A stretch of 64,000 nt of DNA from the NCBI GenBank assembly GCA_020723805.1, contig DYID01000016.1, positions 21,654-85,653 of the forward strand, in the 5' to 3' direction. Under the pieces are notes generated by a model that was not told where the DNA came from, did not search any database, and saw nothing but the letters and a program-made list of their open reading frames with translations. A program made the position numbers and the translations under genes. Source of the stretch: Anaerolinea sp. (lineage in GTDB: Bacteria > Chloroflexota > Anaerolineae > Anaerolineales > Villigracilaceae). Below are positions 1 through 64,000 of this stretch, one piece after another. How positions within the stretch are numbered: position 1 is the first letter of the stretch; each line of letters starts with the position of its first letter.

Positions 1-27
1 CAGTGAGCAGTTGTCAGTGAGCAGTCT

Positions 28-498
28 CTATTTCAACACTTTCTTCATGTCGCGGTAATGGATTTGGTTGTGCAGGTAGAGCATCTTGATCATCTCGCGC
101 AGGGTGGTCATGCCGAGGAAGGGATGGCGTCCCTGTTTGTCGAGGTCGGCTTCTTCGAGCGAGAGGGTCCAGGCAATCGAATCGGCGCGGACGGCTTTGT
201 ATTGTTCGAGCAGTTCCTGCGGCGATAAGTCTTTCGTCTTTTCCTGTTGGGAGGCGTTGTAGCGGTCAATCGAAAAATCCTCCGAGGCGCCTTCGCCGGT
301 CAGGCGGATGCGCTCGAAGAGCCGCACCAAGCCGCGCTCGGAAGTGACGAAATGCGCCAGCACGCTGCGAATCGTCCATGTTTCGCCTTCGGTGTACACC
401 TTCAAATTCCATTGTTCGTCGGTCAACCCTGCAAACAGCGCAAAGAACTTTTCACCTTCGGTTCTGAGTTTATCGGCAAGTTCGTTGAGTTCGGACAT
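28..498 (-). CDS. DinB/DUF664-like four-helix protein
   Basis: This 156-residue protein resembles the DinB-like four-helix-bundle superfamily. A histidine in the N-terminal part (LAHF) and a C-terminal HNQIHYRD stretch are spaced like the metal-binding triad of that family. Members are putative metal-dependent hydrolases or thiol transferases, and the substrate cannot be read from the sequence. The frame opens at a TTG at 513, but the ATG at 498 is preferred because GGAGGAG lies just upstream. The gene is followed upstream by a GC-rich hairpin repeat and then by the SDR gene on the same strand. Confidence 0.7.
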   Translation of the reverse strand: MSELNELADKLRTEGEKFFALFAGLTDEQWNLKVYTEGETWTIRSVLAHFVTSERGLVRLFERIRLTGEGASEDFSIDRYNASQQEKTKDLSPQELLEQYKAVRADSIAWTLSLEEADLDKQGRHPFLGMTTLREMIKMLYLHNQIHYRDMKKVLK

Positions 499-513
499 GG
501 CTCTCTCCTCCAA

Positions 514-535
514 GGCGGGAGGACCCCGCCCCTAC
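514..535. repeat. GC-rich hairpin, GTAGGGGCGGG family
   Basis: An imperfect inverted repeat (GGCGGG ... CCCGCC) is followed by CCCTAC. Read on the minus strand it starts GTAGGGGCGGG, the same 11 bases that begin the hairpin at 1252-1276. It lies between the DinB-like and SDR genes and includes the SDR stop codon region. Confidence 0.6.
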
Positions 536-1236
536 ACCAATGAATAACCCCCATCGACGACGATGGTTTGCCCGGTAATGTATTTATTTTGAATCAGGAA
601 CTCCAGCGCGGAGGTCACCTCCTCGATTTTGGCGGGACGTTTGAGCGGGATACGCCCAATCAGCCTTTCCCACTCCCCGGCAGGGACGATGTCCGATTGC
701 AGAACGAAGCCCGGCGCGATGGCGTTGACGCGGACCTTCGGGGCGAGGGCGCGGGCAAGGACGCGGGTCAATGATTCGAGCGCGGCTTTGCTGACGGTGT
801 AAGAGGGGTAGCGGCTCCATGCCTTCTGCGCGCCCACATCGGTGATGTTGACGATGAGTCCGCCATCGGTCATTTTTGGAGCGCAGGCTTGGGCGAGGAG
901 GAACGGGGCACGCAGGTTGAGGTCAAGGGCGGCGTCCCAGTTTTCGAGGGAGAGCGAGTCCACACTGCCGTGCGGCATGAAGGCGGCAGAGTTGACGAGG
1001 ACATCCAATGAGTGGATCGTGGAAAGCAGAGAATGGATTTGGGAAGGATCGGTCAGATCGGCTTGGGCGGGGAAAACGCGCCTCGAGAGCGATTCAATTT
1101 CCAGTCTGGTTTGAAGCGCATCGTCCTCCGCCGCGTGGTAGTGGAGGACGATGTCGTATCCCAGCCTCGCCAGAGTCAAGGCGAAGGCTTTGCCTAGTCT
1201 ATGGGCGGCGCCAGTGACGAGAGCGAGGGGGGACAT
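532..1236 (-). CDS. SDR-family oxidoreductase, pteridine-reductase-like
   Basis: A 234-residue classical short-chain dehydrogenase. The NAD(P)-binding motif TGAAHRLG is at residues 8-15, NSAA near 83 takes the place of the usual NNAG, and YTVSK at 146-150 carries the catalytic Tyr and Lys. The usual catalytic Ser position reads NITD, with Asp near 133. An Asp there, together with the TGAAHRLG glycine loop, is characteristic of pteridine reductases (PTR1/FolM type), so reduction of a pterin or dihydromonapterin is the best guess. The C-terminal ITGQTIVVDGG is the standard SDR ending. The substrate is inferred. Confidence 0.8.
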   Translation of the reverse strand: MSPLALVTGAAHRLGKAFALTLARLGYDIVLHYHAAEDDALQTRLEIESLSRRVFPAQADLTDPSQIHSLLSTIHSLDVLVNSAAFMPHGSVDSLSLENWDAALDLNLRAPFLLAQACAPKMTDGGLIVNITDVGAQKAWSRYPSYTVSKAALESLTRVLARALAPKVRVNAIAPGFVLQSDIVPAGEWERLIGRIPLKRPAKIEEVTSALEFLIQNKYITGQTIVVDGGYSLV

Positions 1237-1251
1237 GTCCCCATTATAAAC

Positions 1252-1276
1252 GTAGGGGCGGGTCTGAGACCCGCCC
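1252..1276. repeat. Palindromic repeat with GTCTGAGAC core
   Basis: GTAG is followed by a perfect 21-bp hairpin-forming palindrome (1256-1276) with arms GGGCGGGTC and GACCCGCCC around TGA. The core GTCTGAGAC is shared with palindromes at 12420-12442 and 19818-19834, whose stems differ. It sits between the proline dehydrogenase 3' end and the SDR start. Confidence 0.75.
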
Positions 1277-1280
1277 GCTG

Positions 1281-2246
1281 TTATTTACGGAAGAAATTCG
1301 AAATGAAGAACCAGATGTTGGCGGGGCGTTCGGCGAGGCGGCGCATGAAGTAGGGATACCAGTGCGTGCCGTAGGGAACATACACGCGGACCGGGTAGCC
1401 TTCCTTCACCAGTTGCTCCTGCAAGTCGCGGCGGATGCCGTAGAGCATTTGAAATTCGATGGCGTTCTTCGGCAGACCGATTTTCTCGGCATATTGCCTG
1501 GCAAAGGCGATACGTTTTTCGTCGTGTGTGGCAATGGCAGGGATGGGCGGGATGCGCCCGTCGGCGCTCAGGGGGGCGGCGCCGGCTTTGAGGGCGGCAT
1601 CCATCAGGATTTTGGCAAGCAGGTCATAGTTGGCGTCCACGTCCGCCTTTTTGGGGAAGGCTTTGTCGGGCGGTTCTTTGTACGCGCCTTTGACCAGTCG
1701 AAAGCGCGTGCCGAGTTCGAGCAGGGACTTTACGTCGGCTTCGGCGCGGTAGAGATATGCCTGCACTGCCATGCCCACCGTCTGCGGTGTGAAGCCGCGT
1801 TCCAGCACGGATTTGTAGATGGAGATGGTGAGGTCGGTGTAGGGCGTGTCTTCGATGTCAATGCGGATGAAGTTGCCGTGCTTGCGAGCCTGCTCCAGGA
1901 TGCGGATGAGGTTTTGGCGGCAGATTTCCTCGTCCAGCCCCATGCCGATTTGGGTCAATTTGATGGAGACGTTGGATTTAACCCCCGCTTTATCTATTTC
2001 ATCCAAAATTGCCAGAATGTCGTCTGCGGCTTTGTTGGCTTCTTCGATGGTGGAGGTGTGTTCGCCCAGATGGTCGAGTGTGGCGTTGATGCCCTTGGCG
2101 TTCAATTCGCGCACCGCCCGAATCGCATCTTCGGGCTTTTCCCCTGCAATGAACCTGGACGCCGCCCGCCAGGCAACGCTCCAACCGGTGACCAGTCTTT
2201 GCGCCCAGGCGGCTTTGGAAAGATAGATGAGAAAGGATCGTAGCAT
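1281..2246 (-). CDS. Proline dehydrogenase (monofunctional PRODH)
   Basis: A FAD-dependent TIM-barrel enzyme oxidising L-proline to 1-pyrroline-5-carboxylate. The 321 residues match the size of stand-alone bacterial PRODH. Diagnostic stretches are RLVKGAYKEPPDKA, ATHDEKR, FQMLYGIRRDLQ and the C-terminal VYVPYGTHWYPYFMRRLAERPAN, which hold the flavin- and proline-binding residues. The ATG at 2246 is chosen over upstream in-frame codons because GGACGGGAC precedes it and MLRSFLIYLSK is the normal family N-terminus. The partner P5C dehydrogenase is encoded about 34 kb away at 36211, so the pathway is complete but unlinked. Confidence 0.92.
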   Translation of the reverse strand: MLRSFLIYLSKAAWAQRLVTGWSVAWRAASRFIAGEKPEDAIRAVRELNAKGINATLDHLGEHTSTIEEANKAADDILAILDEIDKAGVKSNVSIKLTQIGMGLDEEICRQNLIRILEQARKHGNFIRIDIEDTPYTDLTISIYKSVLERGFTPQTVGMAVQAYLYRAEADVKSLLELGTRFRLVKGAYKEPPDKAFPKKADVDANYDLLAKILMDAALKAGAAPLSADGRIPPIPAIATHDEKRIAFARQYAEKIGLPKNAIEFQMLYGIRRDLQEQLVKEGYPVRVYVPYGTHWYPYFMRRLAERPANIWFFISNFFRK

Positions 2247-2389
2247 CGTCCCGTCCTGCGGTAAGATAGATCGGCGCGGCAGAATTGCCGCGGCACGCAA
2301 GGTATTCTAGCACAAAGGGAAAAAATAGAGTGTTATACTTTTTCCATTACGAAACTCACCTTCACGGGTGAGGGTTTTGAGGTGAAACG

Positions 2390-3892
2390 TTGAGAAATCG
2401 CAGTTCCGTCCCCGTCTTGCGCGGGATTTCCATTGCCTTCCTTTCCATTGCCATTGTCGTCACCATCGTGGCGCTCATCGGTTACAGCCGCACGCGCAAC
2501 AATTACCCCAGCGGCATGACCATCGCCGGCGTGCCGGTGGGAGGCGTCAGCCCACAGATTGCCGCCGAGCGCGTTCTGCAGGTCTATTCCTCGCCCATCG
2601 AGGTACGCTACGGCGACGCGGTTATCCACATTGACCCGTCGCTGGTGGGCTTTGAAGTGGACATTGAGAGCATGATCGCCGCCGCCGACCTGGTCCGCAC
2701 GGGCGGCTCATTCTGGGGCGGGTTTTGGAACTATCTGTGGAATCGCCAGCCCCAGCCGGTGGAGATTCCTCTCAGCGCTTCGCTCTCGGAAGAGAGGCTG
2801 GTTGCCTACCTCCAGAACGAAATCTCCGCCCGCTACGACCAGCCCCCCACCCCCGCCCAGCCTGTGCCCGGCAGCACCACGTTCACGCCCGGCGAGCCGG
2901 GACGCGTCCTCGACGTTCCGCGCGCCGTGCGCCTGATCGAAGACACCCTGCGCTCGCCCAACAATCGCACGGTGGTGATTCCCTTCCAGCAGAGCGTCGC
3001 CGCGCGTCCTACCATCCAAAACTTGGAAATCCTGCTCCAGCAAAACATCATCGCCGCCGGCTTCGACGGCGTCATCGGCGTATACTTGCTCGACCTGCAA
3101 AACGGACAGGAAATCCACTTCGCCATGAACAAGGGCGAGCCCATCCCGGTCAACCCGGATGTGGCGTTCACCTCTTCCAGCACGGTCAAAATCCCCATCA
3201 TGGTTTCTTACTTCATCCATAACGGCTCTGCCGCGCTGGATGAAAATTCCACCGCCCTCATCCTCGACATGATTCGCAAATCTGAAAACCCGCCCGCCGA
3301 CCGCCTGATGAGCGCGCTCGACCCGGCGCGCGGTCCGCTGATTGTGACCGAGGACATGCGCAAAATCGGATTGGAAAACACCTTCCTGGCGGGCTTCTTC
3401 TGCAGCGCCGAAGCGCCCTGTCCGCTGCTCCAGCGCATCAACACCCCTGCTAACCAGCGCACCGACGTTTCGACCGACCCCGACATCTTCAACCAGACCA
3501 CCCCCTCCGACAGCGGTATGCTCCTCGCCGACATCTACCAGTGCGCGGAGGGCGGCGGCGGCGCGCTGATTGCGGCATTCCCGCAAACCATCACGCCGGA
3601 AATCTGTCAGCGGATGATTGACTTTTTGGCGGCAGACAAGATCGGGGTCCTGATCGAAGCGGGCGTTCCCGAAGGGACGCGCGTCGCCCACAAACACGGC
3701 TGGATCAGCGATCCCGCTTCCGGCGTCATCAAAAACATCAGCGACGCCGCCATCGTCTATACCCCCGGCGGCAATTATGTGCTGACCATTTACGCCTATC
3801 ATCCCGTGCAAACGGTGTGGGAACCGGTCTCCTTATTGTTCGCTCAACTTTCACAGGCGGTTTACAATTTCTACAACCTGACGGGTCAATAA
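2390..3892 (+). CDS. Membrane-anchored class A beta-lactamase-fold serine hydrolase
   Basis: 500 residues. One N-terminal membrane segment (about 12-32) is followed by an extracytoplasmic region resembling the peptidoglycan-binding domain seen in VanW-like proteins (about 40-200), and then a class A beta-lactamase-like domain. Visible active-site motifs are S264-T-V-K267, S298-E-N300 (SDN position) and K435-H-G437 (KTG position). The altered second and third motifs suggest a peptidoglycan or peptide hydrolase rather than a true beta-lactamase. The start is a TTG with GAGGTGA upstream. A TATACT at 2334-2339 may be its -10 element, but no good -35 is visible. Confidence 0.72.
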   Translation: MRNRSSVPVLRGISIAFLSIAIVVTIVALIGYSRTRNNYPSGMTIAGVPVGGVSPQIAAERVLQVYSSPIEVRYGDAVIHIDPSLVGFEVDIESMIAAADLVRTGGSFWGGFWNYLWNRQPQPVEIPLSASLSEERLVAYLQNEISARYDQPPTPAQPVPGSTTFTPGEPGRVLDVPRAVRLIEDTLRSPNNRTVVIPFQQSVAARPTIQNLEILLQQNIIAAGFDGVIGVYLLDLQNGQEIHFAMNKGEPIPVNPDVAFTSSSTVKIPIMVSYFIHNGSAALDENSTALILDMIRKSENPPADRLMSALDPARGPLIVTEDMRKIGLENTFLAGFFCSAEAPCPLLQRINTPANQRTDVSTDPDIFNQTTPSDSGMLLADIYQCAEGGGGALIAAFPQTITPEICQRMIDFLAADKIGVLIEAGVPEGTRVAHKHGWISDPASGVIKNISDAAIVYTPGGNYVLTIYAYHPVQTVWEPVSLLFAQLSQAVYNFYNLTGQ

Positions 3893-3894
3893 GA

Positions 3895-3900
3895 TATAAT
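3895..3900 (+). promoter_or_regulatory. TATAAT -10 box placed for a leaderless transcript
   Basis: A consensus TATAAT ends only six bases before the ATG at 3907, so a transcript initiated there would begin at or beside the start codon. No convincing -35 is visible at 16-18 bp spacing. It overlaps the end of the upstream hydrolase gene. Confidence 0.4.
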
Positions 3901-3906
3901 CGCATC

Positions 3907-4605
3907 ATGAGCGCGGCGCTGGGACTTTACCGACTCCAACAGGTGGACAGCCAAATGGACGCCCTGCGGGCTCGCCTGGCAGTCATCCGTCAAACGCTCG
4001 AAAACGACCTGGAACTGCGCGCCGCCGCCGAAGCCCTCTCTGCCGCTGAAGCCCTTCACAAACAAGCCGCCAGCGCGCTGAAACTCAGCGAAGCGGAAGT
4101 GGAACGGCAAAGCCTCAAAATCACACAGACCGAAGCCAGCCTCTACAGCGGCAACGTGAAAAACCCCAAAGAACTGCAAGACCTGCAATCAGACATCGTC
4201 TCGCTCAAAAAACATCTCGCCGCGCTGGAAGAACGCGAACTGGAAGCCATGCTCCGCGCGGAAGAAACCGAAAAAAAACTGGAGCAGGCAAAGGCGCAAC
4301 TAGCAGACATTCAATCGAATGTGCTGACACAGCACCGCGACCTTGCCGCAGAAAGTGAAACGCTGACCAAAGACCTGGAGCGCCTCGAATCGGAACGGCA
4401 GGCAATCGTGCAAAACCTGGACGAGCAATTCATCAAAACCTACGAGGGACTGCGCCAGCATAAACGCGGCATCGCTGTTGCCCTGCTTAGCGACGATTCC
4501 TGCTCCGCCTGCGGCACCACACTGACCGCCTCTCAACAGCAATTCGCCCGCCTGCCTCAACTCTTCTACTGTCCCACCTGCGGCAGAGTGCTTTACGCCG
4601 GCTAA
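3907..4605 (+). CDS. Coiled-coil protein with C-terminal C4 zinc ribbon
   Basis: 232 residues. A long Ala/Glu/Leu-rich heptad coiled coil (about 30-170) precedes a C-terminal zinc ribbon with Cys pairs at 199/202 and 222/225 (CSAC and CPTC). This architecture matches the widespread conserved zinc-ribbon family (CT398/DUF164-like), for which no firm biochemical role is established; nucleic-acid binding or trafficking roles have been proposed. ATG 3907 is the natural N-terminus, as upstream in-frame sequence lies inside the preceding gene. The next gene starts 9 nt downstream and may be co-transcribed. Confidence 0.8.
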   Translation: MSAALGLYRLQQVDSQMDALRARLAVIRQTLENDLELRAAAEALSAAEALHKQAASALKLSEAEVERQSLKITQTEASLYSGNVKNPKELQDLQSDIVSLKKHLAALEERELEAMLRAEETEKKLEQAKAQLADIQSNVLTQHRDLAAESETLTKDLERLESERQAIVQNLDEQFIKTYEGLRQHKRGIAVALLSDDSCSACGTTLTASQQQFARLPQLFYCPTCGRVLYAG

Positions 4606-4614
4606 CCAACAGCA

Positions 4615-7128
4615 ATGAACTCCACCACCGCCTTGATCATCGGGTTTCTCCTGGGCGTCGCCGCGACCATCCTCGTCGGGCGGGTGCGTCCTTTGCTGCG
4701 GCAAATCCGCGAAAACGCCCGCGAGCGGCGCGAAGAGGCGAAAATCCGACGCACGAGCGGTCTGGAGGACAATCACCGCCGCCTCACCCTGCGCCGCGCG
4801 CAGGGGATGCACCTTGCCGCTCCCCTTTTTGCCCTCGATGAAATTTTGCAGGAGCCCAAACTTATCGCTCCGCCCGCGCAGGTTCAGCCGGGCAAAGTCA
4901 GCGTGATGGAAGACATCGTCACGCAAACCCTGCCCTACATGCCCGAATGGACCGAACTGGCTGCCATCTACCGCGCTCCCACGCTCGGGCTGGTAGAGGC
5001 GGTGACCGGCGAGGCAAACGTGGTCATCGTCGGTGCGGCGGGAGCGGGAAAAACTGTCGCGCTGGCACACCTCGCTTCGCTGGCGGCAAATTCCCAGGTC
5101 CAGTTGGCGGCGGGCAAAGAGGCTGTCCCGTTCCTCTATCACATCGCCGACCTGCAACTCCCCTTCGACCCCGCCAAAGACCCGTTGACCGTCGTCATCA
5201 ACGCCGCCGCCGAACGCGCTCCCGTCTTCGACCTGCGCCGCCTCCCCGACTTCGTCAAACAAGCCTTCTCCGACGGACGGGCGCTCCTGCTGGTGGACGG
5301 TTTCGATGAGGCGGATCCGCAAACCCAAACAGCCGCCGTCGAATGGTTCAAAGCGCTCGGTGATGCTTATCCCCGCGCCCGCATCGTCACCACCGGCATA
5401 CCCGGTCAACTGCACGGATTGGTGGGGCTGGGATTCCATCCGCTGGCGCTCATGGCATGGGACGAGCGCACCATGACCCGCTTCATCCGCCAATGGGGCG
5501 AGGCGTGGACGCGCAACCTCCCACAGACCTCTCTCAGCGTGGACCCGCTCCTGCTCAACGAATGGCTGGACTTGGACAACGCGGGTCTGACTCCCCTTGA
5601 ACTGACTCTCAAAACCTGGGGCGCCTACGCCGGCGACAGCCGCGGCGCGCGCGTCCTCGACTTTATCGCCGCCCACATCCGCCGCCTTGCCCCGGCGGGG
5701 ACACCTGTCGCCGCGCTCGAACTGCTTGCCATGCAGGTCGTCTTGAACATGCAGCCCATCTTCAATCCGCGCACAGCCCGCACCTGGGTTCAGAAATTCG
5801 AACCGGCGGAAGTGCAGCCCGGCGCGGAAACAGAATCCGCTATCGGCAGAGAAGGGGAAGCGCTGGCAGTCGAAGAGTCGAAGAGCGGGAGCAGAAAAGC
5901 CAAAGGAGCGGTCACCGCGCCCACCTACGGCTTGATCAGCAAACTGGTCGAGAGCGGCTTGCTCACTGCCCATCCGAACGAAAAGATGCGCTTTTTGCAT
6001 CCGCTCCTCAACGGCTACCTGGCTGGCAAGGGAGCAAGCGCAACCAGCGTCGAAAGCGACCTGCTCGCCCAGCCCGACTGGCTCGGCAAAACCCTTGCGC
6101 TGCACTACCTCGCCGCGCATGGCGACGCATCGAAAGCCGTGGAGGCGCTGCTCAAACAGTCGGACCTGCCCTTCCATCGCGGCACCTTCGAAACGGCGCG
6201 CTGGCTGAAAGACGCCCCCAAAGAGGCAAAATGGCGCGCCAAAGTCTTTGCCGGACTGCTTTCCATTCTTCAGGCGGAAGGACAGCCCCTCACCCTGCGG
6301 GCGCAGGCAGTGGCGGCGTTCGTCGCCAGCCGCGACCCGGGCGCCGCGCCCCTCTTTCGTCAACTGCTCACCTCGCGCTCCTTTGAAGTCATTCCGCTCG
6401 CCGCCCTCGGCAGCGGCGCCCTGCGCGACCGCAAAGCCGTGCCCATCCTCGAGGAAGTTTTGCAGGCGCCCTTTGGCGCAGTGAGGCGGGCGGCGTGCCT
6501 TGCCCTCGTCGCCATCGGCATGGACAAAGCCATCGAAGCCGTTGCCCGCGCCCTGCTTCAGGGAGACGAAGAACTGCGCCGCGCCGCCGCACAGGCATTG
6601 GCAAACGATCCTGCCGAAGGCTACGATGTCCTGCGCGAAGGCGCCACCCTCGCCGACATCATGGTGCGCCGCGCCGTCGTCCATGGGCTTGCCCGCGTCG
6701 AAGAACCCTGGGCGTTCGAAATGCTCCAGCGCATGCAAACCGACGACGACCAGTGGGCGGTGCGCAACCTGGCAAACCAATACGTGGAGGAAATCTCCAC
6801 CCGCGACCCGCGCGTCCCCCGTCAACTCACCCCGCCCTCCGAAACGCCCTGGCTGGTCGAGTTTGCCGGCAAACAGGGCGTCGGCATCCCGCGCGGCGGT
6901 CCCGCCACCGACATCCTGCTCAAAGCGATGCGCTTTGGCAGCACCGAAGAACGCCTCGCCGCCATCCCCTACCTCAAGCAGACGCCCAACGACGGCGTCT
7001 TGGGCGCATTCTACAACGGCATCTACGGCGACGATCCCGAAGTCCGCGAAGCCTGCTTCCTTGCCATTCAGGAACTCGCCGCCGACGGTACTCCCGTCCC
7101 TCACCCCAACCAATTTGGACTCGGCTGA
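4615..7128 (+). CDS. Membrane-anchored NACHT-like NTPase with HEAT repeats
   Basis: 837 residues. A single N-terminal membrane segment (about 5-22) is followed by a basic stretch and then a STAND/NACHT-type P-loop domain: Walker A GAAGAGKT at 140-147 and a Walker B with extra acidic residues (LLLVDGFDEAD, 224-233). After a middle helical region comes a C-terminal array of HEAT-like repeats (about 540-830) rich in RRAACLALVAIG-type helices. STAND NTPases act as switches in signalling, and NACHT members include antiphage sensors. Nothing nearby is an effector or another defence gene, so function is open. The stop is separated from the next ATG by one base. Confidence 0.7.
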   Translation: MNSTTALIIGFLLGVAATILVGRVRPLLRQIRENARERREEAKIRRTSGLEDNHRRLTLRRAQGMHLAAPLFALDEILQEPKLIAPPAQVQPGKVSVMEDIVTQTLPYMPEWTELAAIYRAPTLGLVEAVTGEANVVIVGAAGAGKTVALAHLASLAANSQVQLAAGKEAVPFLYHIADLQLPFDPAKDPLTVVINAAAERAPVFDLRRLPDFVKQAFSDGRALLLVDGFDEADPQTQTAAVEWFKALGDAYPRARIVTTGIPGQLHGLVGLGFHPLALMAWDERTMTRFIRQWGEAWTRNLPQTSLSVDPLLLNEWLDLDNAGLTPLELTLKTWGAYAGDSRGARVLDFIAAHIRRLAPAGTPVAALELLAMQVVLNMQPIFNPRTARTWVQKFEPAEVQPGAETESAIGREGEALAVEESKSGSRKAKGAVTAPTYGLISKLVESGLLTAHPNEKMRFLHPLLNGYLAGKGASATSVESDLLAQPDWLGKTLALHYLAAHGDASKAVEALLKQSDLPFHRGTFETARWLKDAPKEAKWRAKVFAGLLSILQAEGQPLTLRAQAVAAFVASRDPGAAPLFRQLLTSRSFEVIPLAALGSGALRDRKAVPILEEVLQAPFGAVRRAACLALVAIGMDKAIEAVARALLQGDEELRRAAAQALANDPAEGYDVLREGATLADIMVRRAVVHGLARVEEPWAFEMLQRMQTDDDQWAVRNLANQYVEEISTRDPRVPRQLTPPSETPWLVEFAGKQGVGIPRGGPATDILLKAMRFGSTEERLAAIPYLKQTPNDGVLGAFYNGIYGDDPEVREACFLAIQELAADGTPVPHPNQFGLG

Positions 7129-7129
7129 C

Positions 7130-8470
7130 ATGCTCATCACAAACGCAACCCTCATCACCTGGGAGGCGGAAAACCGCGTCCTCGAAAACCACGCCCTGCT
7201 CATCGAAAACGACCGCATCCGCGAGATCGGCACCACGCAGGCGCTCACCGCCAAATACCCGCACGAAGAAAAGCTCGACGCGCGCGGGCAGTATGTGATG
7301 CCCGGTAACATCTGCGCCCACACCCACTTCTACGGCGCGTTTGCGCGCGGCATGGCAATCCCGGGTCCCTCGCCCAAAGATTTCCCGGAGATTCTGCAAA
7401 AGTTGTGGTGGCCCCTCGACCGTTCGCTCGACGCGGAAAGCATCCGCTACTCCGTCCTCCCCTGCCTCGTGGACGCGGTCAAACACGGCACGACGACTCT
7501 CTTCGATCATCACGCCTCGCCCAACGCCATCCCCGGCTCGCTCGACATCATCGCCGAGGAGGTGGAAAAGGCCGGTCTGCGCGCCGTCCTGTGCTATGAA
7601 GTGACCGACCGCGACGGCGAAGCGAAGATGAAAGCCGGCATCGAGGAAAACCTCCGCTTCCTCAAACGGACCAAAAGCCCGCTTCTGGCTGGGACCTTTG
7701 GACTGCACGCCAGCCTCACGCTTTCCGACTCATCTCTGGCTTTGTGCCGCCAATCTGTGCCAGACGATGTGGGCTTCCACATCCACACCGCCGAACACGA
7801 AGCCGACGAGTACGACAGCCTCCACAAATCCGGTCTGCGCGTGATAGACCGTCTGCACAAACACGGCATCCTCGGACCGAAGACCATCACCGCGCACGGC
7901 GTCCACTTCGACGCGCGGGAAATCCAACTGCTCGCCGAAACGGGGACGTGGCTCACCCATCAGCCGCGCTCGAACATGAACAACGGCGTCGGCGTCGCCC
8001 CCGTCGAATCCATGCTGCGGGCGGGGGTACGGGTCTGTTTGGGAAATGACGGCTTCTCCAACGCCATGTGGGAGGAGTGGAAAGCCGCCTACCTGCTGCA
8101 CAAAGTCCACCACCGCGACCCGCGCCGCATGAACGGTTACGACCTTCAACAGATGGCAATCTACAACAACGCCGCGCTGGCAAACGTCTTCTTCCCCTCT
8201 GCAACGATAGGGCAACTCGTCCCCGGCGCCTTTGCAGATATGATTTTCGTGGATTACCATCCCAACACCCCGCTGACATCCGCCAACCTGCCGTGGCACA
8301 TCGTCTTCGGCTTCCAGCAGAGCATGGTCACGACCACCATCGTGGCGGGCAAAGTCCTGATGAAAGACCGTCAACTGCTGACGCTGAACGAAAAAGAAAT
8401 CGCCGCCAAAGCCCGTGAAATCGCGCCGAAAGTGTGGGAACGCTACCAGAAGGAAGCAGCGAAAGCGTAA
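7130..8470 (+). CDS. ssnA: SsnA-type amidohydrolase / aminohydrolase
   Basis: A 446-residue metal-dependent TIM-barrel amidohydrolase. Metal ligands are visible as H64-T-H66 (AHTHFYG), a mid-domain HTAEHEAD, TAHGVHF and the catalytic-Asp motif LGNDGF. The length and the tail with TTTIVAGKVLMKDRQ resemble the SsnA group of the chlorohydrolase/guanine-deaminase family. In other bacteria SsnA travels with selenium-dependent purine hydroxylase genes, but none are seen here. ATG 7130 begins one base after the upstream stop, suggesting translational coupling. A hairpin repeat begins immediately after its stop. The substrate, probably an amino-purine-like or triazine-like ring, is inferred. Confidence 0.75.
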   Translation: MLITNATLITWEAENRVLENHALLIENDRIREIGTTQALTAKYPHEEKLDARGQYVMPGNICAHTHFYGAFARGMAIPGPSPKDFPEILQKLWWPLDRSLDAESIRYSVLPCLVDAVKHGTTTLFDHHASPNAIPGSLDIIAEEVEKAGLRAVLCYEVTDRDGEAKMKAGIEENLRFLKRTKSPLLAGTFGLHASLTLSDSSLALCRQSVPDDVGFHIHTAEHEADEYDSLHKSGLRVIDRLHKHGILGPKTITAHGVHFDAREIQLLAETGTWLTHQPRSNMNNGVGVAPVESMLRAGVRVCLGNDGFSNAMWEEWKAAYLLHKVHHRDPRRMNGYDLQQMAIYNNAALANVFFPSATIGQLVPGAFADMIFVDYHPNTPLTSANLPWHIVFGFQQSMVTTTIVAGKVLMKDRQLLTLNEKEIAAKAREIAPKVWERYQKEAAKA

Positions 8471-8490
8471 CGGACGTTCTCTAACGTCCG
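8471..8490. repeat. Hairpin repeat, CGTTCTCTAACG family
   Basis: A perfect inverted repeat with 8-bp arms (CGGACGTT / AACGTCCG) and loop CTCT, directly abutting the ssnA stop codon. It has no T-run, so it is more a dispersed palindrome than a classical terminator. Related copies are at 8530-8545 and 41315-41330. Confidence 0.7.
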
Positions 8491-8529
8491 CCGCAACAAA
8501 GCCAACAGGAACAAGACTTACGCATAAGT

Positions 8530-8545
8530 GGCGTTCTCCAACGCC
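8530..8545. repeat. Hairpin repeat, CGTTCTCCAACG variant
   Basis: Arms GGCGTT / AACGCC flank the loop CTCC. It lies 40 bp after the first copy, within the 143-bp gap before npdG. Confidence 0.7.
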
Positions 8546-8613
8546 GATTGCCTGCCCAATGCGCTAGAGAGCGCGTTCTACACAGGGTTTTGTCTAAATC
8601 GCAAGGAGTTTTC

Positions 8614-9288
8614 ATGGAAGAAAAAGCCCCCCTCTTATTGACCATCGCCGTCCTCGGCGGCACCGGCAAGGAAGGCAAAGGACTCGCCTACCGCTGGGCA
8701 AAAGCAGGTTACAAGGTCATCATCGGCTCACGCACCCCCGAAAAAGCCGTCACCGCCGCCTCTGAAATCATCGAACGGCTGGAGGGATCTTCCTCGGTGG
8801 TGGGCGCCTCGAACCTCGAAGCCGCCCAGCAGGCGGACATCGTCGTGCTGACCGTGCCGTATGCCGCGCACAAATCCACGCTCGAAAGCGTGAAGGATGC
8901 GCTCAAAGGCAAACTGCTCATTGACGTCACCGTGCCGCTCGTGCCGCCCAAAGTGACCAAAGTGCAAATGCCGCCGGCCGGCTCCGCCGCACAGGAAGCG
9001 AAACAAATCCTTGGCGAGGGCGTGGAGGTCTGCGCCGCGTTCCAAAATATCTCTCACGAACATCTGCTCACCGATGAAGATGTGGAGTGCGACGTGCTGG
9101 TCACCGGCACATCCAAAGAAGCCCGCGCCGAAACCCTCAAACTCGTCGAAGCCGCCGGGCTCAAGGGCTGGGACGCCGGTCCCATCGAGAATTCCGTCGT
9201 CGTGGAGGGACTGACCAGCGTGCTGATCAACATCAACAAGCAATACGGCTCCACTCATGCGGGAATTAAGATCACGGGTGTAAAATAA
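8614..9288 (+). CDS. npdG: NADPH-dependent F420 reductase (F420H2:NADP+ oxidoreductase)
   Basis: 224 residues. It transfers hydride between F420H2 and NADP+. The N-terminal Rossmann motif GGTGKEGKG (15-23) and IGSR after the second strand fit the NADP 2'-phosphate pocket of Fno/NpdG. The middle QNISHEHL and the C-terminal HAGIKITG are family hallmarks. The ATG at 8614 has a good AAGGAG. It heads the F420 region of the window (cofE at 10624, cofD/cofC at 18269). The MNT antitoxin gene begins 4 nt after its stop, and a diverged copy of this gene's 3' end recurs at 9946-9990. Confidence 0.9.
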   Translation: MEEKAPLLLTIAVLGGTGKEGKGLAYRWAKAGYKVIIGSRTPEKAVTAASEIIERLEGSSSVVGASNLEAAQQADIVVLTVPYAAHKSTLESVKDALKGKLLIDVTVPLVPPKVTKVQMPPAGSAAQEAKQILGEGVEVCAAFQNISHEHLLTDEDVECDVLVTGTSKEARAETLKLVEAAGLKGWDAGPIENSVVVEGLTSVLININKQYGSTHAGIKITGVK

Positions 9289-9292
9289 AAAT

Positions 9293-9607
9293 ATGAGCAA
9301 AATCAAGGTGAAAATTCCCAAAAAACAAATTGCCGATTTCTGCGAACGTTGGAAGGTAAAACAGTTCGCGCTGTTCGGTTCGGTGTTGAGAGATGATTTT
9401 CGCCCTGACAGCGACATTGACGTTTTGGTTTCGTTTTCACCGGACGCACCATGGAATTTGTTCGATTTCGTTACCATGCAAGAGGAACTGCAAAAACTGT
9501 TTGGGCGCCATGTGGACTTTGTCGAAAAGGAAGGTCTTAAAAATCCTTTCCGAAAACAGAGTATTTTGAACAGCATGAAGGTTATCTATGAAGCCGAACG
9601 AGCGTGA
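9293..9607 (+). CDS. MNT-type nucleotidyltransferase antitoxin, module 1
   Basis: 104 residues. A minimal nucleotidyltransferase with the signature G29-S30 ... D41-x-D43 (FGSVLRDDF, SDIDVLV). In characterised MntA/HepT pairs this protein neutralises the HepT RNase by adding AMP groups to it. It starts 4 nt after npdG and its 3' end overlaps the HepT start by 20 nt, the usual arrangement of these two-gene modules. No separate promoter is evident, so it may be expressed with npdG. Confidence 0.85.
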   Translation: MSKIKVKIPKKQIADFCERWKVKQFALFGSVLRDDFRPDSDIDVLVSFSPDAPWNLFDFVTMQEELQKLFGRHVDFVEKEGLKNPFRKQSILNSMKVIYEAERA

Positions 9608-9941
9608 TGTCTCCTACCTGTGGGATATGCTCGAAGCTGCCAGGAATATCGGAAAATTCCTTACAGGGGTAAAGTACGGAACGTATTCCAAAAATAAGAT
9701 GATCCAGTCCGCAGTGGAGCGCCAGTTGGAAATTATTGGCGAGGCAGCCAAGCGTGTCTCTAATGAATTCAAGGAGGCGCATCCTGAAATTCCATGGAAA
9801 AACATCATCGGCCTTCGCAACATTTTGGCGCACGAATATGGGGAAGTGAGGGTCGACCGTATCTGGTTGATTGCTACAACAAGCGCAAAAGAACTAACAA
9901 CCTTGCTCAAGCCCCTTGTGCCAAAAATGAAAGCAAAATAA
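9588..9941 (+). CDS. HepT-like RNase toxin (DUF86), module 1
   Basis: 117 residues, all-helical HEPN fold. The RNase motif Rx4HxY is intact: R77, H82, Y84 within RNILAHEYG. HEPN toxins of this family cleave RNA and are inhibited by their MNT partner. The gene overlaps the antitoxin gene by 20 nt. A similar second module lies immediately downstream. The motif EIIGEAAKR before the active site is the family's conserved second helix. Confidence 0.85.
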   Translation: MKPNERDVSYLWDMLEAARNIGKFLTGVKYGTYSKNKMIQSAVERQLEIIGEAAKRVSNEFKEAHPEIPWKNIIGLRNILAHEYGEVRVDRIWLIATTSAKELTTLLKPLVPKMKAK

Positions 9942-9945
9942 CCCG

Positions 9946-9990
9946 ATGCCCTCCATGTCCACGGGCGTCAAGATAACCGGCGTAAAATAA
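9946..9990 (+). pseudogene. npdG: Relic of a second npdG 3' end
   Basis: Reading to the TAA at 9988-9990, the last codons translate STGVKITGVK, matching the npdG terminus (AGIKITGVK). The nine codons aligned back from the stop differ from npdG mostly at third positions, with one conservative Ile/Val change. Both stops are followed by exactly 4 nt and then the ATG of an MNT gene. This indicates a truncated remnant of a diverged npdG copy rather than chance. Confidence 0.75.
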
Positions 9991-9994
9991 GAGC

Positions 9995-10297
9995 ATGAAC
10001 AAATTCGAAGAACTCACCAAACAAATTGTGCCAATTCTCAAACCATATGTCAGTCGAATCTCTGTATTCGGCTCCTATGTGCGCGGCGAAGAAACTCCCG
10101 AAAGCGATATTGACATCTTGGTTCGCCTCAAACCCGCCGACCGCCGCCCCAGACTCGGTTTGAAGTTTTTCGGACTGCAAGATGAATTAAAAAAATTGAT
10201 TGGACGCGAGGTGGATTTAGTCACTGAAGAAGGACTTAGCCCTTATATTCGCCCTTATATCGAAAAGGAAAAGGTCGTTTTGTATGAAGAAGGATGA
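9995..10297 (+). CDS. MNT-type nucleotidyltransferase antitoxin, module 2
   Basis: 100 residues. The nucleotidyltransferase signature is intact (G26-S27 and D38-x-D40 in FGSYVRGEE ... SDIDILV). It is clearly diverged from module 1 in sequence, so this is not a recent tandem duplication. It starts 4 nt after the npdG relic, mimicking the npdG-module 1 junction. It overlaps the following HepT gene by 14 nt. Confidence 0.85.
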   Translation: MNKFEELTKQIVPILKPYVSRISVFGSYVRGEETPESDIDILVRLKPADRRPRLGLKFFGLQDELKKLIGREVDLVTEEGLSPYIRPYIEKEKVVLYEEG

Positions 10298-10619
10298 TTC
10301 GGTCTATCTTCATCACATCTTGGATGCCATCCATCGTATCGAAACGTATACCCAAGGCATTTCCAAAGAGACATACATGCAAAACGGCCTTCTTCAGGAT
10401 GGGGTTGTGCGGCAATTGGAGATCATAGGCGAGGCAAGCAACAACATCTCGGAGGAATTTCAGGATAAACATTCCGAAATTCCATGGGGGCAAATCATCA
10501 GCCTGCGCAATCGAATTGTACATGCCTATTTCGACATTAACCTTGAAATTACCTGGGATATTGTTCACGGCGACATTCCAGAATTGAAGCGGCAGATTGA
10601 ACGAATCTTGTCATCCTAG
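10284..10619 (+). CDS. HepT-like RNase toxin (DUF86), module 2
   Basis: 111 residues, HEPN/DUF86 fold. The Rx4HxY motif is intact as R75, H80, Y82 in RNRIVHAYF, and the REIIGEA-like helix (RQLEIIGEAS) is present. It is paired with the MNT gene at 9995. cofE starts 4 nt after its stop, so the two toxin-antitoxin modules sit between npdG and cofE without breaking either gene. Confidence 0.85.
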   Translation: MKKDDSVYLHHILDAIHRIETYTQGISKETYMQNGLLQDGVVRQLEIIGEASNNISEEFQDKHSEIPWGQIISLRNRIVHAYFDINLEITWDIVHGDIPELKRQIERILSS

Positions 10620-10623
10620 CCAT

Positions 10624-11427
10624 ATGCCCCTCACCCTCACCCCCCTCGCGCACATCCCCCTCATCCGCCACGGCGACAACCTGGCGGATATTCTTGTATC
10701 AGCCCTGCGCGCGAACGATATCCAACTCGCCGACGGCGACATCCTGGTCGTCACCTCCAAAATCGTCAGCAAAGCCGAAGGGCGGATGGTAAACCTTGCC
10801 ACGGTCACGCCCTCGCCGCGCGCCCTCGAACTGGCGGAACAAACCCAAAAAGACCCGCGCCTCGTTGAACTCGTTTTGCAAGAAAGCGCCGAAATCCTGC
10901 GCACACGCCCCGGCACCATCATCGTCGAGCATCGTCTCGGCTTCGTCTGCGCCAACGCGGGGATTGACCATTCGAATGTGTCCCCCACCCCTAACTCCCC
11001 TCCCCCAATATTGGGGGAGGGGCTGGGGGTGGGGGGTGAAGAGTGGGTCCTGCTCCTTCCGCAAGACCCAGACCTCTCGTCCAGAAAGATGCGGGATGAG
11101 ATTCAATCCAAAACCGGAAAACACATCGGCGTCATGATCATTGACTCGCACGGACGCGCTTGGCGCATCGGCACGGTCGGCGTGTGCATCGGATTGAGTG
11201 GCATCCCCGCTGTGGTGGACGAACGCGGCTGGAAGGACTTGTTCGGCTACGAGTTGAAAATCACTATCGTCGGCGTGGCAGACGAGCTCGCCGCCGCCGC
11301 CTCGCTCGTCATGGGGCAAGCCGCCGAAGGCACGCCCGCCGTCCACGTGCGCGGCTTTCCGTATCCGTTGCGCGAAGGCTCGCTCAAGGAACTGCTCCGC
11401 CCCAAAGAGCAGGATATGTTTCGATAA
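10624..11427 (+). CDS. cofE: Coenzyme F420-0:L-glutamate ligase
   Basis: 267 residues. The enzyme adds glutamate to F420-0, GTP-dependently. Family motifs are DILVVTSKIVSKAEG (39-53), NAGIDHSNV (111-119), LLLPQDPD (143-150), HIGVMIIDSHGR and WRIGTVGVCIG. Between NAGIDHSNV and the LLLPQDPD strand there is an extra stretch of about 19 residues (120-138, Pro/Gly-rich) encoded by a palindromic repeat; known relatives run directly from SNV to the LLP strand. The reading frame is kept, so the enzyme is probably functional with a surface loop. ATG 10624 follows the toxin gene closely. Confidence 0.9.
   Translation: MPLTLTPLAHIPLIRHGDNLADILVSALRANDIQLADGDILVVTSKIVSKAEGRMVNLATVTPSPRALELAEQTQKDPRLVELVLQESAEILRTRPGTIIVEHRLGFVCANAGIDHSNVSPTPNSPPPILGEGLGVGGEEWVLLLPQDPDLSSRKMRDEIQSKTGKHIGVMIIDSHGRAWRIGTVGVCIGLSGIPAVVDERGWKDLFGYELKITIVGVADELAAAASLVMGQAAEGTPAVHVRGFPYPLREGSLKELLRPKEQDMFR
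10982..11036. repeat. Palindromic element inserted in-frame in cofE
   Basis: A perfect 26-bp palindrome (10997-11022) with half-site CCCCTCCCCCAAT is extended by imperfect C-rich/G-rich arms to about 55 bp. It codes in-frame for roughly 19 extra residues of CofE. The type is the intergenic C-rich/G-rich hairpin common in bacterial genomes, here inside a gene. Confidence 0.8.
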
Positions 11428-11432
11428 ATCCT

Positions 11433-11825
11433 ATGAACCCTTTCCCCTCCGAATTCCTCGACCTCCTCAAAGACGAAACCAAAGCCATCCTCTACCTCGC
11501 CACCCTCATGCCCGATGGATCGCCGCAGGTCACGCCCGTCTGGTTCAACACCGACGGCGAATACATCCTCATCAACACCAGCGAAGGGCGTGTCAAAGAC
11601 CGCAACATGAAAGCCCGCCCTAAAGTGGCAATGGTCATTCAAGACCCGTCTGACCCCTACCGTTACCTCCAAATTCGCGGCGAGGTGGCGGAATATACCA
11701 GCGATGGCGCCGATGAACACATCAACCAACTCTCCCTCAAATACGACAACGAACCCTGGACCTTCCGCGCGGGACAAAAGCGGATCATCTACAAAATCAG
11801 ACCGCTTCACTTCGACCCCCACTGA
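11433..11825 (+). CDS. PPOX-class F420-dependent oxidoreductase
   Basis: 130 residues with the split-barrel flavin/deazaflavin-binding fold. The sequence shows the family pattern: ILYLATLMPDGSPQVTPVWF, YILINTSEGRVKDRNM and a mid-strand RYLQIRGEVAEYT. The KxRNMKARPKVAM segment matches F420-binding members (FDOR-B type), which reduce quinone-, biliverdin- or coumarin-like substrates. It lies 5 nt after cofE and ends at the start of the nitroreductase gene, giving a cofE-PPOX-nitroreductase operon. F420 use is inferred from family and context. Confidence 0.82.
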   Translation: MNPFPSEFLDLLKDETKAILYLATLMPDGSPQVTPVWFNTDGEYILINTSEGRVKDRNMKARPKVAMVIQDPSDPYRYLQIRGEVAEYTSDGADEHINQLSLKYDNEPWTFRAGQKRIIYKIRPLHFDPH

Positions 11826-11826
11826 C

Positions 11827-12432
11827 CTGCACACCTTTTTGCGGACCCGCCGCTCCATCCGCCGCTTCAAAGCGGATCCTTCGACGGGCTCAGGACAGCG
11901 CCCTGTGCCTGATTCCGTCATCGAGCGGATTCTCACCACCGCGACCTACGCCCCCTCCGCGCATAACCTTCAGCCCTGGCGCTTTGCCATTGTAGCGCCG
12001 GCTTCCGCCGGCAGGGAGCGCCTCGCCCACGCGTTGACTTCCGCCATGCGCCGCGACATGACCGCCGAAGGCGCGCCCGCAGCGGAGATCGAGTCCAGGG
12101 TGGCGCGCTCGCTCAAACGTCTGAACGAAGCGCCCGTCATCATCGTCCTCTGCCGCGACGTGACCGCCGTCCGCGAACACAAGCGTGAGGACGAGATCAT
12201 GTCCATCCAATCCGTCGCCAATGCGGCGACGTATCTCCTGCTCGCTGCGCACGCTGAAGGCTTGGGCGGCAACTGGATTTGCTGGACCCTCTACGCCCAG
12301 GAAGAAACGCGCCAAGCCTTAGGCTTGCCCGAAACGTGGGAGCCGCAGGCAATGGTTTTTATCGGGTATGCGGATGAAGAACCGAAGGAAAAAGTTGTGA
12401 AGCCCCTGAATGAAATCGTGGAGCAAGTCTGA
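11827..12432 (+). CDS. Nitroreductase related to the FbiB C-terminal domain
   Basis: About 201 residues. RTRRSIRRF, APSAHNLQPWRF, RVARSLKRLNEAPVIIVLC, SIQSVANAATYLLLAAHAEGLGGNWIC and WEPQAMVFIGY follow the C-terminal FMN domain of mycobacterial FbiB, which reduces dehydro-F420-0 to F420-0 in the PEP-based pathway. Here it is a separate protein two genes after cofE. The start is uncertain: CTG 11827 directly after the upstream TGA, or TTG 11839; upstream in-frame ATG codons lie within the PPOX gene. Three repeat traces fall in it: STGSGQ (11877-11901), a GCCGGC hairpin (11997-12012) and a palindrome holding the stop codon. Confidence 0.75.
   Translation: MHTFLRTRRSIRRFKADPSTGSGQRPVPDSVIERILTTATYAPSAHNLQPWRFAIVAPASAGRERLAHALTSAMRRDMTAEGAPAAEIESRVARSLKRLNEAPVIIVLCRDVTAVREHKREDEIMSIQSVANAATYLLLAAHAEGLGGNWICWTLYAQEETRQALGLPETWEPQAMVFIGYADEEPKEKVVKPLNEIVEQV
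11877..11901. repeat. STGSGQ-coding short repeat in the nitroreductase gene
   Basis: TCCTTCGACGGGCTCAGGAC resembles the short dispersed repeat that yields STGSGQ/STSSGQ peptides when inside genes. It adds about seven residues between RRFKADP and PVPDSVIERIL, where nitroreductases normally continue without a gap. Confidence 0.65.
11997..12012. repeat. GCCGGC hairpin inside the nitroreductase gene
   Basis: Perfect 6-bp arms (GCCGGC) around TTCC encode APASAG after WRFAIV. The family normally has a variable turn here, so this may be a second in-frame element, less certain than the STGSGQ one. Confidence 0.45.
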
Positions 12433-12442
12433 GACTTGCTCC
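12420..12442. repeat. GTCTGAGAC palindrome containing a stop codon
   Basis: A perfect 23-bp palindrome with arms GGAGCAAGTC / GACTTGCTCC. Its central TGA is the stop codon of the nitroreductase, so the last residues (EQV) are encoded by the repeat. Same core as 1256-1276 and 19818-19834. Confidence 0.75.
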
Positions 12443-12443
12443 A

Positions 12444-12875
12444 CTAGGGCATGGCAGTCTCGACGAATCGCACCACGCCCAGTTGATAAGTCTCGCCGCG
12501 TGAGATGTGGATGCGAACTTCATTGCCGCCGTTTTCGGCAAGGATAATCAGCGACTGTTCGCCGGCCGGCACATTTTCGAGACGGAAACTACCGTCGGCG
12601 TTTGTACGCACGGATTGATTACTTCCCAGTATCAATACCTCGCCTCGAAACGGTTCACCGCTGGAAGTCAACACCACGCCTTCCACCGCACCCTTCCCCA
12701 GCACCACCTGACCGCCGAACTGACCATTCACAACACTGAGAAACCCTAGAAACAACACCAACACAGCCAGCGCGGCAATCAGCCGGCGCATCCGCCGCTT
12801 GCCTGTCTCGGCAGCGGGAGGCAGGTCGGGCAAACCGTTTTCAAATTCTTTCAGAGAGGGGTCTTTTTCGAACAT
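12444..12875 (-). CDS. Membrane-anchored carboxypeptidase-regulatory-like domain protein
   Basis: 143 residues. A cytoplasmic N-terminal stretch (1-28), one membrane segment (about 30-48) and an extracytoplasmic beta-sandwich of the carboxypeptidase regulatory-like type (VEGVVLTSSGEPFRGEVLILG ... DGSFRLENVPAG). Such domains are structural or adhesive, and no enzyme motif is present. ATG 12875 has GGAG upstream. It is encoded downstream of the pilin/CpaE operon on the same strand and could belong to the same envelope structure, but that link is only positional. Confidence 0.65.
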   Translation of the reverse strand: MFEKDPSLKEFENGLPDLPPAAETGKRRMRRLIAALAVLVLFLGFLSVVNGQFGGQVVLGKGAVEGVVLTSSGEPFRGEVLILGSNQSVRTNADGSFRLENVPAGEQSLIILAENGGNEVRIHISRGETYQLGVVRFVETAMP

Positions 12876-12929
12876 GGCTTTCTCCTACGAAATCCCTATA
12901 ACGTCCAGGTAAATGTTATGGAACTGATG

Positions 12930-12999
12930 TTACGCACCGTCCCGAAGGTTTGACTGAAAAATAGACACAATTTGCGAGAACCTTCGGGACGTTTCGCGT
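12930..12999. repeat. Long inverted repeat with CCGAAGGTT arms
   Basis: Arms CGTCCCGAAGGTT (12938-12950) and AACCTTCGGGACG (12979-12991) pair perfectly over 13 bp, and TTACGC / GCGTAA extend the pairing outward. It lies between the pilin stop and the downstream gene. It lacks a T-run on the transcribed strand, so it is listed as a repeat rather than a terminator. A related copy is at 44800-44854. Confidence 0.7.
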
Positions 13000-13007
13000 A
13001 AGGTGAG

Positions 13008-13706
13008 TTATGGAATAGAAATACGGAAACCATCCACGCAAACCTGAGAGGCATCCCAGGAGCGCAAACCGGCGCCGCCTTCGGTATAGATGGAATCCTT
13101 TCCTGTCAGCACAGGGACGCCGTCTATGTAGGCGGTAAACTGATTGCCTTGCACCGAAACGGTGACATCCTTCGGCGCGCTGTACCAATCGTAACCTTTG
13201 GCAGGAGCGACCGCAAAGGGCGTGAGTTCCTTTCCATTTACCCACTTGCGAAAGATGAACGCGCCGTAGCCGGGGTCATACTGAAAGGTGTAGCCGTTGA
13301 ACTGTCCTTTGTCATCCACCGTAGTGCGGAAGAAAACACCGTAGCCGTTGCCTTTCATCAAATGCGCCCCATCCATCTGGATGGTATAGTCTTTTGGCTT
13401 GAGGTTTGCAGAGCATTTGTCGAAAATCATCCCCACGCCGGAAGCGCAGGCGGATTCGTTTTTCGATTGCCATGCGCCCTGCCCTTTCAGCCAGTTATCC
13501 AAGCCGGCGTTGAAGTTATCTTCGCAGGCATAGCGCACATCTCCGCACACATCATCGCCGCTAATGGCGCTGGCGGCGCGGCAGTACACATCGGAGAGGC
13601 GCACGCCGGTCAATTGCAGCACCAGCGCCGTGCCGATGACAACCAGAGCAATCAGCAGGACGTATTCCACAAGTCCCTGTCCTTTTGAAAGGCGCATTTG
13701 TTTCAT
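13008..13706 (-). CDS. Flp-type prepilin fused to a ConA/LamG-like domain
   Basis: 232 residues. The N-terminus MKQMRLSKGQGLVEYVLL is a class III prepilin signal: cleavage after G9 leaves Glu at +5 in a hydrophobic helix (VLLIALVVIGTALVLQL). After a Cys-containing linker the rest (about 60-232) looks like a concanavalin-A/LamG or DUF1080-type beta sandwich (GYGVFFRTTVDD, FIFRKWVNG, VSVQGNQFTAYIDGVPV). Flp pilins are usually under 80 residues, so this is a pilin stalk with a globular, possibly carbohydrate-binding head. The ATG overlaps the upstream stop (ATGA), with AAGGAG upstream. Confidence 0.78.
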   Translation of the reverse strand: MKQMRLSKGQGLVEYVLLIALVVIGTALVLQLTGVRLSDVYCRAASAISGDDVCGDVRYACEDNFNAGLDNWLKGQGAWQSKNESACASGVGMIFDKCSANLKPKDYTIQMDGAHLMKGNGYGVFFRTTVDDKGQFNGYTFQYDPGYGAFIFRKWVNGKELTPFAVAPAKGYDWYSAPKDVTVSVQGNQFTAYIDGVPVLTGKDSIYTEGGAGLRSWDASQVCVDGFRISIP

Positions 13707-14923
13707 TTCTGCTTCTCCTTTCGGCTTTTGATTCTCGCCTGAACGCGCTGGTATCCTTCCTTGGGGGATTTCGGAGCAGAAGATTTGTGAACGGGATTGC
13801 TCCAATGAAAGGCAAGGTCCTCGAACAGGGCGGCAAACGGGCTTTCAGGCTGGGCATAAGTGACTGGCTTGCCCAGTGTAATCGCCGTGGAAAAGACATC
13901 ACCGCCATTGGGAACGGCGACGCGAATGGAGCGCTTGAGGGATTTTTCGATTTGCGCCCGCGACAAGCCATTCCCTTTGAATGTCCAGTTCAACACCAAT
14001 TCGATTTTTTCCGGGGGATAACCGAGTTTATCGAAAACGCGCAAAGCCGAACTGGCGTTTTGTATCGAAGCCAGTTCGGGTGTCAACAGCAAAACGATTA
14101 GATCGGCAACATCGAGCGCGGCAAGCGTGGTGTCACGGAAATCGTGCGGCAGGTCAATGACCACATATTCATATTGCGATTTCAGCACCGACAGCACATG
14201 ATCCACCTGGTCTTTGACCAGCATTTCAGTGAGTTCCGGCTCGCGCGGAGTCGCCAGCACATCCAGCCCGCACGGGTGACGGAGGAGCACACGCCGAATT
14301 AACTCCGGCTCCATTTCGTTGAAGGGAATGGGAGCGAGGTCTGCCCAACTGTTACGCAGCGGCACATCCAGCATCAAGGCGGCTTGTCCGTTGGTCAATG
14401 CCAAATCCACCAGGGCGGTTTTGTAGTCCCACACCTGGGCAAGTCCCACCGCCAGATTCACTGCCAGGGTGGAAACGCCGCATCCGCCGCGCAAAGAAAA
14501 GACGGCGATAGTGCGGTTATCGGATTTTGGCGCGGCAGGCTCAACGGTCACGGAGGAACGCCGCAGCAACGCCTTGACGCGCGCCACAAACTCGGCAGGC
14601 TCGAGAGGCTTGGGGATGAAATCGTCTGCGCCGGCGTCGTATGCCTGCAAACGATCATCCAGTTCCTTCAAGCCGGTCAAAATAATGATGGGAATTTGCG
14701 CTGTTTCAGGAGAACGCCGCAGGCGGCGGCAAAGTTCGAAACCATCCATATCCGGCATCAGCACATCCAGCACGGCAAGCGCCGGCGCGGTCGTCTTCAC
14801 AAGCGCAAGCGCCTCTTCCCCGCTGCCGGCGGTGAAGATATTAAAACCAGCCGACTGTAAGACCCCGCTGGTAATCTTGCGGCTCAAGGGATCATCATCT
14901 ACGACAAGAATTTCCAAGCCCAT
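13703..14923 (-). CDS. CpaE/TadZ-like pilus-assembly ATPase with receiver domain
   Basis: 406 residues. An N-terminal receiver domain (D53 phosphoacceptor in VLDVLMPDMDG, IILTG, IPKPL) is followed by a MinD/ParA-like ATPase domain from about 138. The deviant Walker A reads RGGCGVST (145-152), lacking the usual Lys before Ser, as in atypical TadZ/CpaE proteins that localise Tad/Flp pili. VIDLP is the Walker B equivalent. ATG 14923 is chosen because MGLEILVVDDD is the canonical receiver start. Its stop overlaps the pilin start, so the two are translationally coupled. No other tad genes are in view. Confidence 0.82.
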   Translation of the reverse strand: MGLEILVVDDDPLSRKITSGVLQSAGFNIFTAGSGEEALALVKTTAPALAVLDVLMPDMDGFELCRRLRRSPETAQIPIIILTGLKELDDRLQAYDAGADDFIPKPLEPAEFVARVKALLRRSSVTVEPAAPKSDNRTIAVFSLRGGCGVSTLAVNLAVGLAQVWDYKTALVDLALTNGQAALMLDVPLRNSWADLAPIPFNEMEPELIRRVLLRHPCGLDVLATPREPELTEMLVKDQVDHVLSVLKSQYEYVVIDLPHDFRDTTLAALDVADLIVLLLTPELASIQNASSALRVFDKLGYPPEKIELVLNWTFKGNGLSRAQIEKSLKRSIRVAVPNGGDVFSTAITLGKPVTYAQPESPFAALFEDLAFHWSNPVHKSSAPKSPKEGYQRVQARIKSRKEKQK

Positions 14924-15071
14924 GACACTTCTCCTGTAACGACCACTTTCAATTGGATAAGTTTCACCCTGTGTTACGGTTCGGTTACAGTATAGCACCC
15001 CTGCCTGTCAGGCACACCTTTCAGCGGCGTTACAGTTTGCCCTAAAACAATGGAAAAAAGCCAAGACGCCT

Positions 15072-15077
15072 TATAAT
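15072..15077 (+). promoter_or_regulatory. TATAAT -10 box upstream of the hybrid histidine kinase
   Basis: Consensus TATAAT about 30 bp before the histidine kinase start, in the intergenic region between two divergent genes. No consensus -35 is visible at the normal spacing. Confidence 0.4.
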
Positions 15078-15106
15078 GAAACCGTCATTACGGCATGGAG
15101 AGACTG

Positions 15107-17893
15107 ATGAAAAACGCATCTCAATCCAACCGAAGAAAGTATATGGAATTGTATTTCTGGCTGGGGGTAATGCTGGGGGTCTTGCCGCCTGTACTTGCCA
15201 TCCTGACAGAATTGTACTTGCAGCAGTTACCCCTTACAGTTTGGGCAATTCAGTACGTCCTCAGAAAAAATCCGATTCTTTGGGTCTTCAACCTGGGTCC
15301 GCTGGTGTTGGGAGCAACGGGCTACTTCCTCGGCAGACAACAGGATTTGATGATCAACCTGACAGCCTCGCTCGAACAAAGGGTGGCGCAGCGCACAGCA
15401 GAATTACGGCAATCCAACCAGGTTCAGGAGATCTTAAACAGCCTCTTACGCCTTTCGCTCGAAGAGCTTTCCATGCAGGAAACGCTCGAGCAGGCATTGG
15501 AGCGCATCATCAACATCCCCTGGCTACCCACCGAGCCCAAAGGCGGCATCTTCCTGACATCCGAAGACGATCCCAATGTCCTGCTCTTACGCGCCTCGCA
15601 CAATATGGCGGTCCCACTTCTCAAGTCGTGCGCGCGCGTGCCGTTTGGCACCTGCCTGTGCGGACGCGTCGCTCAAAGCCGCACAATCCTTTTCACCGAT
15701 TGCGTGGATGAGCGGCATGAGATTCAATATGAAGGGATGAAGCCGCACGGGCATTACAACGTCCCCATCGTCCATCGCGACAAGGTGTTGGGGGTACTGG
15801 TGTTGTACGTGTCAGACGGACATCAACCTCAACCGAACGAAAAAGAAGCCCTGCAAGCCATCGCCCATACGCTTGCCAGCATGATTGCCGCCCGCCAAGC
15901 CGAAGAGGATCTAACCCGTCAGAAGAAATTCTTCGAGACTCTCGTGCAGACCAGTCCGGCGGCGGTCGTGGTCATGTCCAGCGATCAGACCATCCAGTCC
16001 TGCAACGAAGCGTTTGTATCTCTCTTCGAATACACGCGGGAAGAGTGCGTGGGGCAAAAACTGGACGCTCTGATTGTGCCGCCTGAAGCCCATGAGCAGG
16101 CGCAGCAATATTCACAGCAGGCGCTGGCTGGAAACCTCATCAACCAAATCGCCCAGCGGCGCTCGAAAAATGGGAGAGTTATTGATGTAAAAATTTCCGC
16201 CGTGCCGGTGCGCATCGAAGGGGAAACGGTCGGTGTGATTGCCATCTATCATGACATCACGGAACTGCTGCAAGCCAAGCGCGAAGCCGAAGAAGCGGCA
16301 AAAGCCAAAGCCGACTTCCTCGCCAACATGAGCCACGAAATCCGCACGCCGCTCAACGCCATCATCGGCATGACCAGCCTGCTGCTCGATACGCGGCTCG
16401 ACGATGAGCAGGCAAACTTTGTCGAGACCATCCGCAACAGCGGAGACACACTGCTGGCTGTCATCAACGACATCCTGGACTTCTCCAAAATCGAAGCCGG
16501 CAAGATGACCGTGGAAAAAGTTCCCTTCAACATCGCCTACTGTATCGAGTCGGCGCTAGACTTGGTGGCTGCCAAAGCCTTCGAAAAACGGCTCGAACTG
16601 GCTTATGTGTTGCAGGAAAACATGCCGGTCAAATTCCAGGGAGATATTACGCGCCTGCGGCAGGTGCTGGTGAACTTGCTGGGCAACGCCGTCAAGTTCA
16701 CGCAGGCGGGAGAAGTGACGGTTTCCGCCGCGGTCGAGAACGTGCAAGGCTCGCTGTACACGCTTCACTTTCAGGTGCGGGATACCGGCATCGGCATTCC
16801 CAAAGATAAACTCCACCGTTTGTTCGAGGCGTTCTCACAGGCAGATACATCCACCACACGCAAATTTGGCGGCACCGGTCTGGGGCTTGCCATCAGCAAG
16901 CGGTTGATCGAACTCATGGGCGGAACCATCTGGGTGGAGAGCGAGGAGGGCAAAGGCTCGACCTTTCATTTCACGATTCAGGCGGAGCCCGCCAGCGGAA
17001 CCGCCTCGCTCTTCCCGCGTCAAGCCCAGCCCAATCTTTCCAACCGCCGCCTGCTGGTCGTGGACGACAACGATACCAACCGTTTGATCCTTCAAAAACA
17101 TGCCGCCAGTTGGGGAATGTCGGTTTCAGCCGCGGCATCCGGCAAAGAGGCGTTGCAACGCATCGAACAGGAACGTTTTGATTTGATGATCCTCGACATG
17201 CAAATGCCGGAAATGGACGGTTTGACGCTGGCACAGGAAATCCGCAAGCATCCCACTGCGGCTCAGACGCCGCTGATCATGCTGACCTCACTGGGGCGCA
17301 AACCCGAAGGCGCAGAGGGAGTTGCCTTCAACGCTTTTCTCTCGAAGCCGATCAAAACGTCTCAGTTGTATAATACCGTTTGCGAAGTGCTGGCGGCGCG
17401 TCCCAGTGCGGAAGCGGTTGCGCCGCAAAAGCAGGCTGTATTCGACCCATCCATGGGCGACCGTCATCCCCTGCGCATTTTGCTTGCCGAAGATAACCTC
17501 ATCAACCAGAAGGTCGCCATCGGTTTGTTGAAGAAACTGGGTTACCGCGCCGATCTCGCCGCAAACGGACTGGAAGTGTTGGAAGCGCTGCGGCGGCAGG
17601 AATACGACATCATCCTGATGGATGCGCAAATGCCCGAAATGGACGGCGAACAAGCCGCCCGCATCATCATCGAGCGATACCCGCGCGGCAAGCGTCCGCG
17701 TCTGGCGGCAGTGACCGCCAACGCTTTGGAAGGCGACCGCGAACGATTTCTTGCGATCGGCTTCGACGATTACATCAGCAAGCCAATTCAAGTGGAGGAA
17801 TTGGTGCGCGTCCTGCAGAATACGGTGCCGCTGCCGCGCAAGACGACACGTCCGCTGCGGTTGCACGGCGAATCCACATCCTCAGGAGACTGA
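15107..17893 (+). CDS. Hybrid sensor histidine kinase (TM-GAF-PAS-HisKA-HATPase-REC-REC)
   Basis: About 928 residues. Two N-terminal membrane segments, a coiled-coil signalling helix, a GAF domain (about 110-265), a PAS domain (about 275-385), HisKA with [12 protein letters not shown] (phosphorylated His near 405), HATPase with N-box [15 protein letters not shown] and [10 protein letters not shown], then two receiver domains with acceptor Asp in [11 protein letters not shown] and [11 protein letters not shown]. The GAF segment has a Cys-rich motif ([13 protein letters not shown]). ATG 15107 has GGAGAG at the right distance; ATG 15095 is possible but lacks one. The HPt protein gene follows immediately, completing a phosphorelay. 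Confidence 0.88.
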
Positions 17894-17894
17894 C

Positions 17895-18242
17895 ATGCCG
17901 CTGGACCCCTCTGCGTTCAACCAATACCGCGAGTTCATGGGAGAGGATGCCGATGCGTTTATTGCCGACATCGTGCAAACTTTTATGACGAGCGCCCCAA
18001 AAGCCCTGGAAGACATGAAGGCGCTCATCGCCGCCGGAAAACGGACAGAGTTCGTGCGTGCCGCGCATACGCTCAAATCCAACTCGGCGACGGTGGGCGC
18101 CAATGACCTGCGTCAACTGTGCGAAACAATGGAACGACAAGGTCATACGTTGGATTCCGCCGCGCTGGAATCCATGCTCGCTCAGGCGGTTCGGGAATAT
18201 CAACAGGCGGAACGTGAATTGAAAGACTGGCTGGCAAAATAA
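17895..18242 (+). CDS. Histidine phosphotransfer (HPt) protein
   Basis: 115 residues forming a four-helix HPt domain. The phosphorylated His is H58 in AAHTLKSNSATVGA, the canonical HTLKGSS-type motif. It starts 1 nt after the hybrid kinase stop and is preceded by AGGAG, so it is almost certainly the phosphorelay partner of that kinase. No DNA-binding response regulator is adjacent, so the output is elsewhere. Confidence 0.88.
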   Translation: MPLDPSAFNQYREFMGEDADAFIADIVQTFMTSAPKALEDMKALIAAGKRTEFVRAAHTLKSNSATVGANDLRQLCETMERQGHTLDSAALESMLAQAVREYQQAERELKDWLAK

Positions 18243-18268
18243 AACAACGAGGAGGAAACCACCACCTC

Positions 18269-19201
18269 ATGCGCATCACTGCCCTGGCGGGCGGAGTGGG
18301 CGGCGCGAAACTCGCCCACGGACTCGCCCAACTCCTCCCCCCCGAAGACCTGACGGTCATCGTCAACACCGGCGATGACTTCGAACATCTCGGTCTCTAT
18401 ATTTGTCCCGATTTGGATACGGTTTGTTACACGCTGGCGGGGCTCGCCAACCCGCAAACGGGCTGGGGGCGCGCGGACGAGACGTGGAACGCGATGGCGA
18501 ATCTCGCACGACTCGGCGGTCCCGACTGGTTCAACCTCGGCGACAGCGACCTTGCCACGCACATCGAACGCACACGGCGGCTCAAGGAGGGACAGACACT
18601 CTCGCAAGTCACCCGTGACTTCTGCGCGGCGTGGGGCGTGCGGCACACCGTCCTGCCGATGAGCGACCAGCCCGTGCGCACCATCGTCGAGACGGAGGAG
18701 GGAGAGTTGCCGTTTCAGGAATATTTCGTTCATCGCCGCTGTGAGCCGCGAGTCAAAGGCTTCAGATTTGAAGGGGCTGAGGTTGCCGAACCAGCCCCCG
18801 GGGTGCGTGAAGCGGTCGAGTCCGCCGACGCGATCGTCATTTGTCCATCGAATCCATGGGTGAGTATTGATCCGATTCTAGCGACCCTCACCCCTGCCCT
18901 CTCCCTAAAAGGGAGAGGAAATATTGTTGCCGTCTCGCCAATCATTGGCGGGCAGACGGTGAAGGGTCCTGCCGCAAAATTGTTTGCCGAACTGGGCATC
19001 GAACCGTCGGCGCTGGCGGTCGCAAAGCATTACCGCAATTTGCTGACAGGGTTTGTGATGGATGCGGTGGACGCGGAACTTCTCGACGGCGTAAGGGGTT
19101 TGAATATGCGGGTTTGCGTAACCAATACCCTGATGAGAAGTCTTGATGATAGAATGCAACTGGCAGGAGAAGTTCTGCGCTTTATAGGAGAGACAATATG
19201 A
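18269..19201 (+). CDS. cofD: 2-phospho-L-lactate / enolpyruvyl transferase (F420 biosynthesis)
   Basis: 310 residues. It joins the activated phospho-acid to the Fo deazaflavin to give (dehydro-)F420-0. Motifs include ALAGGVGGAKLAHGL (5-19), VNTGDDFEHLGLYICPDLDT (32-51), MSDQPVRT and ICPSNPWVSI (191-200). Between PILA and VAVSPIIGG the expected segment is replaced by TLTPALSLKGRG (206-217), which is encoded by a hairpin repeat. The frame is intact. AGGAGG lies upstream. The 3' end overlaps cofC by 4 nt. Confidence 0.92.
   Translation: MRITALAGGVGGAKLAHGLAQLLPPEDLTVIVNTGDDFEHLGLYICPDLDTVCYTLAGLANPQTGWGRADETWNAMANLARLGGPDWFNLGDSDLATHIERTRRLKEGQTLSQVTRDFCAAWGVRHTVLPMSDQPVRTIVETEEGELPFQEYFVHRRCEPRVKGFRFEGAEVAEPAPGVREAVESADAIVICPSNPWVSIDPILATLTPALSLKGRGNIVAVSPIIGGQTVKGPAAKLFAELGIEPSALAVAKHYRNLLTGFVMDAVDAELLDGVRGLNMRVCVTNTLMRSLDDRMQLAGEVLRFIGETI
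18884..18918. repeat. Hairpin repeat inserted in-frame in cofD
   Basis: CCTCTCCC (18898-18905) and GGGAGAGG (18911-18918) form an 8-bp stem with loop TAAAA, preceded by ACCCTCACCCCTG. The type matches the well-known intergenic hairpins that translate as LTPALS-like peptides; here it codes for part of CofD. Confidence 0.8.
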
Positions 19202-19809
19202 CGATTTGGGCGATTGTGCCTGTGAAGCCGTTGCGCCGCGGGAAGTCGCGCCTGGCTGGAGCATTATCAGAAGACGAACGGGCGGAATTAAATCAAGCGT
19301 TGTTACAGCGTACTCTGAACACATTGAAAGACATCAAGGAATTGGAACAGGTGCTGGTCATCAGCCGCGACCCGCACGCCCTGGCGGTTGCCCGTCAACA
19401 CGGCGCGCGCACAGTACGCGAGGACGGTCAGCCCGAATTGAACACGGCGCTTGCCCGTGCCACAGTGGTGGCGCAAATTCACGCCACACGCGGGGTGTTG
19501 ATCCTGCCCGCCGACCTGCCTTTGATTTCGCGCGAGGATGTGCTAACATTGATTGCGAAGGCAGTCGAGCCGCCGGTGGTGGTCATTGCACCGGACCGGC
19601 ACGGGAAGGGAACGAATGCGCTGTTGATTTCGCCTTCGGGGCTGATCGAGTACGATTTCGGCGAGAATTCCTTCCAACGGCACTGCGAGCGGGCAAAACA
19701 GGCGGGGGCGCGGCTCGAAATTGTGGACCTGCCGTCTCTGGGTTTGGACCTGGATGTGCCGGAAGACCTCGAAATCGTTCGGGAACTCGAAAAGATTGGG
19801 ACGATTTGA
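19198..19809 (+). CDS. cofC: 2-phospho-L-lactate / PEP guanylyltransferase
   Basis: 203 residues. A nucleotidyltransferase activating a phospho-acid with GTP for CofD. VPVKPLRRGKSRLAG at the N-terminus, LILPADLPLI (catalytic Asp), PDRHGKGTNAL and the C-terminal LDLDVPEDLE are the CofC/FbiD signatures. Bacterial homologues often use PEP, which fits the FbiB-like reductase gene in this window. ATGA overlap with cofD shows coupling. A GTCTGAGAC palindrome follows the stop. Confidence 0.92.
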   Translation: MTIWAIVPVKPLRRGKSRLAGALSEDERAELNQALLQRTLNTLKDIKELEQVLVISRDPHALAVARQHGARTVREDGQPELNTALARATVVAQIHATRGVLILPADLPLISREDVLTLIAKAVEPPVVVIAPDRHGKGTNALLISPSGLIEYDFGENSFQRHCERAKQAGARLEIVDLPSLGLDLDVPEDLEIVRELEKIGTI

Positions 19810-19817
19810 GCAGCGTT

Positions 19818-19834
19818 GCAAGTCTGAGACTTGC
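19818..19834. repeat. GTCTGAGAC palindrome after cofC
   Basis: GCAAGTC / GACTTGC arms around TGA, followed by TCTAC. It lies 8 nt after the cofC stop. Its stem matches the inner part of the 12420-12442 copy. Confidence 0.7.
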
Positions 19835-19865
19835 TCTACAAAACACCACACAATAAGGAGATGCC

Positions 19866-20864
19866 ATGGCAGAGCGGGTTGCATTGTATTTGCAGGATTC
19901 GCATGACCTGAGGGATGGATTGGACTACGTCCGTTACGCCGAGGAGAGGGGCTTCGAGGCGGTTTGGCAGGCGGAATCGCGTCTGGTGCGCGATGCGATT
20001 GTTCCGATGGCGGCGTATGCCGCAGTGACCAATCGAATCAAAGTCGGTTCGGGCGTGATCAATAACTGGACGCGCAACATCGGTCTGCTCGCCGCCACTT
20101 TCCTGACCCTGGACGACCTCGCCCCGAACCGCGTCATCTGCGGGCTGGGCGCGTGGTGGGACCCGCTCGCCAAGAATGTGGGCATCGAACGCAAAAAGCC
20201 GCTGATCGCCATGAAGGAAACGGTCATTGTGATGAAGAAACTGCTCAACATGGAGCGCGTTACATTCGACGGCGAGTTCATTCACGTCAAAGACATCGAG
20301 CTGGATGTTGTGTATGGACGCCGCGAGCCGCGCAACGTGCCCATCATGATCGGCGCAACGGGCGACAAGATGATGGAACTGGCGGGCGAGGTGGCGGACG
20401 GCGCAGTGCTGAATTACTGCGTCGCTCCCGAATACAACGACAACGCCATGGAACTGCTCTATAAAGGGCTGAAAAAAGCGGGGCGCAGAATGGAAGATTT
20501 CGACCGCCCGCAACTGATTGTCTGCTCAGTGGATGAAGACCACGACAAGGCAATTGACTACTCGAAGATGCTGTTGTGTCAATACATTGCCCAGCAGCCG
20601 CACATCGCCAAAGCGTCGAATGTGTCGGATGATGTGGTTCATGAGATTCAGTCCATTCTGGGCTGGCCCGCCACCAAGGAACAGGTGCTGAAAGCCAAGG
20701 ACCTCGTTCCCGACGAACTGGTCCTGAAGATCACCGCCTCCGGCACGCCTGCCGAGGCAAAAGCCAAGGTGGAGGAGTACAAGAAGCGCGGATGTACCTG
20801 CCCCATCCTCTATCCTGTGGGCGGGAATTTCAAACTGCTGATTGATACCTTCGCGCAGGCGTGA
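19866..20864 (+). CDS. LLM-class F420-dependent oxidoreductase
   Basis: 332 residues with the luciferase-like TIM barrel. [30 protein letters not shown], the [12 protein letters not shown] stretch and [21 protein letters not shown] are typical of Mer/F420-dependent members. The enzyme would use F420H2 made by the adjacent cofD/cofC genes; the substrate is unknown. It resembles methylene-tetrahydromethanopterin-reductase-like proteins, but that activity should not be assumed. The ATG at 19866 is preceded by AAGGAG; an ATG at 19861 is out of frame. Confidence 0.85.
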
Positions 20865-20972
20865 TGTCACACAGAATTAGAAACTACCGAAATAATAAAT
20901 GCTCTACGAAGAACACTGATTTTCACGAAAAGAGAAAAGAATTCGTGCTTCTTCGTGAACTTCGTGGAGCAA
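20865..20972. other. Intergenic spacer with CACGAA-type repeats
   Basis: About 108 bp between convergent genes. It contains GATTTTCACGAA and repeated CTTCGTG/TTCGTG words of the CACGAA repeat class, also seen at 21700-21790 and 26490-26572. No clear terminator or gene is visible. Confidence 0.4.
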
Positions 20973-21470
20973 TTAATTTCGCATGACATCCAATCTCCCC
21001 ATCAAATAATCCAGCAACATCTGCAAAGCCGCTTCTGCCGAGGCGGCTTTGTTGCCTTCGCGGTCACTGTGAAATTGGAACCTTTTCGTCCACTCCCCTC
21101 CCTCGGTGACCAGGGCGATCCAGGTGGTGCCGACGGGCTTGTCTGCCGTCCCGCCGCCCGGACCCGCTATCCCGGAGATCGAAACGGCGATGTCCGCTTC
21201 GAAGAGTTTCCGGGCGCCGCGCGCCATCTCCAGCACGGTCTCGCGGCTCACAGCGCCAAAGGCGTGCAGGGTATCCCAAGAGACACCCAGCACAGCGACT
21301 TTGGCTTTGTAGGAATAAGAAACCACGCCGCCCATGAAATAATCTGACGAGCCCGGCACGTTCGTGATGCGATGTCCCACCAGTCCGCCGGTGCAGGATT
21401 CCGCCAGTCCCAGCCGCAAGCGACGCTCGTGCAGCAACTTTCCAATCTCGACTTCCAGCGAATCGCTCAA
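20973..21470 (-). CDS. CinA-family nicotinamide-nucleotide amidohydrolase (PncC-like)
   Basis: 165 residues corresponding to the stand-alone CinA C-terminal domain. It would deamidate NMN to nicotinate mononucleotide in pyridine-nucleotide salvage. Motifs are GLAESCTGGLVGHRIT, VPGSSDYFMGGVVSYSYKAK, GAVSRET and SISGIAGPGGGTADKPVGTTWI. The frame is open further upstream, but TTG 21470 preceded by GAGGTTGA gives the normal length; the upstream extension (to 21578) lacks family similarity. Confidence 0.85.
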   Translation of the reverse strand: MSDSLEVEIGKLLHERRLRLGLAESCTGGLVGHRITNVPGSSDYFMGGVVSYSYKAKVAVLGVSWDTLHAFGAVSRETVLEMARGARKLFEADIAVSISGIAGPGGGTADKPVGTTWIALVTEGGEWTKRFQFHSDREGNKAASAEAALQMLLDYLMGRLDVMRN

Positions 21471-21665
21471 ATCAACCTCACGAGAGAATATGTTTGGGAG
21501 GGTGATTATACCCGCCGGGAGCAGGGAAAAAAAACACTCCCCAGCGGGGAGGCTGCATGGTTTTCTCATTTTCAACACGGATGTCGCGGATTTAGCGGAT
21601 TTCGCCGATGTTTTTCAAAAAAGCTGAAGAGTCTTTTCCAAGCAGAGTTTAAACTCATCTTAGTA

Positions 21666-21814
21666 TTACAGCGCAAAGTTCGTAAATGGATTTATGGGAA
21701 AGGCAAACCATCCACGAATTCTCACGAATACACGAACATTTACACCGCGAATTCGAGCATTCGTGGCTTTTATTCGTGGATGGTTTCCAGCAATCGGGCA
21801 ACCTTGCGCTGTAA
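21666..21814. repeat. MITE-like imperfect palindrome of about 150-190 bp
   Basis: Outer arms TTACAGCGCAA (21666-21676) and TTGCGCTGTAA (21804-21814), and inner arms AAACCATCCACGAAT (21705-21719) and ATTCGTGGATGGTTT (21772-21786), share nearly one axis. Weaker symmetry continues outward toward 21650 and 21830. It contains no gene. The surrounding 396-bp spacer (21471-21866) otherwise holds a CGGATTTAGCGGATTTCG word and no open frame that I can support. Confidence 0.65.
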
Positions 21815-21866
21815 TGTTAGAAAGTGTTTTAAAAGTTCCTTCCATTTGCTCGTGCTGCAAAAGGTT

Positions 21867-22565
21867 TTATCTCGTTCCAAGGAACGAAGCAATCACGGCG
21901 GAAAAGCCGAATGTCACACATACACACACACAAACAAAGAGAATCAGCGGCAGGAAGAAGGAACCCAGCGCCTCGCCCCAGCCAAACTGATTGACTCCCT
22001 TGACCGCCATCACGCCCAGCACAAGGGCATAAATGCTGACGGCGAAACTGACAATGCCAAAGCACAAGCCAACGAAAGGAATCGCCGACAACAGCGTCAG
22101 CAGCGCGCTGACCAGACTGACGGGGAGCGAAATCGCGGCGAAGGCATACGCCAGCTGCTCGAACGTCCCCTTGCCGCCGAACATTTTCGCCACCCACTGG
22201 GTAAGCCCCACTGAAATGGCAAAAAGCACCACCGTGATGACCGCCGCCACCGGCGCGCCGCAAATGGCAGAGATAAAACTGTTTCCCGCGCTCACCGGGA
22301 TGTTCGGCACGTCCATCCCCATCTGCTGAAACTGCTGCATCATCTGCCGCATCATCTGCCCTTGGACCAGCGATGCAAAGAAAGTAGTCACCAGCGAACC
22401 GAGAAAGACCCACAGGAAAGCGATGGACAACTTTCCGCCTGCCGATGCGGCAAGCCCTGCATAGGTCTGCTCATTGGGTTTGGTAACCGCCTGCATCCAG
22501 ACCGAAAACCACCCTGCAACACCGGCAGGTTCGGGCGAAGTTGGGATATTGCCTTGTTCGTTCAT
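21867..22565 (-). CDS. YIP1-family multi-pass membrane protein
   Basis: 232 residues. A hydrophilic N-terminus (1-45) precedes four to five membrane helices (IAFLWVFLGSLVTTFFASLV, AVITVVLFAISVGLTQWVA, a paired Ala/Leu-rich helix, and a C-terminal LILFVCVCVCVTFG). A Met/Gln-rich loop follows the first helix. The pattern matches Yip1-domain proteins; bacterial members have no defined function. ATG 22565 is chosen for its GGAGGAA. Divergent from uvrC. Confidence 0.7.
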   Translation of the reverse strand: MNEQGNIPTSPEPAGVAGWFSVWMQAVTKPNEQTYAGLAASAGGKLSIAFLWVFLGSLVTTFFASLVQGQMMRQMMQQFQQMGMDVPNIPVSAGNSFISAICGAPVAAVITVVLFAISVGLTQWVAKMFGGKGTFEQLAYAFAAISLPVSLVSALLTLLSAIPFVGLCFGIVSFAVSIYALVLGVMAVKGVNQFGWGEALGSFFLPLILFVCVCVCVTFGFSAVIASFLGTR

Positions 22566-22716
22566 GAGTTCCTCCGTGAGATGATTTTGCCAATTATTGC
22601 ATAAAACCTGACCAATTACAACTCCCAAAGGTTACATGCAAGAAAAACATCACATCCATGAACCTCCGCGCTGTCAGGATAAAATTTCAAGGAGACAAGC
22701 GGTAAAATTGCTCCCT

Positions 22717-24579
22717 ATGGAAGTCAGCGAAAAACTCCAGGGCATCCTTGCCACCCTGCCCGCCAAGCCCGGCTGTTACCTGATGAAAAACGCCGAAGGC
22801 AAAATCATCTATGTCGGCAAGGCGGTCAATTTGAAGAACCGCGTGCGTTCCTACTTTCACGCCGATGCCAGCCACGATAACAAGACGCGCCGTCTCGTGC
22901 GCGAAATTGCGGACATCGAGTGGATCGTCGTCGGGTCGGAGCTCGAGGCGCTCATCCTCGAGATGAACCTCATCAAGAAGCACCGCCCGAAGTACAACGT
23001 CCGCCTCAAGGACGACAAACGCTATCCCTACATCAAAGTCCACTGGGCGGAGCCGTTCCCCAAAGTCACCGTCACGCGGCAGATGGTGGAAGACGGCTCG
23101 CGCTACTTCGGTCCGTACACTTCAGCGTGGGCGGTCCATCAAACGTTGGATGTCCTGCGGAAGGTCTTCCCATACCTGACCTGCGACCGTGAAATTACGG
23201 GACAGGACAAGCGGGCGTGTCTGTACTACGACATCAAACTGTGTACCGCTCCCTGTATTGGCGCCATCACCCAGGACGGCTACCGCCAAATGATTTCCGA
23301 CCTGATGGATTTCCTCAGCGGACACAGCGAGGGCATCGTCCAGCGGCTTCAGGCAGAAATGCTCAAAGCCTCGGAGGAGATGCGCTTCGAGAAAGCCGCC
23401 GCCCTGCGCGACCAACTCAAGGCGATTCAAAACATCATCGAACGCCAGCGCATCGTCTTCGCCACCGATTACCTCGACTCGGACGTGCTCGCCATGGCGC
23501 GCAGCGACGGGGAAGCCTGCGTGCAGGTCTTCTTCATCCGCGGCGGCAAGTTGATCGGGCGCGAATACTTCATCCTCGAAGGCACGGAGGATGCGGCGGA
23601 CTCCGAAGTGATGGAACAGTTCGTCACCCAGTTCTACACCGAAGCCGCGAACATCCCGGAGCAGGTGCTGCTCCCGCAGCAACTGGAGGAGGCGCGCATC
23701 ATCAGTCAGTGGCTGCGCTCGAGGCGCGGCGGCAAGAAGGTGGAGTTCTTCGTGCCGAAGGAAGGTCAGCCGCGCGAATTGGTGCAGATGGCAGCCGAAA
23801 ACGCGACGGAAACCCTGCAAGCCCTGCGCGCCCAATGGCAGGCGGATGCCCACAAGCAGGAAACCGCTCTGGCAGAACTGCGCGACGCGCTGAATTTGCC
23901 CGAGCCGCCCAACCGCATCGAATGCTACGACATCTCGAACACCCAGGGTACAGCCATTGTGGGAGCGATGGTAGTGTTCACGCAAGGCGTACCGGACAAA
24001 AAGTTGTACCGCCGCTTCAACATCGAGAGCGTGGTCGGCGCGCCGGATGATTTCGCTTCGATGGAGGAAATGCTCACGCGGCGCTTCCGTCGGTGGCGGG
24101 CGGCTCAGGAATCACAGGATCAGGTTGGGGCGAAGAAAGACGCGTCCTTCGCCTTCCTGCCGGACCTCATCATCATTGACGGCGGCAAGGGACAGTTGGG
24201 GCGCGCTGTGCAAGTCCTGGAAAAATTTGGTCTGGCAGATAAGGTGCCGGTGGTGGGTCTCGCCAAACAAAGGGAGGAGATTTTCTTCCCCCACCGCGCG
24301 GAGCCGCTGTTGTTGCCGCGTCATTCGCAGGGGCTTTATCTTATTCAACGCATCCGCGACGAGGCGCACCGTTACGGCATTACGGCGCATCGCCGCAAAC
24401 GACAGAAACTGGGCATGGCGTCGCAATTGGATGCGATCCCCGGCATCGGTCCGGCGCGGCGCAGAGCGCTCTTGAAACATTTCGGCTCTGTGGATAAGAT
24501 TAGAGACGCCTCCATCGAAGAACTCAAGGCGGTGGTGCCGGAACAGGCAGCGCACGCCATCAAGGCGCATTTGGAATGA
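22717..24579 (+). CDS. uvrC: Excinuclease ABC subunit C
   Basis: 620 residues. UvrC makes both incisions of nucleotide-excision repair. Domains in order: GIY-YIG nuclease (PGCYLMKNAEGKIIYVGKA), Cys-rich region (CLYYDIKLCTAPC), UVR motif (RFEKAAALRDQLKAI), RNase-H-like nuclease with CYDISNTQGT and IIIDGGKGQL, and a C-terminal helix-hairpin-helix (IPGIGPARRRALLKHFGS). All are intact. ATG 22717 gives the usual N-terminus. It overlaps the response-regulator gene by 4 nt. Confidence 0.95.
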   Translation: MEVSEKLQGILATLPAKPGCYLMKNAEGKIIYVGKAVNLKNRVRSYFHADASHDNKTRRLVREIADIEWIVVGSELEALILEMNLIKKHRPKYNVRLKDDKRYPYIKVHWAEPFPKVTVTRQMVEDGSRYFGPYTSAWAVHQTLDVLRKVFPYLTCDREITGQDKRACLYYDIKLCTAPCIGAITQDGYRQMISDLMDFLSGHSEGIVQRLQAEMLKASEEMRFEKAAALRDQLKAIQNIIERQRIVFATDYLDSDVLAMARSDGEACVQVFFIRGGKLIGREYFILEGTEDAADSEVMEQFVTQFYTEAANIPEQVLLPQQLEEARIISQWLRSRRGGKKVEFFVPKEGQPRELVQMAAENATETLQALRAQWQADAHKQETALAELRDALNLPEPPNRIECYDISNTQGTAIVGAMVVFTQGVPDKKLYRRFNIESVVGAPDDFASMEEMLTRRFRRWRAAQESQDQVGAKKDASFAFLPDLIIIDGGKGQLGRAVQVLEKFGLADKVPVVGLAKQREEIFFPHRAEPLLLPRHSQGLYLIQRIRDEAHRYGITAHRRKRQKLGMASQLDAIPGIGPARRRALLKHFGSVDKIRDASIEELKAVVPEQAAHAIKAHLE

Positions 24580-24956
24580 GAACCGTTTGGACTGTTGACG
24601 ACGACGAAGAGATGAACCGCGCCATCGGGCTGATGTTGAAACTGCTCGACTGCGAAGTGACGGCGTTTCACACCATCCGCGCGGCGGCGCAGATGTTTGT
24701 CTCGGGCCGCAAGCCCGACCTGCTCATCCTGGACATCAACATGCCCGAGGTAAGCGGGCTGGACATGGTGGAGTTCCTGCGCCGCCGCCCCGATACAAAA
24801 GACCTGCCGATCGTGATGCTTTCTTCGGAAACGGCAGATGTGATGGTGGATCGCGCCATGCAACTGGGCGCCGATGCGTATGTGACCAAACCGGTCACCA
24901 TCGAAGAATTGGAAAAGGCGATGGCAACCGCCTTTTATAGACACTTGAAACCGTGA
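24576..24956 (+). CDS. Single-domain response regulator
   Basis: 126 residues, receiver domain only (CheY-like). Acidic pair VDDDEEMN, acceptor Asp in LILDINMPEVSG, Ser in MLSSETA and Lys in VTKPVT. No output domain, so it acts through protein-protein contact or a phosphorelay. Its ATGA overlap with uvrC implies co-translation. No cognate kinase is adjacent; the hybrid kinase at 15107 is unlinked. Confidence 0.88.
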   Translation: MRTVWTVDDDEEMNRAIGLMLKLLDCEVTAFHTIRAAAQMFVSGRKPDLLILDINMPEVSGLDMVEFLRRRPDTKDLPIVMLSSETADVMVDRAMQLGADAYVTKPVTIEELEKAMATAFYRHLKP

Positions 24957-24962
24957 GAAACG

Positions 24963-25112
24963 ATGGCAAGCAAAAAATTCAAGAACAAATCCAAACCCAA
25001 AGAAATAGACCCCACCGCCTGGTCGAGGCGGATGATGAGGATTATCTTCATTGTTCTTTCAGTAATGATTGTGCTTTCGATGATCCTGGCGGCGGCGGCG
25101 TCTTTTTACTAG
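24963..25112 (+). CDS. 49-residue single-span membrane protein
   Basis: Starts 6 nt after the response-regulator stop. A Lys-rich N-terminus (MASKKFKNKSKPKEID, then TAWSRRMMR) precedes one hydrophobic helix (IIFIVLSVMIVLSMILAAAA) that ends the protein, as in a small tail-anchored membrane protein. The positive-inside charge pattern and frame length support a real gene. It has no recognised domain. Confidence 0.6.
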   Translation: MASKKFKNKSKPKEIDPTAWSRRMMRIIFIVLSVMIVLSMILAAAASFY

Positions 25113-25189
25113 ACGTGAACAGGGGCACCCCGCAAGAAGGCAACATAATAGGTGATTACCCTTTACTCGGATGGCGTTGAGCGGGGTTG

Positions 25190-25290
25190 AAACCACCTTC
25201 TCAGCGCATGGAAGTCCTTCGGACTGGCGCAACAAGCCGGTTTCAACCGGCTATCATCACCTGAGGCAGGACTTCAGTCCGCCGAAATCG
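25190..25290. repeat. Cluster of short hairpins upstream of prfA
   Basis: Consecutive palindromes lie in the 300-bp gap 25113-25412: AGTCC/GGACT around TTC, AGCCGGTT/AACCGGCT around TC, and GGACT/AGTCC in GGACTTCAGTCC. Words GTTGCGCC and GGCGCAAC pair between the two sides, so the block may fold as one multi-branched structure. No gene is seen. Confidence 0.6.
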
Positions 25291-25322
25291 AGTTGCGCCA
25301 ACGATGCAGGTAATCAGCAGGG

Positions 25323-25331
25323 TGGTATAAT
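25323..25331 (+). promoter_or_regulatory. Extended -10 element upstream of prfA
   Basis: TGGTATAAT fits the TGnTATAAT extended -10 consensus. It lies about 80 bp before the prfA start, right after the hairpin cluster. No consensus -35 is visible. Confidence 0.45.
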
Positions 25332-25412
25332 CCCCGCCGCGCGGCGCTGGTTGCCGCGTTTTATTCTGTGACGATGGGCGGATGACTCCGCTCTGACTGA
25401 CGATGAGGAAAT

Positions 25413-26486
25413 ATGCTCGATAAATTAAAAGGTATCGAAGACCGTTACGAACAACTCAGCAGGGAACTGCTCGAGGTGGGTAACGATTATCAGCGCATGG
25501 CGGAAATCAACAAGGAACGCGTCGAACTGGAAGAGATCGTCGAGAAGGCACGGGAATACCGTCAGGCGGTGAAAAGCCTGGAGGAGGCGCGGGCAATTCT
25601 CCAGTCCGAGAAGGATGCGGAACTGGTGGCGCTGGCGGAGGCGGATATCGAGGAGTTGACTCCAAAAATCGAAGCGCTCGAAAAGCAGATCAAGTCTCTG
25701 CTGGTGCCGAAGGACCCGCGCGACGAAAAGAACGTCATCATGGAAATCCGCGCAGGCGCCGGCGGCGACGAAGCCGCCATCTTTGCCGGCGATTTGTTCC
25801 GCATGTACACGCGCTACGCCGACGAGAAGAAATGGAAGACCGAAATTCTTTCGGAAAATGCCATCGGCGTGGGCGGCTACAAGGAAGTGATTTTCGAGAT
25901 TCGCGGTAAGGGCGCGTATTCGAAGTTGAAATACGAATCGGGCGTGCACCGTGTCCAGCGCGTGCCGGCGACCGAGTCGCAGGGACGCATCCACACCTCC
26001 ACAGCGACAGTGGCAGTGCTGGCGGAAGTGGACGAGGTGGAAATTGACATCCCCGAAAGCGATATCGAAATCGAGGTCTATCGCTCCTCCGGCGCAGGCG
26101 GGCAGAACGTGCAAAAGAACTCGACGGCGGTGCGCCTGTATCACAAACCGACCGGCATGGTGGTCACCTGTCAGGACGAGCGCTCGCAGCTGCAGAACAA
26201 ACTGCGCGCCATGAGCATCTTGCGCGCGCGGTTGTACGAGATGGAAGAGGAGAAGCGCCGAGCGGCGCTCGAGGCAGACCGCCGCTCGCAGGTGGGGACC
26301 GGTGAACGGTCCGAAAAGATTCGCACCTACAATTACCCTCAAAACCGCGTCACCGATCACCGCATCGGCTTGTCCATCTACAACCTGCCCGCCGTCATGG
26401 ATGGAAAGATTGATGAGTTCATCGAGGAACTGTCCACGCGCGACGAGGCGGAACGGCTTGCCGCAAGCGGGGTAGAAGAAGAGTAA
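25413..26486 (+). CDS. prfA: Peptide chain release factor 1
   Basis: 357 residues, the normal RF1 length. It recognises UAA/UAG and triggers peptide release. The codon-recognition tripeptide PAT is in [18 protein letters not shown], and the catalytic GGQ at 229-231 lies in [27 protein letters not shown] and ITDHRIGLS-like segments are standard. The GGQ glutamine is the methylation target of PrmC, encoded about 1.2 kb downstream. Confidence 0.95.
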
Positions 26487-26489
26487 TTT

Positions 26490-26572
26490 TCAACACGAAG
26501 GACACGAAGTACACAAAGCGGAAGACCAGCCAAATTATTCCCTTGTGACCTTTGTGTCCTTTGTGTTTAATT
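26490..26572. repeat. CACAAAGGACACGAAG-type inverted repeat
   Basis: The left part has CACGAAGGACACGAAG and ACACAAAG; the right part has CTTTGTGTCCTTTGTG. The two halves are roughly complementary around a central spacer. A related copy is at 51610-51705. It fills most of the gap between prfA and the agmatinase gene. Confidence 0.65.
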
Positions 26573-26584
26573 CAGGAGCGCTCC

Positions 26585-27523
26585 ATGAACGACAACCCTG
26601 CCTTCGGCGCGAACCTTCAGCCCTTCATGGGCATCCCCTCCTTCATGCGTTTGCCAGCCACGCGCGACCTGAAAGACGCCGACGTTGCCATCCTGGGCGT
26701 GCCGTTCGACAGCGGTACATCCTACCGCAGCGGGACGCGCTTCGGTCCGCGCAAGATCCGCGAAGCCTCCCTGATGATTTGGGGACACAACGCCGCGCTC
26801 CACGTCACGCCGCTGAAAACGCTCAAAGCGGTGGATTACGGCGACGTATCGGTCATCCCGACCTCCATCGAACACACCATGACCGCCATCACCCAGACCG
26901 CCGGCGAAATCCTCGCAAGCGGGGCGACCCTCATCACCCTCGGCGGCGACCATTCCATCACGCTCCCGCTTCTGCGTGCCCACGCCCAAAAGCATGGACC
27001 TGTCTCCCTCGTCCACATTGACGCGCACCTCGACACCTGGGAGGCAGAGTTCGAGGCTGTTCCGTACAGTCACGGCACGCCGTTTCGTTACGCACTCCAG
27101 GAGGGACTCATCCGCGAGGGCGAGTACATGCAAATCGGCATCCGCGGACCCGTCAGCGGTGAAAACGACTACGAAGATGCCCGTCAACTTGGCGCGCGCA
27201 TCGTCACCATCCATGAGGTGATGGAAAAAGGCGTTGGCGAAATCCTCAAAGAAGTGCACGCGCGCATGAAGGGACCCGTCTATGTGACGGTGGACATTGA
27301 CTCAGCCGATCCCGCCTACGCGCCCGGCACCGGCACCCCCGAAGTCGGCGGTCTGACCAGTTACCAACTGCTTCAACTCGTGCGCGGACTGCGCGGCTTG
27401 AACCTGATCGGCTTCGACCTCGTGGAAGTCTCCCCGCCCTTCGACCACGGCGACATCACCGCCATCCTCGCCGCCAACATCGTCTTCGAGTACCTCTCTT
27501 TGCTGGCACTGAAAACCGGCTAA
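26585..27523 (+). CDS. Agmatinase / arginase-family ureohydrolase
   Basis: 312 residues. A binuclear Mn enzyme that would release urea from agmatine or another guanidino compound. Metal-ligand motifs are GGDHSITLP, HIDAHLDTWE and VDIDSADPAYAPGTGTPE, all intact. YRSGTRFGPRKIREAS near the N-terminus is typical of agmatinases rather than arginases. It lies between prfA and prmC without functional relation to either. The exact substrate is inferred from the family. Confidence 0.85.
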   Translation: MNDNPAFGANLQPFMGIPSFMRLPATRDLKDADVAILGVPFDSGTSYRSGTRFGPRKIREASLMIWGHNAALHVTPLKTLKAVDYGDVSVIPTSIEHTMTAITQTAGEILASGATLITLGGDHSITLPLLRAHAQKHGPVSLVHIDAHLDTWEAEFEAVPYSHGTPFRYALQEGLIREGEYMQIGIRGPVSGENDYEDARQLGARIVTIHEVMEKGVGEILKEVHARMKGPVYVTVDIDSADPAYAPGTGTPEVGGLTSYQLLQLVRGLRGLNLIGFDLVEVSPPFDHGDITAILAANIVFEYLSLLALKTG

Positions 27524-27532
27524 CCTCCCTCC

Positions 27533-27660
27533 CCACTTCCCACTTCCCACTTCCCACTTTCTACTTTCTACTTTCCACTTTCCACTCCCCACTTTCTACT
27601 TTCTACCCCCCCTCTTTCCTCTTTCCTCCTTTACCCCTCCCCTTCCAAAGAAAGAAGAAA
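27533..27660. repeat. Pyrimidine-rich heptamer repeats before prmC
   Basis: The plus strand is almost G-free up to about 27640: tandem copies of CCCACTT, TCTACTT and TCCACTT (7-bp period), then CTTTCCT repeats. It occupies the whole spacer between the ureohydrolase and prmC and leaves no room for an ordinary promoter. Confidence 0.75.
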
Positions 27661-27683
27661 GACGAAAGAAGCCCCCGCCTCAA

Positions 27684-28571
27684 ATGTCCTCCCACCTCGC
27701 CGACCTCACCGCCCGCCTCGCTTCCATCACCGACACCCCCGCCCTCGACGCCTCCGTCCTCCTCGCCCACATCCTGGGCAAACCACGCGCCTGGGTCATT
27801 GCCCACCCCGAACTCACCCTAACCCCCGCTCAGCAAAAACAACTCGACGCTTCCGTCACGCGGCTGGAAAATGGCGAACCCCTTCCTTATGTTCTCGGTC
27901 ACTGGGAATTCTTCGGCATGGACTTCGAACTCACGCCCGAAGTCCTCATCCCCCGCCCCGAAACCGAACTGCTCGTCGAAAAAGCCATCGCCTGGCTGAA
28001 ACAATCTCCCCTCCCTCGCACCGTTGCAGATGTCGGCACGGGCTCCGGCATCATCGCCATTGCCCTCGCCGCCAGCATCCCCGACGCCCGCATCCTCGCC
28101 ACCGACATTTCCCCCAAAGCGCTTCAGGTCGCAAAACGGAACGCCGCCAGGCATCACGTTCTGGATCGAATCGAATTCATCGAATGTGACCTGCTCCCCG
28201 ACCCATCAACCGCCAATCCAAAATCTCAAATCTCAAATCTCAAATCCCAAATCGAAAATCGAAAATCCTCCCTCAGCCTGCTCTGCGCCAACCTGCCCTA
28301 CATCCCCACCGCCGCCCTGCACAACCTGCCGGTCTACGGGCGCGAACCGACCCTCGCCCTCGACGGCGGCGCCGACGGTCTCGACCTCATCCGCAAACTC
28401 CTGCGCCTCGCCCCCGCATGGATGACTCCCTACAGCCTCCTCTTGCTCGAAATCGAAGCCACGCAGGGGGCTCAAGCGCTCGACCTCGCCCGCAACGCAT
28501 TCCCTCATGCCGGGATTCAACTGCACAAAGACTTATCGGGACAGGACCGTCTGCTCGAAATCCGGCTCTGA
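27684..28571 (+). CDS. prmC: Release-factor glutamine N5-methyltransferase
   Basis: 295 residues. It methylates the GGQ glutamine of RF1/RF2 using SAM. An N-terminal helical domain precedes the Rossmann domain (VADVGTGSGIIAIALA, 114-129) and the catalytic tetrapeptide, here NLPY (203-206) instead of NPPY. Just before NLPY, residues about 178-195 (NPKSQISNLKSQIENRKS) are encoded by heptamer repeats (28213-28267) with no counterpart in typical PrmC. The frame is intact. Confidence 0.85.
   Translation: MSSHLADLTARLASITDTPALDASVLLAHILGKPRAWVIAHPELTLTPAQQKQLDASVTRLENGEPLPYVLGHWEFFGMDFELTPEVLIPRPETELLVEKAIAWLKQSPLPRTVADVGTGSGIIAIALAASIPDARILATDISPKALQVAKRNAARHHVLDRIEFIECDLLPDPSTANPKSQISNLKSQIENRKSSLSLLCANLPYIPTAALHNLPVYGREPTLALDGGADGLDLIRKLLRLAPAWMTPYSLLLLEIEATQGAQALDLARNAFPHAGIQLHKDLSGQDRLLEIRL
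28213..28267. repeat. Heptamer repeats inside prmC
   Basis: Units AAATCTC (three times), AAATCCC, AAATCG and AAAATCG follow each other at about 7-bp period. The array is coding in prmC. Because 7 is not a multiple of 3, gain or loss of one unit would shift the frame. Confidence 0.75.
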
Positions 28572-28736
28572 TGCTGGACGAAAAATCCGCTTCCTACTGG
28601 ACCCTCAGCCTGTTCCTCCCCCCAAACCGTCTCTCCCCGACGCCGTTCTCCCGCAAAAAACTCTTATCCTCTTTTTAGGTTTTGTTCAGGTTCCGCTAAA
28701 GCCCCCGCATATAATGGCAAGTGCATTCTCCTTTTC

Positions 28737-28776
28737 AAACCGCCAATGGCACGGGCAAGCCAAAGGCGGTTTGGGT
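28737..28776. terminator. Bidirectional terminator between prmC and tsaD
   Basis: AAACCGCC (28737-28744) and GGCGGTTT (28765-28772) form an 8-bp stem with a 20-nt loop. A GGGTTTT tail on the plus strand and an A/T-rich flank on the minus strand suit convergent genes. The rest of the 206-bp spacer shows no gene. Confidence 0.6.
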
Positions 28777-28777
28777 T

Positions 28778-29809
28778 TTAATCGGACAGCGCCCACGACG
28801 GCTGAACGTCCATCTCCATGCCGGAGACGTGACCCAGCGCATAGCGGTAGTATCCCGCCGCGGCAATCATCGCGGCGTTGTCGGTGCATAACGAAAGAGC
28901 GGGGATGTTGACCTTGAACTCCGTCTGCGCTTCGAACGCATTCCGCAAAGCGCGGTTGGCAGAGACGCCGCCCGCCACCAGAATCTCCTTTGCCCCAAAC
29001 TCGCGCGCCGCCTGCATGGTCTTCTCGAAGAGCGTCTCCACCACAGCCGCCTGAAACGACGCGGCGAGGTCTTCCACAGGCAAATATTTGCTTTTCTTCT
29101 TCAGGTCATTGACCGTGTACAGAACGGCGGTCTTCAGCCCGCTGAACGAAAAATCGTAGGGCGAATCGAGGCGGGCGCGCGGAAACTTGAAACGCGCCGG
29201 GTCGCCGCGCTCCGCCGCCTTTTGGATGGACGGTCCGCCGGGATAGGGCAGGTCGAGGAGGCGCGCCACTTTATCGAAAGCCTCCCCAGCCGCATCGTCG
29301 AGGGTGGAACCGAGGCGTTTGTAGGTCAAATGCCCGGTCATGAGATTCAGTTCAGTGTGTCCGCCTGAGACGAGCAGCGCCATCAGCGGGAATTGCGGCT
29401 CCGGCGGAACGCTTTCGTCCGCCTGATACACCCATGCCGAGTAAATATGTCCCTCGAGGTGGTTCACGCCGACGATGGGCAGGTTCAAGCCGAGCGCAAG
29501 TCCCTTTGCCATGTTCATGCCCACCACCAGCGAACCAGCCAGCCCGGGTCCGCGCGTGACAGCGATGGCATCCACATCGTCGAGCGTGAGATTTGCCTGA
29601 GCCAGCGTCTGCTCGACGACGGGGACAATGCTCAACACATGCTGACGCGAGGCGACCTCCGGATAGACGCCGCCGAAGCGGGCGTGCAATTCCATCTGCG
29701 AAGCGACTGTGGAGGCGAGGAGAGCGCGTCCGTTTTCGAGGATGGCGCAGGCGGTCTCATCGCAGGAAGTTTCGATGGCGAGGATGCGGGCAGGAGGGAA
29801 GGAGGTCAT
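28778..29809 (-). CDS. tsaD: tRNA N6-adenosine threonylcarbamoyltransferase
   Basis: 343 residues. It transfers threonylcarbamoyl to A37 of ANN-decoding tRNAs, with TsaB/TsaE partners not in this window. ETSCDETA at the N-terminus, VTRGPGLAGSL, the metal ligands H117 and H121 in NHLEGH, LVSGGHTEL and a late VAGGVSANRALR and TDNAAMIA are the Kae1/TsaD signatures. ATG 29809 has GGAGG upstream. Convergent with prmC. Confidence 0.95.
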   Translation of the reverse strand: MTSFPPARILAIETSCDETACAILENGRALLASTVASQMELHARFGGVYPEVASRQHVLSIVPVVEQTLAQANLTLDDVDAIAVTRGPGLAGSLVVGMNMAKGLALGLNLPIVGVNHLEGHIYSAWVYQADESVPPEPQFPLMALLVSGGHTELNLMTGHLTYKRLGSTLDDAAGEAFDKVARLLDLPYPGGPSIQKAAERGDPARFKFPRARLDSPYDFSFSGLKTAVLYTVNDLKKKSKYLPVEDLAASFQAAVVETLFEKTMQAAREFGAKEILVAGGVSANRALRNAFEAQTEFKVNIPALSLCTDNAAMIAAAGYYRYALGHVSGMEMDVQPSWALSD

Positions 29810-29849
29810 GAGGAATCCAGAGGGGAATTGAGTAATTAGTGATCAAGTG

Positions 29850-29905
29850 AGCGGTAATTGGTGATTGGTAATTGGTAATTGGTAATTGGTAATTGGTAAT
29901 TGGCA
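29850..29905. repeat. GGTAATT heptamer array
   Basis: Seven-base units GGTAATT (one variant GGTGATT) repeat head-to-tail between tsaD and the ATPase gene. Related TTGGTAATT words recur at 50354-50405. Confidence 0.8.
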
Positions 29906-29919
29906 AGTTGGGATTGAAT

Positions 29920-30726
29920 TTACAAATGCCGCAAGAACAAATCGGGGTTGTTCAAAAAGTCCTTCGTCAATTGGACATGTTCCAGTTGATTGTATTGTAC
30001 TTCCTGAATGGCTCCATCCGCAAAATGCAAAATCTGCGCTCCGGGAAACGCCAGCAGGATTGGCGAATGAGTGGCGATGATGAATTGGGCATTCTGCCCG
30101 ACCATCTGCTTCATGGCGGCGAGGAACGTCAACTGCCGCATGGGCGAAAGCGCCGCTTCGGGTTCATCGAGCAGATATAAACCGTCTGGGACGAAGCGCG
30201 CCTGAAACAAGGTCAGGAAGGATTCGCCGTGCGAGTAGTGGTCGAGGTCTTTGCCGTAGCGGTTCTGCATCGCCGACAACTGTCCCCGGTAGGCAGAGCG
30301 CGCCAGGTCTGCGGCATATTTCGAGCGTCCCTGGTAATCGCGGTCAACGTCGTTCAAATCCTGTTCCAGTTCCTCGCGCGTCTGCCGCATGGTTTTGGCG
30401 TAGCCGAAGAAATCCTCCGCCCGCAGGAAAAAGCCCTTGCGCGTGCGCTTCGTCCACGCGAGGCGAAAGTACCCCGCCAGTTTGCGGATGGGCGCGAGGG
30501 TTTTGTCGGTCTTCACACTTTCTGCGCCCACCGTGACGGCTTCCACTGCGCAGGCAATCGCTTCGAGGACCGTTGATTTGCCCGACCCGTTCTCGCCGAC
30601 AAGGAAGGTCACCGGCGCTGTGAATTCGATTTTCCGAAGAAAACGGACAACAGGAACCGAAAACGGAAATTCATCCGCTTCCGTTTCCAAGTAGGGGCGA
30701 GGCGTGATGGATTGGAGGTGTATCAT
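29920..30726 (-). CDS. AAA-family ATPase, ABC/SMC-like (AAA_21 type)
   Basis: 268 residues. Walker A GENGSGKST (44-52), an ABC-like insertion, Walker B LYLLDEPEAALSP and FIIATHSPILLAFPGA after it. The group includes OLD-like and MazG-adjacent ATPases, some of which act in defence, but this one stands alone with no nuclease domain. Function not assignable. The start ATG 30726 is the only strong candidate. Confidence 0.75.
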   Translation of the reverse strand: MIHLQSITPRPYLETEADEFPFSVPVVRFLRKIEFTAPVTFLVGENGSGKSTVLEAIACAVEAVTVGAESVKTDKTLAPIRKLAGYFRLAWTKRTRKGFFLRAEDFFGYAKTMRQTREELEQDLNDVDRDYQGRSKYAADLARSAYRGQLSAMQNRYGKDLDHYSHGESFLTLFQARFVPDGLYLLDEPEAALSPMRQLTFLAAMKQMVGQNAQFIIATHSPILLAFPGAQILHFADGAIQEVQYNQLEHVQLTKDFLNNPDLFLRHL

Positions 30727-31054
30727 TCGAATGCTAGTATTTTATCAATCCTTGCCGCGTTTTACCGGAATGGCTTTTGAGGGATTTCTCAAAAAAGTTG
30801 GTTGCACGAACTGCCCACACTCTCAAGCCAAGTGCAAAAGGGAAGGCTGAATGGCGTGGGTACGGTTGCGGGAAAACCAGCAGCAAATTCGATTAACAAA
30901 AGAGATTGACAGTCATGCTATACTGGATTAGGCAACGCTCATCGCCGTATCCTAGGGGAGAATGAAACCTACTATCCTTCCTGACTTGCATCACAAAGGA
31001 ATCCCGCATCTCATTCAACGGTATAGTGATCACCGCTGGACGAAGGAGAAGAAT

Positions 31055-32182
31055 ATGAACGCCAAAGAGACCGCATCGTTTCCGACGCGTCAAAGCGCCC
31101 CTTACCTGGCTGAAATTTTGAGAGGAGACCCGTTGGGCAGGCTGCTGCGAAGATTTGGAGTAACTCCATTCATCTTTTCGCTTGCGACCTTTGTTTACAG
31201 TTTTTCCCGCACCATCATCCTGCCCACCGTCTTCGGTCACCTGTACACTGTCAAGCAGGGTGAAGTGACGATTATCGGCGCACTTAATGACTGGCCCGTA
31301 TTGATTATCGAAATGATCATGGTGCCTGTTGTAGCCGGCTATTATCTCTGGCAGCCCAACGCCATGCAGGCGCTCTATGAGGGCATATCCATCAGAATCG
31401 GATCCAATCCGCTCGCCAGAGCCAGGGCGATGGAATATGTCAGGCCTCTTCAATGGACAGGCTGGGTATGGCTGGCAATGTTTGTTGGACTATTTGAGGC
31501 GGCTTACATCCAGTATGTTTTTATAAAGGATGAGGTCATTATCTGGGAAACGGTGAATCCCCTCATGAATATTTCATACCTGCTTGTGAGGTTCGCCGTT
31601 TTTTACATGCTGATTTACATCATTGTGAGGCAAATTTTTACGATCATTGGTCTCAATCGTTTCTTCTCGGAAATTTCGGTCCAAATCGTCCCTCTGCACC
31701 CCGATGGCGCCGGAGGCTGGCGCATCCTGGGAGATTATGTCCTCTCCACCGCATTTATTATAGGGGCGGTGGGGTTGTATTTTGGCATGGGATTTATGCG
31801 GAGGGAATTAAATCCCCATGTGATCACCACCGAGTTTTATATACTGTTGACCGTCTATTTCATTCTTGCGCCTCTTTTCTTTTTTCTGCCGTTGATCCAA
31901 GCCCACAGGCGAATGAGAGAAGCAAAGAAAAAACTCCTGCTCGAAGTTGCGGAACAATTCGACCTCGAATATAAAAATCTATTGAACGGACTCAAAAGCA
32001 ATCAGGTGGATTCGATGCTCGTCCAGCGCGTTGAGGCGGTGCAAAAAATGTACAAAATCGCCCAGGATGCCTCGGAATGGCCCTTTAACCACGAAATCCT
32101 TTCCAAATTCAGCGCCGCCACACTTCTGCCCGTGGTTTTACCCATCCTTGCCGCGCTATTGCAGGAATGGTTTTTTCCGTAA
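31055..32182 (+). CDS. Multi-pass membrane protein of unknown function
   Basis: 375 residues with about six to seven membrane helices (FIFSLATFVYSFSRTIIL, VLIIEMIMVPVVAGYYLW, WVWLAMFVGLFEAAYI, LLVRFAVFYMLIYIIV, FIIGAVGLYFGM, FYILLTVYFILAPLFFFLPL and a C-terminal one). A cytoplasmic coiled-coil-like segment (REAKKKLLLEVAEQF) precedes the last helix. No family is recognised. ATG 31055 has AAGGAG; a longer frame starts at 30962 but lacks a ribosome-binding site. The 328-bp spacer upstream (30727-31054) holds a possible 39-codon frame (see findings). Confidence 0.7.
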   Translation: MNAKETASFPTRQSAPYLAEILRGDPLGRLLRRFGVTPFIFSLATFVYSFSRTIILPTVFGHLYTVKQGEVTIIGALNDWPVLIIEMIMVPVVAGYYLWQPNAMQALYEGISIRIGSNPLARARAMEYVRPLQWTGWVWLAMFVGLFEAAYIQYVFIKDEVIIWETVNPLMNISYLLVRFAVFYMLIYIIVRQIFTIIGLNRFFSEISVQIVPLHPDGAGGWRILGDYVLSTAFIIGAVGLYFGMGFMRRELNPHVITTEFYILLTVYFILAPLFFFLPLIQAHRRMREAKKKLLLEVAEQFDLEYKNLLNGLKSNQVDSMLVQRVEAVQKMYKIAQDASEWPFNHEILSKFSAATLLPVVLPILAALLQEWFFP

Positions 32183-32331
32183 AATGAATGTCCCTGTTGA
32201 CATGAGGTCAAAAATCCTGTATTCTGTATATAGTTATTAACGAGCCAAATACTCCAAATTACACTCTACACCCTTTCACTTCATTTGGGATATTTGCCAG
32301 CCAATAAATCGGCAGAAATAAGGAGGCTGAA

Positions 32332-33267
32332 GTGAAAGAAACGTGCCGCGTGTGCGACAAGCCCGCATCTCACAGGCTTGGCGCCTACTCCTTCTGTGCA
32401 GACCATTACAAAGCCGCCACCCGTCAGCGCAACTGGTTGTGGCCCGCCGACCTGTTCACTCTTTTGCTCTCCATTGGGTTTGTACTAACGGCATTCGGTG
32501 TAGACAAATGGCTGCAACCCCAATTCAATTCCGTCACACTCATTACGCTGGGGGTCATCATGTCGTTCATTCCGGCGGCTCTATGGTTGGCGCTCTTTTA
32601 CAGGCGAGATCGCTATGAACCGGAGCCAAAGGAATTGGTTCTTCAAATCTTCGTCCTTGGGATGCTGGCGGCATGGGCGATAGGCGGGCGCATACTGAAC
32701 TTTCTCTTTGATGTCAACAACTGGCTTTACACCAACTGGTGGACTCAACTGGCTGGAGGGATTCTCGTCGTGGGGATGACGCAGGAGTTCCTCAAATATG
32801 CGGCGGTTCGCATCTGGGCGTATCGCCTAACCGAATTCGACGAGCGCACAGATGGCATCATCTATGGCACCGCGGTGGGACTCGGTTATGCAACAGCCCT
32901 CAACATAGATTTGATTATTTCCTCCGGCGGGATGGATTTGGGAACCGGCGCATTTCGTATCACAATCACTGCACTCGCCCATGCAAGTTTCGCCGGTGTC
33001 ATGGGATATTTCCTGGCAAGAGAAAAATTCGAACAACGTCCGCTGTGGTGGATGCCCGCCGGTCTGATGCTGGCGGCTGTGCTAAACGGCGCGTTTTCTT
33101 ATCTGCGCAGCCTGGTCTCCATCGGACAGATCGCCAGCGCAGGAGGAACAGCCGATCCCTGGACAGGGCTTTTTCTTGCGGCGGGGTTTGCCATCCTGCT
33201 CACGTGGTCGCTATCGAAATTGATCCAACAAGACCTTGCCGCCTCGCTGGCAGTAAAGGATGAATGA
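32332..33267 (+). CDS. PrsW-family intramembrane metalloprotease-like protein
   Basis: 311 residues. An N-terminal Cys/His motif (CRVCDKPASHRL ... FCADH) resembles a small zinc finger. It is followed by about eight membrane helices. TQEFLKYAAVR, FDERTDGIIYGTAVGLGYATALN and the HASFAGVMGYFLA motif match the conserved motifs of PrsW-like glutamic-type/intramembrane proteases, with Gln-Glu instead of the usual Glu-Glu. Start GTG with AAGGAGG. The next gene begins at its stop, suggesting an operon with a secreted protein and an S1C protease. Confidence 0.75.
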   Translation: MKETCRVCDKPASHRLGAYSFCADHYKAATRQRNWLWPADLFTLLLSIGFVLTAFGVDKWLQPQFNSVTLITLGVIMSFIPAALWLALFYRRDRYEPEPKELVLQIFVLGMLAAWAIGGRILNFLFDVNNWLYTNWWTQLAGGILVVGMTQEFLKYAAVRIWAYRLTEFDERTDGIIYGTAVGLGYATALNIDLIISSGGMDLGTGAFRITITALAHASFAGVMGYFLAREKFEQRPLWWMPAGLMLAAVLNGAFSYLRSLVSIGQIASAGGTADPWTGLFLAAGFAILLTWSLSKLIQQDLAASLAVKDE

Positions 33268-33268
33268 A

Positions 33269-33844
33269 ATGTCCGTCACTCTTTCCTCCACCAAATCCCA
33301 GCAGGCAAAACGCGACCAACTCTCCATGGCGGCTGTCGGGATGGTAGCCATCCTGTCTTTGCTACTTGGAGTCATCTTGAAATCATCGGTGGAAAATCGT
33401 TCACAACATATCGAGCGCAAAGGCATAACCGCATCGGTGCCAGCCAATTGGACGATTCAGGAGGGCGCGGGAGACCTGGTCTTCGTGTCCTGGGATCCTT
33501 TCACTCCCGGCATACGTTATGCCGTTTCCCTTGTGCCTCTTCGAGGGGGGCAGACACTGGGGGAGATTCCTTCGCAGCGCAATCAGGCTCTCAGCAGCGC
33601 ACTCGAGGCGTTTAGGGTTCTGGAAGAAACTCCCATCATCCGAAAAGGACGCGATGGATACAAGACCACCTATGCCTTCGTTGATGCCAGTCAACCAGGG
33701 CTGCCGCTGGTGCTGCGAGGGACGGATTACTATTTTCTGGCAGGCGAAAATGTAATGGTGGTTTCGCTCCAGGCGCAAGCGCAGGATTATGAAGAAGCCC
33801 AACTGCGTTTCGAAGTTTTTCTCGATTCGGTTTCTTACAAGTAG
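33269..33844 (+). CDS. Membrane-anchored protein of unknown function
   Basis: About 191 residues. A cytoplasmic stub, one membrane segment (AAVGMVAILSLLLGVIL) and an extracytoplasmic domain resembling PsbP/SpoIIIE-type all-beta proteins (ITASVPANWTIQEG, then FEVFLDSVSY at the end). No catalytic motif seen. ATG 33269 is preferred: AAAGGA lies 8 nt before it, whereas ATG 33260 overlaps that sequence. Coupled to the PrsW-like gene upstream and the protease gene 11 nt downstream. Confidence 0.6.
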   Translation: MSVTLSSTKSQQAKRDQLSMAAVGMVAILSLLLGVILKSSVENRSQHIERKGITASVPANWTIQEGAGDLVFVSWDPFTPGIRYAVSLVPLRGGQTLGEIPSQRNQALSSALEAFRVLEETPIIRKGRDGYKTTYAFVDASQPGLPLVLRGTDYYFLAGENVMVVSLQAQAQDYEEAQLRFEVFLDSVSYK

Positions 33845-33855
33845 GGAGTTTCACC

Positions 33856-35415
33856 ATGAAAAAACAAAATTCCCACCTGCGGTTCCTTTCAGCGCTTATG
33901 CTTCTTGCAATCCTCTCACTGGCATGCGGGAGCACGCCAGTGGAGGTCATTCCGCCGACTGCCACATTCACCGCCATTCCTCCCACGGCAACACCCCTCC
34001 CCACCAACACCCCGCTGCCAACGCCCAAGCCCATTCCGACAATTTCCGAACTTTCCCAAGCCACTGTTCAAATTCTCGCAATGATAGGCGATGAAGCCGA
34101 ATGGTGGGGTTCCGGGACAATCATTTCCAGCGACGGCTTGATCCTGACAAACGCGCATGTTGCCGATCCGCAGGCGGCAGGTTTGGCATTGCTCTACGAA
34201 AATGTGGATTTGATTTTCAGTCCCATGCCGGATTCACTGGTTGTCGCATTGATAGACAACGAAAGCCGTCCGCCGGTCCAAAAATACATTGCCGAAGTAA
34301 TCGGCTCCGACGGTGCGCTCGACCTGGCGCTTTTACAGATCGTCTCGGATATGGAAGGAAACCCCATTGACAAAGGGAGCCTCAATCTGCCCTTTGTGGA
34401 ATTAGGCGACTCGGATCAGGTGCAATTGGGCGACGGCATCAGAATTTTTGGCTTTCCAGGCATCGGAGGAGAGACGCTCACACTAACAAAGGGGACGGTT
34501 TCGGGCTTTGAAAGTCAGGAGGAGGTCGGAGACAAGGCATTTATCAAGACCGACTCTGAAATTTCGGGAGGAAATTCCGGCGGGCTTGCAGTAAACGAAG
34601 CAGGTGAAATGATTGGCATTCCAACATGGGTCAATTTCTCCGATACAGGTTCCGTGATTGGAAGGTTAAGATCCATCAATCTTGCCAAACCCATGATCGA
34701 AGCGGCTGGCGCAGGCAGAAAATATCAAAGCAAATTCACGCATGAGGGAAGCGGAAACGAGGCATTCACCCTCACAACCTGGTCCAAGGACTACGATGAG
34801 GAAGAATGTCCGATTGACCCTCTCGAGCGATATTCATCAGGCTCGCTCGGCATCGTCAGTGTGTGGAGTTTCGACAACATGACTGATGGTGAAGACTTTG
34901 CCGTCTTTTATTACCACAACCATCAATTTATCTACTACTCATTCTGGAAATGGGAGGACGGCATCAGCGATGAGTGTTACGCCATCTGGCTCAATTACGG
35001 TGGACAAGCCATGCCCGACGGCGATTACACCCTCGAAATACTTGCCGGCAAAGGATACCCCCGCATTGCCATTGCAGATACAACTGTGGGACCGGTCAAA
35101 AGCGGAGACATCACAATAAAAGGACAGATTTTCGATTACTTCACCGGCAAAGAGCTGGAAGGAGCAAGTTTCATTGTGCTGAATCCCAATGTAGACCCGC
35201 AAGACTGGCTGGCGAACCCCGACAACGCCGATGTTTACAGCACTGCAATTACAGATACCAACGGAAATTTCACGCTTCCAGCCCCGTTGGAGCGCCTCGT
35301 GGAATATCCGGCGGTCGCCATCGCAGACGGCTACAATTTCGCCACCGGCTTCCTGCGCTATGGCATGACCGATCCCAACGTAGATACACTTTATATTTCC
35401 CTCGAACCCCGCTAA
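33856..35415 (+). CDS. Trypsin-like (S1C/HtrA-type) serine protease lipoprotein
   Basis: 519 residues. A lipoprotein signal with lipobox LSLAC (C24), a Thr/Pro linker (30-62), then a trypsin-fold domain with the triad H101 (TNAHV), D156 (DLALL) and S241 (GGNSGG). No PDZ domain follows. The C-terminal half has a beta-rich domain and a carboxypeptidase-regulatory-like domain (VKSGDITIKGQIFDYFTGKE ...). It would act on the outer face of the membrane. Its neighbours, a PrsW-like protease and a membrane protein, suggest a proteolytic envelope system. Confidence 0.82.
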   Translation: MKKQNSHLRFLSALMLLAILSLACGSTPVEVIPPTATFTAIPPTATPLPTNTPLPTPKPIPTISELSQATVQILAMIGDEAEWWGSGTIISSDGLILTNAHVADPQAAGLALLYENVDLIFSPMPDSLVVALIDNESRPPVQKYIAEVIGSDGALDLALLQIVSDMEGNPIDKGSLNLPFVELGDSDQVQLGDGIRIFGFPGIGGETLTLTKGTVSGFESQEEVGDKAFIKTDSEISGGNSGGLAVNEAGEMIGIPTWVNFSDTGSVIGRLRSINLAKPMIEAAGAGRKYQSKFTHEGSGNEAFTLTTWSKDYDEEECPIDPLERYSSGSLGIVSVWSFDNMTDGEDFAVFYYHNHQFIYYSFWKWEDGISDECYAIWLNYGGQAMPDGDYTLEILAGKGYPRIAIADTTVGPVKSGDITIKGQIFDYFTGKELEGASFIVLNPNVDPQDWLANPDNADVYSTAITDTNGNFTLPAPLERLVEYPAVAIADGYNFATGFLRYGMTDPNVDTLYISLEPR

Positions 35416-35447
35416 ACGCTCATCTCGACAAGCTCCCTCATCATTAC

Positions 35448-35481
35448 AAAGGACGGTCACTCTTGCAAGTGACCGTCCTTT
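35448..35481. terminator. Bidirectional terminator hairpin
   Basis: Perfect 14-bp arms (AAAGGACGGTCACT / AGTGACCGTCCTTT) with a 6-nt loop between two convergent genes. Its A/T ends give T-runs on both strands. Confidence 0.8.
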
Positions 35482-35483
35482 GT

Positions 35484-36029
35484 TCACTCCAAATACCTGG
35501 CAAACTCTGCTTCGAATTCTTCCTCTGTCGTGAAGCCCACCCATTTCTTCAGGACATTGCCGTCCCCATCCAGCAAATAGACTTCCGGCTGATAGTAAAA
35601 CCCAAGTTGTTGTTGGAAGGGTTGCGTGGCGGGATCGTCGGCATCCAGATAGACAAAGTTGATCCTGCCAAAATACTTCGCTTCGAGCCCATGAACCATG
35701 GGCGCCATGGCGCGGCAGGTGCCTCAGGTAAAGCGGAAAAATTCCACGAACTGCAGCTGCCCGGAAGCCAGGTTGACTGTGGATGGGTCGGTGGCGTGCA
35801 GGTCGGGTCCGCGGGAGGTGGCGATGGGAAGAGGCGTCGGCGCGGCGGATTCGGGAGGCAGGGTCGCCGCTTCGCTTGGGGCGGGCGTGGCGCTCGCTTC
35901 TGCCGCGACGGGGGAGGCTGGCGCCTGCACCGACGGCTGATCCACGCTGGGAGCAGGGGAAGCCGCCGGGGCGCACGAAGCCAATAAGAGGGCAATCAGG
36001 ATAAGGGTCGGAAAGAGGCGGGTTTTCAT
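35484..36029 (-). CDS. Thioredoxin-like lipoprotein, candidate selenoprotein (TGA = Sec102)
   Basis: 181 residues if the in-frame TGA at 35724-35726 is read through. Lipoprotein signal (LLASC), Pro/Ala linker, then a thioredoxin-like domain: QLQFVEFFRFT-[TGA]-GTCRAMAPMVHG. The TGA falls exactly where thioredoxins have the first Cys of CxxC, giving U-G-T-C; the second Cys is intact. The frame continues with normal domain sequence (FVYLDADDPATQPF ... YYQPEVYLLDGDG). ATG 36029 has AAAGGA. A 7-bp stem-loop sits 20 nt after the TGA. Alternatives are a recent nonsense mutation or a sequencing error. Confidence 0.7.
35687..35703 (-). promoter_or_regulatory. Candidate bacterial SECIS stem-loop
   Basis: On the coding (minus) strand GCCCATG-GTT-CATGGGC folds as a perfect 7-bp stem with loop GTT. 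It begins 20 nt after the TGA, within the distance at which bacterial SECIS hairpins present their apical G/U bases to SelB. It also codes for protein. Confidence 0.55.
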
Positions 36030-36121
36030 CGTGTGTCCTTTGCGAATAGGACATCTTATATCCGAAAATCCTTACCCGCCGATGAATGGATGTTCGTCAC
36101 GGCAAATCCCGATGCTCATCT

Positions 36122-36150
36122 TTGACGGTTGTGAAATCCTAGACTATACT
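36122..36150 (+). promoter_or_regulatory. Sigma-70-type promoter for pruA
   Basis: TTGACG (36122-36127), 17-bp spacer, TATACT (36145-36150), 60 bp before the pruA start. This is the best-matching promoter in the window. Short TCAGACTAT-like direct repeats (36162-36195) lie between it and the ribosome-binding site. Confidence 0.75.
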
Positions 36151-36210
36151 TCGCTCGTCGTTAGTCAGACTATTAGACTATAAGACTATCAGACTTCTAC
36201 AGGAGGAAGC

Positions 36211-37860
36211 ATGGCTTTCAAACTTACCTACGCCACGATGTTCAATCCCCCCGAGGAACTGCACAAAGGATTCGACAAGGCTGTCGCCAAACTCAAGGAC
36301 AACTTGGGCAAGGAATACGGCATGTTCATTGATGGGCGGGATGTCTTCGCGGACGAGAAATTCGAAGACCGCTCGCCAGTCAACACCGATTGGGTGCTGG
36401 CGGTGATGCAGAAAGGCAATGCCTCGCACGCTCAAATGGCGATGGAAGCCGCCCGTAAGGCGTTCCCCGCCTGGAGCCGCACACCCTGGAAGACCCGCGT
36501 CAAACTGGTGCGCAAGGCGGCGGCGCTGATCGAAAAGCGCATCTTCGAACTCGGCGCAGCGATGGCGCTGGAAGTGGGCAAGAACCGCATGGAATCACTC
36601 GGCGACGTGCAGGAAACCGCCGACCTGATGTACTGGTCTGCCCAAATGATGGAGGAGAACAACGGCTTCATCCGCGAGATGGGCAAAGACCCTCTTGTCG
36701 GTTACGATGCGACCAACATCTCGGTGCTGAAGCCCTACGGCGTGTGGCTGGTGGTCTCGCCGTTCAACTTCCCGTTCGCTTTGAGCGGCGGTCCCGTGGG
36801 CGCCGCCCTCGTGGCTGGGAACACGGTTGTCCTCAAGCCCGCCACCGACACCGCCTGGATCGTGCGCCTCTATGCCGAATGCCTGCGCGACGCCGGTTTC
36901 CCGCCTGGCGTGTTCAACTTCGTCACCGGTCCCGGCTCCACGCTGGGGCAGGCGCTGGTGGACAGCCCCGAACTGGACGGCGCTACCTTCACCGGCTCCT
37001 TCGACGTGGGCATGAAGATGTACCGCGATCTCGCAAACCGCAACTACGTCCGCCCGGTGGTGCTGGAACTCGGCGGCAAGAACCCTGCCATCGTCTCCCG
37101 CCATGCCAACCTGGAAGACGCCTCCACCGGCATCGTCCGCTCGGCGTTTGGCTTGCAGGGACAGAAATGTTCCGCCGCCTCGCGCGTGCTCGTCGAGGAA
37201 CCGGTCTATGACGAACTGGTTGCCCTGCTCAAGGCAAAGACCGAAAAACTCGTCATCGGCGACCCGACCGAACGCACCACCTATCTCGGTCCCGTCATCA
37301 ACCAGGGCGCTTACAACGACTTCAAGAACTTCTGCGAAGAAATCAGCCAGGCGGGCGGCAACTTCCTGACCGGCGGTCACGTCAAGACCGGCGGCATGTT
37401 CGACAAGGGCTACTTCTGCGAACCCACCCTTGTCACCGATCTGCCTTTCAGCCACCGCCTCTGGCAGTATGAAATGTTCCTGCCCATCACCACCATCGGC
37501 AAGGTCAGGGATCTCGACGAAGCCATGCAGATTGCCAACAGCGTCAACTACGGACTGACCGCCGGCTTCTACGGCAACGCCAAGGAAGTCAAGTGGTTCT
37601 TCGACAACATCGAAGCGGGCGTCACCTACGCCAACCGTCCGCAGGGCGCCACCACCGGCGCGTGGCCCGGCTTCCAACCCTTCGGCGGCTGGAAAGGCTC
37701 CGGCGCCACCGGCAAGAACGGCGGCGGTTACTACTACGTCCAACTCTACATGCACGAACAAATCCAAACGCTCATCAAACCCGCCCCCGTCAAAAAGGCA
37801 GCGAAAGCCGCCAAGAAGCCGGTCAAAAAGGCTGGAAAGAAAGGCACAAAACGCAAGTAA
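36211..37860 (+). CDS. pruA: L-glutamate gamma-semialdehyde (P5C) dehydrogenase
   Basis: 549 residues. It oxidises glutamate semialdehyde to glutamate with NAD+, completing proline catabolism started by the PRODH at 1281. Aldehyde dehydrogenase landmarks are VSPFNFPFALSGGP, TGSFDVG, the general base E286 in LELGGK and nucleophile C320 in GQKCSA. The length and N-terminus fit the RocA/PruA group. The last 25 residues are an unusual Lys/Ala/Pro tail (VKKAAKAAKKPVKKAGKKG). AGGAGGA precedes the ATG. Ends at a strong terminator. Confidence 0.92.
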   Translation: MAFKLTYATMFNPPEELHKGFDKAVAKLKDNLGKEYGMFIDGRDVFADEKFEDRSPVNTDWVLAVMQKGNASHAQMAMEAARKAFPAWSRTPWKTRVKLVRKAAALIEKRIFELGAAMALEVGKNRMESLGDVQETADLMYWSAQMMEENNGFIREMGKDPLVGYDATNISVLKPYGVWLVVSPFNFPFALSGGPVGAALVAGNTVVLKPATDTAWIVRLYAECLRDAGFPPGVFNFVTGPGSTLGQALVDSPELDGATFTGSFDVGMKMYRDLANRNYVRPVVLELGGKNPAIVSRHANLEDASTGIVRSAFGLQGQKCSAASRVLVEEPVYDELVALLKAKTEKLVIGDPTERTTYLGPVINQGAYNDFKNFCEEISQAGGNFLTGGHVKTGGMFDKGYFCEPTLVTDLPFSHRLWQYEMFLPITTIGKVRDLDEAMQIANSVNYGLTAGFYGNAKEVKWFFDNIEAGVTYANRPQGATTGAWPGFQPFGGWKGSGATGKNGGGYYYVQLYMHEQIQTLIKPAPVKKAAKAAKKPVKKAGKKGTKRK

Positions 37861-37867
37861 ACTCCCC

Positions 37868-37896
37868 AAGCCCTTCCTGAAAAGGGAGGGCTTTTT
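37868..37896 (+). terminator. Rho-independent terminator after pruA
   Basis: AAGCCCTTCC pairs with GGGAGGGCTT (one G-T wobble) around a 6-nt loop, followed by TTT. It starts 8 nt after the pruA stop. Confidence 0.8.
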
Positions 37897-37900
37897 GATT

Positions 37901-37944
37901 GACCGCAGACGATAAACCACGGACCGCCACCATCGTCTGCGGTC
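37901..37944. repeat. Inverted repeat with GACCGCAGACGAT arms
   Basis: Perfect 13-bp arms (37901-37913 and 37932-37944) around an 18-nt loop, located between the pruA terminator and the methyltransferase start. A dispersed palindrome type different from the others in the window. Confidence 0.75.
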
Positions 37945-37958
37945 CATTATCAAATCCT

Positions 37959-38717
37959 ATGCCTTGGAATCCCGACCTTTATCACAAATTTCAATCCGAG
38001 CGCGCCGCGCCGTTCTACGACCTGCTCGCCCTGCTGGAAGTGCGCCCGCATCTCAAGGTCATTGACCTGGGATGCGGCACCGGCGAACTCACCCGTCAAC
38101 TGGCAGACCGCCTGCCAGAGAGTCATGTGACGGGGCTGGACTCATCCCCGCAAATGCTGGACAAAGCCGCCTCTTTCTCGACCTCGAATCTGGTCTTCCA
38201 ACTCGGAGACCAAGCCACGCTGACAGGGGAATGGGACCTCATCTTCAGCAATGCCGCTCTACAGTGGAGCGAAAACCACGCCGAACTCATCCCCCGTCTG
38301 TTCGGATGCCTTACGCCCGGCGGACAGATTGCCGTGCAGGTGCCGTCCAATCACAATCACATCTCCCATCAAATCTACCGCGAGAGCGCGGCAGAGGAAC
38401 CCTTCCGTTCCATTCTCAGCGGTTTCCAGCGGCATTCACCCGTGCTGACCATTGACGAGTATGCGCGTCTGCTCTTCGACTGCGGCGCGGAGGCAATCAC
38501 CGTCTTCGAGAAGGTGTATCCGCACGTTCTGGCGGATTCCGACGCGGTGGTAGAATGGATTTCTGGCACGGCGCTCGTCCCCTATTTCGAACGGCTTGGA
38601 AATCACAAAGACGACTTCCTTCAAGTCATTCGCGCCAAAATGCGCGCCGCCCTGCCCGAAAGTCCGGTGTTCTATCCGTTCCGGCGCATCCTTTTCTCCG
38701 CAAAAAAGCCAAACTAA
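37959..38717 (+). CDS. Trans-aconitate 2-methyltransferase-like SAM methyltransferase
   Basis: 252 residues. Rossmann SAM motif LKVIDLGCGTGELTRQLADRLPESHVTGLDSS, then FSNAALQW, which is characteristic of trans-aconitate methyltransferase (Tam), and SVLPGGQIAVQVP-like LTPGGQIAVQVPSN. Tam methyl-esterifies trans-aconitate, an aconitase inhibitor. The substrate is inferred. ATG 37959 (MPWNPDLYHKF) is the standard Tam N-terminus. Confidence 0.82.
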   Translation: MPWNPDLYHKFQSERAAPFYDLLALLEVRPHLKVIDLGCGTGELTRQLADRLPESHVTGLDSSPQMLDKAASFSTSNLVFQLGDQATLTGEWDLIFSNAALQWSENHAELIPRLFGCLTPGGQIAVQVPSNHNHISHQIYRESAAEEPFRSILSGFQRHSPVLTIDEYARLLFDCGAEAITVFEKVYPHVLADSDAVVEWISGTALVPYFERLGNHKDDFLQVIRAKMRAALPESPVFYPFRRILFSAKKPN

Positions 38718-38726
38718 ACGACAACC

Positions 38727-38993
38727 ATGGGCGCACCGCAGGATTACGACCGCAAGGAAATTCTTTATCGTATCGGCACCTTCTTCCTGCTCTTGGGGGT
38801 GGGGCTGCTGATTTTCTTCATGATGTCCGAAGCCGAACAGACCCCCATGTTCAGTTACTTCTGCTGGAGCATGGTGTTTCTCATCGTCGGCTTTCTCTTT
38901 CGCGCTCAGTACAAAAAGGCGCTGCCGCCCAGCGGACGTTTCAGCATTCTCAAAAAACTCAAACCCAAACCCAAAGAAGAGGCGAAAAAATGA
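38727..38993 (+). CDS. Two-helix membrane protein of unknown function
   Basis: 88 residues with two membrane helices (IGTFFLLLGVGLLIFFMM and YFCWSMVFLIVGFLFRAQY) and a Lys-rich tail (KKLKPKPKEEAKK). It starts 9 nt after the methyltransferase stop and overlaps the CoA-transferase A gene by 4 nt (ATGA). It is too small and simple to assign. Confidence 0.65.
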   Translation: MGAPQDYDRKEILYRIGTFFLLLGVGLLIFFMMSEAEQTPMFSYFCWSMVFLIVGFLFRAQYKKALPPSGRFSILKKLKPKPKEEAKK

Positions 38994-39892
38994 GCAAACT
39001 GACATCGCTCTCTGATGCCATTGCAAAGTATGTGAACGACGGCGATACCGTCTATGCGGCGGGTTTCACCCACCTCATCCCCTTCGCGGCGGGACATGAA
39101 ATCATCCGCCAGGGAAAGAAGGACCTCACCCTCGCCCGCGCCACCCCCGATTTGATTTACGACCAGATGGTCGCGGCGGGATGCGCAAGGAAGGTCATCT
39201 TCTCGTACATGGGCAACCCCGGCGTGGGGAGCCTGCGCATCGTCCGCGCCGCCATCGAAAAGGGAGAATTGGAATGGGAGGAGTATTCCCACTTCGGCAT
39301 GATTACGCGCCTGCAGGCAGGTGCAGCGGGTCTGCCCTTTTTGCCCATGAACCAGACCGGCGCCACCGACCTCGAGCGCGTCAACCCCAACATCAAACGC
39401 ATCCCCGACCCCTACGGCGGCAAGGACGTCATCGTCGTCCCCGCCCTCAACCCCGATGTAGCCATCGTCCACGTCCAGCGTGCGGATGAAAACGGCAACG
39501 CGCACTTGTGGGGCATCATCGGCGAACAGAAGGAAGCCGCCTTTGCCGCGAAAAAGGTCATCGTCACGGCAGAGGAAATTGTGGACGAATCCGTCATCAG
39601 GTCCGACCCGAACCGCACGATGATTCCCGGCATCGTCGTCAGCGCGGTGTGTCATGTCCCGTTTGCCTGTCATCCATCCTATGCGCAGGGATACTACGAC
39701 CGCGATAACGAGTTCTATCTGGCGTGGGACAAAATCAGCGAGTCGGTGGAGAGCGTGCGGGCGTGGCTGGATGAATGGGTGTATGGCGTGAAAGACCGCG
39801 CCGAATATTGGCAAAAACTCGGCAGTGAAACGCACGAACGCTTGAAAGTGGAAGCGCTTTACAGCGACCGCATCAATTACGGGAGATATTAA
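38990..39892 (+). CDS. CoA-transferase subunit A (GctA/IpdA-like)
   Basis: 300 residues, family I CoA-transferase alpha-type subunit. DGDTVYAAGFTHLIPFAAGHEIIRQ, ATPDLIYDQMVAAGCA, GNPGVGSLRIVRAAIEKGELEWEEYSHFGM and PFLPMNQTGATDLE resemble glutaconate CoA-transferase A and the related IpdA ring-hydrolysing proteins. The acyl substrate is unknown. The B subunit is at 41342, separated by a GxxExxY cassette and a hydrolase; in most genomes the two are adjacent. Confidence 0.82.
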   Translation: MSKLTSLSDAIAKYVNDGDTVYAAGFTHLIPFAAGHEIIRQGKKDLTLARATPDLIYDQMVAAGCARKVIFSYMGNPGVGSLRIVRAAIEKGELEWEEYSHFGMITRLQAGAAGLPFLPMNQTGATDLERVNPNIKRIPDPYGGKDVIVVPALNPDVAIVHVQRADENGNAHLWGIIGEQKEAAFAAKKVIVTAEEIVDESVIRSDPNRTMIPGIVVSAVCHVPFACHPSYAQGYYDRDNEFYLAWDKISESVESVRAWLDEWVYGVKDRAEYWQKLGSETHERLKVEALYSDRINYGRY

Positions 39893-39905
39893 ATCCACTA
39901 ATCCT

Positions 39906-40480
39906 CACTAATTTACGCTAATCTTTTGTAAATTCGTGGGGAGTGGCGAAGGTTAGTGGATCGGCTTATTCTCTCGTGGAAAAAGGAGAAGTCATGGCAG
40001 AGTTGTTGTTCAAGGATGAAGTCTATGTCATCATTGGTGCGGCAATGGAAGTTTATAATCAGTTGGGAGCGGGCTTTAGCGAAGCAATCTATCAGGACGC
40101 CATGGAGATCGAACTCACGAGCCGCAAAATTCCGAACGTCCCTCAACAGGATGTTTTCGTTTTCTATAAAGGACAAAAACTCAAGAACTTTTTCAAACCC
40201 GACTTCATGTGTTATGAAAAGATTGTCGTTGAGCTCAAGGCTCTCGACCAGTTGACATCACGTGAAGAAGCACAGATTTTAAATTACCTCAGAGCCACGG
40301 GACTTCCTGTCGGTTTGCTCATCAATTTCGGAAGGGAAAAAGATCTCGAATGGAAAAGAATGGTTTTAACTCCGGCGAAACCTGCTCAAACACCCAGGAA
40401 CCTTACGCCCCACAAACCCCTGCGGGTCAATGACCCCAAACCCATTGATCCCAATTCGTGAAGATTAGCGTAGATTAGCG
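39906..40480. mobile_element. Inverted-repeat-bracketed GxxExxY cassette
   Basis: CACTAATTTACGCTAATC (39906-39923) and GATTAGCGTAGATTAGCG (40463-40480) are inverted repeats matching at 16 of 18 positions by eye. They enclose one gene (39994-40461). AATTCGTG occurs just inside both ends. The unit begins 14 bp after the CoA-transferase A stop. There is no transposase, so if mobile it moves in trans. Confidence 0.55.
39994..40461 (+). CDS. GxxExxY family protein (PD-(D/E)XK-like)
   Basis: 155 residues. The family signature is GAGFSEAIYQDAM (GxxExxY). KNFFKPDFMCYEKIVVELKAL then gives D ... E-x-K as in PD-(D/E)XK nuclease folds, and LINFGREKDLEWKRMVL is the usual ending. Function is undefined; it may be a nuclease. 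The C-terminal tail past the family ending (LTPHKPLRVNDPKPIDPNS) runs into repeat-like sequence. AAAGGAG precedes ATG 39994. The gene is flanked by inverted repeats. Confidence 0.78.
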   Translation: MAELLFKDEVYVIIGAAMEVYNQLGAGFSEAIYQDAMEIELTSRKIPNVPQQDVFVFYKGQKLKNFFKPDFMCYEKIVVELKALDQLTSREEAQILNYLRATGLPVGLLINFGREKDLEWKRMVLTPAKPAQTPRNLTPHKPLRVNDPKPIDPNS

Positions 40481-40481
40481 G

Positions 40482-41312
40482 ATGAAAAATTTCACTCTTG
40501 GCGGTAACGGGCTGCCGCTTCATTTCCTACACGCCAACGGCTACCCGCCCGAATGTTACAAACCGTTGCTTGAACTCTTGAAAACCGACTACCGCGTCTT
40601 CGGGATGTACCTGCGCCCCTTGTGGGAAGGCTCCAAACCGCAGGAGATTCAAACCTGGCATCCGCTCTCGGATGACCTGCTGCGCTTCTTGTCGGACCGT
40701 GAGCCGGGTCCTGTCATCGGAGTGGGGCATTCGGTGGGAGCAGTCGTCACGCTGCGGGCGGCGCTGCGCGAACCGGACAGATTCCGCGCGCTGGTGTTGA
40801 TTGACCCGGTGCTGTTCGTCCCTGCCCGCCTCGCGGCATGGAGCATCATCCGCGCCCTCGGCATAGGCGACCGTCTGCATCCGCTCATCCGCACCGCCCA
40901 AAAGCGCCGCCGCACTTTCGATGACCTGGAGACCGTCTTTCGCGGCTACCGCACCCGCCCGCTCTTCCGCTACATGAGCGACGAAAGCCTGCGGGCGTAC
41001 ATCGCCGGCATCGCAAAACCCTCCACAAACGGCAGATACGAACTTGCCTACTCCCCCGAATGGGAAGCCCAAATCTACCGCACGGGACTGCGCGACTTCG
41101 ACATCTGGCGCAACCTGCCCAAACTCGAAGTGCCGACCCTCATCCTGCGCGGCGCAGAGACGGACACCTTCCTCGAAAACGCGGCAAGGCTCGTAAAGAA
41201 GAAACAGCCGAAGGTCAGGATTGAAACGCTGGAAAAGTCCACGCACATCCTGCCGCTGGAACGCCCGAAGGAAGTCTTCGACATCATGCAATCATTTTTA
41301 CGCAACGCATAG
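40482..41312 (+). CDS. Alpha/beta-fold hydrolase
   Basis: 276 residues. Oxyanion HANGYPPECY after the first strand, nucleophile S84 in GHSVGA, an acid in LRGAETDTFL and the His in STHILPLE complete the triad. It could be an esterase or a thioesterase; between two CoA-transferase subunit genes an acyl-ester or acyl-CoA substrate is possible but unproven. The ATG lies 2 nt after the right inverted repeat of the GxxExxY cassette, so its upstream region may have been replaced by the insertion. Confidence 0.78.
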   Translation: MKNFTLGGNGLPLHFLHANGYPPECYKPLLELLKTDYRVFGMYLRPLWEGSKPQEIQTWHPLSDDLLRFLSDREPGPVIGVGHSVGAVVTLRAALREPDRFRALVLIDPVLFVPARLAAWSIIRALGIGDRLHPLIRTAQKRRRTFDDLETVFRGYRTRPLFRYMSDESLRAYIAGIAKPSTNGRYELAYSPEWEAQIYRTGLRDFDIWRNLPKLEVPTLILRGAETDTFLENAARLVKKKQPKVRIETLEKSTHILPLERPKEVFDIMQSFLRNA

Positions 41313-41314
41313 CA

Positions 41315-41330
41315 GGCGTTCTCTAACGCC
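41315..41330. repeat. Hairpin repeat, CGTTCTCTAACG family
   Basis: Arms GGCGTT / AACGCC with loop CTCT, between the hydrolase stop and the AAGGAG of the next gene. Same family as 8471-8490 and 8530-8545. Confidence 0.7.
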
Positions 41331-41341
41331 GAAGGAGAATT

Positions 41342-42118
41342 ATGAACGAAACAACCTATTCCTCCGCCGAATTGATGATCATCAACGCCGCGCGCTTGCT
41401 GCGCGATGGCGACGTGGTCTTCGTCGGCGTCGGTCAGCCCAACCTGGCTTGCAACCTCGCCAAACGGACACACGCTCCCAACCTCGTGATGATTTACGAA
41501 GCCGGCGTCATTGGTGCGGAGCCTGCCCGCCTGCCGCTTTCCATCGGCGACCCCACGCTCGTGAGCGGCGCGCTCTCGGTGGTGAGCATGTACGATATTT
41601 TTGCGAACTACCTTCAGCGCGGCAACGTGGACGTGGGCTTCATGGGCGGCGCACAGATTGACAAGTTCGGCAACATTAACGCCACCGTCATTGGCAGTTA
41701 CGACCACCCCAAAGTGCGCCTGCCCGGCTCCGGCGGTTCGCAGGAAATCGCCGCGTGGGCAAACCGTTGTTACATCATGACCCCGCACCAAAAGCGGCGC
41801 TTCCCTGAAAAGGTCGAGTTTATGACCTCGGCGGGCTTCATCGGCGGGCGCGGCGACCGTGAAAAGGCGGGGCTGCGCGGCGGCGGCATGCTGGCGGTCG
41901 TCACCGACATTGGCATCCTCGAACCCGATGAAAACGGCGAGATGACCCTCACCGCTCTGCATCCCGGTCGAACCGCCGACGAGGCAAAAGCCAACACCGG
42001 CTGGGACTTGAAAATCGCCCCGCAACTGCGAACCACCCCGCCTCCCACCGAAAATGAACTGCGCATCCTGCGCGAAGAACTCGACCCCAAAGGCATCTAC
42101 CTCAAAAGCGGAGGCTAA
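41342..42118 (+). CDS. CoA-transferase subunit B (GctB/IpdB-like)
   Basis: 258 residues. RDGDVVFVGVGQPNLACNLAKR, MIYEAGVIGAEPARLP, DVGFMGGAQIDKFGNIN and the C-terminal TTPPPTENELRILREELDP are standard for the beta subunit of family I CoA-transferases. The Glu in YEAGVIG is at the position of the catalytic Glu in glutaconate CoA-transferase. Pairs with the A subunit at 38990. The stop directly abuts the next ATG. Confidence 0.82.
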   Translation: MNETTYSSAELMIINAARLLRDGDVVFVGVGQPNLACNLAKRTHAPNLVMIYEAGVIGAEPARLPLSIGDPTLVSGALSVVSMYDIFANYLQRGNVDVGFMGGAQIDKFGNINATVIGSYDHPKVRLPGSGGSQEIAAWANRCYIMTPHQKRRFPEKVEFMTSAGFIGGRGDREKAGLRGGGMLAVVTDIGILEPDENGEMTLTALHPGRTADEAKANTGWDLKIAPQLRTTPPPTENELRILREELDPKGIYLKSGG

Positions 42119-44116
42119 ATGAAGCGCTTCCTGGCTGTCGCTGCCGTGACGTGGGCGGGCATCCTGCTGGCGGCTTTTTACGTTGTCCAAAAGCCGCCCC
42201 TCGCCGCCTTTGCCGGCTTGGGGGATACGCTTTGGACTCTGTTCGTCTCTGCCCTGCTCCTGTTCAATGCCTATGCGGTGGGAAAAGCCGTTCTCCGCTG
42301 GGCAGGCTGGAGGTCCGATGACGACCCGCCCGTGCGCCTCCTCCTCAGCCTGGGCATGGGGATGGGACTTCTCGGCATCCTGGGTCTGCTCTTCTCGCTC
42401 GTCCAACTTGCCCACCCCGCCCTGCTTCGCTTCAGCCTCATCCTGCTGACGCTTCTCTCCCTCGCCGCCGGCGCGCACCGCACCCTCCACAGCGACGCGC
42501 GCGGACTTGCCCGCGAACTTCATCTCCACGCCAGCGGATTCAACCTCTTCGAAAAACTCGCCCTTCTCCTGCTCCTGCTTTCATCCTTTGCGCTCACCCT
42601 TGCCCCCCAATTCGAAGCCTTCGACGCCCTGTTCTACCATCTGGCGCAGCCCGTCCGCATCCTTCAGGACGGCGGCTTGACGCTCGTCAACATTCCTCAT
42701 TTTTGGTTTCCCAACCTCACCGAAAATCTCTACCTGTGGGGCTTGGCGTTCAACGCCGAGCGTTCCGCCCAACTGATGCACTTCACCTGGGGCGTTCTTG
42801 CCGTTGCCCTGCTCTTCCTGTGGGCATCCCGCACGTGGGGCGGCGGCATCGGGCGCAAAACCCTGCTCCTGCTGGCGGTCATCCCTTCTTTGCCCATCGT
42901 TGCTTCCTGGGCATACGCCGACATGGCGCTGTGCTACTACACCGCCGCCGCGCTCTACCTCCTCTCCCGCTTCAAAGCCGCTCCCTCCCGCGCGCTCCTC
43001 AACGCGCTGGGCATCGCCTGCGGTCTGGCGATGGGCGTCAAATACACCTCGTTCGTCCTGCCGCTTGCTTGCGGCTTGCTTCTGCTCCTTCAGCGACCCT
43101 TCTCCCGCGCCTTCCGCCTCGCCGCGTATTTCAGCGCCGTTGCCGTCCTCACCGCGCTCCCCTGGTACCTGCGCAACGCCGCCTGGATGAACAACCCCTT
43201 CTACCCTTTCGCCTTCGGCGGCAAATACTGGGATGACTTCCTCGCCCAATGGTACGCCGCCCCCGGCAGCGGCATTGGCTGGGACTTCCTCCAACTCATT
43301 CGCCTCCCCCTCGACGCCACCCTCGGCTACCGCGACGCCAACTACTTCGACGGGCGCATCGGACCTCTCTTCCTCATCCTGCTCCCCGCCGCGATTTGGA
43401 TTCTGCTGACCGCGCCGCGTCGGGACTCCGCCGGAGCCTGGTCGCTGACCTCCATCGGCTTTTTCTCCGCCTTATCCTTCGCCGCCTGGACCTACGGCGT
43501 CATCCACTCCGCCGCCCTCTGGCAGACGCGCCTGCTCTTCCCCATGCTCCTGCCCTTCGCCATCCCTGCTGCGCTGGGCTGGGAGGCACTGACCAAACTC
43601 GACACCTCGCGCCTGCGCGTCAGTTTTCTCTTCAACGCCATAGTGAGCCTCGTCCTGGCGTTGACCGCCTTCGAGACCGGCATCTTCACTCTTCAGCGCA
43701 ACCCGCTGGCGGTCGCCGTCGGCGCGCAGACCCGCGAACAGTACCTCGCGCGGGTCAATCCTCCCTACGCCGCGCTGATTCAAATCATGCAAGGCTTGCC
43801 GCCCAATGCCAGGCTCTACAGTCTGTTCGAGCCGCGTTCCTATGCCCTCCCCCGCGCCGTTCAGCCCGACCCCATCCTCGCCAACTTCGCCCACGACCTT
43901 CATCTCTACGGCGCACCCGAAGAAATCATCAGACAATGGAAGGCGCAGGGATACACCTACCTCCTCGTCTATGAACGCGGACGTCAGTTCGTGCTCGAAA
44001 ACAACCCCGATTACCAAGCCCCATCCCTGCAAGACACCCTTGCCGAGACCCTCGCCCTGCTCCAACTCGACCGCCAAACATCAGACGGCGTCTATTCGAT
44101 TTACCAGATTCCCTGA
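42119..44116 (+). CDS. Polytopic membrane glycosyltransferase-like protein (GT-C/PMT type)
   Basis: 665 residues with about 11-12 hydrophobic helices. FDALFYHLAQPVRILQDGG after the early helices carries an Asp in the first long external loop, as in GT39/PMT-like and ArnT-like GT-C enzymes, which take sugars from polyprenyl-phosphate donors. A soluble C-terminal domain (about 555-665) follows the last helix. The acceptor is unknown. It begins at the base after the CoA-transferase stop. Confidence 0.65.
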   Translation: MKRFLAVAAVTWAGILLAAFYVVQKPPLAAFAGLGDTLWTLFVSALLLFNAYAVGKAVLRWAGWRSDDDPPVRLLLSLGMGMGLLGILGLLFSLVQLAHPALLRFSLILLTLLSLAAGAHRTLHSDARGLARELHLHASGFNLFEKLALLLLLLSSFALTLAPQFEAFDALFYHLAQPVRILQDGGLTLVNIPHFWFPNLTENLYLWGLAFNAERSAQLMHFTWGVLAVALLFLWASRTWGGGIGRKTLLLLAVIPSLPIVASWAYADMALCYYTAAALYLLSRFKAAPSRALLNALGIACGLAMGVKYTSFVLPLACGLLLLLQRPFSRAFRLAAYFSAVAVLTALPWYLRNAAWMNNPFYPFAFGGKYWDDFLAQWYAAPGSGIGWDFLQLIRLPLDATLGYRDANYFDGRIGPLFLILLPAAIWILLTAPRRDSAGAWSLTSIGFFSALSFAAWTYGVIHSAALWQTRLLFPMLLPFAIPAALGWEALTKLDTSRLRVSFLFNAIVSLVLALTAFETGIFTLQRNPLAVAVGAQTREQYLARVNPPYAALIQIMQGLPPNARLYSLFEPRSYALPRAVQPDPILANFAHDLHLYGAPEEIIRQWKAQGYTYLLVYERGRQFVLENNPDYQAPSLQDTLAETLALLQLDRQTSDGVYSIYQIP

Positions 44117-44117
44117 A

Positions 44118-44678
44118 ATGTCCACCTTCCGCACCCCGCAGGCTGTTTCTCTGCCCCCCGAAATCGTCGAACGCGCCGCCGCCTTTGCGGACGCCGTGAC
44201 CTCCACCGTCAACTACCGCGACAGCAACCAGACGGTAGAACGAAAAATCCGCGACGACCACTTCGTCAGCAAACTGGGAGAGGAAGCGGTGCGGCTGGTT
44301 TTCGAGAAGCGGAATTGCGTCATCGAGGGACCCGATTACGCCATCTACGCCGGCAAAGGAAAATCCTGGGCGGCTGATTTGAAAATCAACAACATCGAAG
44401 TTGCCGTCAAAACCCAGCGGCGTTCTGCCGCGCAACGCTATGGGCTCTCGTGGACGTTTCAAGATTCTCCCCAGCGCCGCGACCCGATTTTAGATATGCC
44501 CGAGGCATGGGTGTGCCTGGTGGTGTACGAGGATTTGAAAGAGGGAAACGAATGTCTGGTGTATCCCCCGCGAAAAATCAAACAGCTCATCTTCGAGGCG
44601 CCCCGCTTGAGTAAGTTAATCGGAAAGAAACAGGCGGTGTATCTGGAGACGCTGCAAAAGCACGGGATATTCAAATAA
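44118..44678 (+). CDS. Hypothetical protein, possible PD-(D/E)XK-like fold
   Basis: 186 residues. FVSKLGEEAVRLVFEK, then GKGKSWAADLKINNIEVAVKTQRR, resemble a nuclease-like helix-E followed by a beta hairpin with D and K residues, but the E-x-K spacing is not canonical. No helicase or methyltransferase lies next to it. It starts 1 nt after the glycosyltransferase stop. Confident as a gene, weak as to function. Confidence 0.55.
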   Translation: MSTFRTPQAVSLPPEIVERAAAFADAVTSTVNYRDSNQTVERKIRDDHFVSKLGEEAVRLVFEKRNCVIEGPDYAIYAGKGKSWAADLKINNIEVAVKTQRRSAAQRYGLSWTFQDSPQRRDPILDMPEAWVCLVVYEDLKEGNECLVYPPRKIKQLIFEAPRLSKLIGKKQAVYLETLQKHGIFK

Positions 44679-44799
44679 TGGACTTTATCGGTAATTATTG
44701 ATCTTTGATTAATCAATGTCACTACAAAAGGCACCGATTCTAGACTGAAATTGGGCTGTTCTTGCTGACATTATTTTGTCAAACATCAATAGAAAAAAA

Positions 44800-44854
44800 C
44801 ATCCCAAAAGTTGCTGTCAGATGTTCAAATTGCTCAAACCAAACCTTCGGGATG
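44800..44854. repeat. Second copy of the CCGAAGGTT inverted repeat
   Basis: CATCCCAAAAGTT (44800-44812) and AACCTTCGGGATG (44842-44854) pair at 11 of 13 positions. Arms match those at 12938-12991 with a different loop. It lies in the 258-bp spacer between convergent genes. Confidence 0.65.
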
Positions 44855-44887
44855 GTGAATGAAGGTTAATGCCGATAAAGTCTAATC

Positions 44888-44915
44888 AGCCCCGCGGATG
44901 AAAATCCGCGAGGCT
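44888..44915. terminator. Hairpin between convergent genes
   Basis: AGCC-C-CGCGGAT and ATCCGCG-A-GGCT form a GC-rich stem. A near-identical stem design occurs at 48950-48980. There is no T-run, so terminator function is tentative. Confidence 0.5.
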
Positions 44916-44936
44916 GAGAGTCCAACGCACCTAACA

Positions 44937-45320
44937 CTATTCCGACAACACGTAGGTTACCCCGTCAAAGCCCATTTTTCTCTCCCCGCAAGAATCATTC
45001 CGGCTCTGGTCGGTGAGTTCGAATTTCAGATTGGTGCCATCGAAGGAGTATTTGTATTTCATCGGCACAGGGCAGTTTCCGTTGTTGGATTCCTCGATGT
45101 ATAGGTCGCCATCAATGCTGTATGTGCCTCTCGCCAGTGTATAACCACTGTTGAAAGCCCTGAAGGTGCCGTCTTCCTTGAACTCTATGCCTGCTCCGAT
45201 GTCGCTGTTGGGGTTCACAAATTTGCCCGTCGGGAAACCAGTCGCTTTCGATGAACCGCACGCTGAAAGGATGAGGGATCCCAGCATCAGGGCAATGACA
45301 AACCAAAGTGTCTTTTTCAT
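44937..45320 (-). CDS. Small lipoprotein with FPTGKF domain
   Basis: 127 residues. Lipoprotein signal MKKTLWFVIALMLGSLILSAC, then an all-beta domain beginning FPTGKF and ending FDGVTYVLSE. The same domain forms the N-terminal part of the larger lipoprotein encoded upstream (45392-46576), which has matching FPTGKF, EDGTF/PDGTF, YSFDGT/YTFDGT and FDGVTY/FNGVSY. Function unknown. ATG 45320 marks the signal peptide. Confidence 0.75.
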   Translation of the reverse strand: MKKTLWFVIALMLGSLILSACGSSKATGFPTGKFVNPNSDIGAGIEFKEDGTFRAFNSGYTLARGTYSIDGDLYIEESNNGNCPVPMKYKYSFDGTNLKFELTDQSRNDSCGERKMGFDGVTYVLSE

Positions 45321-45391
45321 TTCATACTCCGTTTGATCGAAAAATTTTGTTTGTTGTGAAAGACGAATTGTGAAAGCCAGAAACAATCGGG

Positions 45392-46576
45392 CTATTTGAC
45401 GGTAAACTCCTTGATCATCCCCAGCGTGAAGTGCGGGTGTCCTTCCGCTTTGGGGCTGGGGATGTTGCAAATAGCAACATACGTTCCCGGCGCAAGGTCG
45501 AGTTCGGCGTATTCGGTGACGCCCGCGTCAATGCCGTTCGCGCCGCCCACCGGGGCAAAGGGAGGCGGTCCGCCAGTCTCGCCGCTCAGGAATGCCATCA
45601 CGTCGGCGGCAGTCTTGCCCTCTTCCAGTTTCAGGATGTTGAACTCGTGCGGTTCGGGACCGTCGTTGGTAATTTGGATGGTGACCTTGCCAGCGGGGAG
45701 AGAATCGGGCATGTCGAAGGTAAAGTCTTTCAAGTTGACGCTCAAATCCGCCTGCGGTTCGCTCGCGGACGCCGCGCCGGCTTCCACTTTCAGCGACTTG
45801 ATCATCCCCTTGGCAAGATGCGCCATGCCATCGCTCGGCGAGGGGATGAAGCACAAGATGACGTATTCGCCCGCAGTCAGGTTGATGACCGCGCTCGCCG
45901 TCCCACCGGGGTGAACCGCGCCCACGCCGCCAACCTGTTGAGTCAGCGCCAGCGCGGGACCCTCGCCCTGCTTCAACGCCTCTTCAAACTGCTGGACGGT
46001 CACGCCGTCGTTCAGGCGCAGGAACTGGACGTGATGCGGCTCCGTCCCTGTGTTGGTCAGGATGACGCGCGTCCAACCCGCCGTCACGGTTTCGGGAGCG
46101 GTGTAGGAATAATCCGCCGCGTCCACTTTGATTTCGGGCAGGGTTGCGGCAGGTTCGGCAGATTCCTTCGCCAGCGTGTACGACACGCCGTTGAAATCTG
46201 CGTGGCGCCCGGTGCAGTCTTTATCATCTTCGGGGTTGCCGACGTAGTTGAAAATCAGTTTTGTACCGTCGAAAGTGTAGGTAAAACTGACGTTGGTCTT
46301 GCAGCCGCCGTCGTTGGAAGTCTCGGTGAAGGTGTTGCCTTCCACCTTATACGTGGCATGGACGAAGATGTTATCGCCCTTGAACACGTAGAACGTTCCA
46401 TCGGGATTGAACGCCAGACCGTAGTCGGTCTCGCCTTCCTTGATGAACTTGCCAGTGGGGAAGTTTGCCGCAGGCGCGGCGGTGGGCTTAGGCGCAACAG
46501 TGGGCGTCGCGGCGGGAGCGCACGCCGCCAGCACAAAGACAAGCGCCAGCAGGAACGATAAAATTTTGGTTCTCAT
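45392..46576 (-). CDS. Lipoprotein with FPTGKF domain and two cupredoxin-like domains
   Basis: 394 residues. Lipobox VLAAC, a short Ala/Pro linker, the FPTGKF domain (about 38-150), then two similar cupredoxin-like domains (DYSYTAPETVTAGWTRVILTNTGTEPHHVQF... and DFTFDMPDSLPAGKVTIQITNDGPEPHEFNIL...). Each has an N-terminal His and a late Cys/Met-containing loop, but full blue-copper ligand sets are not clear. Probably an envelope metal-binding or electron-transfer protein. Divergent from the regulator at 46705. Confidence 0.72.
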   Translation of the reverse strand: MRTKILSFLLALVFVLAACAPAATPTVAPKPTAAPAANFPTGKFIKEGETDYGLAFNPDGTFYVFKGDNIFVHATYKVEGNTFTETSNDGGCKTNVSFTYTFDGTKLIFNYVGNPEDDKDCTGRHADFNGVSYTLAKESAEPAATLPEIKVDAADYSYTAPETVTAGWTRVILTNTGTEPHHVQFLRLNDGVTVQQFEEALKQGEGPALALTQQVGGVGAVHPGGTASAVINLTAGEYVILCFIPSPSDGMAHLAKGMIKSLKVEAGAASASEPQADLSVNLKDFTFDMPDSLPAGKVTIQITNDGPEPHEFNILKLEEGKTAADVMAFLSGETGGPPPFAPVGGANGIDAGVTEYAELDLAPGTYVAICNIPSPKAEGHPHFTLGMIKEFTVK

Positions 46577-46704
46577 GGACTCCTCTTTCTCTGAAAGTTG
46601 AATGGGAGAGGCATCCGCCTGCTCCGCACGATGTTCCAACTGTACAGGAGAGGCGCCTCGAGCGGGTATCGCCGAAAGATACAAATAACGATACAATTTC
46701 AAAA

Positions 46705-48933
46705 ATGGAAAACGCAAATGAAATCTCATTCGGCGAGTGGCTGAAACGTCAGCGCAAAGCCGCGGGCTGGACACAGGAACAACTCGCCCGCCAAGTGAAC
46801 TGCTCCACCATCACCCTGCGCAAAGTGGAAGCAGGCGAGCGCCGCCCCTCCGAGCAAATGGCAGCGCGGCTGGCGGAGATTTTCCATGTCGCGCCTGAAG
46901 AGCGCGAGTCCTTTTTGCGTTTCGCCCGCCGCGGCTTGGGAGAGGCACCTGCGCTCGCTTCCACCGCACCCTGGCAGCCCGCCGCGCCGCGCTCGAACTT
47001 ACCAACTCCGGTCACCTCGCTGGTGGGGCGCGAAAAAGAACTCGCCGACCTGCAAGGCTATTTGCAAGACGCAAACATCCGCCTCGTCAGCCTGGTGGGA
47101 CCGCCGGGCATCGGCAAGACCCGCCTGAGCGTCGAGGTGGGACGCGCCGCCCTACCCGAGTTTCCCGATGGGGTCTTCTTCGTCGCCCTCGCCCCGCTCA
47201 ACGATCCCGCCCTGATCGAGACAGTTGTCCTTCAGGCGTTGGATTACGCCGCGCCGCGCAAACAGCCCGCCGAGCAGCAACTCATCCAAAGCATCGGCGA
47301 CAAACGGATGTTGCTCATCTTCGACAACTGCGAACATCTCATCGAGGAAGCGGCGCGGCTCGTTTCGGACCTGCTTTCTGCCTGCCCCCGTTTGAAGATT
47401 CTGGTCACCAGCCGCGAGGCGCTGCGCGTCCCCGGCGAGTGGCTGTATCCCGTCCCCGCGCTGGAGGTCCCGGCGGAGGGCGCACCCGTTGAACTCGAAG
47501 CGGGGCGGGCAAACTTTTCAGCGCTGACCCTCTTTGTCGAGCGCGCCCGCGCCGTCCGCCCCGATTTTCGCCTGACCGCTGAAAACATCGCTGCGGTGGC
47601 TGCCATCTGCGCTCAACTGGACGGTCTGCCGCTCGCCATCGAACTGCTGGCGGCGCGCATCCGCCTGATGTCGCCCCAGGCTCTGCTCGAACAGATGTCT
47701 GCCGACTTTGTGCTTTCCGCCGATGGGATGCGCGCCGTTCCCGCCCGCCAGAAGACATTGAATAACGCCATTGCCTGGAGTTATCACGCCCTCTCGGCGG
47801 CGGAAAAAACCGCGCTGAATTTTCTCTCCGTGTTTTCGGGCGGATTCACCCCACAGGCGGCGGAAGCGGTTTGCGCCGAAACGTTGGGTCAGCCCGCCGC
47901 CGACCTCGTCAACGCCCTGGCGGATAAGAACCTGCTGCGGCGCGTCTTCAACGGACGCGGCGAGCCGCGTTTTGCCATGCTGCGGGTCATCCAGCAATTC
48001 GTCTTGAGTCAACTGCGAAATGCGGGTCTCGAAGCACAGGCACGCCAGAAGCACCTGGAGTATTTTCTCCAGCTCGCCGAACAGGGAGCGCGCGAAATTC
48101 GCGGCGCCCGTCAGGTGGAATGGGCGGACCGCCTCCAGAGCGAGCAGTACAACCTGCACGCCGCGCTGGAGTGGGCGGTCGCCAGCCAGCAGACCGAGGC
48201 GGCTTTGCGCCTGCTTGGGGCATTGGGCTGGTCCTGGGAAATTGGCGGACATTACCGCGAGGCGCGCGGCTGGCTGGAACGAATCCGCACCCTGCCCGAT
48301 GCGGAATCCCATCCCTTGCTGTTGACGCGCGTCCTCAACCACATTGGGCGCTGCCAATGGACGCAGGACGCCTTCGCCGACGCGCGCGCCCTGCTGGAGG
48401 AAAGCCGCGCCAAATCCGCCGCGCTGGGTGCAGCGGGAAAGAGCGCACTGGCAGAAGCGCTGAATTGGCTGGGACTGTTGGAAATTGGGCAAAACAGGGA
48501 AGCCGCCCGTCCCTTGTTGGAGCAGAGCCTCGAACTCAATCGTCAATGCGGGGATGAGTGGGGCGCGGCGCTTAGCACGTTTCACCTGGGCATTTTAGAA
48601 AGCAATTCGGGTCAGCCTCGCCTGGCGCGCTCTATGCTGGAAGAAAGTCTCGCCGCCTTCGAGCGTTTTGGCGACCTGTTCTTTATCTCGAGAGTTTCCA
48701 TCTTCCTCGGTTATCTCTTCCTTGAACAGGAAGAATTCGAGCAGGCGCGGCAATGCTTCGAGCGGCATCTCGAACTCGACACCCAACTGCATTTCTGGGA
48801 CGGCATCGCCGAAGGCTGGCGCGATCTGGGCAATCTCTTCCGCGCGCAAGGGGACTTGAAGCGCGCTGAGGAATATTACGAGCGCGGGCGAGCGGTTGTC
48901 CGCGAGCATGGGCTGGTCAAGAGCATTCCGTAG
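46705..48933 (+). CDS. XRE-HTH / NB-ARC ATPase / TPR transcriptional regulator
   Basis: 742 residues. An N-terminal XRE helix-turn-helix (FGEWLKRQRKAAGWTQEQLARQVNCSTITLRKVEAGERRPS), an NB-ARC/STAND ATPase with Walker A GPPGIGKTR near 132, Walker B LLIFDNCEHL, then a winged-helix region and C-terminal TPR repeats (about 480-740). This is the AfsR/MalT-like class that couples ligand sensing to transcription. It is divergent from the lipoprotein at 45392, with 128 bp of shared upstream DNA, so it may regulate that gene. A TACAAT 19 bp upstream may be its -10. Confidence 0.85.
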   Translation: MENANEISFGEWLKRQRKAAGWTQEQLARQVNCSTITLRKVEAGERRPSEQMAARLAEIFHVAPEERESFLRFARRGLGEAPALASTAPWQPAAPRSNLPTPVTSLVGREKELADLQGYLQDANIRLVSLVGPPGIGKTRLSVEVGRAALPEFPDGVFFVALAPLNDPALIETVVLQALDYAAPRKQPAEQQLIQSIGDKRMLLIFDNCEHLIEEAARLVSDLLSACPRLKILVTSREALRVPGEWLYPVPALEVPAEGAPVELEAGRANFSALTLFVERARAVRPDFRLTAENIAAVAAICAQLDGLPLAIELLAARIRLMSPQALLEQMSADFVLSADGMRAVPARQKTLNNAIAWSYHALSAAEKTALNFLSVFSGGFTPQAAEAVCAETLGQPAADLVNALADKNLLRRVFNGRGEPRFAMLRVIQQFVLSQLRNAGLEAQARQKHLEYFLQLAEQGAREIRGARQVEWADRLQSEQYNLHAALEWAVASQQTEAALRLLGALGWSWEIGGHYREARGWLERIRTLPDAESHPLLLTRVLNHIGRCQWTQDAFADARALLEESRAKSAALGAAGKSALAEALNWLGLLEIGQNREAARPLLEQSLELNRQCGDEWGAALSTFHLGILESNSGQPRLARSMLEESLAAFERFGDLFFISRVSIFLGYLFLEQEEFEQARQCFERHLELDTQLHFWDGIAEGWRDLGNLFRAQGDLKRAEEYYERGRAVVREHGLVKSIP

Positions 48934-48949
48934 ATACAGCGGCAAAGAA

Positions 48950-48980
48950 AAAGCCCCGCGGCGATTCTCCGCGAGGCTTT
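48950..48980. terminator. Bidirectional terminator after the regulator and ahcY
   Basis: AAAGCC-C-CGCGG and CCGCG-A-GGCTTT form a stem around CGATTCT, with A- and T-rich ends on either side for two convergent genes. Confidence 0.7.
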
Positions 48981-49012
48981 CATCCTTCATCCTTCCGAAT
49001 TCATCCTTCGGT

Positions 49013-50407
<1,395 letters not shown>

Positions 50408-51364
50408 TTACTTCAATAATTCATCCAACTTGCCGCCGTCATCGAAATGGCGGCGGAAGCGTTCGATAAACTCTGGAATGGTGTAATGGTGGCTTTGCGT
50501 GCCCTTGTGTTCGAGGCAATAGACTGCCGCCAGCGAGCCGATCTCACCGCACAACTTCCAGTCGAAGCCGCGCGAATAACCGGCGAGAAACCCGCCGCGG
50601 AAGGCGTCGCCCACGCCGGTGGGATCCACGATTTCATCCTCGGGGACGGTGGGGATGTGAACCGCATCGCCTCCAATGTACAGGTCTGCACCGTCTTTTC
50701 CACGCGTGATGACCAGCACTTTGACGTGCTCGAGAATTTGGGCGAGGCTCCAGCCGGTCTTTTTGGAAATCAAGCCGAACTCATAGTCGTTGCAGAAGAG
50801 GAACTGCGCGCCTTCCATATCGCGCGCTAATTCATGCCCTTCGAGACGAAGCACCTGTTGACTAGGATCGTAGAGATACGGGATGCCCAACTCGCGGCAT
50901 TCGGCGGGGAACTTCTTCATCGCATCGGGCGCGGACGGGGAGACGATGACCAGATCCGGTTTCTTGTCCAACTCTTTGATGGACTGGGTGGCGGAGTGCG
51001 CCATCGCTCCGGGGTAGAACGAGGCAATTTGGGCGGAAGCCCGGTCGGTCGTCGCGAAGAACGAAGCGGTGAATTCGCCGGGGATGACCTTCATCAGCGA
51101 AGTGTCCACGCCCTTCGATTCGAGCCAGTGGCGGTAATCCCCAAAGTCCTCGCCCACGGTCGCCATCACGCGCGGACGTTCGCCGAGGAGCGCCATGGTG
51201 TATGCGATGTTGGGCGCAATGCCGCCGCGCTGTTTGGTCATGCCGTCCACGAGGAACGAAAGGCTGATCGATTCCAGCCGTTCGGGCAGAATCTGTTCTT
51301 TGAATTGACCGGGGAAGGTCATCAGATAATCGTAGGCTACCGAGCCGGTGAGAAGAATGTCCAT
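50408..51364 (-). CDS. PfkB-family carbohydrate kinase, adenosine-kinase-like
   Basis: 318 residues, ribokinase fold. KQRGGIAPNIAYTMALLGERP (N-terminal GG switch region), VITRGKDGADLY and the catalytic DPTGVGDAFRGGFLAG are intact. Context next to ahcY suggests adenosine kinase, removing the adenosine released from SAH; a ribokinase role cannot be excluded. Upstream of ahcY on the same strand. Confidence 0.85.
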   Translation of the reverse strand: MDILLTGSVAYDYLMTFPGQFKEQILPERLESISLSFLVDGMTKQRGGIAPNIAYTMALLGERPRVMATVGEDFGDYRHWLESKGVDTSLMKVIPGEFTASFFATTDRASAQIASFYPGAMAHSATQSIKELDKKPDLVIVSPSAPDAMKKFPAECRELGIPYLYDPSQQVLRLEGHELARDMEGAQFLFCNDYEFGLISKKTGWSLAQILEHVKVLVITRGKDGADLYIGGDAVHIPTVPEDEIVDPTGVGDAFRGGFLAGYSRGFDWKLCGEIGSLAAVYCLEHKGTQSHHYTIPEFIERFRRHFDDGGKLDELLK

Positions 51365-51735
51365 GTCACCTCTGTCATTGCAAAGAACGTTTTTACGGCG
51401 CAGTCATTCCACTTACACACACAACGACTGCGCCTTTCGGATTTGCCATGACAAGTATTCACACTAAAAGGCGTGACGCCGAGCGTCACGCCAGTGTTTC
51501 GTGCGGGCGAAAGTTTATCATGTGATGAGCGCATTGTCTAGAAATTTGCCCGTCCGATTTGCTTGTTTTGAAAATCTGGCTCTACCGTTTTTAACGTGTA
51601 AACCATTTTCAAACACGACGTACACAAAGGTCACGAAGGAAAAAATGCCCGTAAACTCAGTGCCTTTTCCCGCTTTGTGCACTTGGCGTCCTTTGTGTTC
51701 AGGCTCTTTCCCCTTAATTACGGGAGAGCCAAAAA
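51365..51735. other. 371-bp intergenic region with palindromes
   Basis: Between the kinase start and the M50 protease stop. It holds a hairpin at 51470-51492 (GGCGTGACG / CGTCACGCC around CCGAG), possible kinase promoter sequence and, at 51610-51705, the CACAAAGG-type repeat. I see no gene. Confidence 0.6.
51610..51705. repeat. CACAAAGG-type inverted repeat, second copy
   Basis: ACACGACGTACACAAAGGTCACGAAGG on the left and CGCTTTGTGCACTTGGCGTCCTTTGTGTTC on the right are roughly complementary halves. The same words and order occur at 26490-26572. Confidence 0.6.
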
Positions 51736-52479
51736 TCAATAACGACGCTGCAGCGACTGGTAACTTTGAAACGCAAGGATGCCGAACAAGAGCGCCACAT
51801 ACACGCTCCGCATCACCAGCAAGGCGAACAAAGCGATGACCCCGCCTGCAATCACCGACACCCACTGTGCCTTGCGCGCGCCGTCCCAGGGGTCGTACTG
51901 GATGAGCAGGTTGCGCGTCACATGACCGCCATCGAGCGGAAAGACAGGCAGGAGGTTGAAAATACCCCAGAAGACATTGACGAACAGGAGCATGGTCACG
52001 AAGACGTTGAGCGCGTCTCCCCCAAACGGCAAGACGGCGGTCAGCGGCAAGGGCAGGATGCCGAACAGGCGGCTGGTGATTAAAGTCCCGCCGGCGAGCA
52101 GGGTGACCAGCATCATGAGAACGGCAAACGTGAACCCTGCAAACGGTCCCGCCAGCGAAATGACAATCTCCTGTTTGGGACCCGGCGAAACCCTTGCCCA
52201 GCCGTATCCCCAAGGCGCCGCTTCGGGGATGGTCAGCCCCCCCATGGCGTGAAGCACGATCTCCGAGCGGATGCCGTAGAAACGAAACGCCAGCGCGTGT
52301 CCCAACTCGTGGACGAGAACGGACACGAACACAACAAGTATCCAAAGTGGGAGCATCCACAAACTAGCGGAGGACCCCAGCAGGAGGGCAATCAACCAGA
52401 ACAACGGATGGACGCGGACGGGAATGTCGCCGATGGAAAAGCGCAGGTCAAAACGGGTGGGAGGCAGGGCTTGAAACAT
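51736..52479 (-). CDS. M50 site-2-protease-family metalloprotease
   Basis: 247 residues with about six membrane helices. Zinc ligands are HELGH in the second helix and the distal FPLDGGH motif (NLLPVFPLDGG), both intact. No PDZ or CBS domain. Substrates of such S2P proteins are membrane-anchored regulators or signal peptides. ATG 52479 begins 7 nt after the mtnA stop. Downstream of mtnA on the same strand. Confidence 0.85.
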   Translation of the reverse strand: MFQALPPTRFDLRFSIGDIPVRVHPLFWLIALLLGSSASLWMLPLWILVVFVSVLVHELGHALAFRFYGIRSEIVLHAMGGLTIPEAAPWGYGWARVSPGPKQEIVISLAGPFAGFTFAVLMMLVTLLAGGTLITSRLFGILPLPLTAVLPFGGDALNVFVTMLLFVNVFWGIFNLLPVFPLDGGHVTRNLLIQYDPWDGARKAQWVSVIAGGVIALFALLVMRSVYVALLFGILAFQSYQSLQRRY

Positions 52480-52486
52480 GAGGGCG

Positions 52487-53533
52487 TTATTCTCCCAATA
52501 CAACTTTTCTCAAATTAACTTCAAACGGCGGATACACCACGCCCTTCTCCGTCACGATGGCAGTGACAAGGCGGCTGGGCGTCACATCGAAGGCGATATT
52601 ACGGGCTTTGGCGTTCTTTGGCGTTACGCGCTCGCCGTGAAATTCCAAGCCAAGCACTTCCTCTGGGTCGCGCTCCTCGATGGGGATTAAATCTCCGTGC
52701 GGGAGCGACAGGTCAATGGTAGAGGTGGGGACTACCGGGTAAAACGGCACGCCGTTATCGAAGGCGGCGAGCGCCAGCATGTAGGTGCCGATCTTGTTTG
52801 CCACGTCGCCGTTGGCGGCAGTGCGGTCGGAGCCGACGAAGCATTTTTGCACCTTGCCCGCTTTCAGAAAATATCCCGCCATGTTGTCGCTGATGATTTC
52901 GTAGGGGATGCCGTACTGTTCCAGTTCCCAGGCGGTGAGCCGCGCTCCCTGCAAACGCGGACGGGTCTCATCCACCAGCACATGCACGCGCTTGCCTTGT
53001 TCGTGCGCCATGCGGATGACGCCCAGCGCCGTGCCCCAATCCACGGTTGCCAGCGCACCCGTATTGCAGTGATGGATGACCGTATCGCCGTCGTTGATCA
53101 ACGCCGCGCCATGCTCCGCCATGCGTTTGTTGATTTCGACATCTTCGTCGGCGATACGCTGCGCCTCGGCAAGGACCAGTTCGCGGACTTGATCCGCGCT
53201 TCTTTCCTCTTTCTTCTTTCTTACAACCTCCATCACTCGATCCACTGCCCATGCCAGGTTGACCGCAGTAGGGCGGGCGGATTTCAGGGTGTTGGACGCG
53301 GCTTGTAAGTCGGCGAGCAGGTCCGAGGTCGAGGAGGAGGCGGATTCGAATGCCGCCAGCGCCAGACCGAACGCCGCGGCGGCTCCAATGGCAGGCGCGC
53401 CGCGTACCACCATCTCTTTGATCGCCCACGCCACCGACTTGTGATCCTTGAACGACAGCACTTCGAAACGACCAGGCAGAAGGCGCTGGTCTATCATCTT
53501 GAGTTGACCATCTTCCCAGAATACGGTTCGCAT
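52487..53533 (-). CDS. mtnA: S-methyl-5-thioribose-1-phosphate isomerase
   Basis: 348 residues. It isomerises methylthioribose-1-phosphate to the ribulose form in methylthioadenosine salvage. MVVRGAPAIGAAAAFG, the catalytic Cys in HHCNTGALATVDWGTA, and the catalytic Asp in VGSDRTAANGDVANKIGTY are conserved in MtnA and set it apart from eIF2B subunits. It sits among SAM-cycle genes (ahcY, kinase, corrinoid/pterin methyl transfer). Confidence 0.93.
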   Translation of the reverse strand: MRTVFWEDGQLKMIDQRLLPGRFEVLSFKDHKSVAWAIKEMVVRGAPAIGAAAAFGLALAAFESASSSTSDLLADLQAASNTLKSARPTAVNLAWAVDRVMEVVRKKKEERSADQVRELVLAEAQRIADEDVEINKRMAEHGAALINDGDTVIHHCNTGALATVDWGTALGVIRMAHEQGKRVHVLVDETRPRLQGARLTAWELEQYGIPYEIISDNMAGYFLKAGKVQKCFVGSDRTAANGDVANKIGTYMLALAAFDNGVPFYPVVPTSTIDLSLPHGDLIPIEERDPEEVLGLEFHGERVTPKNAKARNIAFDVTPSRLVTAIVTEKGVVYPPFEVNLRKVVLGE

Positions 53534-53631
53534 GGGCGTATTTTACACTACGCCCCAAAAATGAGACGAAAATCACGTGACGCCTCTGCTGAAGCGTGCA
53601 ATAATGAATGGAAAGCAAACGAGGAGGAAGT

Positions 53632-54279
53632 ATGTCGGAAGCATTGTTGAACGCAATGGCGCAAAGCATCGTGGATGGGGACTCCGACGCCGCCGCGAAC
53701 GCCGCACGGCAGGCAGTGGAGGCGGGAATGGATCCGTTGGAAGCCATTACGAAGGGATACATGGCGGGGGTGAACGAGGTGGGCGATAGTTATGCTTGCG
53801 GGAATGTGTTCCTGCCCGAACTGGTGATGGCAGGCGAAGCGATGAAAGCCGCGATTGCCGTGCTGGAGCCCGAATTGAAAAAGCGGGGAACTTCGCGCGA
53901 AACGTTGGGCAAGGTGGTGCTGGCGACCGTCGAGGGCGATATTCACGAAATCGGCAAGTCGTTGGTGGGGACGATGTTGACGGCGGCGGGGTTCGAAGTG
54001 TATGATTTGGGCGTCAACGTGCCGGCGGAAACGATCATTGCCAAAGCCGAGGAGGTGGGCGCAGACATTGTGGGACTGAGCGCTCTGCTCACAACCACGA
54101 TGATTCGTCAAAAAGAGGTCATCGAGGCGATGGATCGCAAGGGTTTGCGCAAGCGGACGCGGGTCATCGTCGGCGGTGCGCCCGTGACGCGGGACTGGGC
54201 GCAGCGCATCGAAGCCGACGGTTACAGCGAAGACGCGGTCGGCGCGGTTGGCGTGGCAAGGGCGTTGATGAACGGATGA
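53632..54279 (+). CDS. Corrinoid (B12-binding) methyltransferase protein
   Basis: 215 residues. An N-terminal four-helix cap domain (about 1-88) precedes a cobalamin-binding Rossmann-like domain with the D103-x-H105-x-x-G108 base-off motif in EGDIHEIGKSLV, plus SALLTTT and GGAPVT. It resembles the corrinoid partners of methyltransferases MtbC/MtgC. GAGGAGGA precedes ATG 53632. The next gene is a pterin-binding methyltransferase, so methyl groups would pass between the two. No MtgB/MttB-type methyl donor enzyme or activating RamA protein is present. Confidence 0.88.
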   Translation: MSEALLNAMAQSIVDGDSDAAANAARQAVEAGMDPLEAITKGYMAGVNEVGDSYACGNVFLPELVMAGEAMKAAIAVLEPELKKRGTSRETLGKVVLATVEGDIHEIGKSLVGTMLTAAGFEVYDLGVNVPAETIIAKAEEVGADIVGLSALLTTTMIRQKEVIEAMDRKGLRKRTRVIVGGAPVTRDWAQRIEADGYSEDAVGAVGVARALMNG

Positions 54280-54304
54280 AACTTCACCGGACAAAAGAGG
54301 CTTC

Positions 54305-55159
54305 ATGAAGACAACCCTGAAAAGCAAAACCAAGAAAGTGGAAATCAGCACGGAGGGTCCTTTTACCATCATCGGCGAGAAGATCAACCCGACCGGGCGC
54401 AAGAAACTTGCCGCCGCGCTTCAAGAAGGTAATCTGGACTACGTGCGCGACCTCGCCAAAAAACAAATCGAAGCGGGCGCGGATGTGCTGGATGTCAACG
54501 TGGGCATGGCAGGCACCGACGATGTGGATTATCTGCCGGGCATCGTGAAGATGCTGGTGGAGGAGTTCGATATTCCGCTCTGTCTCGACTCGCCCAACCC
54601 GAAGGCATTGGCGGCGGCGCTCCCGCTCGTGCAGGGACGGGCGCTGGTCAATTCGGTGAACGGGGAGGAAAAGTCGCTGGAGGCAGTGCTGCCCATCGTC
54701 AAGGAGTTTGGCGTGCCGGTCATCGGGCTTGCGATAGGTGATGGCGGCATTTCCAACGACCCGCAAAAACGTCTCGCGGCGGCGGGGAAGATCATCGAAC
54801 GCGCCGGCAAACTCGGCATTCCCATCGAGGACATCATCATTGACCCGCTGGTCATGACCGTGGGCGCAGACAGCAATGCCGGGCTGGTCACGCTGACCAC
54901 TATCGAACTGGTGTGCAAGGAATTCGGCGTCAACATCAACCTTGGCGCAAGCAACGTCTCGTTTGGCTTGCCGGAGCGGGATGTCATCAATCAAGCCTTT
55001 CTCGCGCTCGCCATCGGCGCGGGCGCGACCTGCGCCATCACCGACCCGATGAAGTACAGCCTCACCATCAAAGCCACTGACCTCCTGCGCGGGCGGGACA
55101 GTTACGGCGCAAAGTATTTGAAGTTTTACAGGGCGCACGCGCCGGAGAAAACGGCATAA
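54305..55159 (+). CDS. Methyltetrahydrofolate:corrinoid methyltransferase (DHPS fold)
   Basis: 284 residues. A TIM-barrel pterin-binding domain: IIGEKINPTGRKKL, AGADVLDVNVG, LCLDSPNPKALAAALPL, NSVNGEEKSLEAVLPI, and a late NINLGASNVSFGLPERDVINQAFLA match the AcsE/MtgA group, which carries methyl groups between corrinoid and tetrahydrofolate, not DHPS proper. Coupled to the corrinoid gene 25 nt upstream. A terminator follows. Confidence 0.85.
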   Translation: MKTTLKSKTKKVEISTEGPFTIIGEKINPTGRKKLAAALQEGNLDYVRDLAKKQIEAGADVLDVNVGMAGTDDVDYLPGIVKMLVEEFDIPLCLDSPNPKALAAALPLVQGRALVNSVNGEEKSLEAVLPIVKEFGVPVIGLAIGDGGISNDPQKRLAAAGKIIERAGKLGIPIEDIIIDPLVMTVGADSNAGLVTLTTIELVCKEFGVNINLGASNVSFGLPERDVINQAFLALAIGAGATCAITDPMKYSLTIKATDLLRGRDSYGAKYLKFYRAHAPEKTA

Positions 55160-55161
55160 GC

Positions 55162-55204
55162 AAACGACATCGGAAGTCGCTGCGACTTCCGATGTCGTTT
55201 TATC
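55162..55204 (+). terminator. Strong rho-independent terminator
   Basis: Perfect 18-bp arms (55162-55179 and 55183-55200) with a 3-nt loop followed by TTTTATC, directly after the methyltransferase stop. Confidence 0.85.
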
Positions 55205-55318
55205 AAACCAAGCGTATTGGAGTTACTCGCCTTACGCAGTGACGTAAGATTTACCTCGCGTTTTCAGGCGATGTGCTGGAAAAGGAAAAATCATTGCAGT
55301 AATCCCAATCTGGCTGGC

Positions 55319-55344
55319 GTAGCGCGACATGAATGTCGCGCTAC
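55319..55344. repeat. Palindromic repeat GTAGCGCGACAT
   Basis: Perfect 12-bp arms GTAGCGCGACAT / ATGTCGCGCTAC around GA. It lies between the methyltransferase terminator and the lipoprotein gene, near a smaller CTTACG/CGTAAG hairpin at about 55233-55250. Confidence 0.75.
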
Positions 55345-55370
55345 GGGAAAACTGCATAACAGTAGGAGGG

Positions 55371-56351
55371 TTAACCCGGGCAGAAGATGAGCGGCACGTC
55401 GGGGGCGGTATCCTGCGCCGAGTTTCCTGCTCCGTCGTTGCCGATGACGGCGATACCAATGGAACCGTTGGCGCCCTGATAGAAGTTATACGCTTGCGCG
55501 CCGATGTCAATGACCGCACGATAGTAGCCGTTGCCGAGGGAGGTCATTTCGGCAAAGATACCTTCTGCGCCTGCGCCGACAAAACCATAGACCAGGTACA
55601 CCTGCCCGACTCCTGACTGCCCATCACTTACGTAGGCTTCGACGGTCAGGATGCCGCTTTCGGTGCTGCACCCTTGTCCGTAGTACAAGGTGGGCGGGTT
55701 AACGTAGGTAATGTCCACGACCGGCGGCGTCACATCTGCCGGCACGGGCGTGAAGGTGGGCGGAACCGTTGGCGGAATGGGTGTAAAGGTGGGCGGGATG
55801 GAGGTAAAAGTGGCTGTTGGGGTGATGCTCGTCGGCGAGGCGAGAGTGGGGGTGACGGTTGGTGTCAGGGCAGCGACTTCGGTGGCTTTGTCGGGCGGGA
55901 GGGTCCCCTCGGCGGGCGCGGCAGGCGCCTCAGGCATGTTGCAATCGCCATTGGGGGAAATGACCGGTTCCTTCGCCTCCTGCGAAACGCATACCGCTGC
56001 CGGGGCACTGTCGGAAAATTCGCTGCCGGCGTAGGCACGCGCGATGAGGGTATATTCGCCGGGCGCAGAGGCGTTCCAGTTCGTTTCGGCATAGACCAGC
56101 GGCGCAGCCGCGTCGGTGTCCGCTGCGCCGACCGAGACACCGTTGACCAGAAACTCGATGCGGGTGATGCCGCTCCCATCCACATGGCGGGCATGTGCCT
56201 TGAGCGGGAACACGCCCAGCGGCAAAATCGAACCGTTGACGGGCTGGTCGAGCCAGGCTTGCGCCCCGCTGGAGGAAAGACTCGACCCAGGGGCAGAGCA
56301 GGCGCTCAACAGGATGGCAAGCATTACAAATAGAAAACTGAGTTTTTTCAT
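55371..56351 (-). CDS. Secreted lipoprotein with Ig-like domain and PT-rich linker
   Basis: 326 residues. Lipobox LLSAC, an Ig-like domain (about 30-140, WLDQPVNGSILPLGVFPLKAHA ... YTLIARAYAGSEFSDSAP), a Thr/Pro linker of about 60 residues (PTVTPTLASPTSITPT...), and a C-terminal beta domain with a Cys pair. No catalytic motif. Same layout and position as the two large paralogues upstream, so probably part of one cell-surface group. Confidence 0.7.
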   Translation of the reverse strand: MKKLSFLFVMLAILLSACSAPGSSLSSSGAQAWLDQPVNGSILPLGVFPLKAHARHVDGSGITRIEFLVNGVSVGAADTDAAAPLVYAETNWNASAPGEYTLIARAYAGSEFSDSAPAAVCVSQEAKEPVISPNGDCNMPEAPAAPAEGTLPPDKATEVAALTPTVTPTLASPTSITPTATFTSIPPTFTPIPPTVPPTFTPVPADVTPPVVDITYVNPPTLYYGQGCSTESGILTVEAYVSDGQSGVGQVYLVYGFVGAGAEGIFAEMTSLGNGYYRAVIDIGAQAYNFYQGANGSIGIAVIGNDGAGNSAQDTAPDVPLIFCPG

Positions 56352-56367
56352 GGTGATTTCCTTTAGG

Positions 56368-58770
56368 TTATGGAATGCCTTGTACCAAAATTTCAATGCG
56401 GCAGGAGGCTTCATTTGAACCGCCGGTCAGAACAACCGTTTCGTTGATGCGCGTCCATTCCGACTTGTTGCGAGGCTGGAGCGTGCCAGACGCCACACAG
56501 TAAGGGTCGGGACCGTTTTCGGTGTCGTAATCGTTCAAGACTGCCACGAAGGTAATTTCGCCGCGGTTTCCCAAACTTTGGGCGGGCGCCTCCAATTCGA
56601 ACAACCAGGGAATGGCTGGCGTACCTCTCCAGACATAAGTACCTTCGTTCAAGCAGGCTGTACCGCGCGGACAGCCACCGGTCAAAATCGTTCCGAAATT
56701 GTGGCTGGGGGCATCGCGGAAGGTGGGAGCATAGTCGTGAATGCCGATGAAAATATCGCCAAAAATTTCCATGCGGCGGTCGGCGCACAGGATGCAGATG
56801 TCGCCGTCATCGCGCACTTCGCCGGTGCGGGCGCTGGGTCCGACGGTGAGCGACTGGATGGTGATGTTGATATTGCCAATTTGGCTGCAACGCGGCTGGA
56901 CAATATCGAGCGGCTGACTAGGCAAAGAGTTGCCGCGGTTCGTCAGGGCAGTGACGGTGATACGCACCGTGGCGCTGCAGGCGTAGTTGGAGGGGATCAC
57001 CGGCATCGGGGCTCGGCGCCCGGCGTTGGATTCATTCAGGCGTCCCATTTGCACCACCGGTCCCGGCTGAGATGCAAGTCCGGGGCGAAATTCGTCATTG
57101 ATGAACGAGACGTTCACCCGCCAGCCGGTAATATCGGCTTCGGTGTAAAAGCTGTTGCCGCGCCAGTCCCATTCCAGCGAACGGATGATTTCCGAATCAC
57201 AGACCGATGTGCCGACGTTGGGGTCGGTGGTGGGCAAGGGTTCGCAGTCGGAGAGTAAATTTCGCACACGCACATTGGTGGGAGCGGGAATCGTCGTATC
57301 GGTGCCTTCGAGCGAGTCGAGGAGGGGAGGAATATTCAGATACACGACCTGGAGCGCGCCCGGAGCGATGTTGCCCAGGTCGAAGCGCGAGCCGGCAGGC
57401 TGGATGCGGTAACGGACAAAGGAAGCGCCGCCCGCGCCCAAAGGAATCCCATTGGCAGAAGCCAGTTGTTGCGGCTCAAAAGCCAGCACTTCGCTGGTCA
57501 GGTCGCGTCCATCCCATTCCGAGCGGGCGTGACTGCCGGAAAAGCGCCCAATACGCACGCTTTGCACTCCGCGTCTGCCCCAACATTCGCCATCCAGCCG
57601 TACCAAGCCATCCGATGGAACAGTGAGGGAATACACCCCCCGGCTGGGCAATTGCAAGGGCAGTTCGTAATACAAGTCGCCGCTGGTGGGATGCAGGAGT
57701 CCGGGTTCGGCAGGCTGACGCTCATAGCGTGACCCGTTCACCGAGACATAGCAGTACACGCCGTCGTAGGCTTCCTGCGTCGTCAGGCTCAGCAGGAGCA
57801 GGCGCAGGGAGGTCGTCGCGTCCGTGCCGGACGGGGAACATTCGGGACCAATGGCAATATCCAGCATGGAGGTAATGCCTTCACCGCCGCGCCAGAGAGG
57901 GGCGAGGAAGTAGCGGTACGTTCCCACGCGCGTGATGGGGGTGTCGGTATAGGTGTTTGTGCTCACCGGCAGTTCGGCAAGCAGGCTCATGTGATCTTCA
58001 CCGGGGGCAAGACGGTAAATGCGGTAACCCGTCTCGAACTCGGTGCTTGTCCAGCGCAGGGCAACCTGACTGCATGAGTGTGTCTCGCCATCGAAGTGCG
58101 GGGAATCGGGCGAAGGCGCCGGCGAACCGGGCGCACCAAGCGCAGGCGGCGGAACAGCCGGGGGCGGCGAAGCAGGCGGCGGGTCCGAACGACGCGGAAG
58201 GCTGAGCGGTGTCCCCGGCGGAATGACCGCATCGGGAGCGGCGGGCAGGCTGGGGTTCAGGCGGGCAATTTCTTCGGGAGTTGTCCCGGCGGCAGAAGCC
58301 AGGTCGCTCATGCGGATTTCGGTCACGCCTTCGCCGCGCGGCAGGTCATCCACAGTGACCTGTACCGGCACGCCGCTCAAATCGGCGGTATCTACAAAGA
58401 CGACTTGTGAATCGGCAAAATCGTCTTCTGCGAAAAAGGCGCGCGCCACCAGCACATGCCGCCCCGGCGTGGAGACTGTCCAAGGCTGGGCGAGGGTGAG
58501 GGTGTTGGTTTGTCCGTTGGCGGCGGCAATGAGTGCGCCATCGGCGTACACTTCCAGGCGCAGGACGGGGCGGCTGGCTTCGGCATAGACCATCAGCGGC
58601 AGTTCCTCGTTCAGGTCAGTGACGATTCCGCTTTGCGGCGTGCGAATCTGGACGAACGAACGCGTCGCTTGGGAATTGGATGACAGGAAGAACCACGCCG
58701 CCGCTCCGCCGCATAGCAGGAGCAGAAGCAGGATTCCACTTGTCAGGAAACAACCTTTGCTTTTTTTCAT
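56368..58770 (-). CDS. Large membrane-anchored surface protein with LysM and Fn3-like domains, paralogue 1
   Basis: 800 residues. An N-terminal membrane anchor (GCFLTSGILLLLLLCGGAAAWFFL), an Ig-like region, then LysM-like MSDLASAAGTTPEEIARLNPSL with a Pro-rich linker, an Fn3-like domain (HFDGETHSCSQVALRWTSTEFETGYRIYRLAPGED), and several beta domains to the C-terminus with a motif DICILCADRRMEIFGDIF. No enzyme motif. It shares a near-identical block with the 59041 gene. ATG 58770. Confidence 0.7.
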   Translation of the reverse strand: MKKSKGCFLTSGILLLLLLCGGAAAWFFLSSNSQATRSFVQIRTPQSGIVTDLNEELPLMVYAEASRPVLRLEVYADGALIAAANGQTNTLTLAQPWTVSTPGRHVLVARAFFAEDDFADSQVVFVDTADLSGVPVQVTVDDLPRGEGVTEIRMSDLASAAGTTPEEIARLNPSLPAAPDAVIPPGTPLSLPRRSDPPPASPPPAVPPPALGAPGSPAPSPDSPHFDGETHSCSQVALRWTSTEFETGYRIYRLAPGEDHMSLLAELPVSTNTYTDTPITRVGTYRYFLAPLWRGGEGITSMLDIAIGPECSPSGTDATTSLRLLLLSLTTQEAYDGVYCYVSVNGSRYERQPAEPGLLHPTSGDLYYELPLQLPSRGVYSLTVPSDGLVRLDGECWGRRGVQSVRIGRFSGSHARSEWDGRDLTSEVLAFEPQQLASANGIPLGAGGASFVRYRIQPAGSRFDLGNIAPGALQVVYLNIPPLLDSLEGTDTTIPAPTNVRVRNLLSDCEPLPTTDPNVGTSVCDSEIIRSLEWDWRGNSFYTEADITGWRVNVSFINDEFRPGLASQPGPVVQMGRLNESNAGRRAPMPVIPSNYACSATVRITVTALTNRGNSLPSQPLDIVQPRCSQIGNINITIQSLTVGPSARTGEVRDDGDICILCADRRMEIFGDIFIGIHDYAPTFRDAPSHNFGTILTGGCPRGTACLNEGTYVWRGTPAIPWLFELEAPAQSLGNRGEITFVAVLNDYDTENGPDPYCVASGTLQPRNKSEWTRINETVVLTGGSNEASCRIEILVQGIP
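58151..58555. repeat. Near-identical duplicated block, copy 1
   Basis: Matches 60749-61153 at constant offset 2598. By eye 58156-58476 (321 bp) is identical, and a few mostly silent changes follow to 58555. Outside the block the two genes are much more diverged. It encodes the LysM-like part and the end of the Ig-like region. Confidence 0.85.
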
Positions 58771-58804
58771 AAAATTCAATCCTTTTTGTAATATCGTGCA
58801 GGCA

Positions 58805-59044
58805 TCAGCCTGCATCATTTTCTTCTTCTGAAGCCGGCGGCACAGACGGCTTCCTCATTCCCGTCTGGGTGGCTGCTTCGCTCTGGATGAGCAGGTTCCA
58901 GAGTTCGTGTGCCGATTTGAACAGCCGTTCCTGGCTGCCATCCAGCGAGCGCAAGACGCCGCGCCACTCGCCGGGGGGAGAGATGTCGCTTGGCTCCTGC
59001 CAGATGCGCAGGATGTAGGTAATTTCACGGCGGGGTTTGCTCAT
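58805..59044 (-). CDS. Small hypothetical protein between two paralogues
   Basis: 79 residues, MSKPRREITYILRIWQEPS ... The frame start overlaps the stop of the large protein upstream (ATGA), indicating coupling. Trp-rich, no signal peptide or membrane segment. It lies between two large paralogous genes in one operon. No family recognised. Confidence 0.6.
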   Translation of the reverse strand: MSKPRREITYILRIWQEPSDISPPGEWRGVLRSLDGSQERLFKSAHELWNLLIQSEAATQTGMRKPSVPPASEEENDAG

Positions 59045-61368
59045 GGTGAGGGCGCAATCGTCACTTCGGCAGTGATGCGGCAGGATGCTTCGCCGAAATC
59101 GCTGGCGACAGCCAGGGTCTGGCGGAAGTTCCTGTCTACCAGCGCGCCTAGTTGAATTTCCGCATTGCCCAGGCACAAGGGGTCTGGTCCGTTGTTGATG
59201 TCATAATCGCGCAAGGACACGGTGAGGATGGCAGTGCCATTGTGCGGCACATCCCGCTCGAACAGCCAGGGAAGCCGCATGGCAGACTCGCCAAGCCGAT
59301 AGTTCCCTTCCATCAAGCAGGTCGTACTGCCTGGGCATGTCCCAAACAAGACGTTGCCCCAGTCGTGAGGGATGCTGTCGTGGCGCACACCATAGCCGTT
59401 CAGATACACCGAACCGAACACTTCCAAGCGGCGGTCATCGCAGGCGATGCAGATGTCGCCGTCGTCGCGCAGTTGACCGCTCTGACGGCTGGCGGTGAGT
59501 TCAATGGAAGTGATGCGCACGCGCAGTTTGTCCTGTTTACACTCCGGCATTCGCAGGATGAGCGGAGCACTGGGCGCGGAATTGCCCCGGGCGGTGCGTG
59601 CCGTAACCGTGACATAAACCGTTGAACCGCAACGATACGCCAGCGGCAAAGGGCGAAGCGGCAAGGTGTTCTTCGAGATGTCATTCTGGCTGAATTGCGG
59701 TCCGGGCAGGCGGCGGGCAGGGTTGCCCGGATCGGAAAATTCCAGCCTCACGTCAAAGCCGGTCAACATGGAACGGATAACGGTCTCAGAGGACCACCAG
59801 GTCCAGCGGATTCGCGGCGTGTAAAGGGAGCACTGATAGCCGCCTTCTGCGTACAAGTAAAGCAGAGGGTCGCAGCCCAAACCCCATTCCAGCGCTACAT
59901 TCGTAGGGGCGGGAATGTTCGAAACCTGCGCCGAAAGCGGGTCGAGGATGGGCGGGACGTTCAGATACTGCGGTTCGAGCGCGCCTTCGTAAATGCGGGT
60001 GAGGTCGAGGCTGCCGAGCGGGCGGTAAATGCGGTAGGAGGGATTGAAGGTGTAACTTTTAGGCACGGAAGGATCGGTGGTATTGCTCCAACCCGAAAGT
60101 TCGCGCCCATCCCAATCCTCGGCGGGATGACTGGCAGAATATTTGCCAAGCGAGTCACTGCGCGGACCGCGCCGCCCCCAGCATTCCATCGTTATATCCA
60201 CCGCTCCACCGGCGGGAACTTGCAAAGCGTACTGACCGCGGTTTGGAATTTGGAGGGGAAGTTGATACACGCTCCAATCGGCGGAGGGGCGCAACAGGTC
60301 TTCCCCGCTGGGGATACGCTCGTAACGTGAGCCATTGACCGAAACGTAGCAGTAAATTCCGTCGAAGGATTTTTGCAGTTGAATGGTCAGCATTGCCAGA
60401 CGAAGGGAATCCATTCCAGCGGTGGAGGCGGGGTCGCATTCAGACCCGAGTGTGATGCTGACCATGTCGGTCACGCTGCTGCCGGAGGGGCGGCGAGGCG
60501 CAAGGAGGTAACGGTAGGTTCCGGCGCGGGCGAGGGTTGCATCGGTGTAGGTCAACTGGTTGGCGGGCAGGGTGGCGAGCAGGGTTTGCACATCTTCGCC
60601 GGGGGCAATGCGGTAAAGCAGATAGGCTGTCTCGTCGGCGGAGTCCGTCCAGCGCAAGGCAGCCTGACTGCATGAGTGTGTCTCGCCATCGAAGTGGGAA
60701 GCAGGCGGGGCAGCGGGGTCTCTTCCCGGCGCGCCGGGCGCGGGCGACGGAATAGCCGGGGGCGGCGAAGCAGGCGGCGGGTCCGAACGACGCGGAAGGC
60801 TGAGCGGTGTCCCCGGCGGAATGACCGCATCGGGAGCGGCGGGCAGGCTGGGGTTCAGGCGGGCAATTTCTTCGGGAGTTGTCCCGGCGGCAGAAGCCAG
60901 GTCGCTCATGCGGATTTCGGTCACGCCTTCGCCGCGCGGCAGGTCATCCACAGTGACCTGTACCGGCACGCCGCTCAAATCGGCGGTATCTACAAAGACG
61001 ACTTGTGAATCGGCAAAATCGTCTTCTGCGAAAAAGGCGCGCGCCACCAGCACATGCCGCCCCGGCGTGGAGACCGTCCAGGGCTGGGCGAGGGTGAGGG
61101 TGTTGGTTTGTCCGTTGGCGGCGGCAATGAGCGCGCCATCGGCGTACACTTCCAAACGCAGGATGGGGAGTCCGGCTTCCGCATACACTTCCAACGGCAG
61201 GGTTTCGTTCAAGTCAGCCAATTCGCCGCTTTGCGGAGAGCGTATCTGGACAAAGGGCGGAGGCTGAATCTGAGCAGAACGCCAGTATAGCCAGCCCGCC
61301 GCTCCACTGCAGAGCAGGAGCAAGGCGAGCAGAGCGAATAGGATAAAGCAACCAGTGCGGTTTTTCAT
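59041..61368 (-). CDS. Large membrane-anchored surface protein with LysM and Fn3-like domains, paralogue 2
   Basis: 775 residues. The anchor CFILFALLALLLLCSGAAGWLYW is followed by the same domain order as the 56368 gene: Ig-like, LysM-like, Pro-rich linker, Fn3-like with THSCSQAALRW, and a beta-rich C-terminus with DICIACDDRRLEVFGSVYLN. Conservation is high only in the block at 60749-61153 and moderate elsewhere. ATG 61368 is chosen for the membrane anchor; the open frame upstream (to 61548) lacks similarity. Confidence 0.7.
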   Translation of the reverse strand: MKNRTGCFILFALLALLLLCSGAAGWLYWRSAQIQPPPFVQIRSPQSGELADLNETLPLEVYAEAGLPILRLEVYADGALIAAANGQTNTLTLAQPWTVSTPGRHVLVARAFFAEDDFADSQVVFVDTADLSGVPVQVTVDDLPRGEGVTEIRMSDLASAAGTTPEEIARLNPSLPAAPDAVIPPGTPLSLPRRSDPPPASPPPAIPSPAPGAPGRDPAAPPASHFDGETHSCSQAALRWTDSADETAYLLYRIAPGEDVQTLLATLPANQLTYTDATLARAGTYRYLLAPRRPSGSSVTDMVSITLGSECDPASTAGMDSLRLAMLTIQLQKSFDGIYCYVSVNGSRYERIPSGEDLLRPSADWSVYQLPLQIPNRGQYALQVPAGGAVDITMECWGRRGPRSDSLGKYSASHPAEDWDGRELSGWSNTTDPSVPKSYTFNPSYRIYRPLGSLDLTRIYEGALEPQYLNVPPILDPLSAQVSNIPAPTNVALEWGLGCDPLLYLYAEGGYQCSLYTPRIRWTWWSSETVIRSMLTGFDVRLEFSDPGNPARRLPGPQFSQNDISKNTLPLRPLPLAYRCGSTVYVTVTARTARGNSAPSAPLILRMPECKQDKLRVRITSIELTASRQSGQLRDDGDICIACDDRRLEVFGSVYLNGYGVRHDSIPHDWGNVLFGTCPGSTTCLMEGNYRLGESAMRLPWLFERDVPHNGTAILTVSLRDYDINNGPDPLCLGNAEIQLGALVDRNFRQTLAVASDFGEASCRITAEVTIAPSP
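60749..61153. repeat. Near-identical duplicated block, copy 2
   Basis: Partner of 58151-58555 (offset 2598). See that entry. Confidence 0.85.
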
Positions 61369-61399
61369 GGGAGAAGAGCCTCGCGGAATGAATTCAACC

Positions 61400-62632
61400 T
61401 TACGGAATGCTGTAAGCCAGCAGGACGATTTCGGTGCCGCCCATGTTGCTCGTGCCGCTCGATTTGACCATCCCCACCCCCGGCGCGTACCAAGCAGAAC
61501 TGACGCTTGTGAACGTAAAAGCCAGAGCGCCGGACGTGTAGATGTCAATTTTGGTGGAGCAATCCACCCGCAGGGCTTGGAACTCTCCGGCAGGGACTTT
61601 GACCGCCTCGATGCCGCCCGCTTGACAGGTCATTTCCATTACGTTGCGCGTTTCGATGTTCACACCGTTGGTCGTTTCCTGACCGAGATAGACGATGTTT
61701 TGTGACCATTCCTGCCCGGGCTGGGGGGTGGCAGGGAAGGAAATGCCGCTGTTCGATTCGATGGTATAGGCGGCGGTCACGCCGGCGGCGGTTACGGCTG
61801 CGCCGGCAGAGGGTGTGAGGCTGATGAGGTCGCCGTTCTGGCAAGCCCAACTGCCTTGGCGCGTGGTTCCAGCGCTGAATACGTCCTGGTCATCGAAACC
61901 GTCGGCGCGGACGGCGGTCAGACTGCGGGTAAACGTGCCACTGCTCATGCCACTCAACTGATATTTCCAGGAAGCGCTCTGCACAATCGGGTAATAGGGG
62001 TTCTGACATTGATTCAGCCCCGAAGACACAGGATTTTCCTCGCCGGCGGCGGGCGCGGTCGGTTCAGCGGCCTGCTGAGGGTAGGGAATCAGCCGCGCCT
62101 CGAACAGGTGCGCCAAGGCAAGGACAGCCTGCCGGTCAAAGCCGCGCGACTCCAAGTTGAAATACCAGCCGTTGACCACCGCTTGGATGGAAATCAGACC
62201 GTCCCGCTCCTGGAGCAGGGCGGTCTCGCCCAGCGTCACTGCTTCGGACCCGGCGGCGGAGTCGAGATACTGCATTCGGCTGTCATAGACCTGTTTGCCG
62301 GGCAGGTCGGTGATGAGGGTGACATAGACCGTCTGCCCGCCGCTGAAGTTGTAGTAACAGGCGGTTTTGTTGATTTCGGCTTCGGGAACTTTATCGACGG
62401 GACTCTGTCCGAGCAGGGCGTTGAAGTCGGAATCGGACACCAGAGCGCATTCTTCGATCCCGGCCGTGTCGAGGGCGCGCGGGTCGAGCGGAGAAGCAGA
62501 AGAAGATGGCGCAGCAGGCTGGGCAGTAAATGGCGGAGCTTCAGTTGGCGCGGGCGGAGCCACAGGCGCGCCCAAATTGCAGGCTAGCGCCGCCAGCGCG
62601 AGCAGGGAGAAGGCAAGGGAAGCGGGTTTCAT
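61400..62632 (-). CDS. Lipoprotein with DUF3558-like and C-terminal beta domains
   Basis: 410 residues. Lipobox LAALAC, Pro/Thr linker, then a domain starting [20 protein letters not shown] (about 55-195) that is repeated in the next lipoprotein, and a C-terminal domain about 230-410 ([17 protein letters not shown] ... [12 protein letters not shown]). Candidate binding or sensor protein. ATG 62632 has AAAGGA; ATG 62638 is possible. Confidence 0.7.
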
Positions 62633-62649
62633 GGTCATCCTTTCAATCA

Positions 62650-63267
62650 TCAATATTGAACCAGGCTGTTCGCCAGCAATTCGGCCAACAGCAGCAGGTG
62701 CTTGCGATCAAGGTCAGTTCCGTCTAGAACGATGTACCAGCCCTTCAGAACGACTTCCAGCACAACGCGGTTTTCTTCGGCAAATACTTTGAAGATGGCA
62801 ATTTCGCCCAGTGGGAGCGGTTCAATGACCCCACCGGTCATGGCATCGAACTGACGGACGTTCTCGAAGGCTTCGCGGCCTGGCAGGCTGGTGAAAATTC
62901 CGGCAAAGAGCGTGCCGTTGGCGAAAGAATACTGGCAGGCTTTCTTCTCCATATCCGAGAGTATTTGTGCAGAGACAGGGACAGCGCCAACAGCGTTGGG
63001 AAAATCTGTATCGAGGAAAATGTCACAGCCGGAGAGGGCGCGCGGGTCAATGATACGGGCTTGCGGCAGGAGGGCGGTTGGTTCGGGGGTGAAGGTCGGC
63101 GGGGCGGGCGGCTCAGTCGGTTTGACATCCGCCGGCGTGGTGGGGGTGAAGGTGGGAATCTCGATGGCTGGGATGCTTGTGGAGGGGCGAACTGCTCCGG
63201 GCAGGGAACAAGCCAGGGAAGCCAGGAGCAGGCTCAAGAGGGGGAAGAAGCGCAAAAATCGGGACAT
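62650..63267 (-). CDS. Lipoprotein sharing the DUF3558-like domain
   Basis: 205 residues. Lipobox LASLAC, Thr/Pro linker (about 35-68), then [22 protein letters not shown] through [23 protein letters not shown], which aligns with the N-terminal domain of the 61400 gene ([23 protein letters not shown]). It lies upstream on the same strand and is probably a duplicate without the C-terminal domain. Confidence 0.72.
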
Positions 63268-63385
63268 TGACTCTCTCCTTTGCCCCCATTGTATGGAAAG
63301 GGCGTCCTCGAAACGTCCTCGAAGGATGTCTGGTACATGGTAAGTGGGTACTAGCAGATGATCTCGCCCCCTGACTGCCGCCCCA

Positions 63386-64000
63386 TTATGTCACAGCCTG
63401 AATGAGGAGTTGGCGCAAGGCAGGGTCGCAGGGAGTATCCAGCGCAAGATGGAATGGAGCAAAGGCTGTCTCAGCCAGGGTGTGCAATTGAACGCGGCAG
63501 GATTGGGCTTCCTGTGTCTGACCAAGGCTTTCATGCAGGTGCAGAAGCAGTGTCAACGCCTCGCCGGCGAGAATTTGGTCGGGGCAGGAACGCGCCAGGG
63601 CGAGGGCTTCGTATGCGGCGGTTAGGGCTTCGGCAGGGCGGCTTTCGGAGCGCAAAGCCGCTGCCAGGGTAAGGTTCGCGAGGACTTGCTGCGGCACTTC
63701 GCCGGAGGTTTGCGCCTGGACAGAGAGTAAATCCAACGCCGCCTGGTCACACAGACCAGAATGCGCTTGAGTGAAGAGCCACTCCAGTTGGGCATTTTGC
63801 AGAAATTGCGGTACATTGCTGGCTTGAGCGGCTTGCATGCCTATTTGATGTGCGGCGGCGGATTGGTCGAAATCCCCCAAGAAGCGCCATAATCGGGCGC
63901 GCAGCAGGCTGACAATCAAAGTGACAGGCGGCAGATTGAGCAGTGCGGCTTCAGCCTCCAGCCCGGCGAGCGAATCGGTTGGGGCGCGCCCTCCAGCCAG
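63386..64000 (-). CDS. TPR-type helical protein, truncated by the window edge
   Basis: The frame runs off the window's right edge, so the true start lies beyond 64000. At least 204 residues are visible, made of Ala/Leu-rich helix pairs (AAAHQIGMQAAQASNVPQFL, LTAAYEALALARSCPDQILAGEALTLLLHLHESLGQTQEA) typical of MalT/LuxR-regulator TPR or similar solenoids. No start codon is proposed. Whether it is a regulator cannot be judged from this part. Confidence 0.6.
   Translation of the reverse strand: MAGGRAPTDSLAGLEAEAALLNLPPVTLIVSLLRARLWRFLGDFDQSAAAHQIGMQAAQASNVPQFLQNAQLEWLFTQAHSGLCDQAALDLLSVQAQTSGEVPQQVLANLTLAAALRSESRPAEALTAAYEALALARSCPDQILAGEALTLLLHLHESLGQTQEAQSCRVQLHTLAETAFAPFHLALDTPCDPALRQLLIQAVT

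Follow-up and report, generated by a model that had tools for sequence, protein, structure and literature searches.

What is the origin of the short npdG-like stretch that lies between two toxin-antitoxin modules in the genome of an uncultured Anaerolineales bacterium? In the window, the whole 64,000-nucleotide stretch of DNA that was analysed, the forward strand carries npdG, MNT1/HepT1 (9293–9941), MNT2/HepT2 (9995–10619) and cofE, in this order. The first gene, npdG (8614–9288; TIGR01915, 216 bits, cut-off 149.8), is native to the genus and encodes a full-length NADPH-dependent F420 reductase. The last, cofE (10624–11427; TIGR01916, 288.6 bits), encodes F420-0:L-glutamate ligase. Between them, MNT1 (9293–9607; PF01909, 7.7e-21) and MNT2 (9995–10297; PF01909, 1.9e-17) are MntA-type antitoxin genes with the GSX10DXD motif, and HepT1 (9588–9941; PF01934, 1.7e-25) and HepT2 (10284–10619; PF01934, 4.7e-31) encode HEPN RNase toxins with RX4HXY, present as RNILAHEY and RNRIVHAY. 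The translations and Pfam matches thus pair an MNT protein with a HEPN protein in both modules, as in the HepT/MntA type VII systems. Scores of 38–53.5 bits lie below the NCBIfam equivalog cut-off for MntA/HepT (60 bits; MNT1 reaches 49 bits with NF047752), and we treat the pairs as family-level relatives of HepT/MntA without calling them equivalogs. Toxicity of HepT and adenylylation of its tyrosine by MntA are predicted.

The sequence-only reading had described the 45 bp before MNT2 as an in-frame NpdG-like terminus with a TAA stop. The sequence and translation are exact: 9946–9990 reads ATG CCC TCC ATG TCC ACG GGC GTC AAG ATA ACC GGC GTA AAA TAA, translated as MPSMSTGVKITGVK and a stop, and the real npdG ends in GSTHAGIKITGVK with its stop at 9288. 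The resemblance, however, extends over only about 21 nt (GVKITGV; 9964–9984), the counterpart of the GIKITGV core at 9262–9282 in the real npdG tail. The part at 9946–9963 (MPSMST) shows no resemblance to its npdG counterpart (GSTHA), and the junction sequence CCCG ATGCCCTCCATGTCCACG (9942–9963) is not npdG-like. The start of cofE, considered as a source of 9946–9963, matches at 12/21 nt with a null of about 0.05 and was rejected. An independent, unprompted repeat detection reported a 45-nt direct repeat, 9260–9304 and 9962–10006, with 76% identity. In the nine matching codons, eight of nine residues are equal and 6 nt differ, five of them at third positions, in agreement with the earlier reading; such an excess has a chance of about 0.02 under neutral drift.

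We asked if the match is better than chance. With the promoter part removed (GVKIT against GIKIT), 4 of 1.63 million positions score equally, npdG and the relic among them (p 2.5e-6). When 864 −10-like sites are scored at the offset of the relic, a value above 12 occurs only at npdG and at the relic itself, the next best reaching 12 compared with 23. A profile of 86 other npdG tails gives the relic p 1–3e-6 per position. The match therefore beats chance, with p about 2e-6 at the anchored position, and an estimate that generously allows for ~200 comparable spacers and gene ends per window stays below 0.001. A DNA-only profile of npdG tails is weak at the relic (nhmmer E 1.0–2.6 in 0.8 Mb), so the case depends on agreement at the coding level in the position where it is expected. 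Of 62 compared loci around other MNT/HepT modules, none contains a G[IV][KR]ITG relic, and none has npdG or cofE. We regard the 21-nt npdG-derived relic as real: at the coding level it is, beyond chance, a partial copy of the end of an intact neighbouring gene, placed where two modules meet.

The stop codon and the gap after it have a different meaning. The TAA is followed by exactly 4 nt before the MNT start at both places, which had been read as npdG heritage but is better described as promoter geometry. In leaderless genes, those of Chloroflexi included, TANNNT has been reported about 12 bp upstream of the start (PMC3160421). In the window, TAAAAT stands 6 nt before the ATG of MNT1 (9281–9286), where it runs across the final codons and the stop of npdG, and 6 nt before the ATG of MNT2 (9983–9988), with C at −1. 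Both boxes fit the leaderless geometry exactly, and thus the stop and 4-nt gap are not evidence of npdG descent. This type of −10 box is widespread in the genome, and it is also seen ahead of MNT genes that are not close to npdG. In an 815-kb part of the genome to which the window belongs (open frames of at least 90 codons), the counts of TATAAT at spacings 0–10 before ATG are 0, 0, 0, 0, 0, 0, 10, 12, 2, 4 and 3, an enrichment mainly at 6 or 7 nt; of the TANNNT sites at spacing 6 in the same 815 kb, 61% have C at −1. The exact GTAAAATAANNNN-ATG pattern occurs three times in the 3.69-Mb genome, twice at the npdG-cofE locus; the third GTAAAATAANNNNATG site is at G000:C39:71553-71568 (L209). Upstream of MNT genes elsewhere in the family, a recurrent box appears as GGTGTAAAATAAGGGC-ATG (L034), GAAGTAAAATAAGCGC-ATG (L055) and TATAATTCAAAC-ATG (L038). 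We suggest that the TAA and 4-nt gap are part of a putative leaderless promoter of MNT2 (TAAAAT, 6 nt, ATG), and that at the real npdG the same box, made from the last codons of npdG, would serve MNT1. Promoter activity of the MNT2 box is likely from this geometry. More generally, where a stop codon precedes a gene by a short, constant distance, the arrangement may reflect a leaderless promoter and not a fossil. A 4-nt spacing also recurs between 9941 and 10624, from the HepT1 TAA to the ATG of the mini-frame, from the TAA of the mini-frame to the ATG of MNT2 and from the HepT2 TAG to the ATG of cofE; translational coupling is possible.

Comparison with relatives shows that the site is usually empty. 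Among 152 genomes of the family, npdG was found in 136 and cofE in 130. In most relatives npdG lies directly before cofE, with a gap mostly of 6–138 nt in the loci read, and we take npdG-cofE to be the ancestral order of the family. G014, the nearest relative by npdG (93% amino acid identity) and by cofE (about 83%), has no module at the site. The earlier reading had called for a genome with npdG directly before a module-2 pair, and one of the 152 has this arrangement: G021, of another genus, with the order npdG-MNT2-HepT2-cofE. Its HepT2 is the best match in the family to that of the window, and the pair shares 66% amino acid identity with module 2, the next best 59%. The split uniting window and G021 receives 99% UFBoot without outgroups and 63% with distant outgroups. 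The npdG of G021 ends in GVEEK and a stop, followed by a 33-nt gap. In a third genus, G162 carries a decayed module 1 directly after npdG (TAA-CGAC-ATG). This remnant includes both ends of MNT1 and, as the alignment shows, the final part of HepT1; its best match among all loci compared is module 1 of the window (74% over 115 nt, E 4.6e-13). Thus, relatives linked to npdG exist for both modules, in a different genus for each. Intact module relatives read elsewhere are not near npdG. When the order was searched for more modules beside npdG, strong matches to HepT2 outside the family came from two genomes, and npdG and cofE were not found in the surrounding stretches examined. A plasmid origin of module 2 was considered and set aside, as all matches were below 60% identity.

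Other insertions were seen in the same region. The npdG-cofE spacer of seven genomes (L070, L091–L096; partial in L101) holds a gene of the GxxExxY type of PD-(D/E)XK proteins (PF13366, 1.9e-39 for the L092 copy), mostly between the inverted repeats AATCCGCAGATT... and ...AATCTGCGGAT, indicating that the site receives other small genes too. In L015 (G019), the spacer encodes a four-helix protein of the 23S rRNA intervening-sequence type (PF05635) between repeats of the form GATCAGTGATTAGT. Within cofE of the window, an in-frame insert, SPTPNSPPPILGEGLGVGGEEW, follows NAGIDHSNV (10963–11040) and is palindromic at the DNA level; relatives have other inserts or none at this point (segment of 18–39 residues), as with palindromic elements inside coding genes.

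Based on these observations, we propose that 9946–9990 is a recombination seam at which two npdG-linked modules were joined, the relic marking the join; we give this reading a probability of roughly 0.6. An MNT/HepT module would have settled directly behind npdG in some lineages, the module-2 type in the genus of G021 and the module-1 type in the lineage of G162. In the lineage of the window, two such units would then have come together, and the final codons of a second npdG (GVKITGV) would have stayed behind between HepT1 and MNT2. Homologous pairing in npdG or cofE on one side, with an illegitimate join on the other, is the likely mechanism. Adjacency to the likely promoter of MNT2 has probably kept the relic in place, and its position at the border of the MNT2 box would explain why only this piece of npdG remains.

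The proposal that module 2 arrived by recombination with the npdG tail of a related lineage gains from the relic and the sister module in G021, but no donor tail was identified and module 2 is the newcomer only by a lean. Among the npdG tails of the family, none closely matches the relic; the best agrees at 18/21 nt. Contrary to expectation, the npdG ends of G021 and of the window agree with the relic equally well (15/21 each), and G014, without a module, reaches 17/21. Codon comparison, with codon 2 left out and genus frequencies mixed with overall frequencies, fits the relic about 10 times better to the genus of G021 than to the host genus (log10 likelihood −3.30 vs −4.37); for the current npdG tail the values are −4.62 and −3.45. 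ACC occurs in 5/5 tails of the genus of G021 vs 1/15 of the host genus, the exception being G014. A search for a donor tract in npdG and cofE revealed no clear foreign block, with G014 nearest overall in both. We lean, without conviction, towards module 2 as the later arrival.

The order may have been the reverse, with npdG and module 2 resident, the relic being the tail of this npdG, and module 1 later bringing the tail that now completes npdG. Such an order would account for the four codons, ATA ACC GGC GTA, that the sister genome G014 shares with the relic, and for the fall in identity between the npdG genes of window and G014 to 69% in the last 42 nt after 95% just before; as a module-1 unit behind npdG existed in the lineage of G162, either module could be the newcomer. 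The current tail is nevertheless closest to same-genus genomes and is favoured as native by the codon preferences above, and it is the tail of G014 that stands apart, also from those of several other genomes. As npdG tails are generally variable, we rejected replacement by module 1 as the cause of this divergence, and consider the reverse order unlikely. Somewhat less probable still is that module 2 and its promoter came without any npdG sequence, the likeness combining a promoter coincidence (GGYGTAAAATAA) with a GVKIT that arose by chance immediately before it. Boxes like GGTGTAAAATAA do occur at equal spacing ahead of MNT genes remote from npdG, as in L034, and the DNA-only profile is not significant, but chance must then also supply GVKIT in the same register, the third-position differences and a site inside the npdG-cofE interval.

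Two further explanations are very improbable. Tandem duplication of the npdG tail and module, with later divergence of both modules, agrees with their same order and with a repeat extending into the start of the MNT gene. The modules, however, share only 39–41% amino acid identity, compared with 76% for the untranslated tail, too little for a recent duplication; each has a closer relative in another genus, and the 99% split of module 2 with G021 strongly disfavours this origin. The ends of genes are common attachment sites, and module 1 is flanked by direct repeats, as would follow from site-specific integration into the 3′ end of npdG. Against this, none of the genes from npdG to cofE encodes an integrase, and no second tail follows the single modules of G021 or G162, or module 2 of the window. 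In a broader form of the recombination reading, the npdG end would be a dock that can be used again and again. The conserved codons for ITGV (GGYGTA) are similar to the upstream part of MNT promoters (GGYGTAAAAT); modules would fuse there by microhomology, repeatedly and in several genera, and the terminal codons of npdG would thereby become a leaderless promoter of the module. We consider this doubtful.

As genome archaeology the proposed seam is modest but real. It preserves, in the sequence itself, a trace of how toxin-antitoxin modules that stand alone and lack mobility genes may build up at a single place on the chromosome, through recombination anchored in a conserved host gene. Like the HepT/MntA type VII system (PMC7641770), the modules have the antitoxin before the toxin, overlapping genes, PF01909/PF01934 and the GSX10DXD and RX4HXY motifs; they differ in that two divergent modules stand in tandem behind an F420 gene. 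The window shares with the leaderless TANNNT genes (PMC3160421) a −10 box 6 nt before ATG, without a leader, but in this case the box lies partly within the final codons of npdG and of the relic. Events that combine homology at one end with an illegitimate join at the other are known from transformation and have been proposed for the orphan immunity arrays of the Vibrio cholerae type VI secretion system (T6SS; PMC5361080). There, too, successive modules are joined at a homologous anchor, and the scar is a gene 3′ end that has been moved back. This kind of scar is already known, and the seam in the window would be one more case. In V. cholerae the displaced genes are effectors, whereas in the window it is a housekeeping neighbour that gave rise to the scar, and the two modules are complete.

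Follow-up and report, generated by a model that had tools for sequence, protein, structure and literature searches.

The window, by which we mean the whole stretch of 64,000 nucleotides that was analysed, carries on its minus strand a gene that reads as a single open frame of 181 codons followed by an ordinary TGA stop, provided that one internal TGA is translated as selenocysteine (Sec, U) (Table 1). The initial annotation gave no strand and had described two halves in one frame separated by this TGA, which was borne out with the minus strand as the coding one. It had also placed the TGA at the first active-site Cys, at position 102 of the protein and with the resolving Cys intact, and the translation of the minus strand, FFRFT-U-GTCRAMAP, agrees on each point. 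The frame is open on both sides of a TGA that occupies a redox-active Cys position. An AGGA sequence resembling a ribosome-binding site lies just 5' of the ATG, while a promoter and terminator scan of the minus strand returned no usable prediction for the gene. On the plus strand and convergent with it, positions 33856–35412 encode a trypsin-like protease whose N-terminus is lipoprotein-like and which also has a linker rich in proline and threonine.

Table 1 Coordinates of the predicted selenolipoprotein gene, its parts and its divergent neighbour. Arrows give the direction of reading.
Feature	Position	Strand	Details
Predicted thioredoxin-domain selenolipoprotein gene, complete	35484..36029	minus	181 aa plus terminal TGA stop; putative Sec is residue 102
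Signal peptide and lipobox	35973..36029	minus	LLLASC, predicted lipidated Cys19; from sequence and alignment, by eye
Pro/Ala/Ser/Thr low-complexity linker	35826..35972	minus	residues 20–68; mostly pLDDT <50
Thioredoxin-fold domain	35487..35825	minus	residues 69–181; PF00085, AlphaFold2, Foldseek
Putative Sec TGA (U102)	35726->35724	minus	first position of the UGTC redox motif
Resolving Cys105	35715-35717	minus	TGC
bSECIS hairpin	35703->35687	minus	arm 35703->35697 GCCCATG; loop 35696->35694 GTT; arm 35693->35687 CATGGGC
Intergenic region	36030..36210		common to the selenolipoprotein gene and the divergent aldehyde dehydrogenase gene
Aldehyde dehydrogenase gene	36211-37860	plus	divergent from the selenolipoprotein gene

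The predicted product combines lipoprotein and thioredoxin features, as the initial annotation had proposed. At its N-terminus we found, by eye and from the alignment, the marks of a bacterial lipoprotein (MKTRLFPTLILIALLLASC, with C19 nearly invariant among orthologues), and LLLASC is what we take to be the lipobox from knowledge of the motif. The C-terminal domain matches the Pfam thioredoxin family PF00085 (E 4e-8; 33.6 bits against a gathering cut-off of 23.5). An AlphaFold2 model built from a ten-sequence alignment shows a confident thioredoxin fold from about residue 70, with pLDDT >90 over most of it and a disordered linker before it, and a Foldseek search with this model gave thioredoxins as the best solved matches (rmsd ~1.5 Å). 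A cis-Pro-like QP is conserved in this domain across the orthologue alignment.

By scanning contigs with peptide patterns that excluded the TGA, we recovered nine relatives; each comes from a Chloroflexota assembly and has TGA in the U102 column. Searching 396 genomes of the same class and retrieving the best matches brought the set to 79 loci, a few being duplicates in which one gene was taken from two collections, and one (L028) being the window gene itself. The U102 codon is TGA in 72 of these 79 loci, TGC in five and TGT in two, so that every locus has either the putative Sec codon or, in seven cases, a Cys codon in this column, the pattern that the initial annotation had named as support. 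The tree, which has 76 rows and is unrooted, contains a supported core that is entirely of the Sec type and holds 46 rows, the window gene among them. The seven Cys rows are scattered, several on long branches. Selenoprotein families are usually described with numerous Cys homologues (PMC12013277), whereas in the family sampled here most members are of the Sec type and those with Cys are few.

These distributions bear on whether a Cys-type gene could have acquired the TGA by mutation or through faulty base calling, given that one base separates it from TGC and TGT. The TGA recurs in dozens of independent assemblies, the same codon being found in 72 loci from separate genomes, which makes an isolated sequencing error at this codon very improbable. 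The sequence 3' of the TGA is under strong purifying selection (dN/dS 0.036 between the window gene and its closest relative, L002), which upholds the earlier argument against an old pseudogene, and the hairpin described below covaries. Taken together, the probability of a pseudogene or an error is negligible. As a check on chance within the window, we collected in-frame TGAs preceded by 60 or more open codons and followed by 50 or more (n = 119); two of these also combine a redox-like motif with a SECIS-like hairpin, one being the U102 TGA. The other, at 26166 on the minus strand, has a UxxC-like ARPDR-U-PPC motif and a hairpin, and probably passed this crude filter by chance.

The hairpin itself corresponds exactly to what had been described, namely a perfect 7-bp stem with a GTT loop beginning 20 nt after the TGA, which places the loop 27 nt from the TGA. 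Its 25-nt core folds with −11.5 kcal/mol (z −2.7) and the geometry, together with this energy, fits the published bSECIS model (PMC13188914). At z −0.6, the wider 52-nt segment does not stand out in its folding, and folding energy alone would thus be no proof of the hairpin; covariation does prove it. When the five stem pairs are scored in each of 68 distinct TGA sequences, 334 of the 340 resulting cells are Watson-Crick. When codons were exchanged only between sequences that agree in the amino acid encoded at a given column, 268±5 cells were paired, with a maximum of 286, and none of the 2000 shuffles reached 334, although these counts overstate independence, the sequences being related by phylogeny, a point partly met by the changes mapped on the tree. 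Codons drawn from the genes' own usage gave 200±6 paired cells, and sliding the 3' arm along gave 14 to 111. Both partners of a pair vary jointly, in repeated compensatory changes. With pairs numbered by nucleotides counted after the TGA, pair 24-34 occurs as C-G, T-A and G-C, pair 25-33 as A-T, G-C and T-A, and pair 22-36 as C-G and T-A; on the tree, pair 24-34 changed 8 times, with 8 changes of the 5' base and 7 of the 3' base. Over ten comparisons that each set the window gene against a relative, the SECIS codons showed 1 synonymous difference at 43 sites versus 326 at 404 sites further downstream. On this comparative evidence, the hairpin is under RNA-level selection.

In most Cys homologues the stem is gone, together with much of the VHGLE peptide that it encodes. 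Because both are lost together, it may be the RNA, not the protein, that keeps VHGLE conserved, as far as the seven Cys sequences indicate. One genome without SelA (G288) holds three Cys-type relatives (L076, L083 and L090), and L076 retains four of the five stem pairs, as might be expected if its change from Sec to Cys were recent.

The genome of the window gene (assembly of 3.69 Mb, 97% complete) encodes the full Sec machinery, for which selA, selB, selC and selD had been named at the outset as the genes to look for. We found matches to SelA (449 bits), SelB (342 bits, cut-off 242) and SelD (359 bits, cut-off 125), as well as a tRNA-Sec (71.5 bits against a gathering score of 47) whose anticodon is TCA. 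In this genome, SelD (L026, C26:48744–49676) is a Sec form as well, with an in-frame TGA in the motif SACAGUASK, at a position where SelD proteins often carry Sec. Among the genomes with homologues, a strong SelA match is present in 57 of 59 with a TGA homologue versus one of five with a Cys homologue (Fisher p 1e-4, a test that likewise overstates the independence of related sequences), and the four SelA-negative Cys genomes also lack SelB above the cut-off. The exceptions are G232, which has the Sec machinery together with a distant Cys homologue; G315, which has a TGA homologue without detectable SelA in a 78% complete assembly; and G248, in which a TGA homologue is accompanied by a weak SelA match as well as tRNA-Sec and SelB. 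The last two assemblies are incomplete or fragmented.

Conservation of the downstream frame would likewise be expected if the TGA were read through as an amino acid other than Sec, whether by leakiness or by reassignment to Trp. However, TGA also terminates the same gene, the residue swaps with Cys at a redox position, the Cys state accompanies the absence of SelA, the Sec machinery is present in the genome, and the hairpin fits the bSECIS model. We consider such readthrough highly improbable. The protein is most probably a Sec-containing thioredoxin-fold lipoprotein (probability of about 0.96 from these genomic data). The earlier proposal of a real selenoprotein is thus supported by the Sec machinery, the Sec/Cys column and the covarying hairpin, and the tests able to refute it that could be run all came out in its favour.

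From these features we infer that Sec would be inserted at residue 102 in vivo, with the hairpin 20 nt past the UGA recruiting SelB and Sec-tRNA(UCA) so that the ribosome would place Sec there rather than terminate. The precursor would then be exported and lipidated at Cys19, and the flexible linker would keep the thioredoxin domain attached to the cytoplasmic membrane at its outer face, giving a predicted extracytoplasmic location. There, the Sec102 selenolate would attack a disulfide or an oxidised thiol of an extracytoplasmic substrate, and Cys105 would resolve the mixed selenenyl-sulfide. Electrons from the cytoplasm would then return the oxidised Sec-Cys pair to its reduced state, and a plausible source for them is the CcdA/DsbD-type membrane protein whose gene is present in the same genome.

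We regard a reductive direction as likely for the thioredoxin domain. It could instead act as a thiol oxidase, an isomerase or a peroxidase partner rather than as a general disulfide reductase, an alternative that shares the selenoprotein reading and differs in redox role only. The gene neighbourhood would be compatible with this alternative: what is conserved there is an aldehyde dehydrogenase, and a search of the compared loci for a substrate or a reductase revealed no neighbour with a functional link and no operon or partner from which the substrate could be read. By contrast, an N-terminal Sec in the UxxC of a thioredoxin fold and the cis-Pro-like QP would favour reduction, as would the CcdA-like gene, and we judge an oxidase, isomerase or peroxidase-partner role unlikely compared with the reductive one. 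The neighbourhood itself spans 36211–42115 in the window, with the aldehyde dehydrogenase, a methyltransferase, two CoA-transferase subunits and an alpha/beta hydrolase, and forms a cluster in most orthologous loci; the aldehyde dehydrogenase cluster is present at 7 of the 10 loci compared. This recurring aldehyde dehydrogenase/CoA-transferase arrangement supports vertical descent, and we rejected it as a functional link, reading it as synteny by descent.

Selenoproteins with a UxxC motif are on record for the thioredoxins of PF00085 (PMC13188914), which have the same fold and Pfam family as the window protein and Sec at the first CxxC-equivalent position, but the window protein adds a signal peptide, a lipobox and a long linker. 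It stays well below the curated cut-off of the thioredoxin equivalog TIGR01068 (32.6 bits versus 96.8). A second comparison is NF041057, the Rcas_1661 family thioredoxin-like (seleno)lipoprotein, whose name presumably points to a Roseiflexus (Chloroflexota) locus and whose members are likewise lipoproteins with a thioredoxin-like domain where Sec can occur. This family is given as DsbG-like UxxC (PMC13188914). Membership was rejected, with 20.8 bits versus a curated cut-off of 190 and a match confined to residues 9–107; other genes of the same genome match NF041057 better, also under the cut-off. UxxC thioredoxin-fold selenoproteins are well known, and the lipoprotein subfamily is new within them, since it falls under every NCBIfam cut-off and no paper on it or on Chloroflexota selenolipoproteins was found in the open-licence PMC literature. 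A pipeline that reads TGA as a stop would truncate the gene, with no NCBIfam cut-off reached to rescue it, and recognising it puts a redox gene back into the annotation of many genomes from a large environmental phylum.

At the scale of the phylum, we lean towards a picture in which extracytoplasmic thioredoxin lipoproteins of Chloroflexota form a branch that is lineage-wide and mainly encoded with Sec, where the overlapping SECIS shapes the active-site PxVHGLE and where some lineages have exchanged both active-site cysteines for Sec (UxxU) and so have true diselenide thioredoxins. The codon-level covariation offers a clear natural case of an RNA structure constraining the peptide beside an active site.

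Related thioredoxin lipoproteins in which both active-site Cys codons are TGA (UxxU) were seen at 13 loci (L080, L087 and L101–L111) from genomes of the same class (G207, G094, G281, G047, G352, G119, G208, G258, G252, G220 and G228). Their motifs include UGPU and FYAQG-U-GP-U, with a similar SECIS-like hairpin following in each case. Known UxxU selenoproteins include the Prx-like PF00578, NF041115 and FmdB (PMC13188914), and SelL is described as a diselenide protein (Shchedrina 2007, cited in PMC2398784). They share with the 13 loci Sec at both redox positions but are not given as PF00085 thioredoxins, a family for which the review consulted (PMC13188914) has UxxC alone, and they differ from the window gene, which is UxxC. 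By their codons, the 13 are probable diselenide thioredoxins, and UxxU thioredoxins of PF00085 may be more novel than the UxxC gene of the window; they would offer a direct route to the effect of a full diselenide on thioredoxin potential and kinetics. Four of these relatives were compared with PF00085, and all four exceeded its cut-off.
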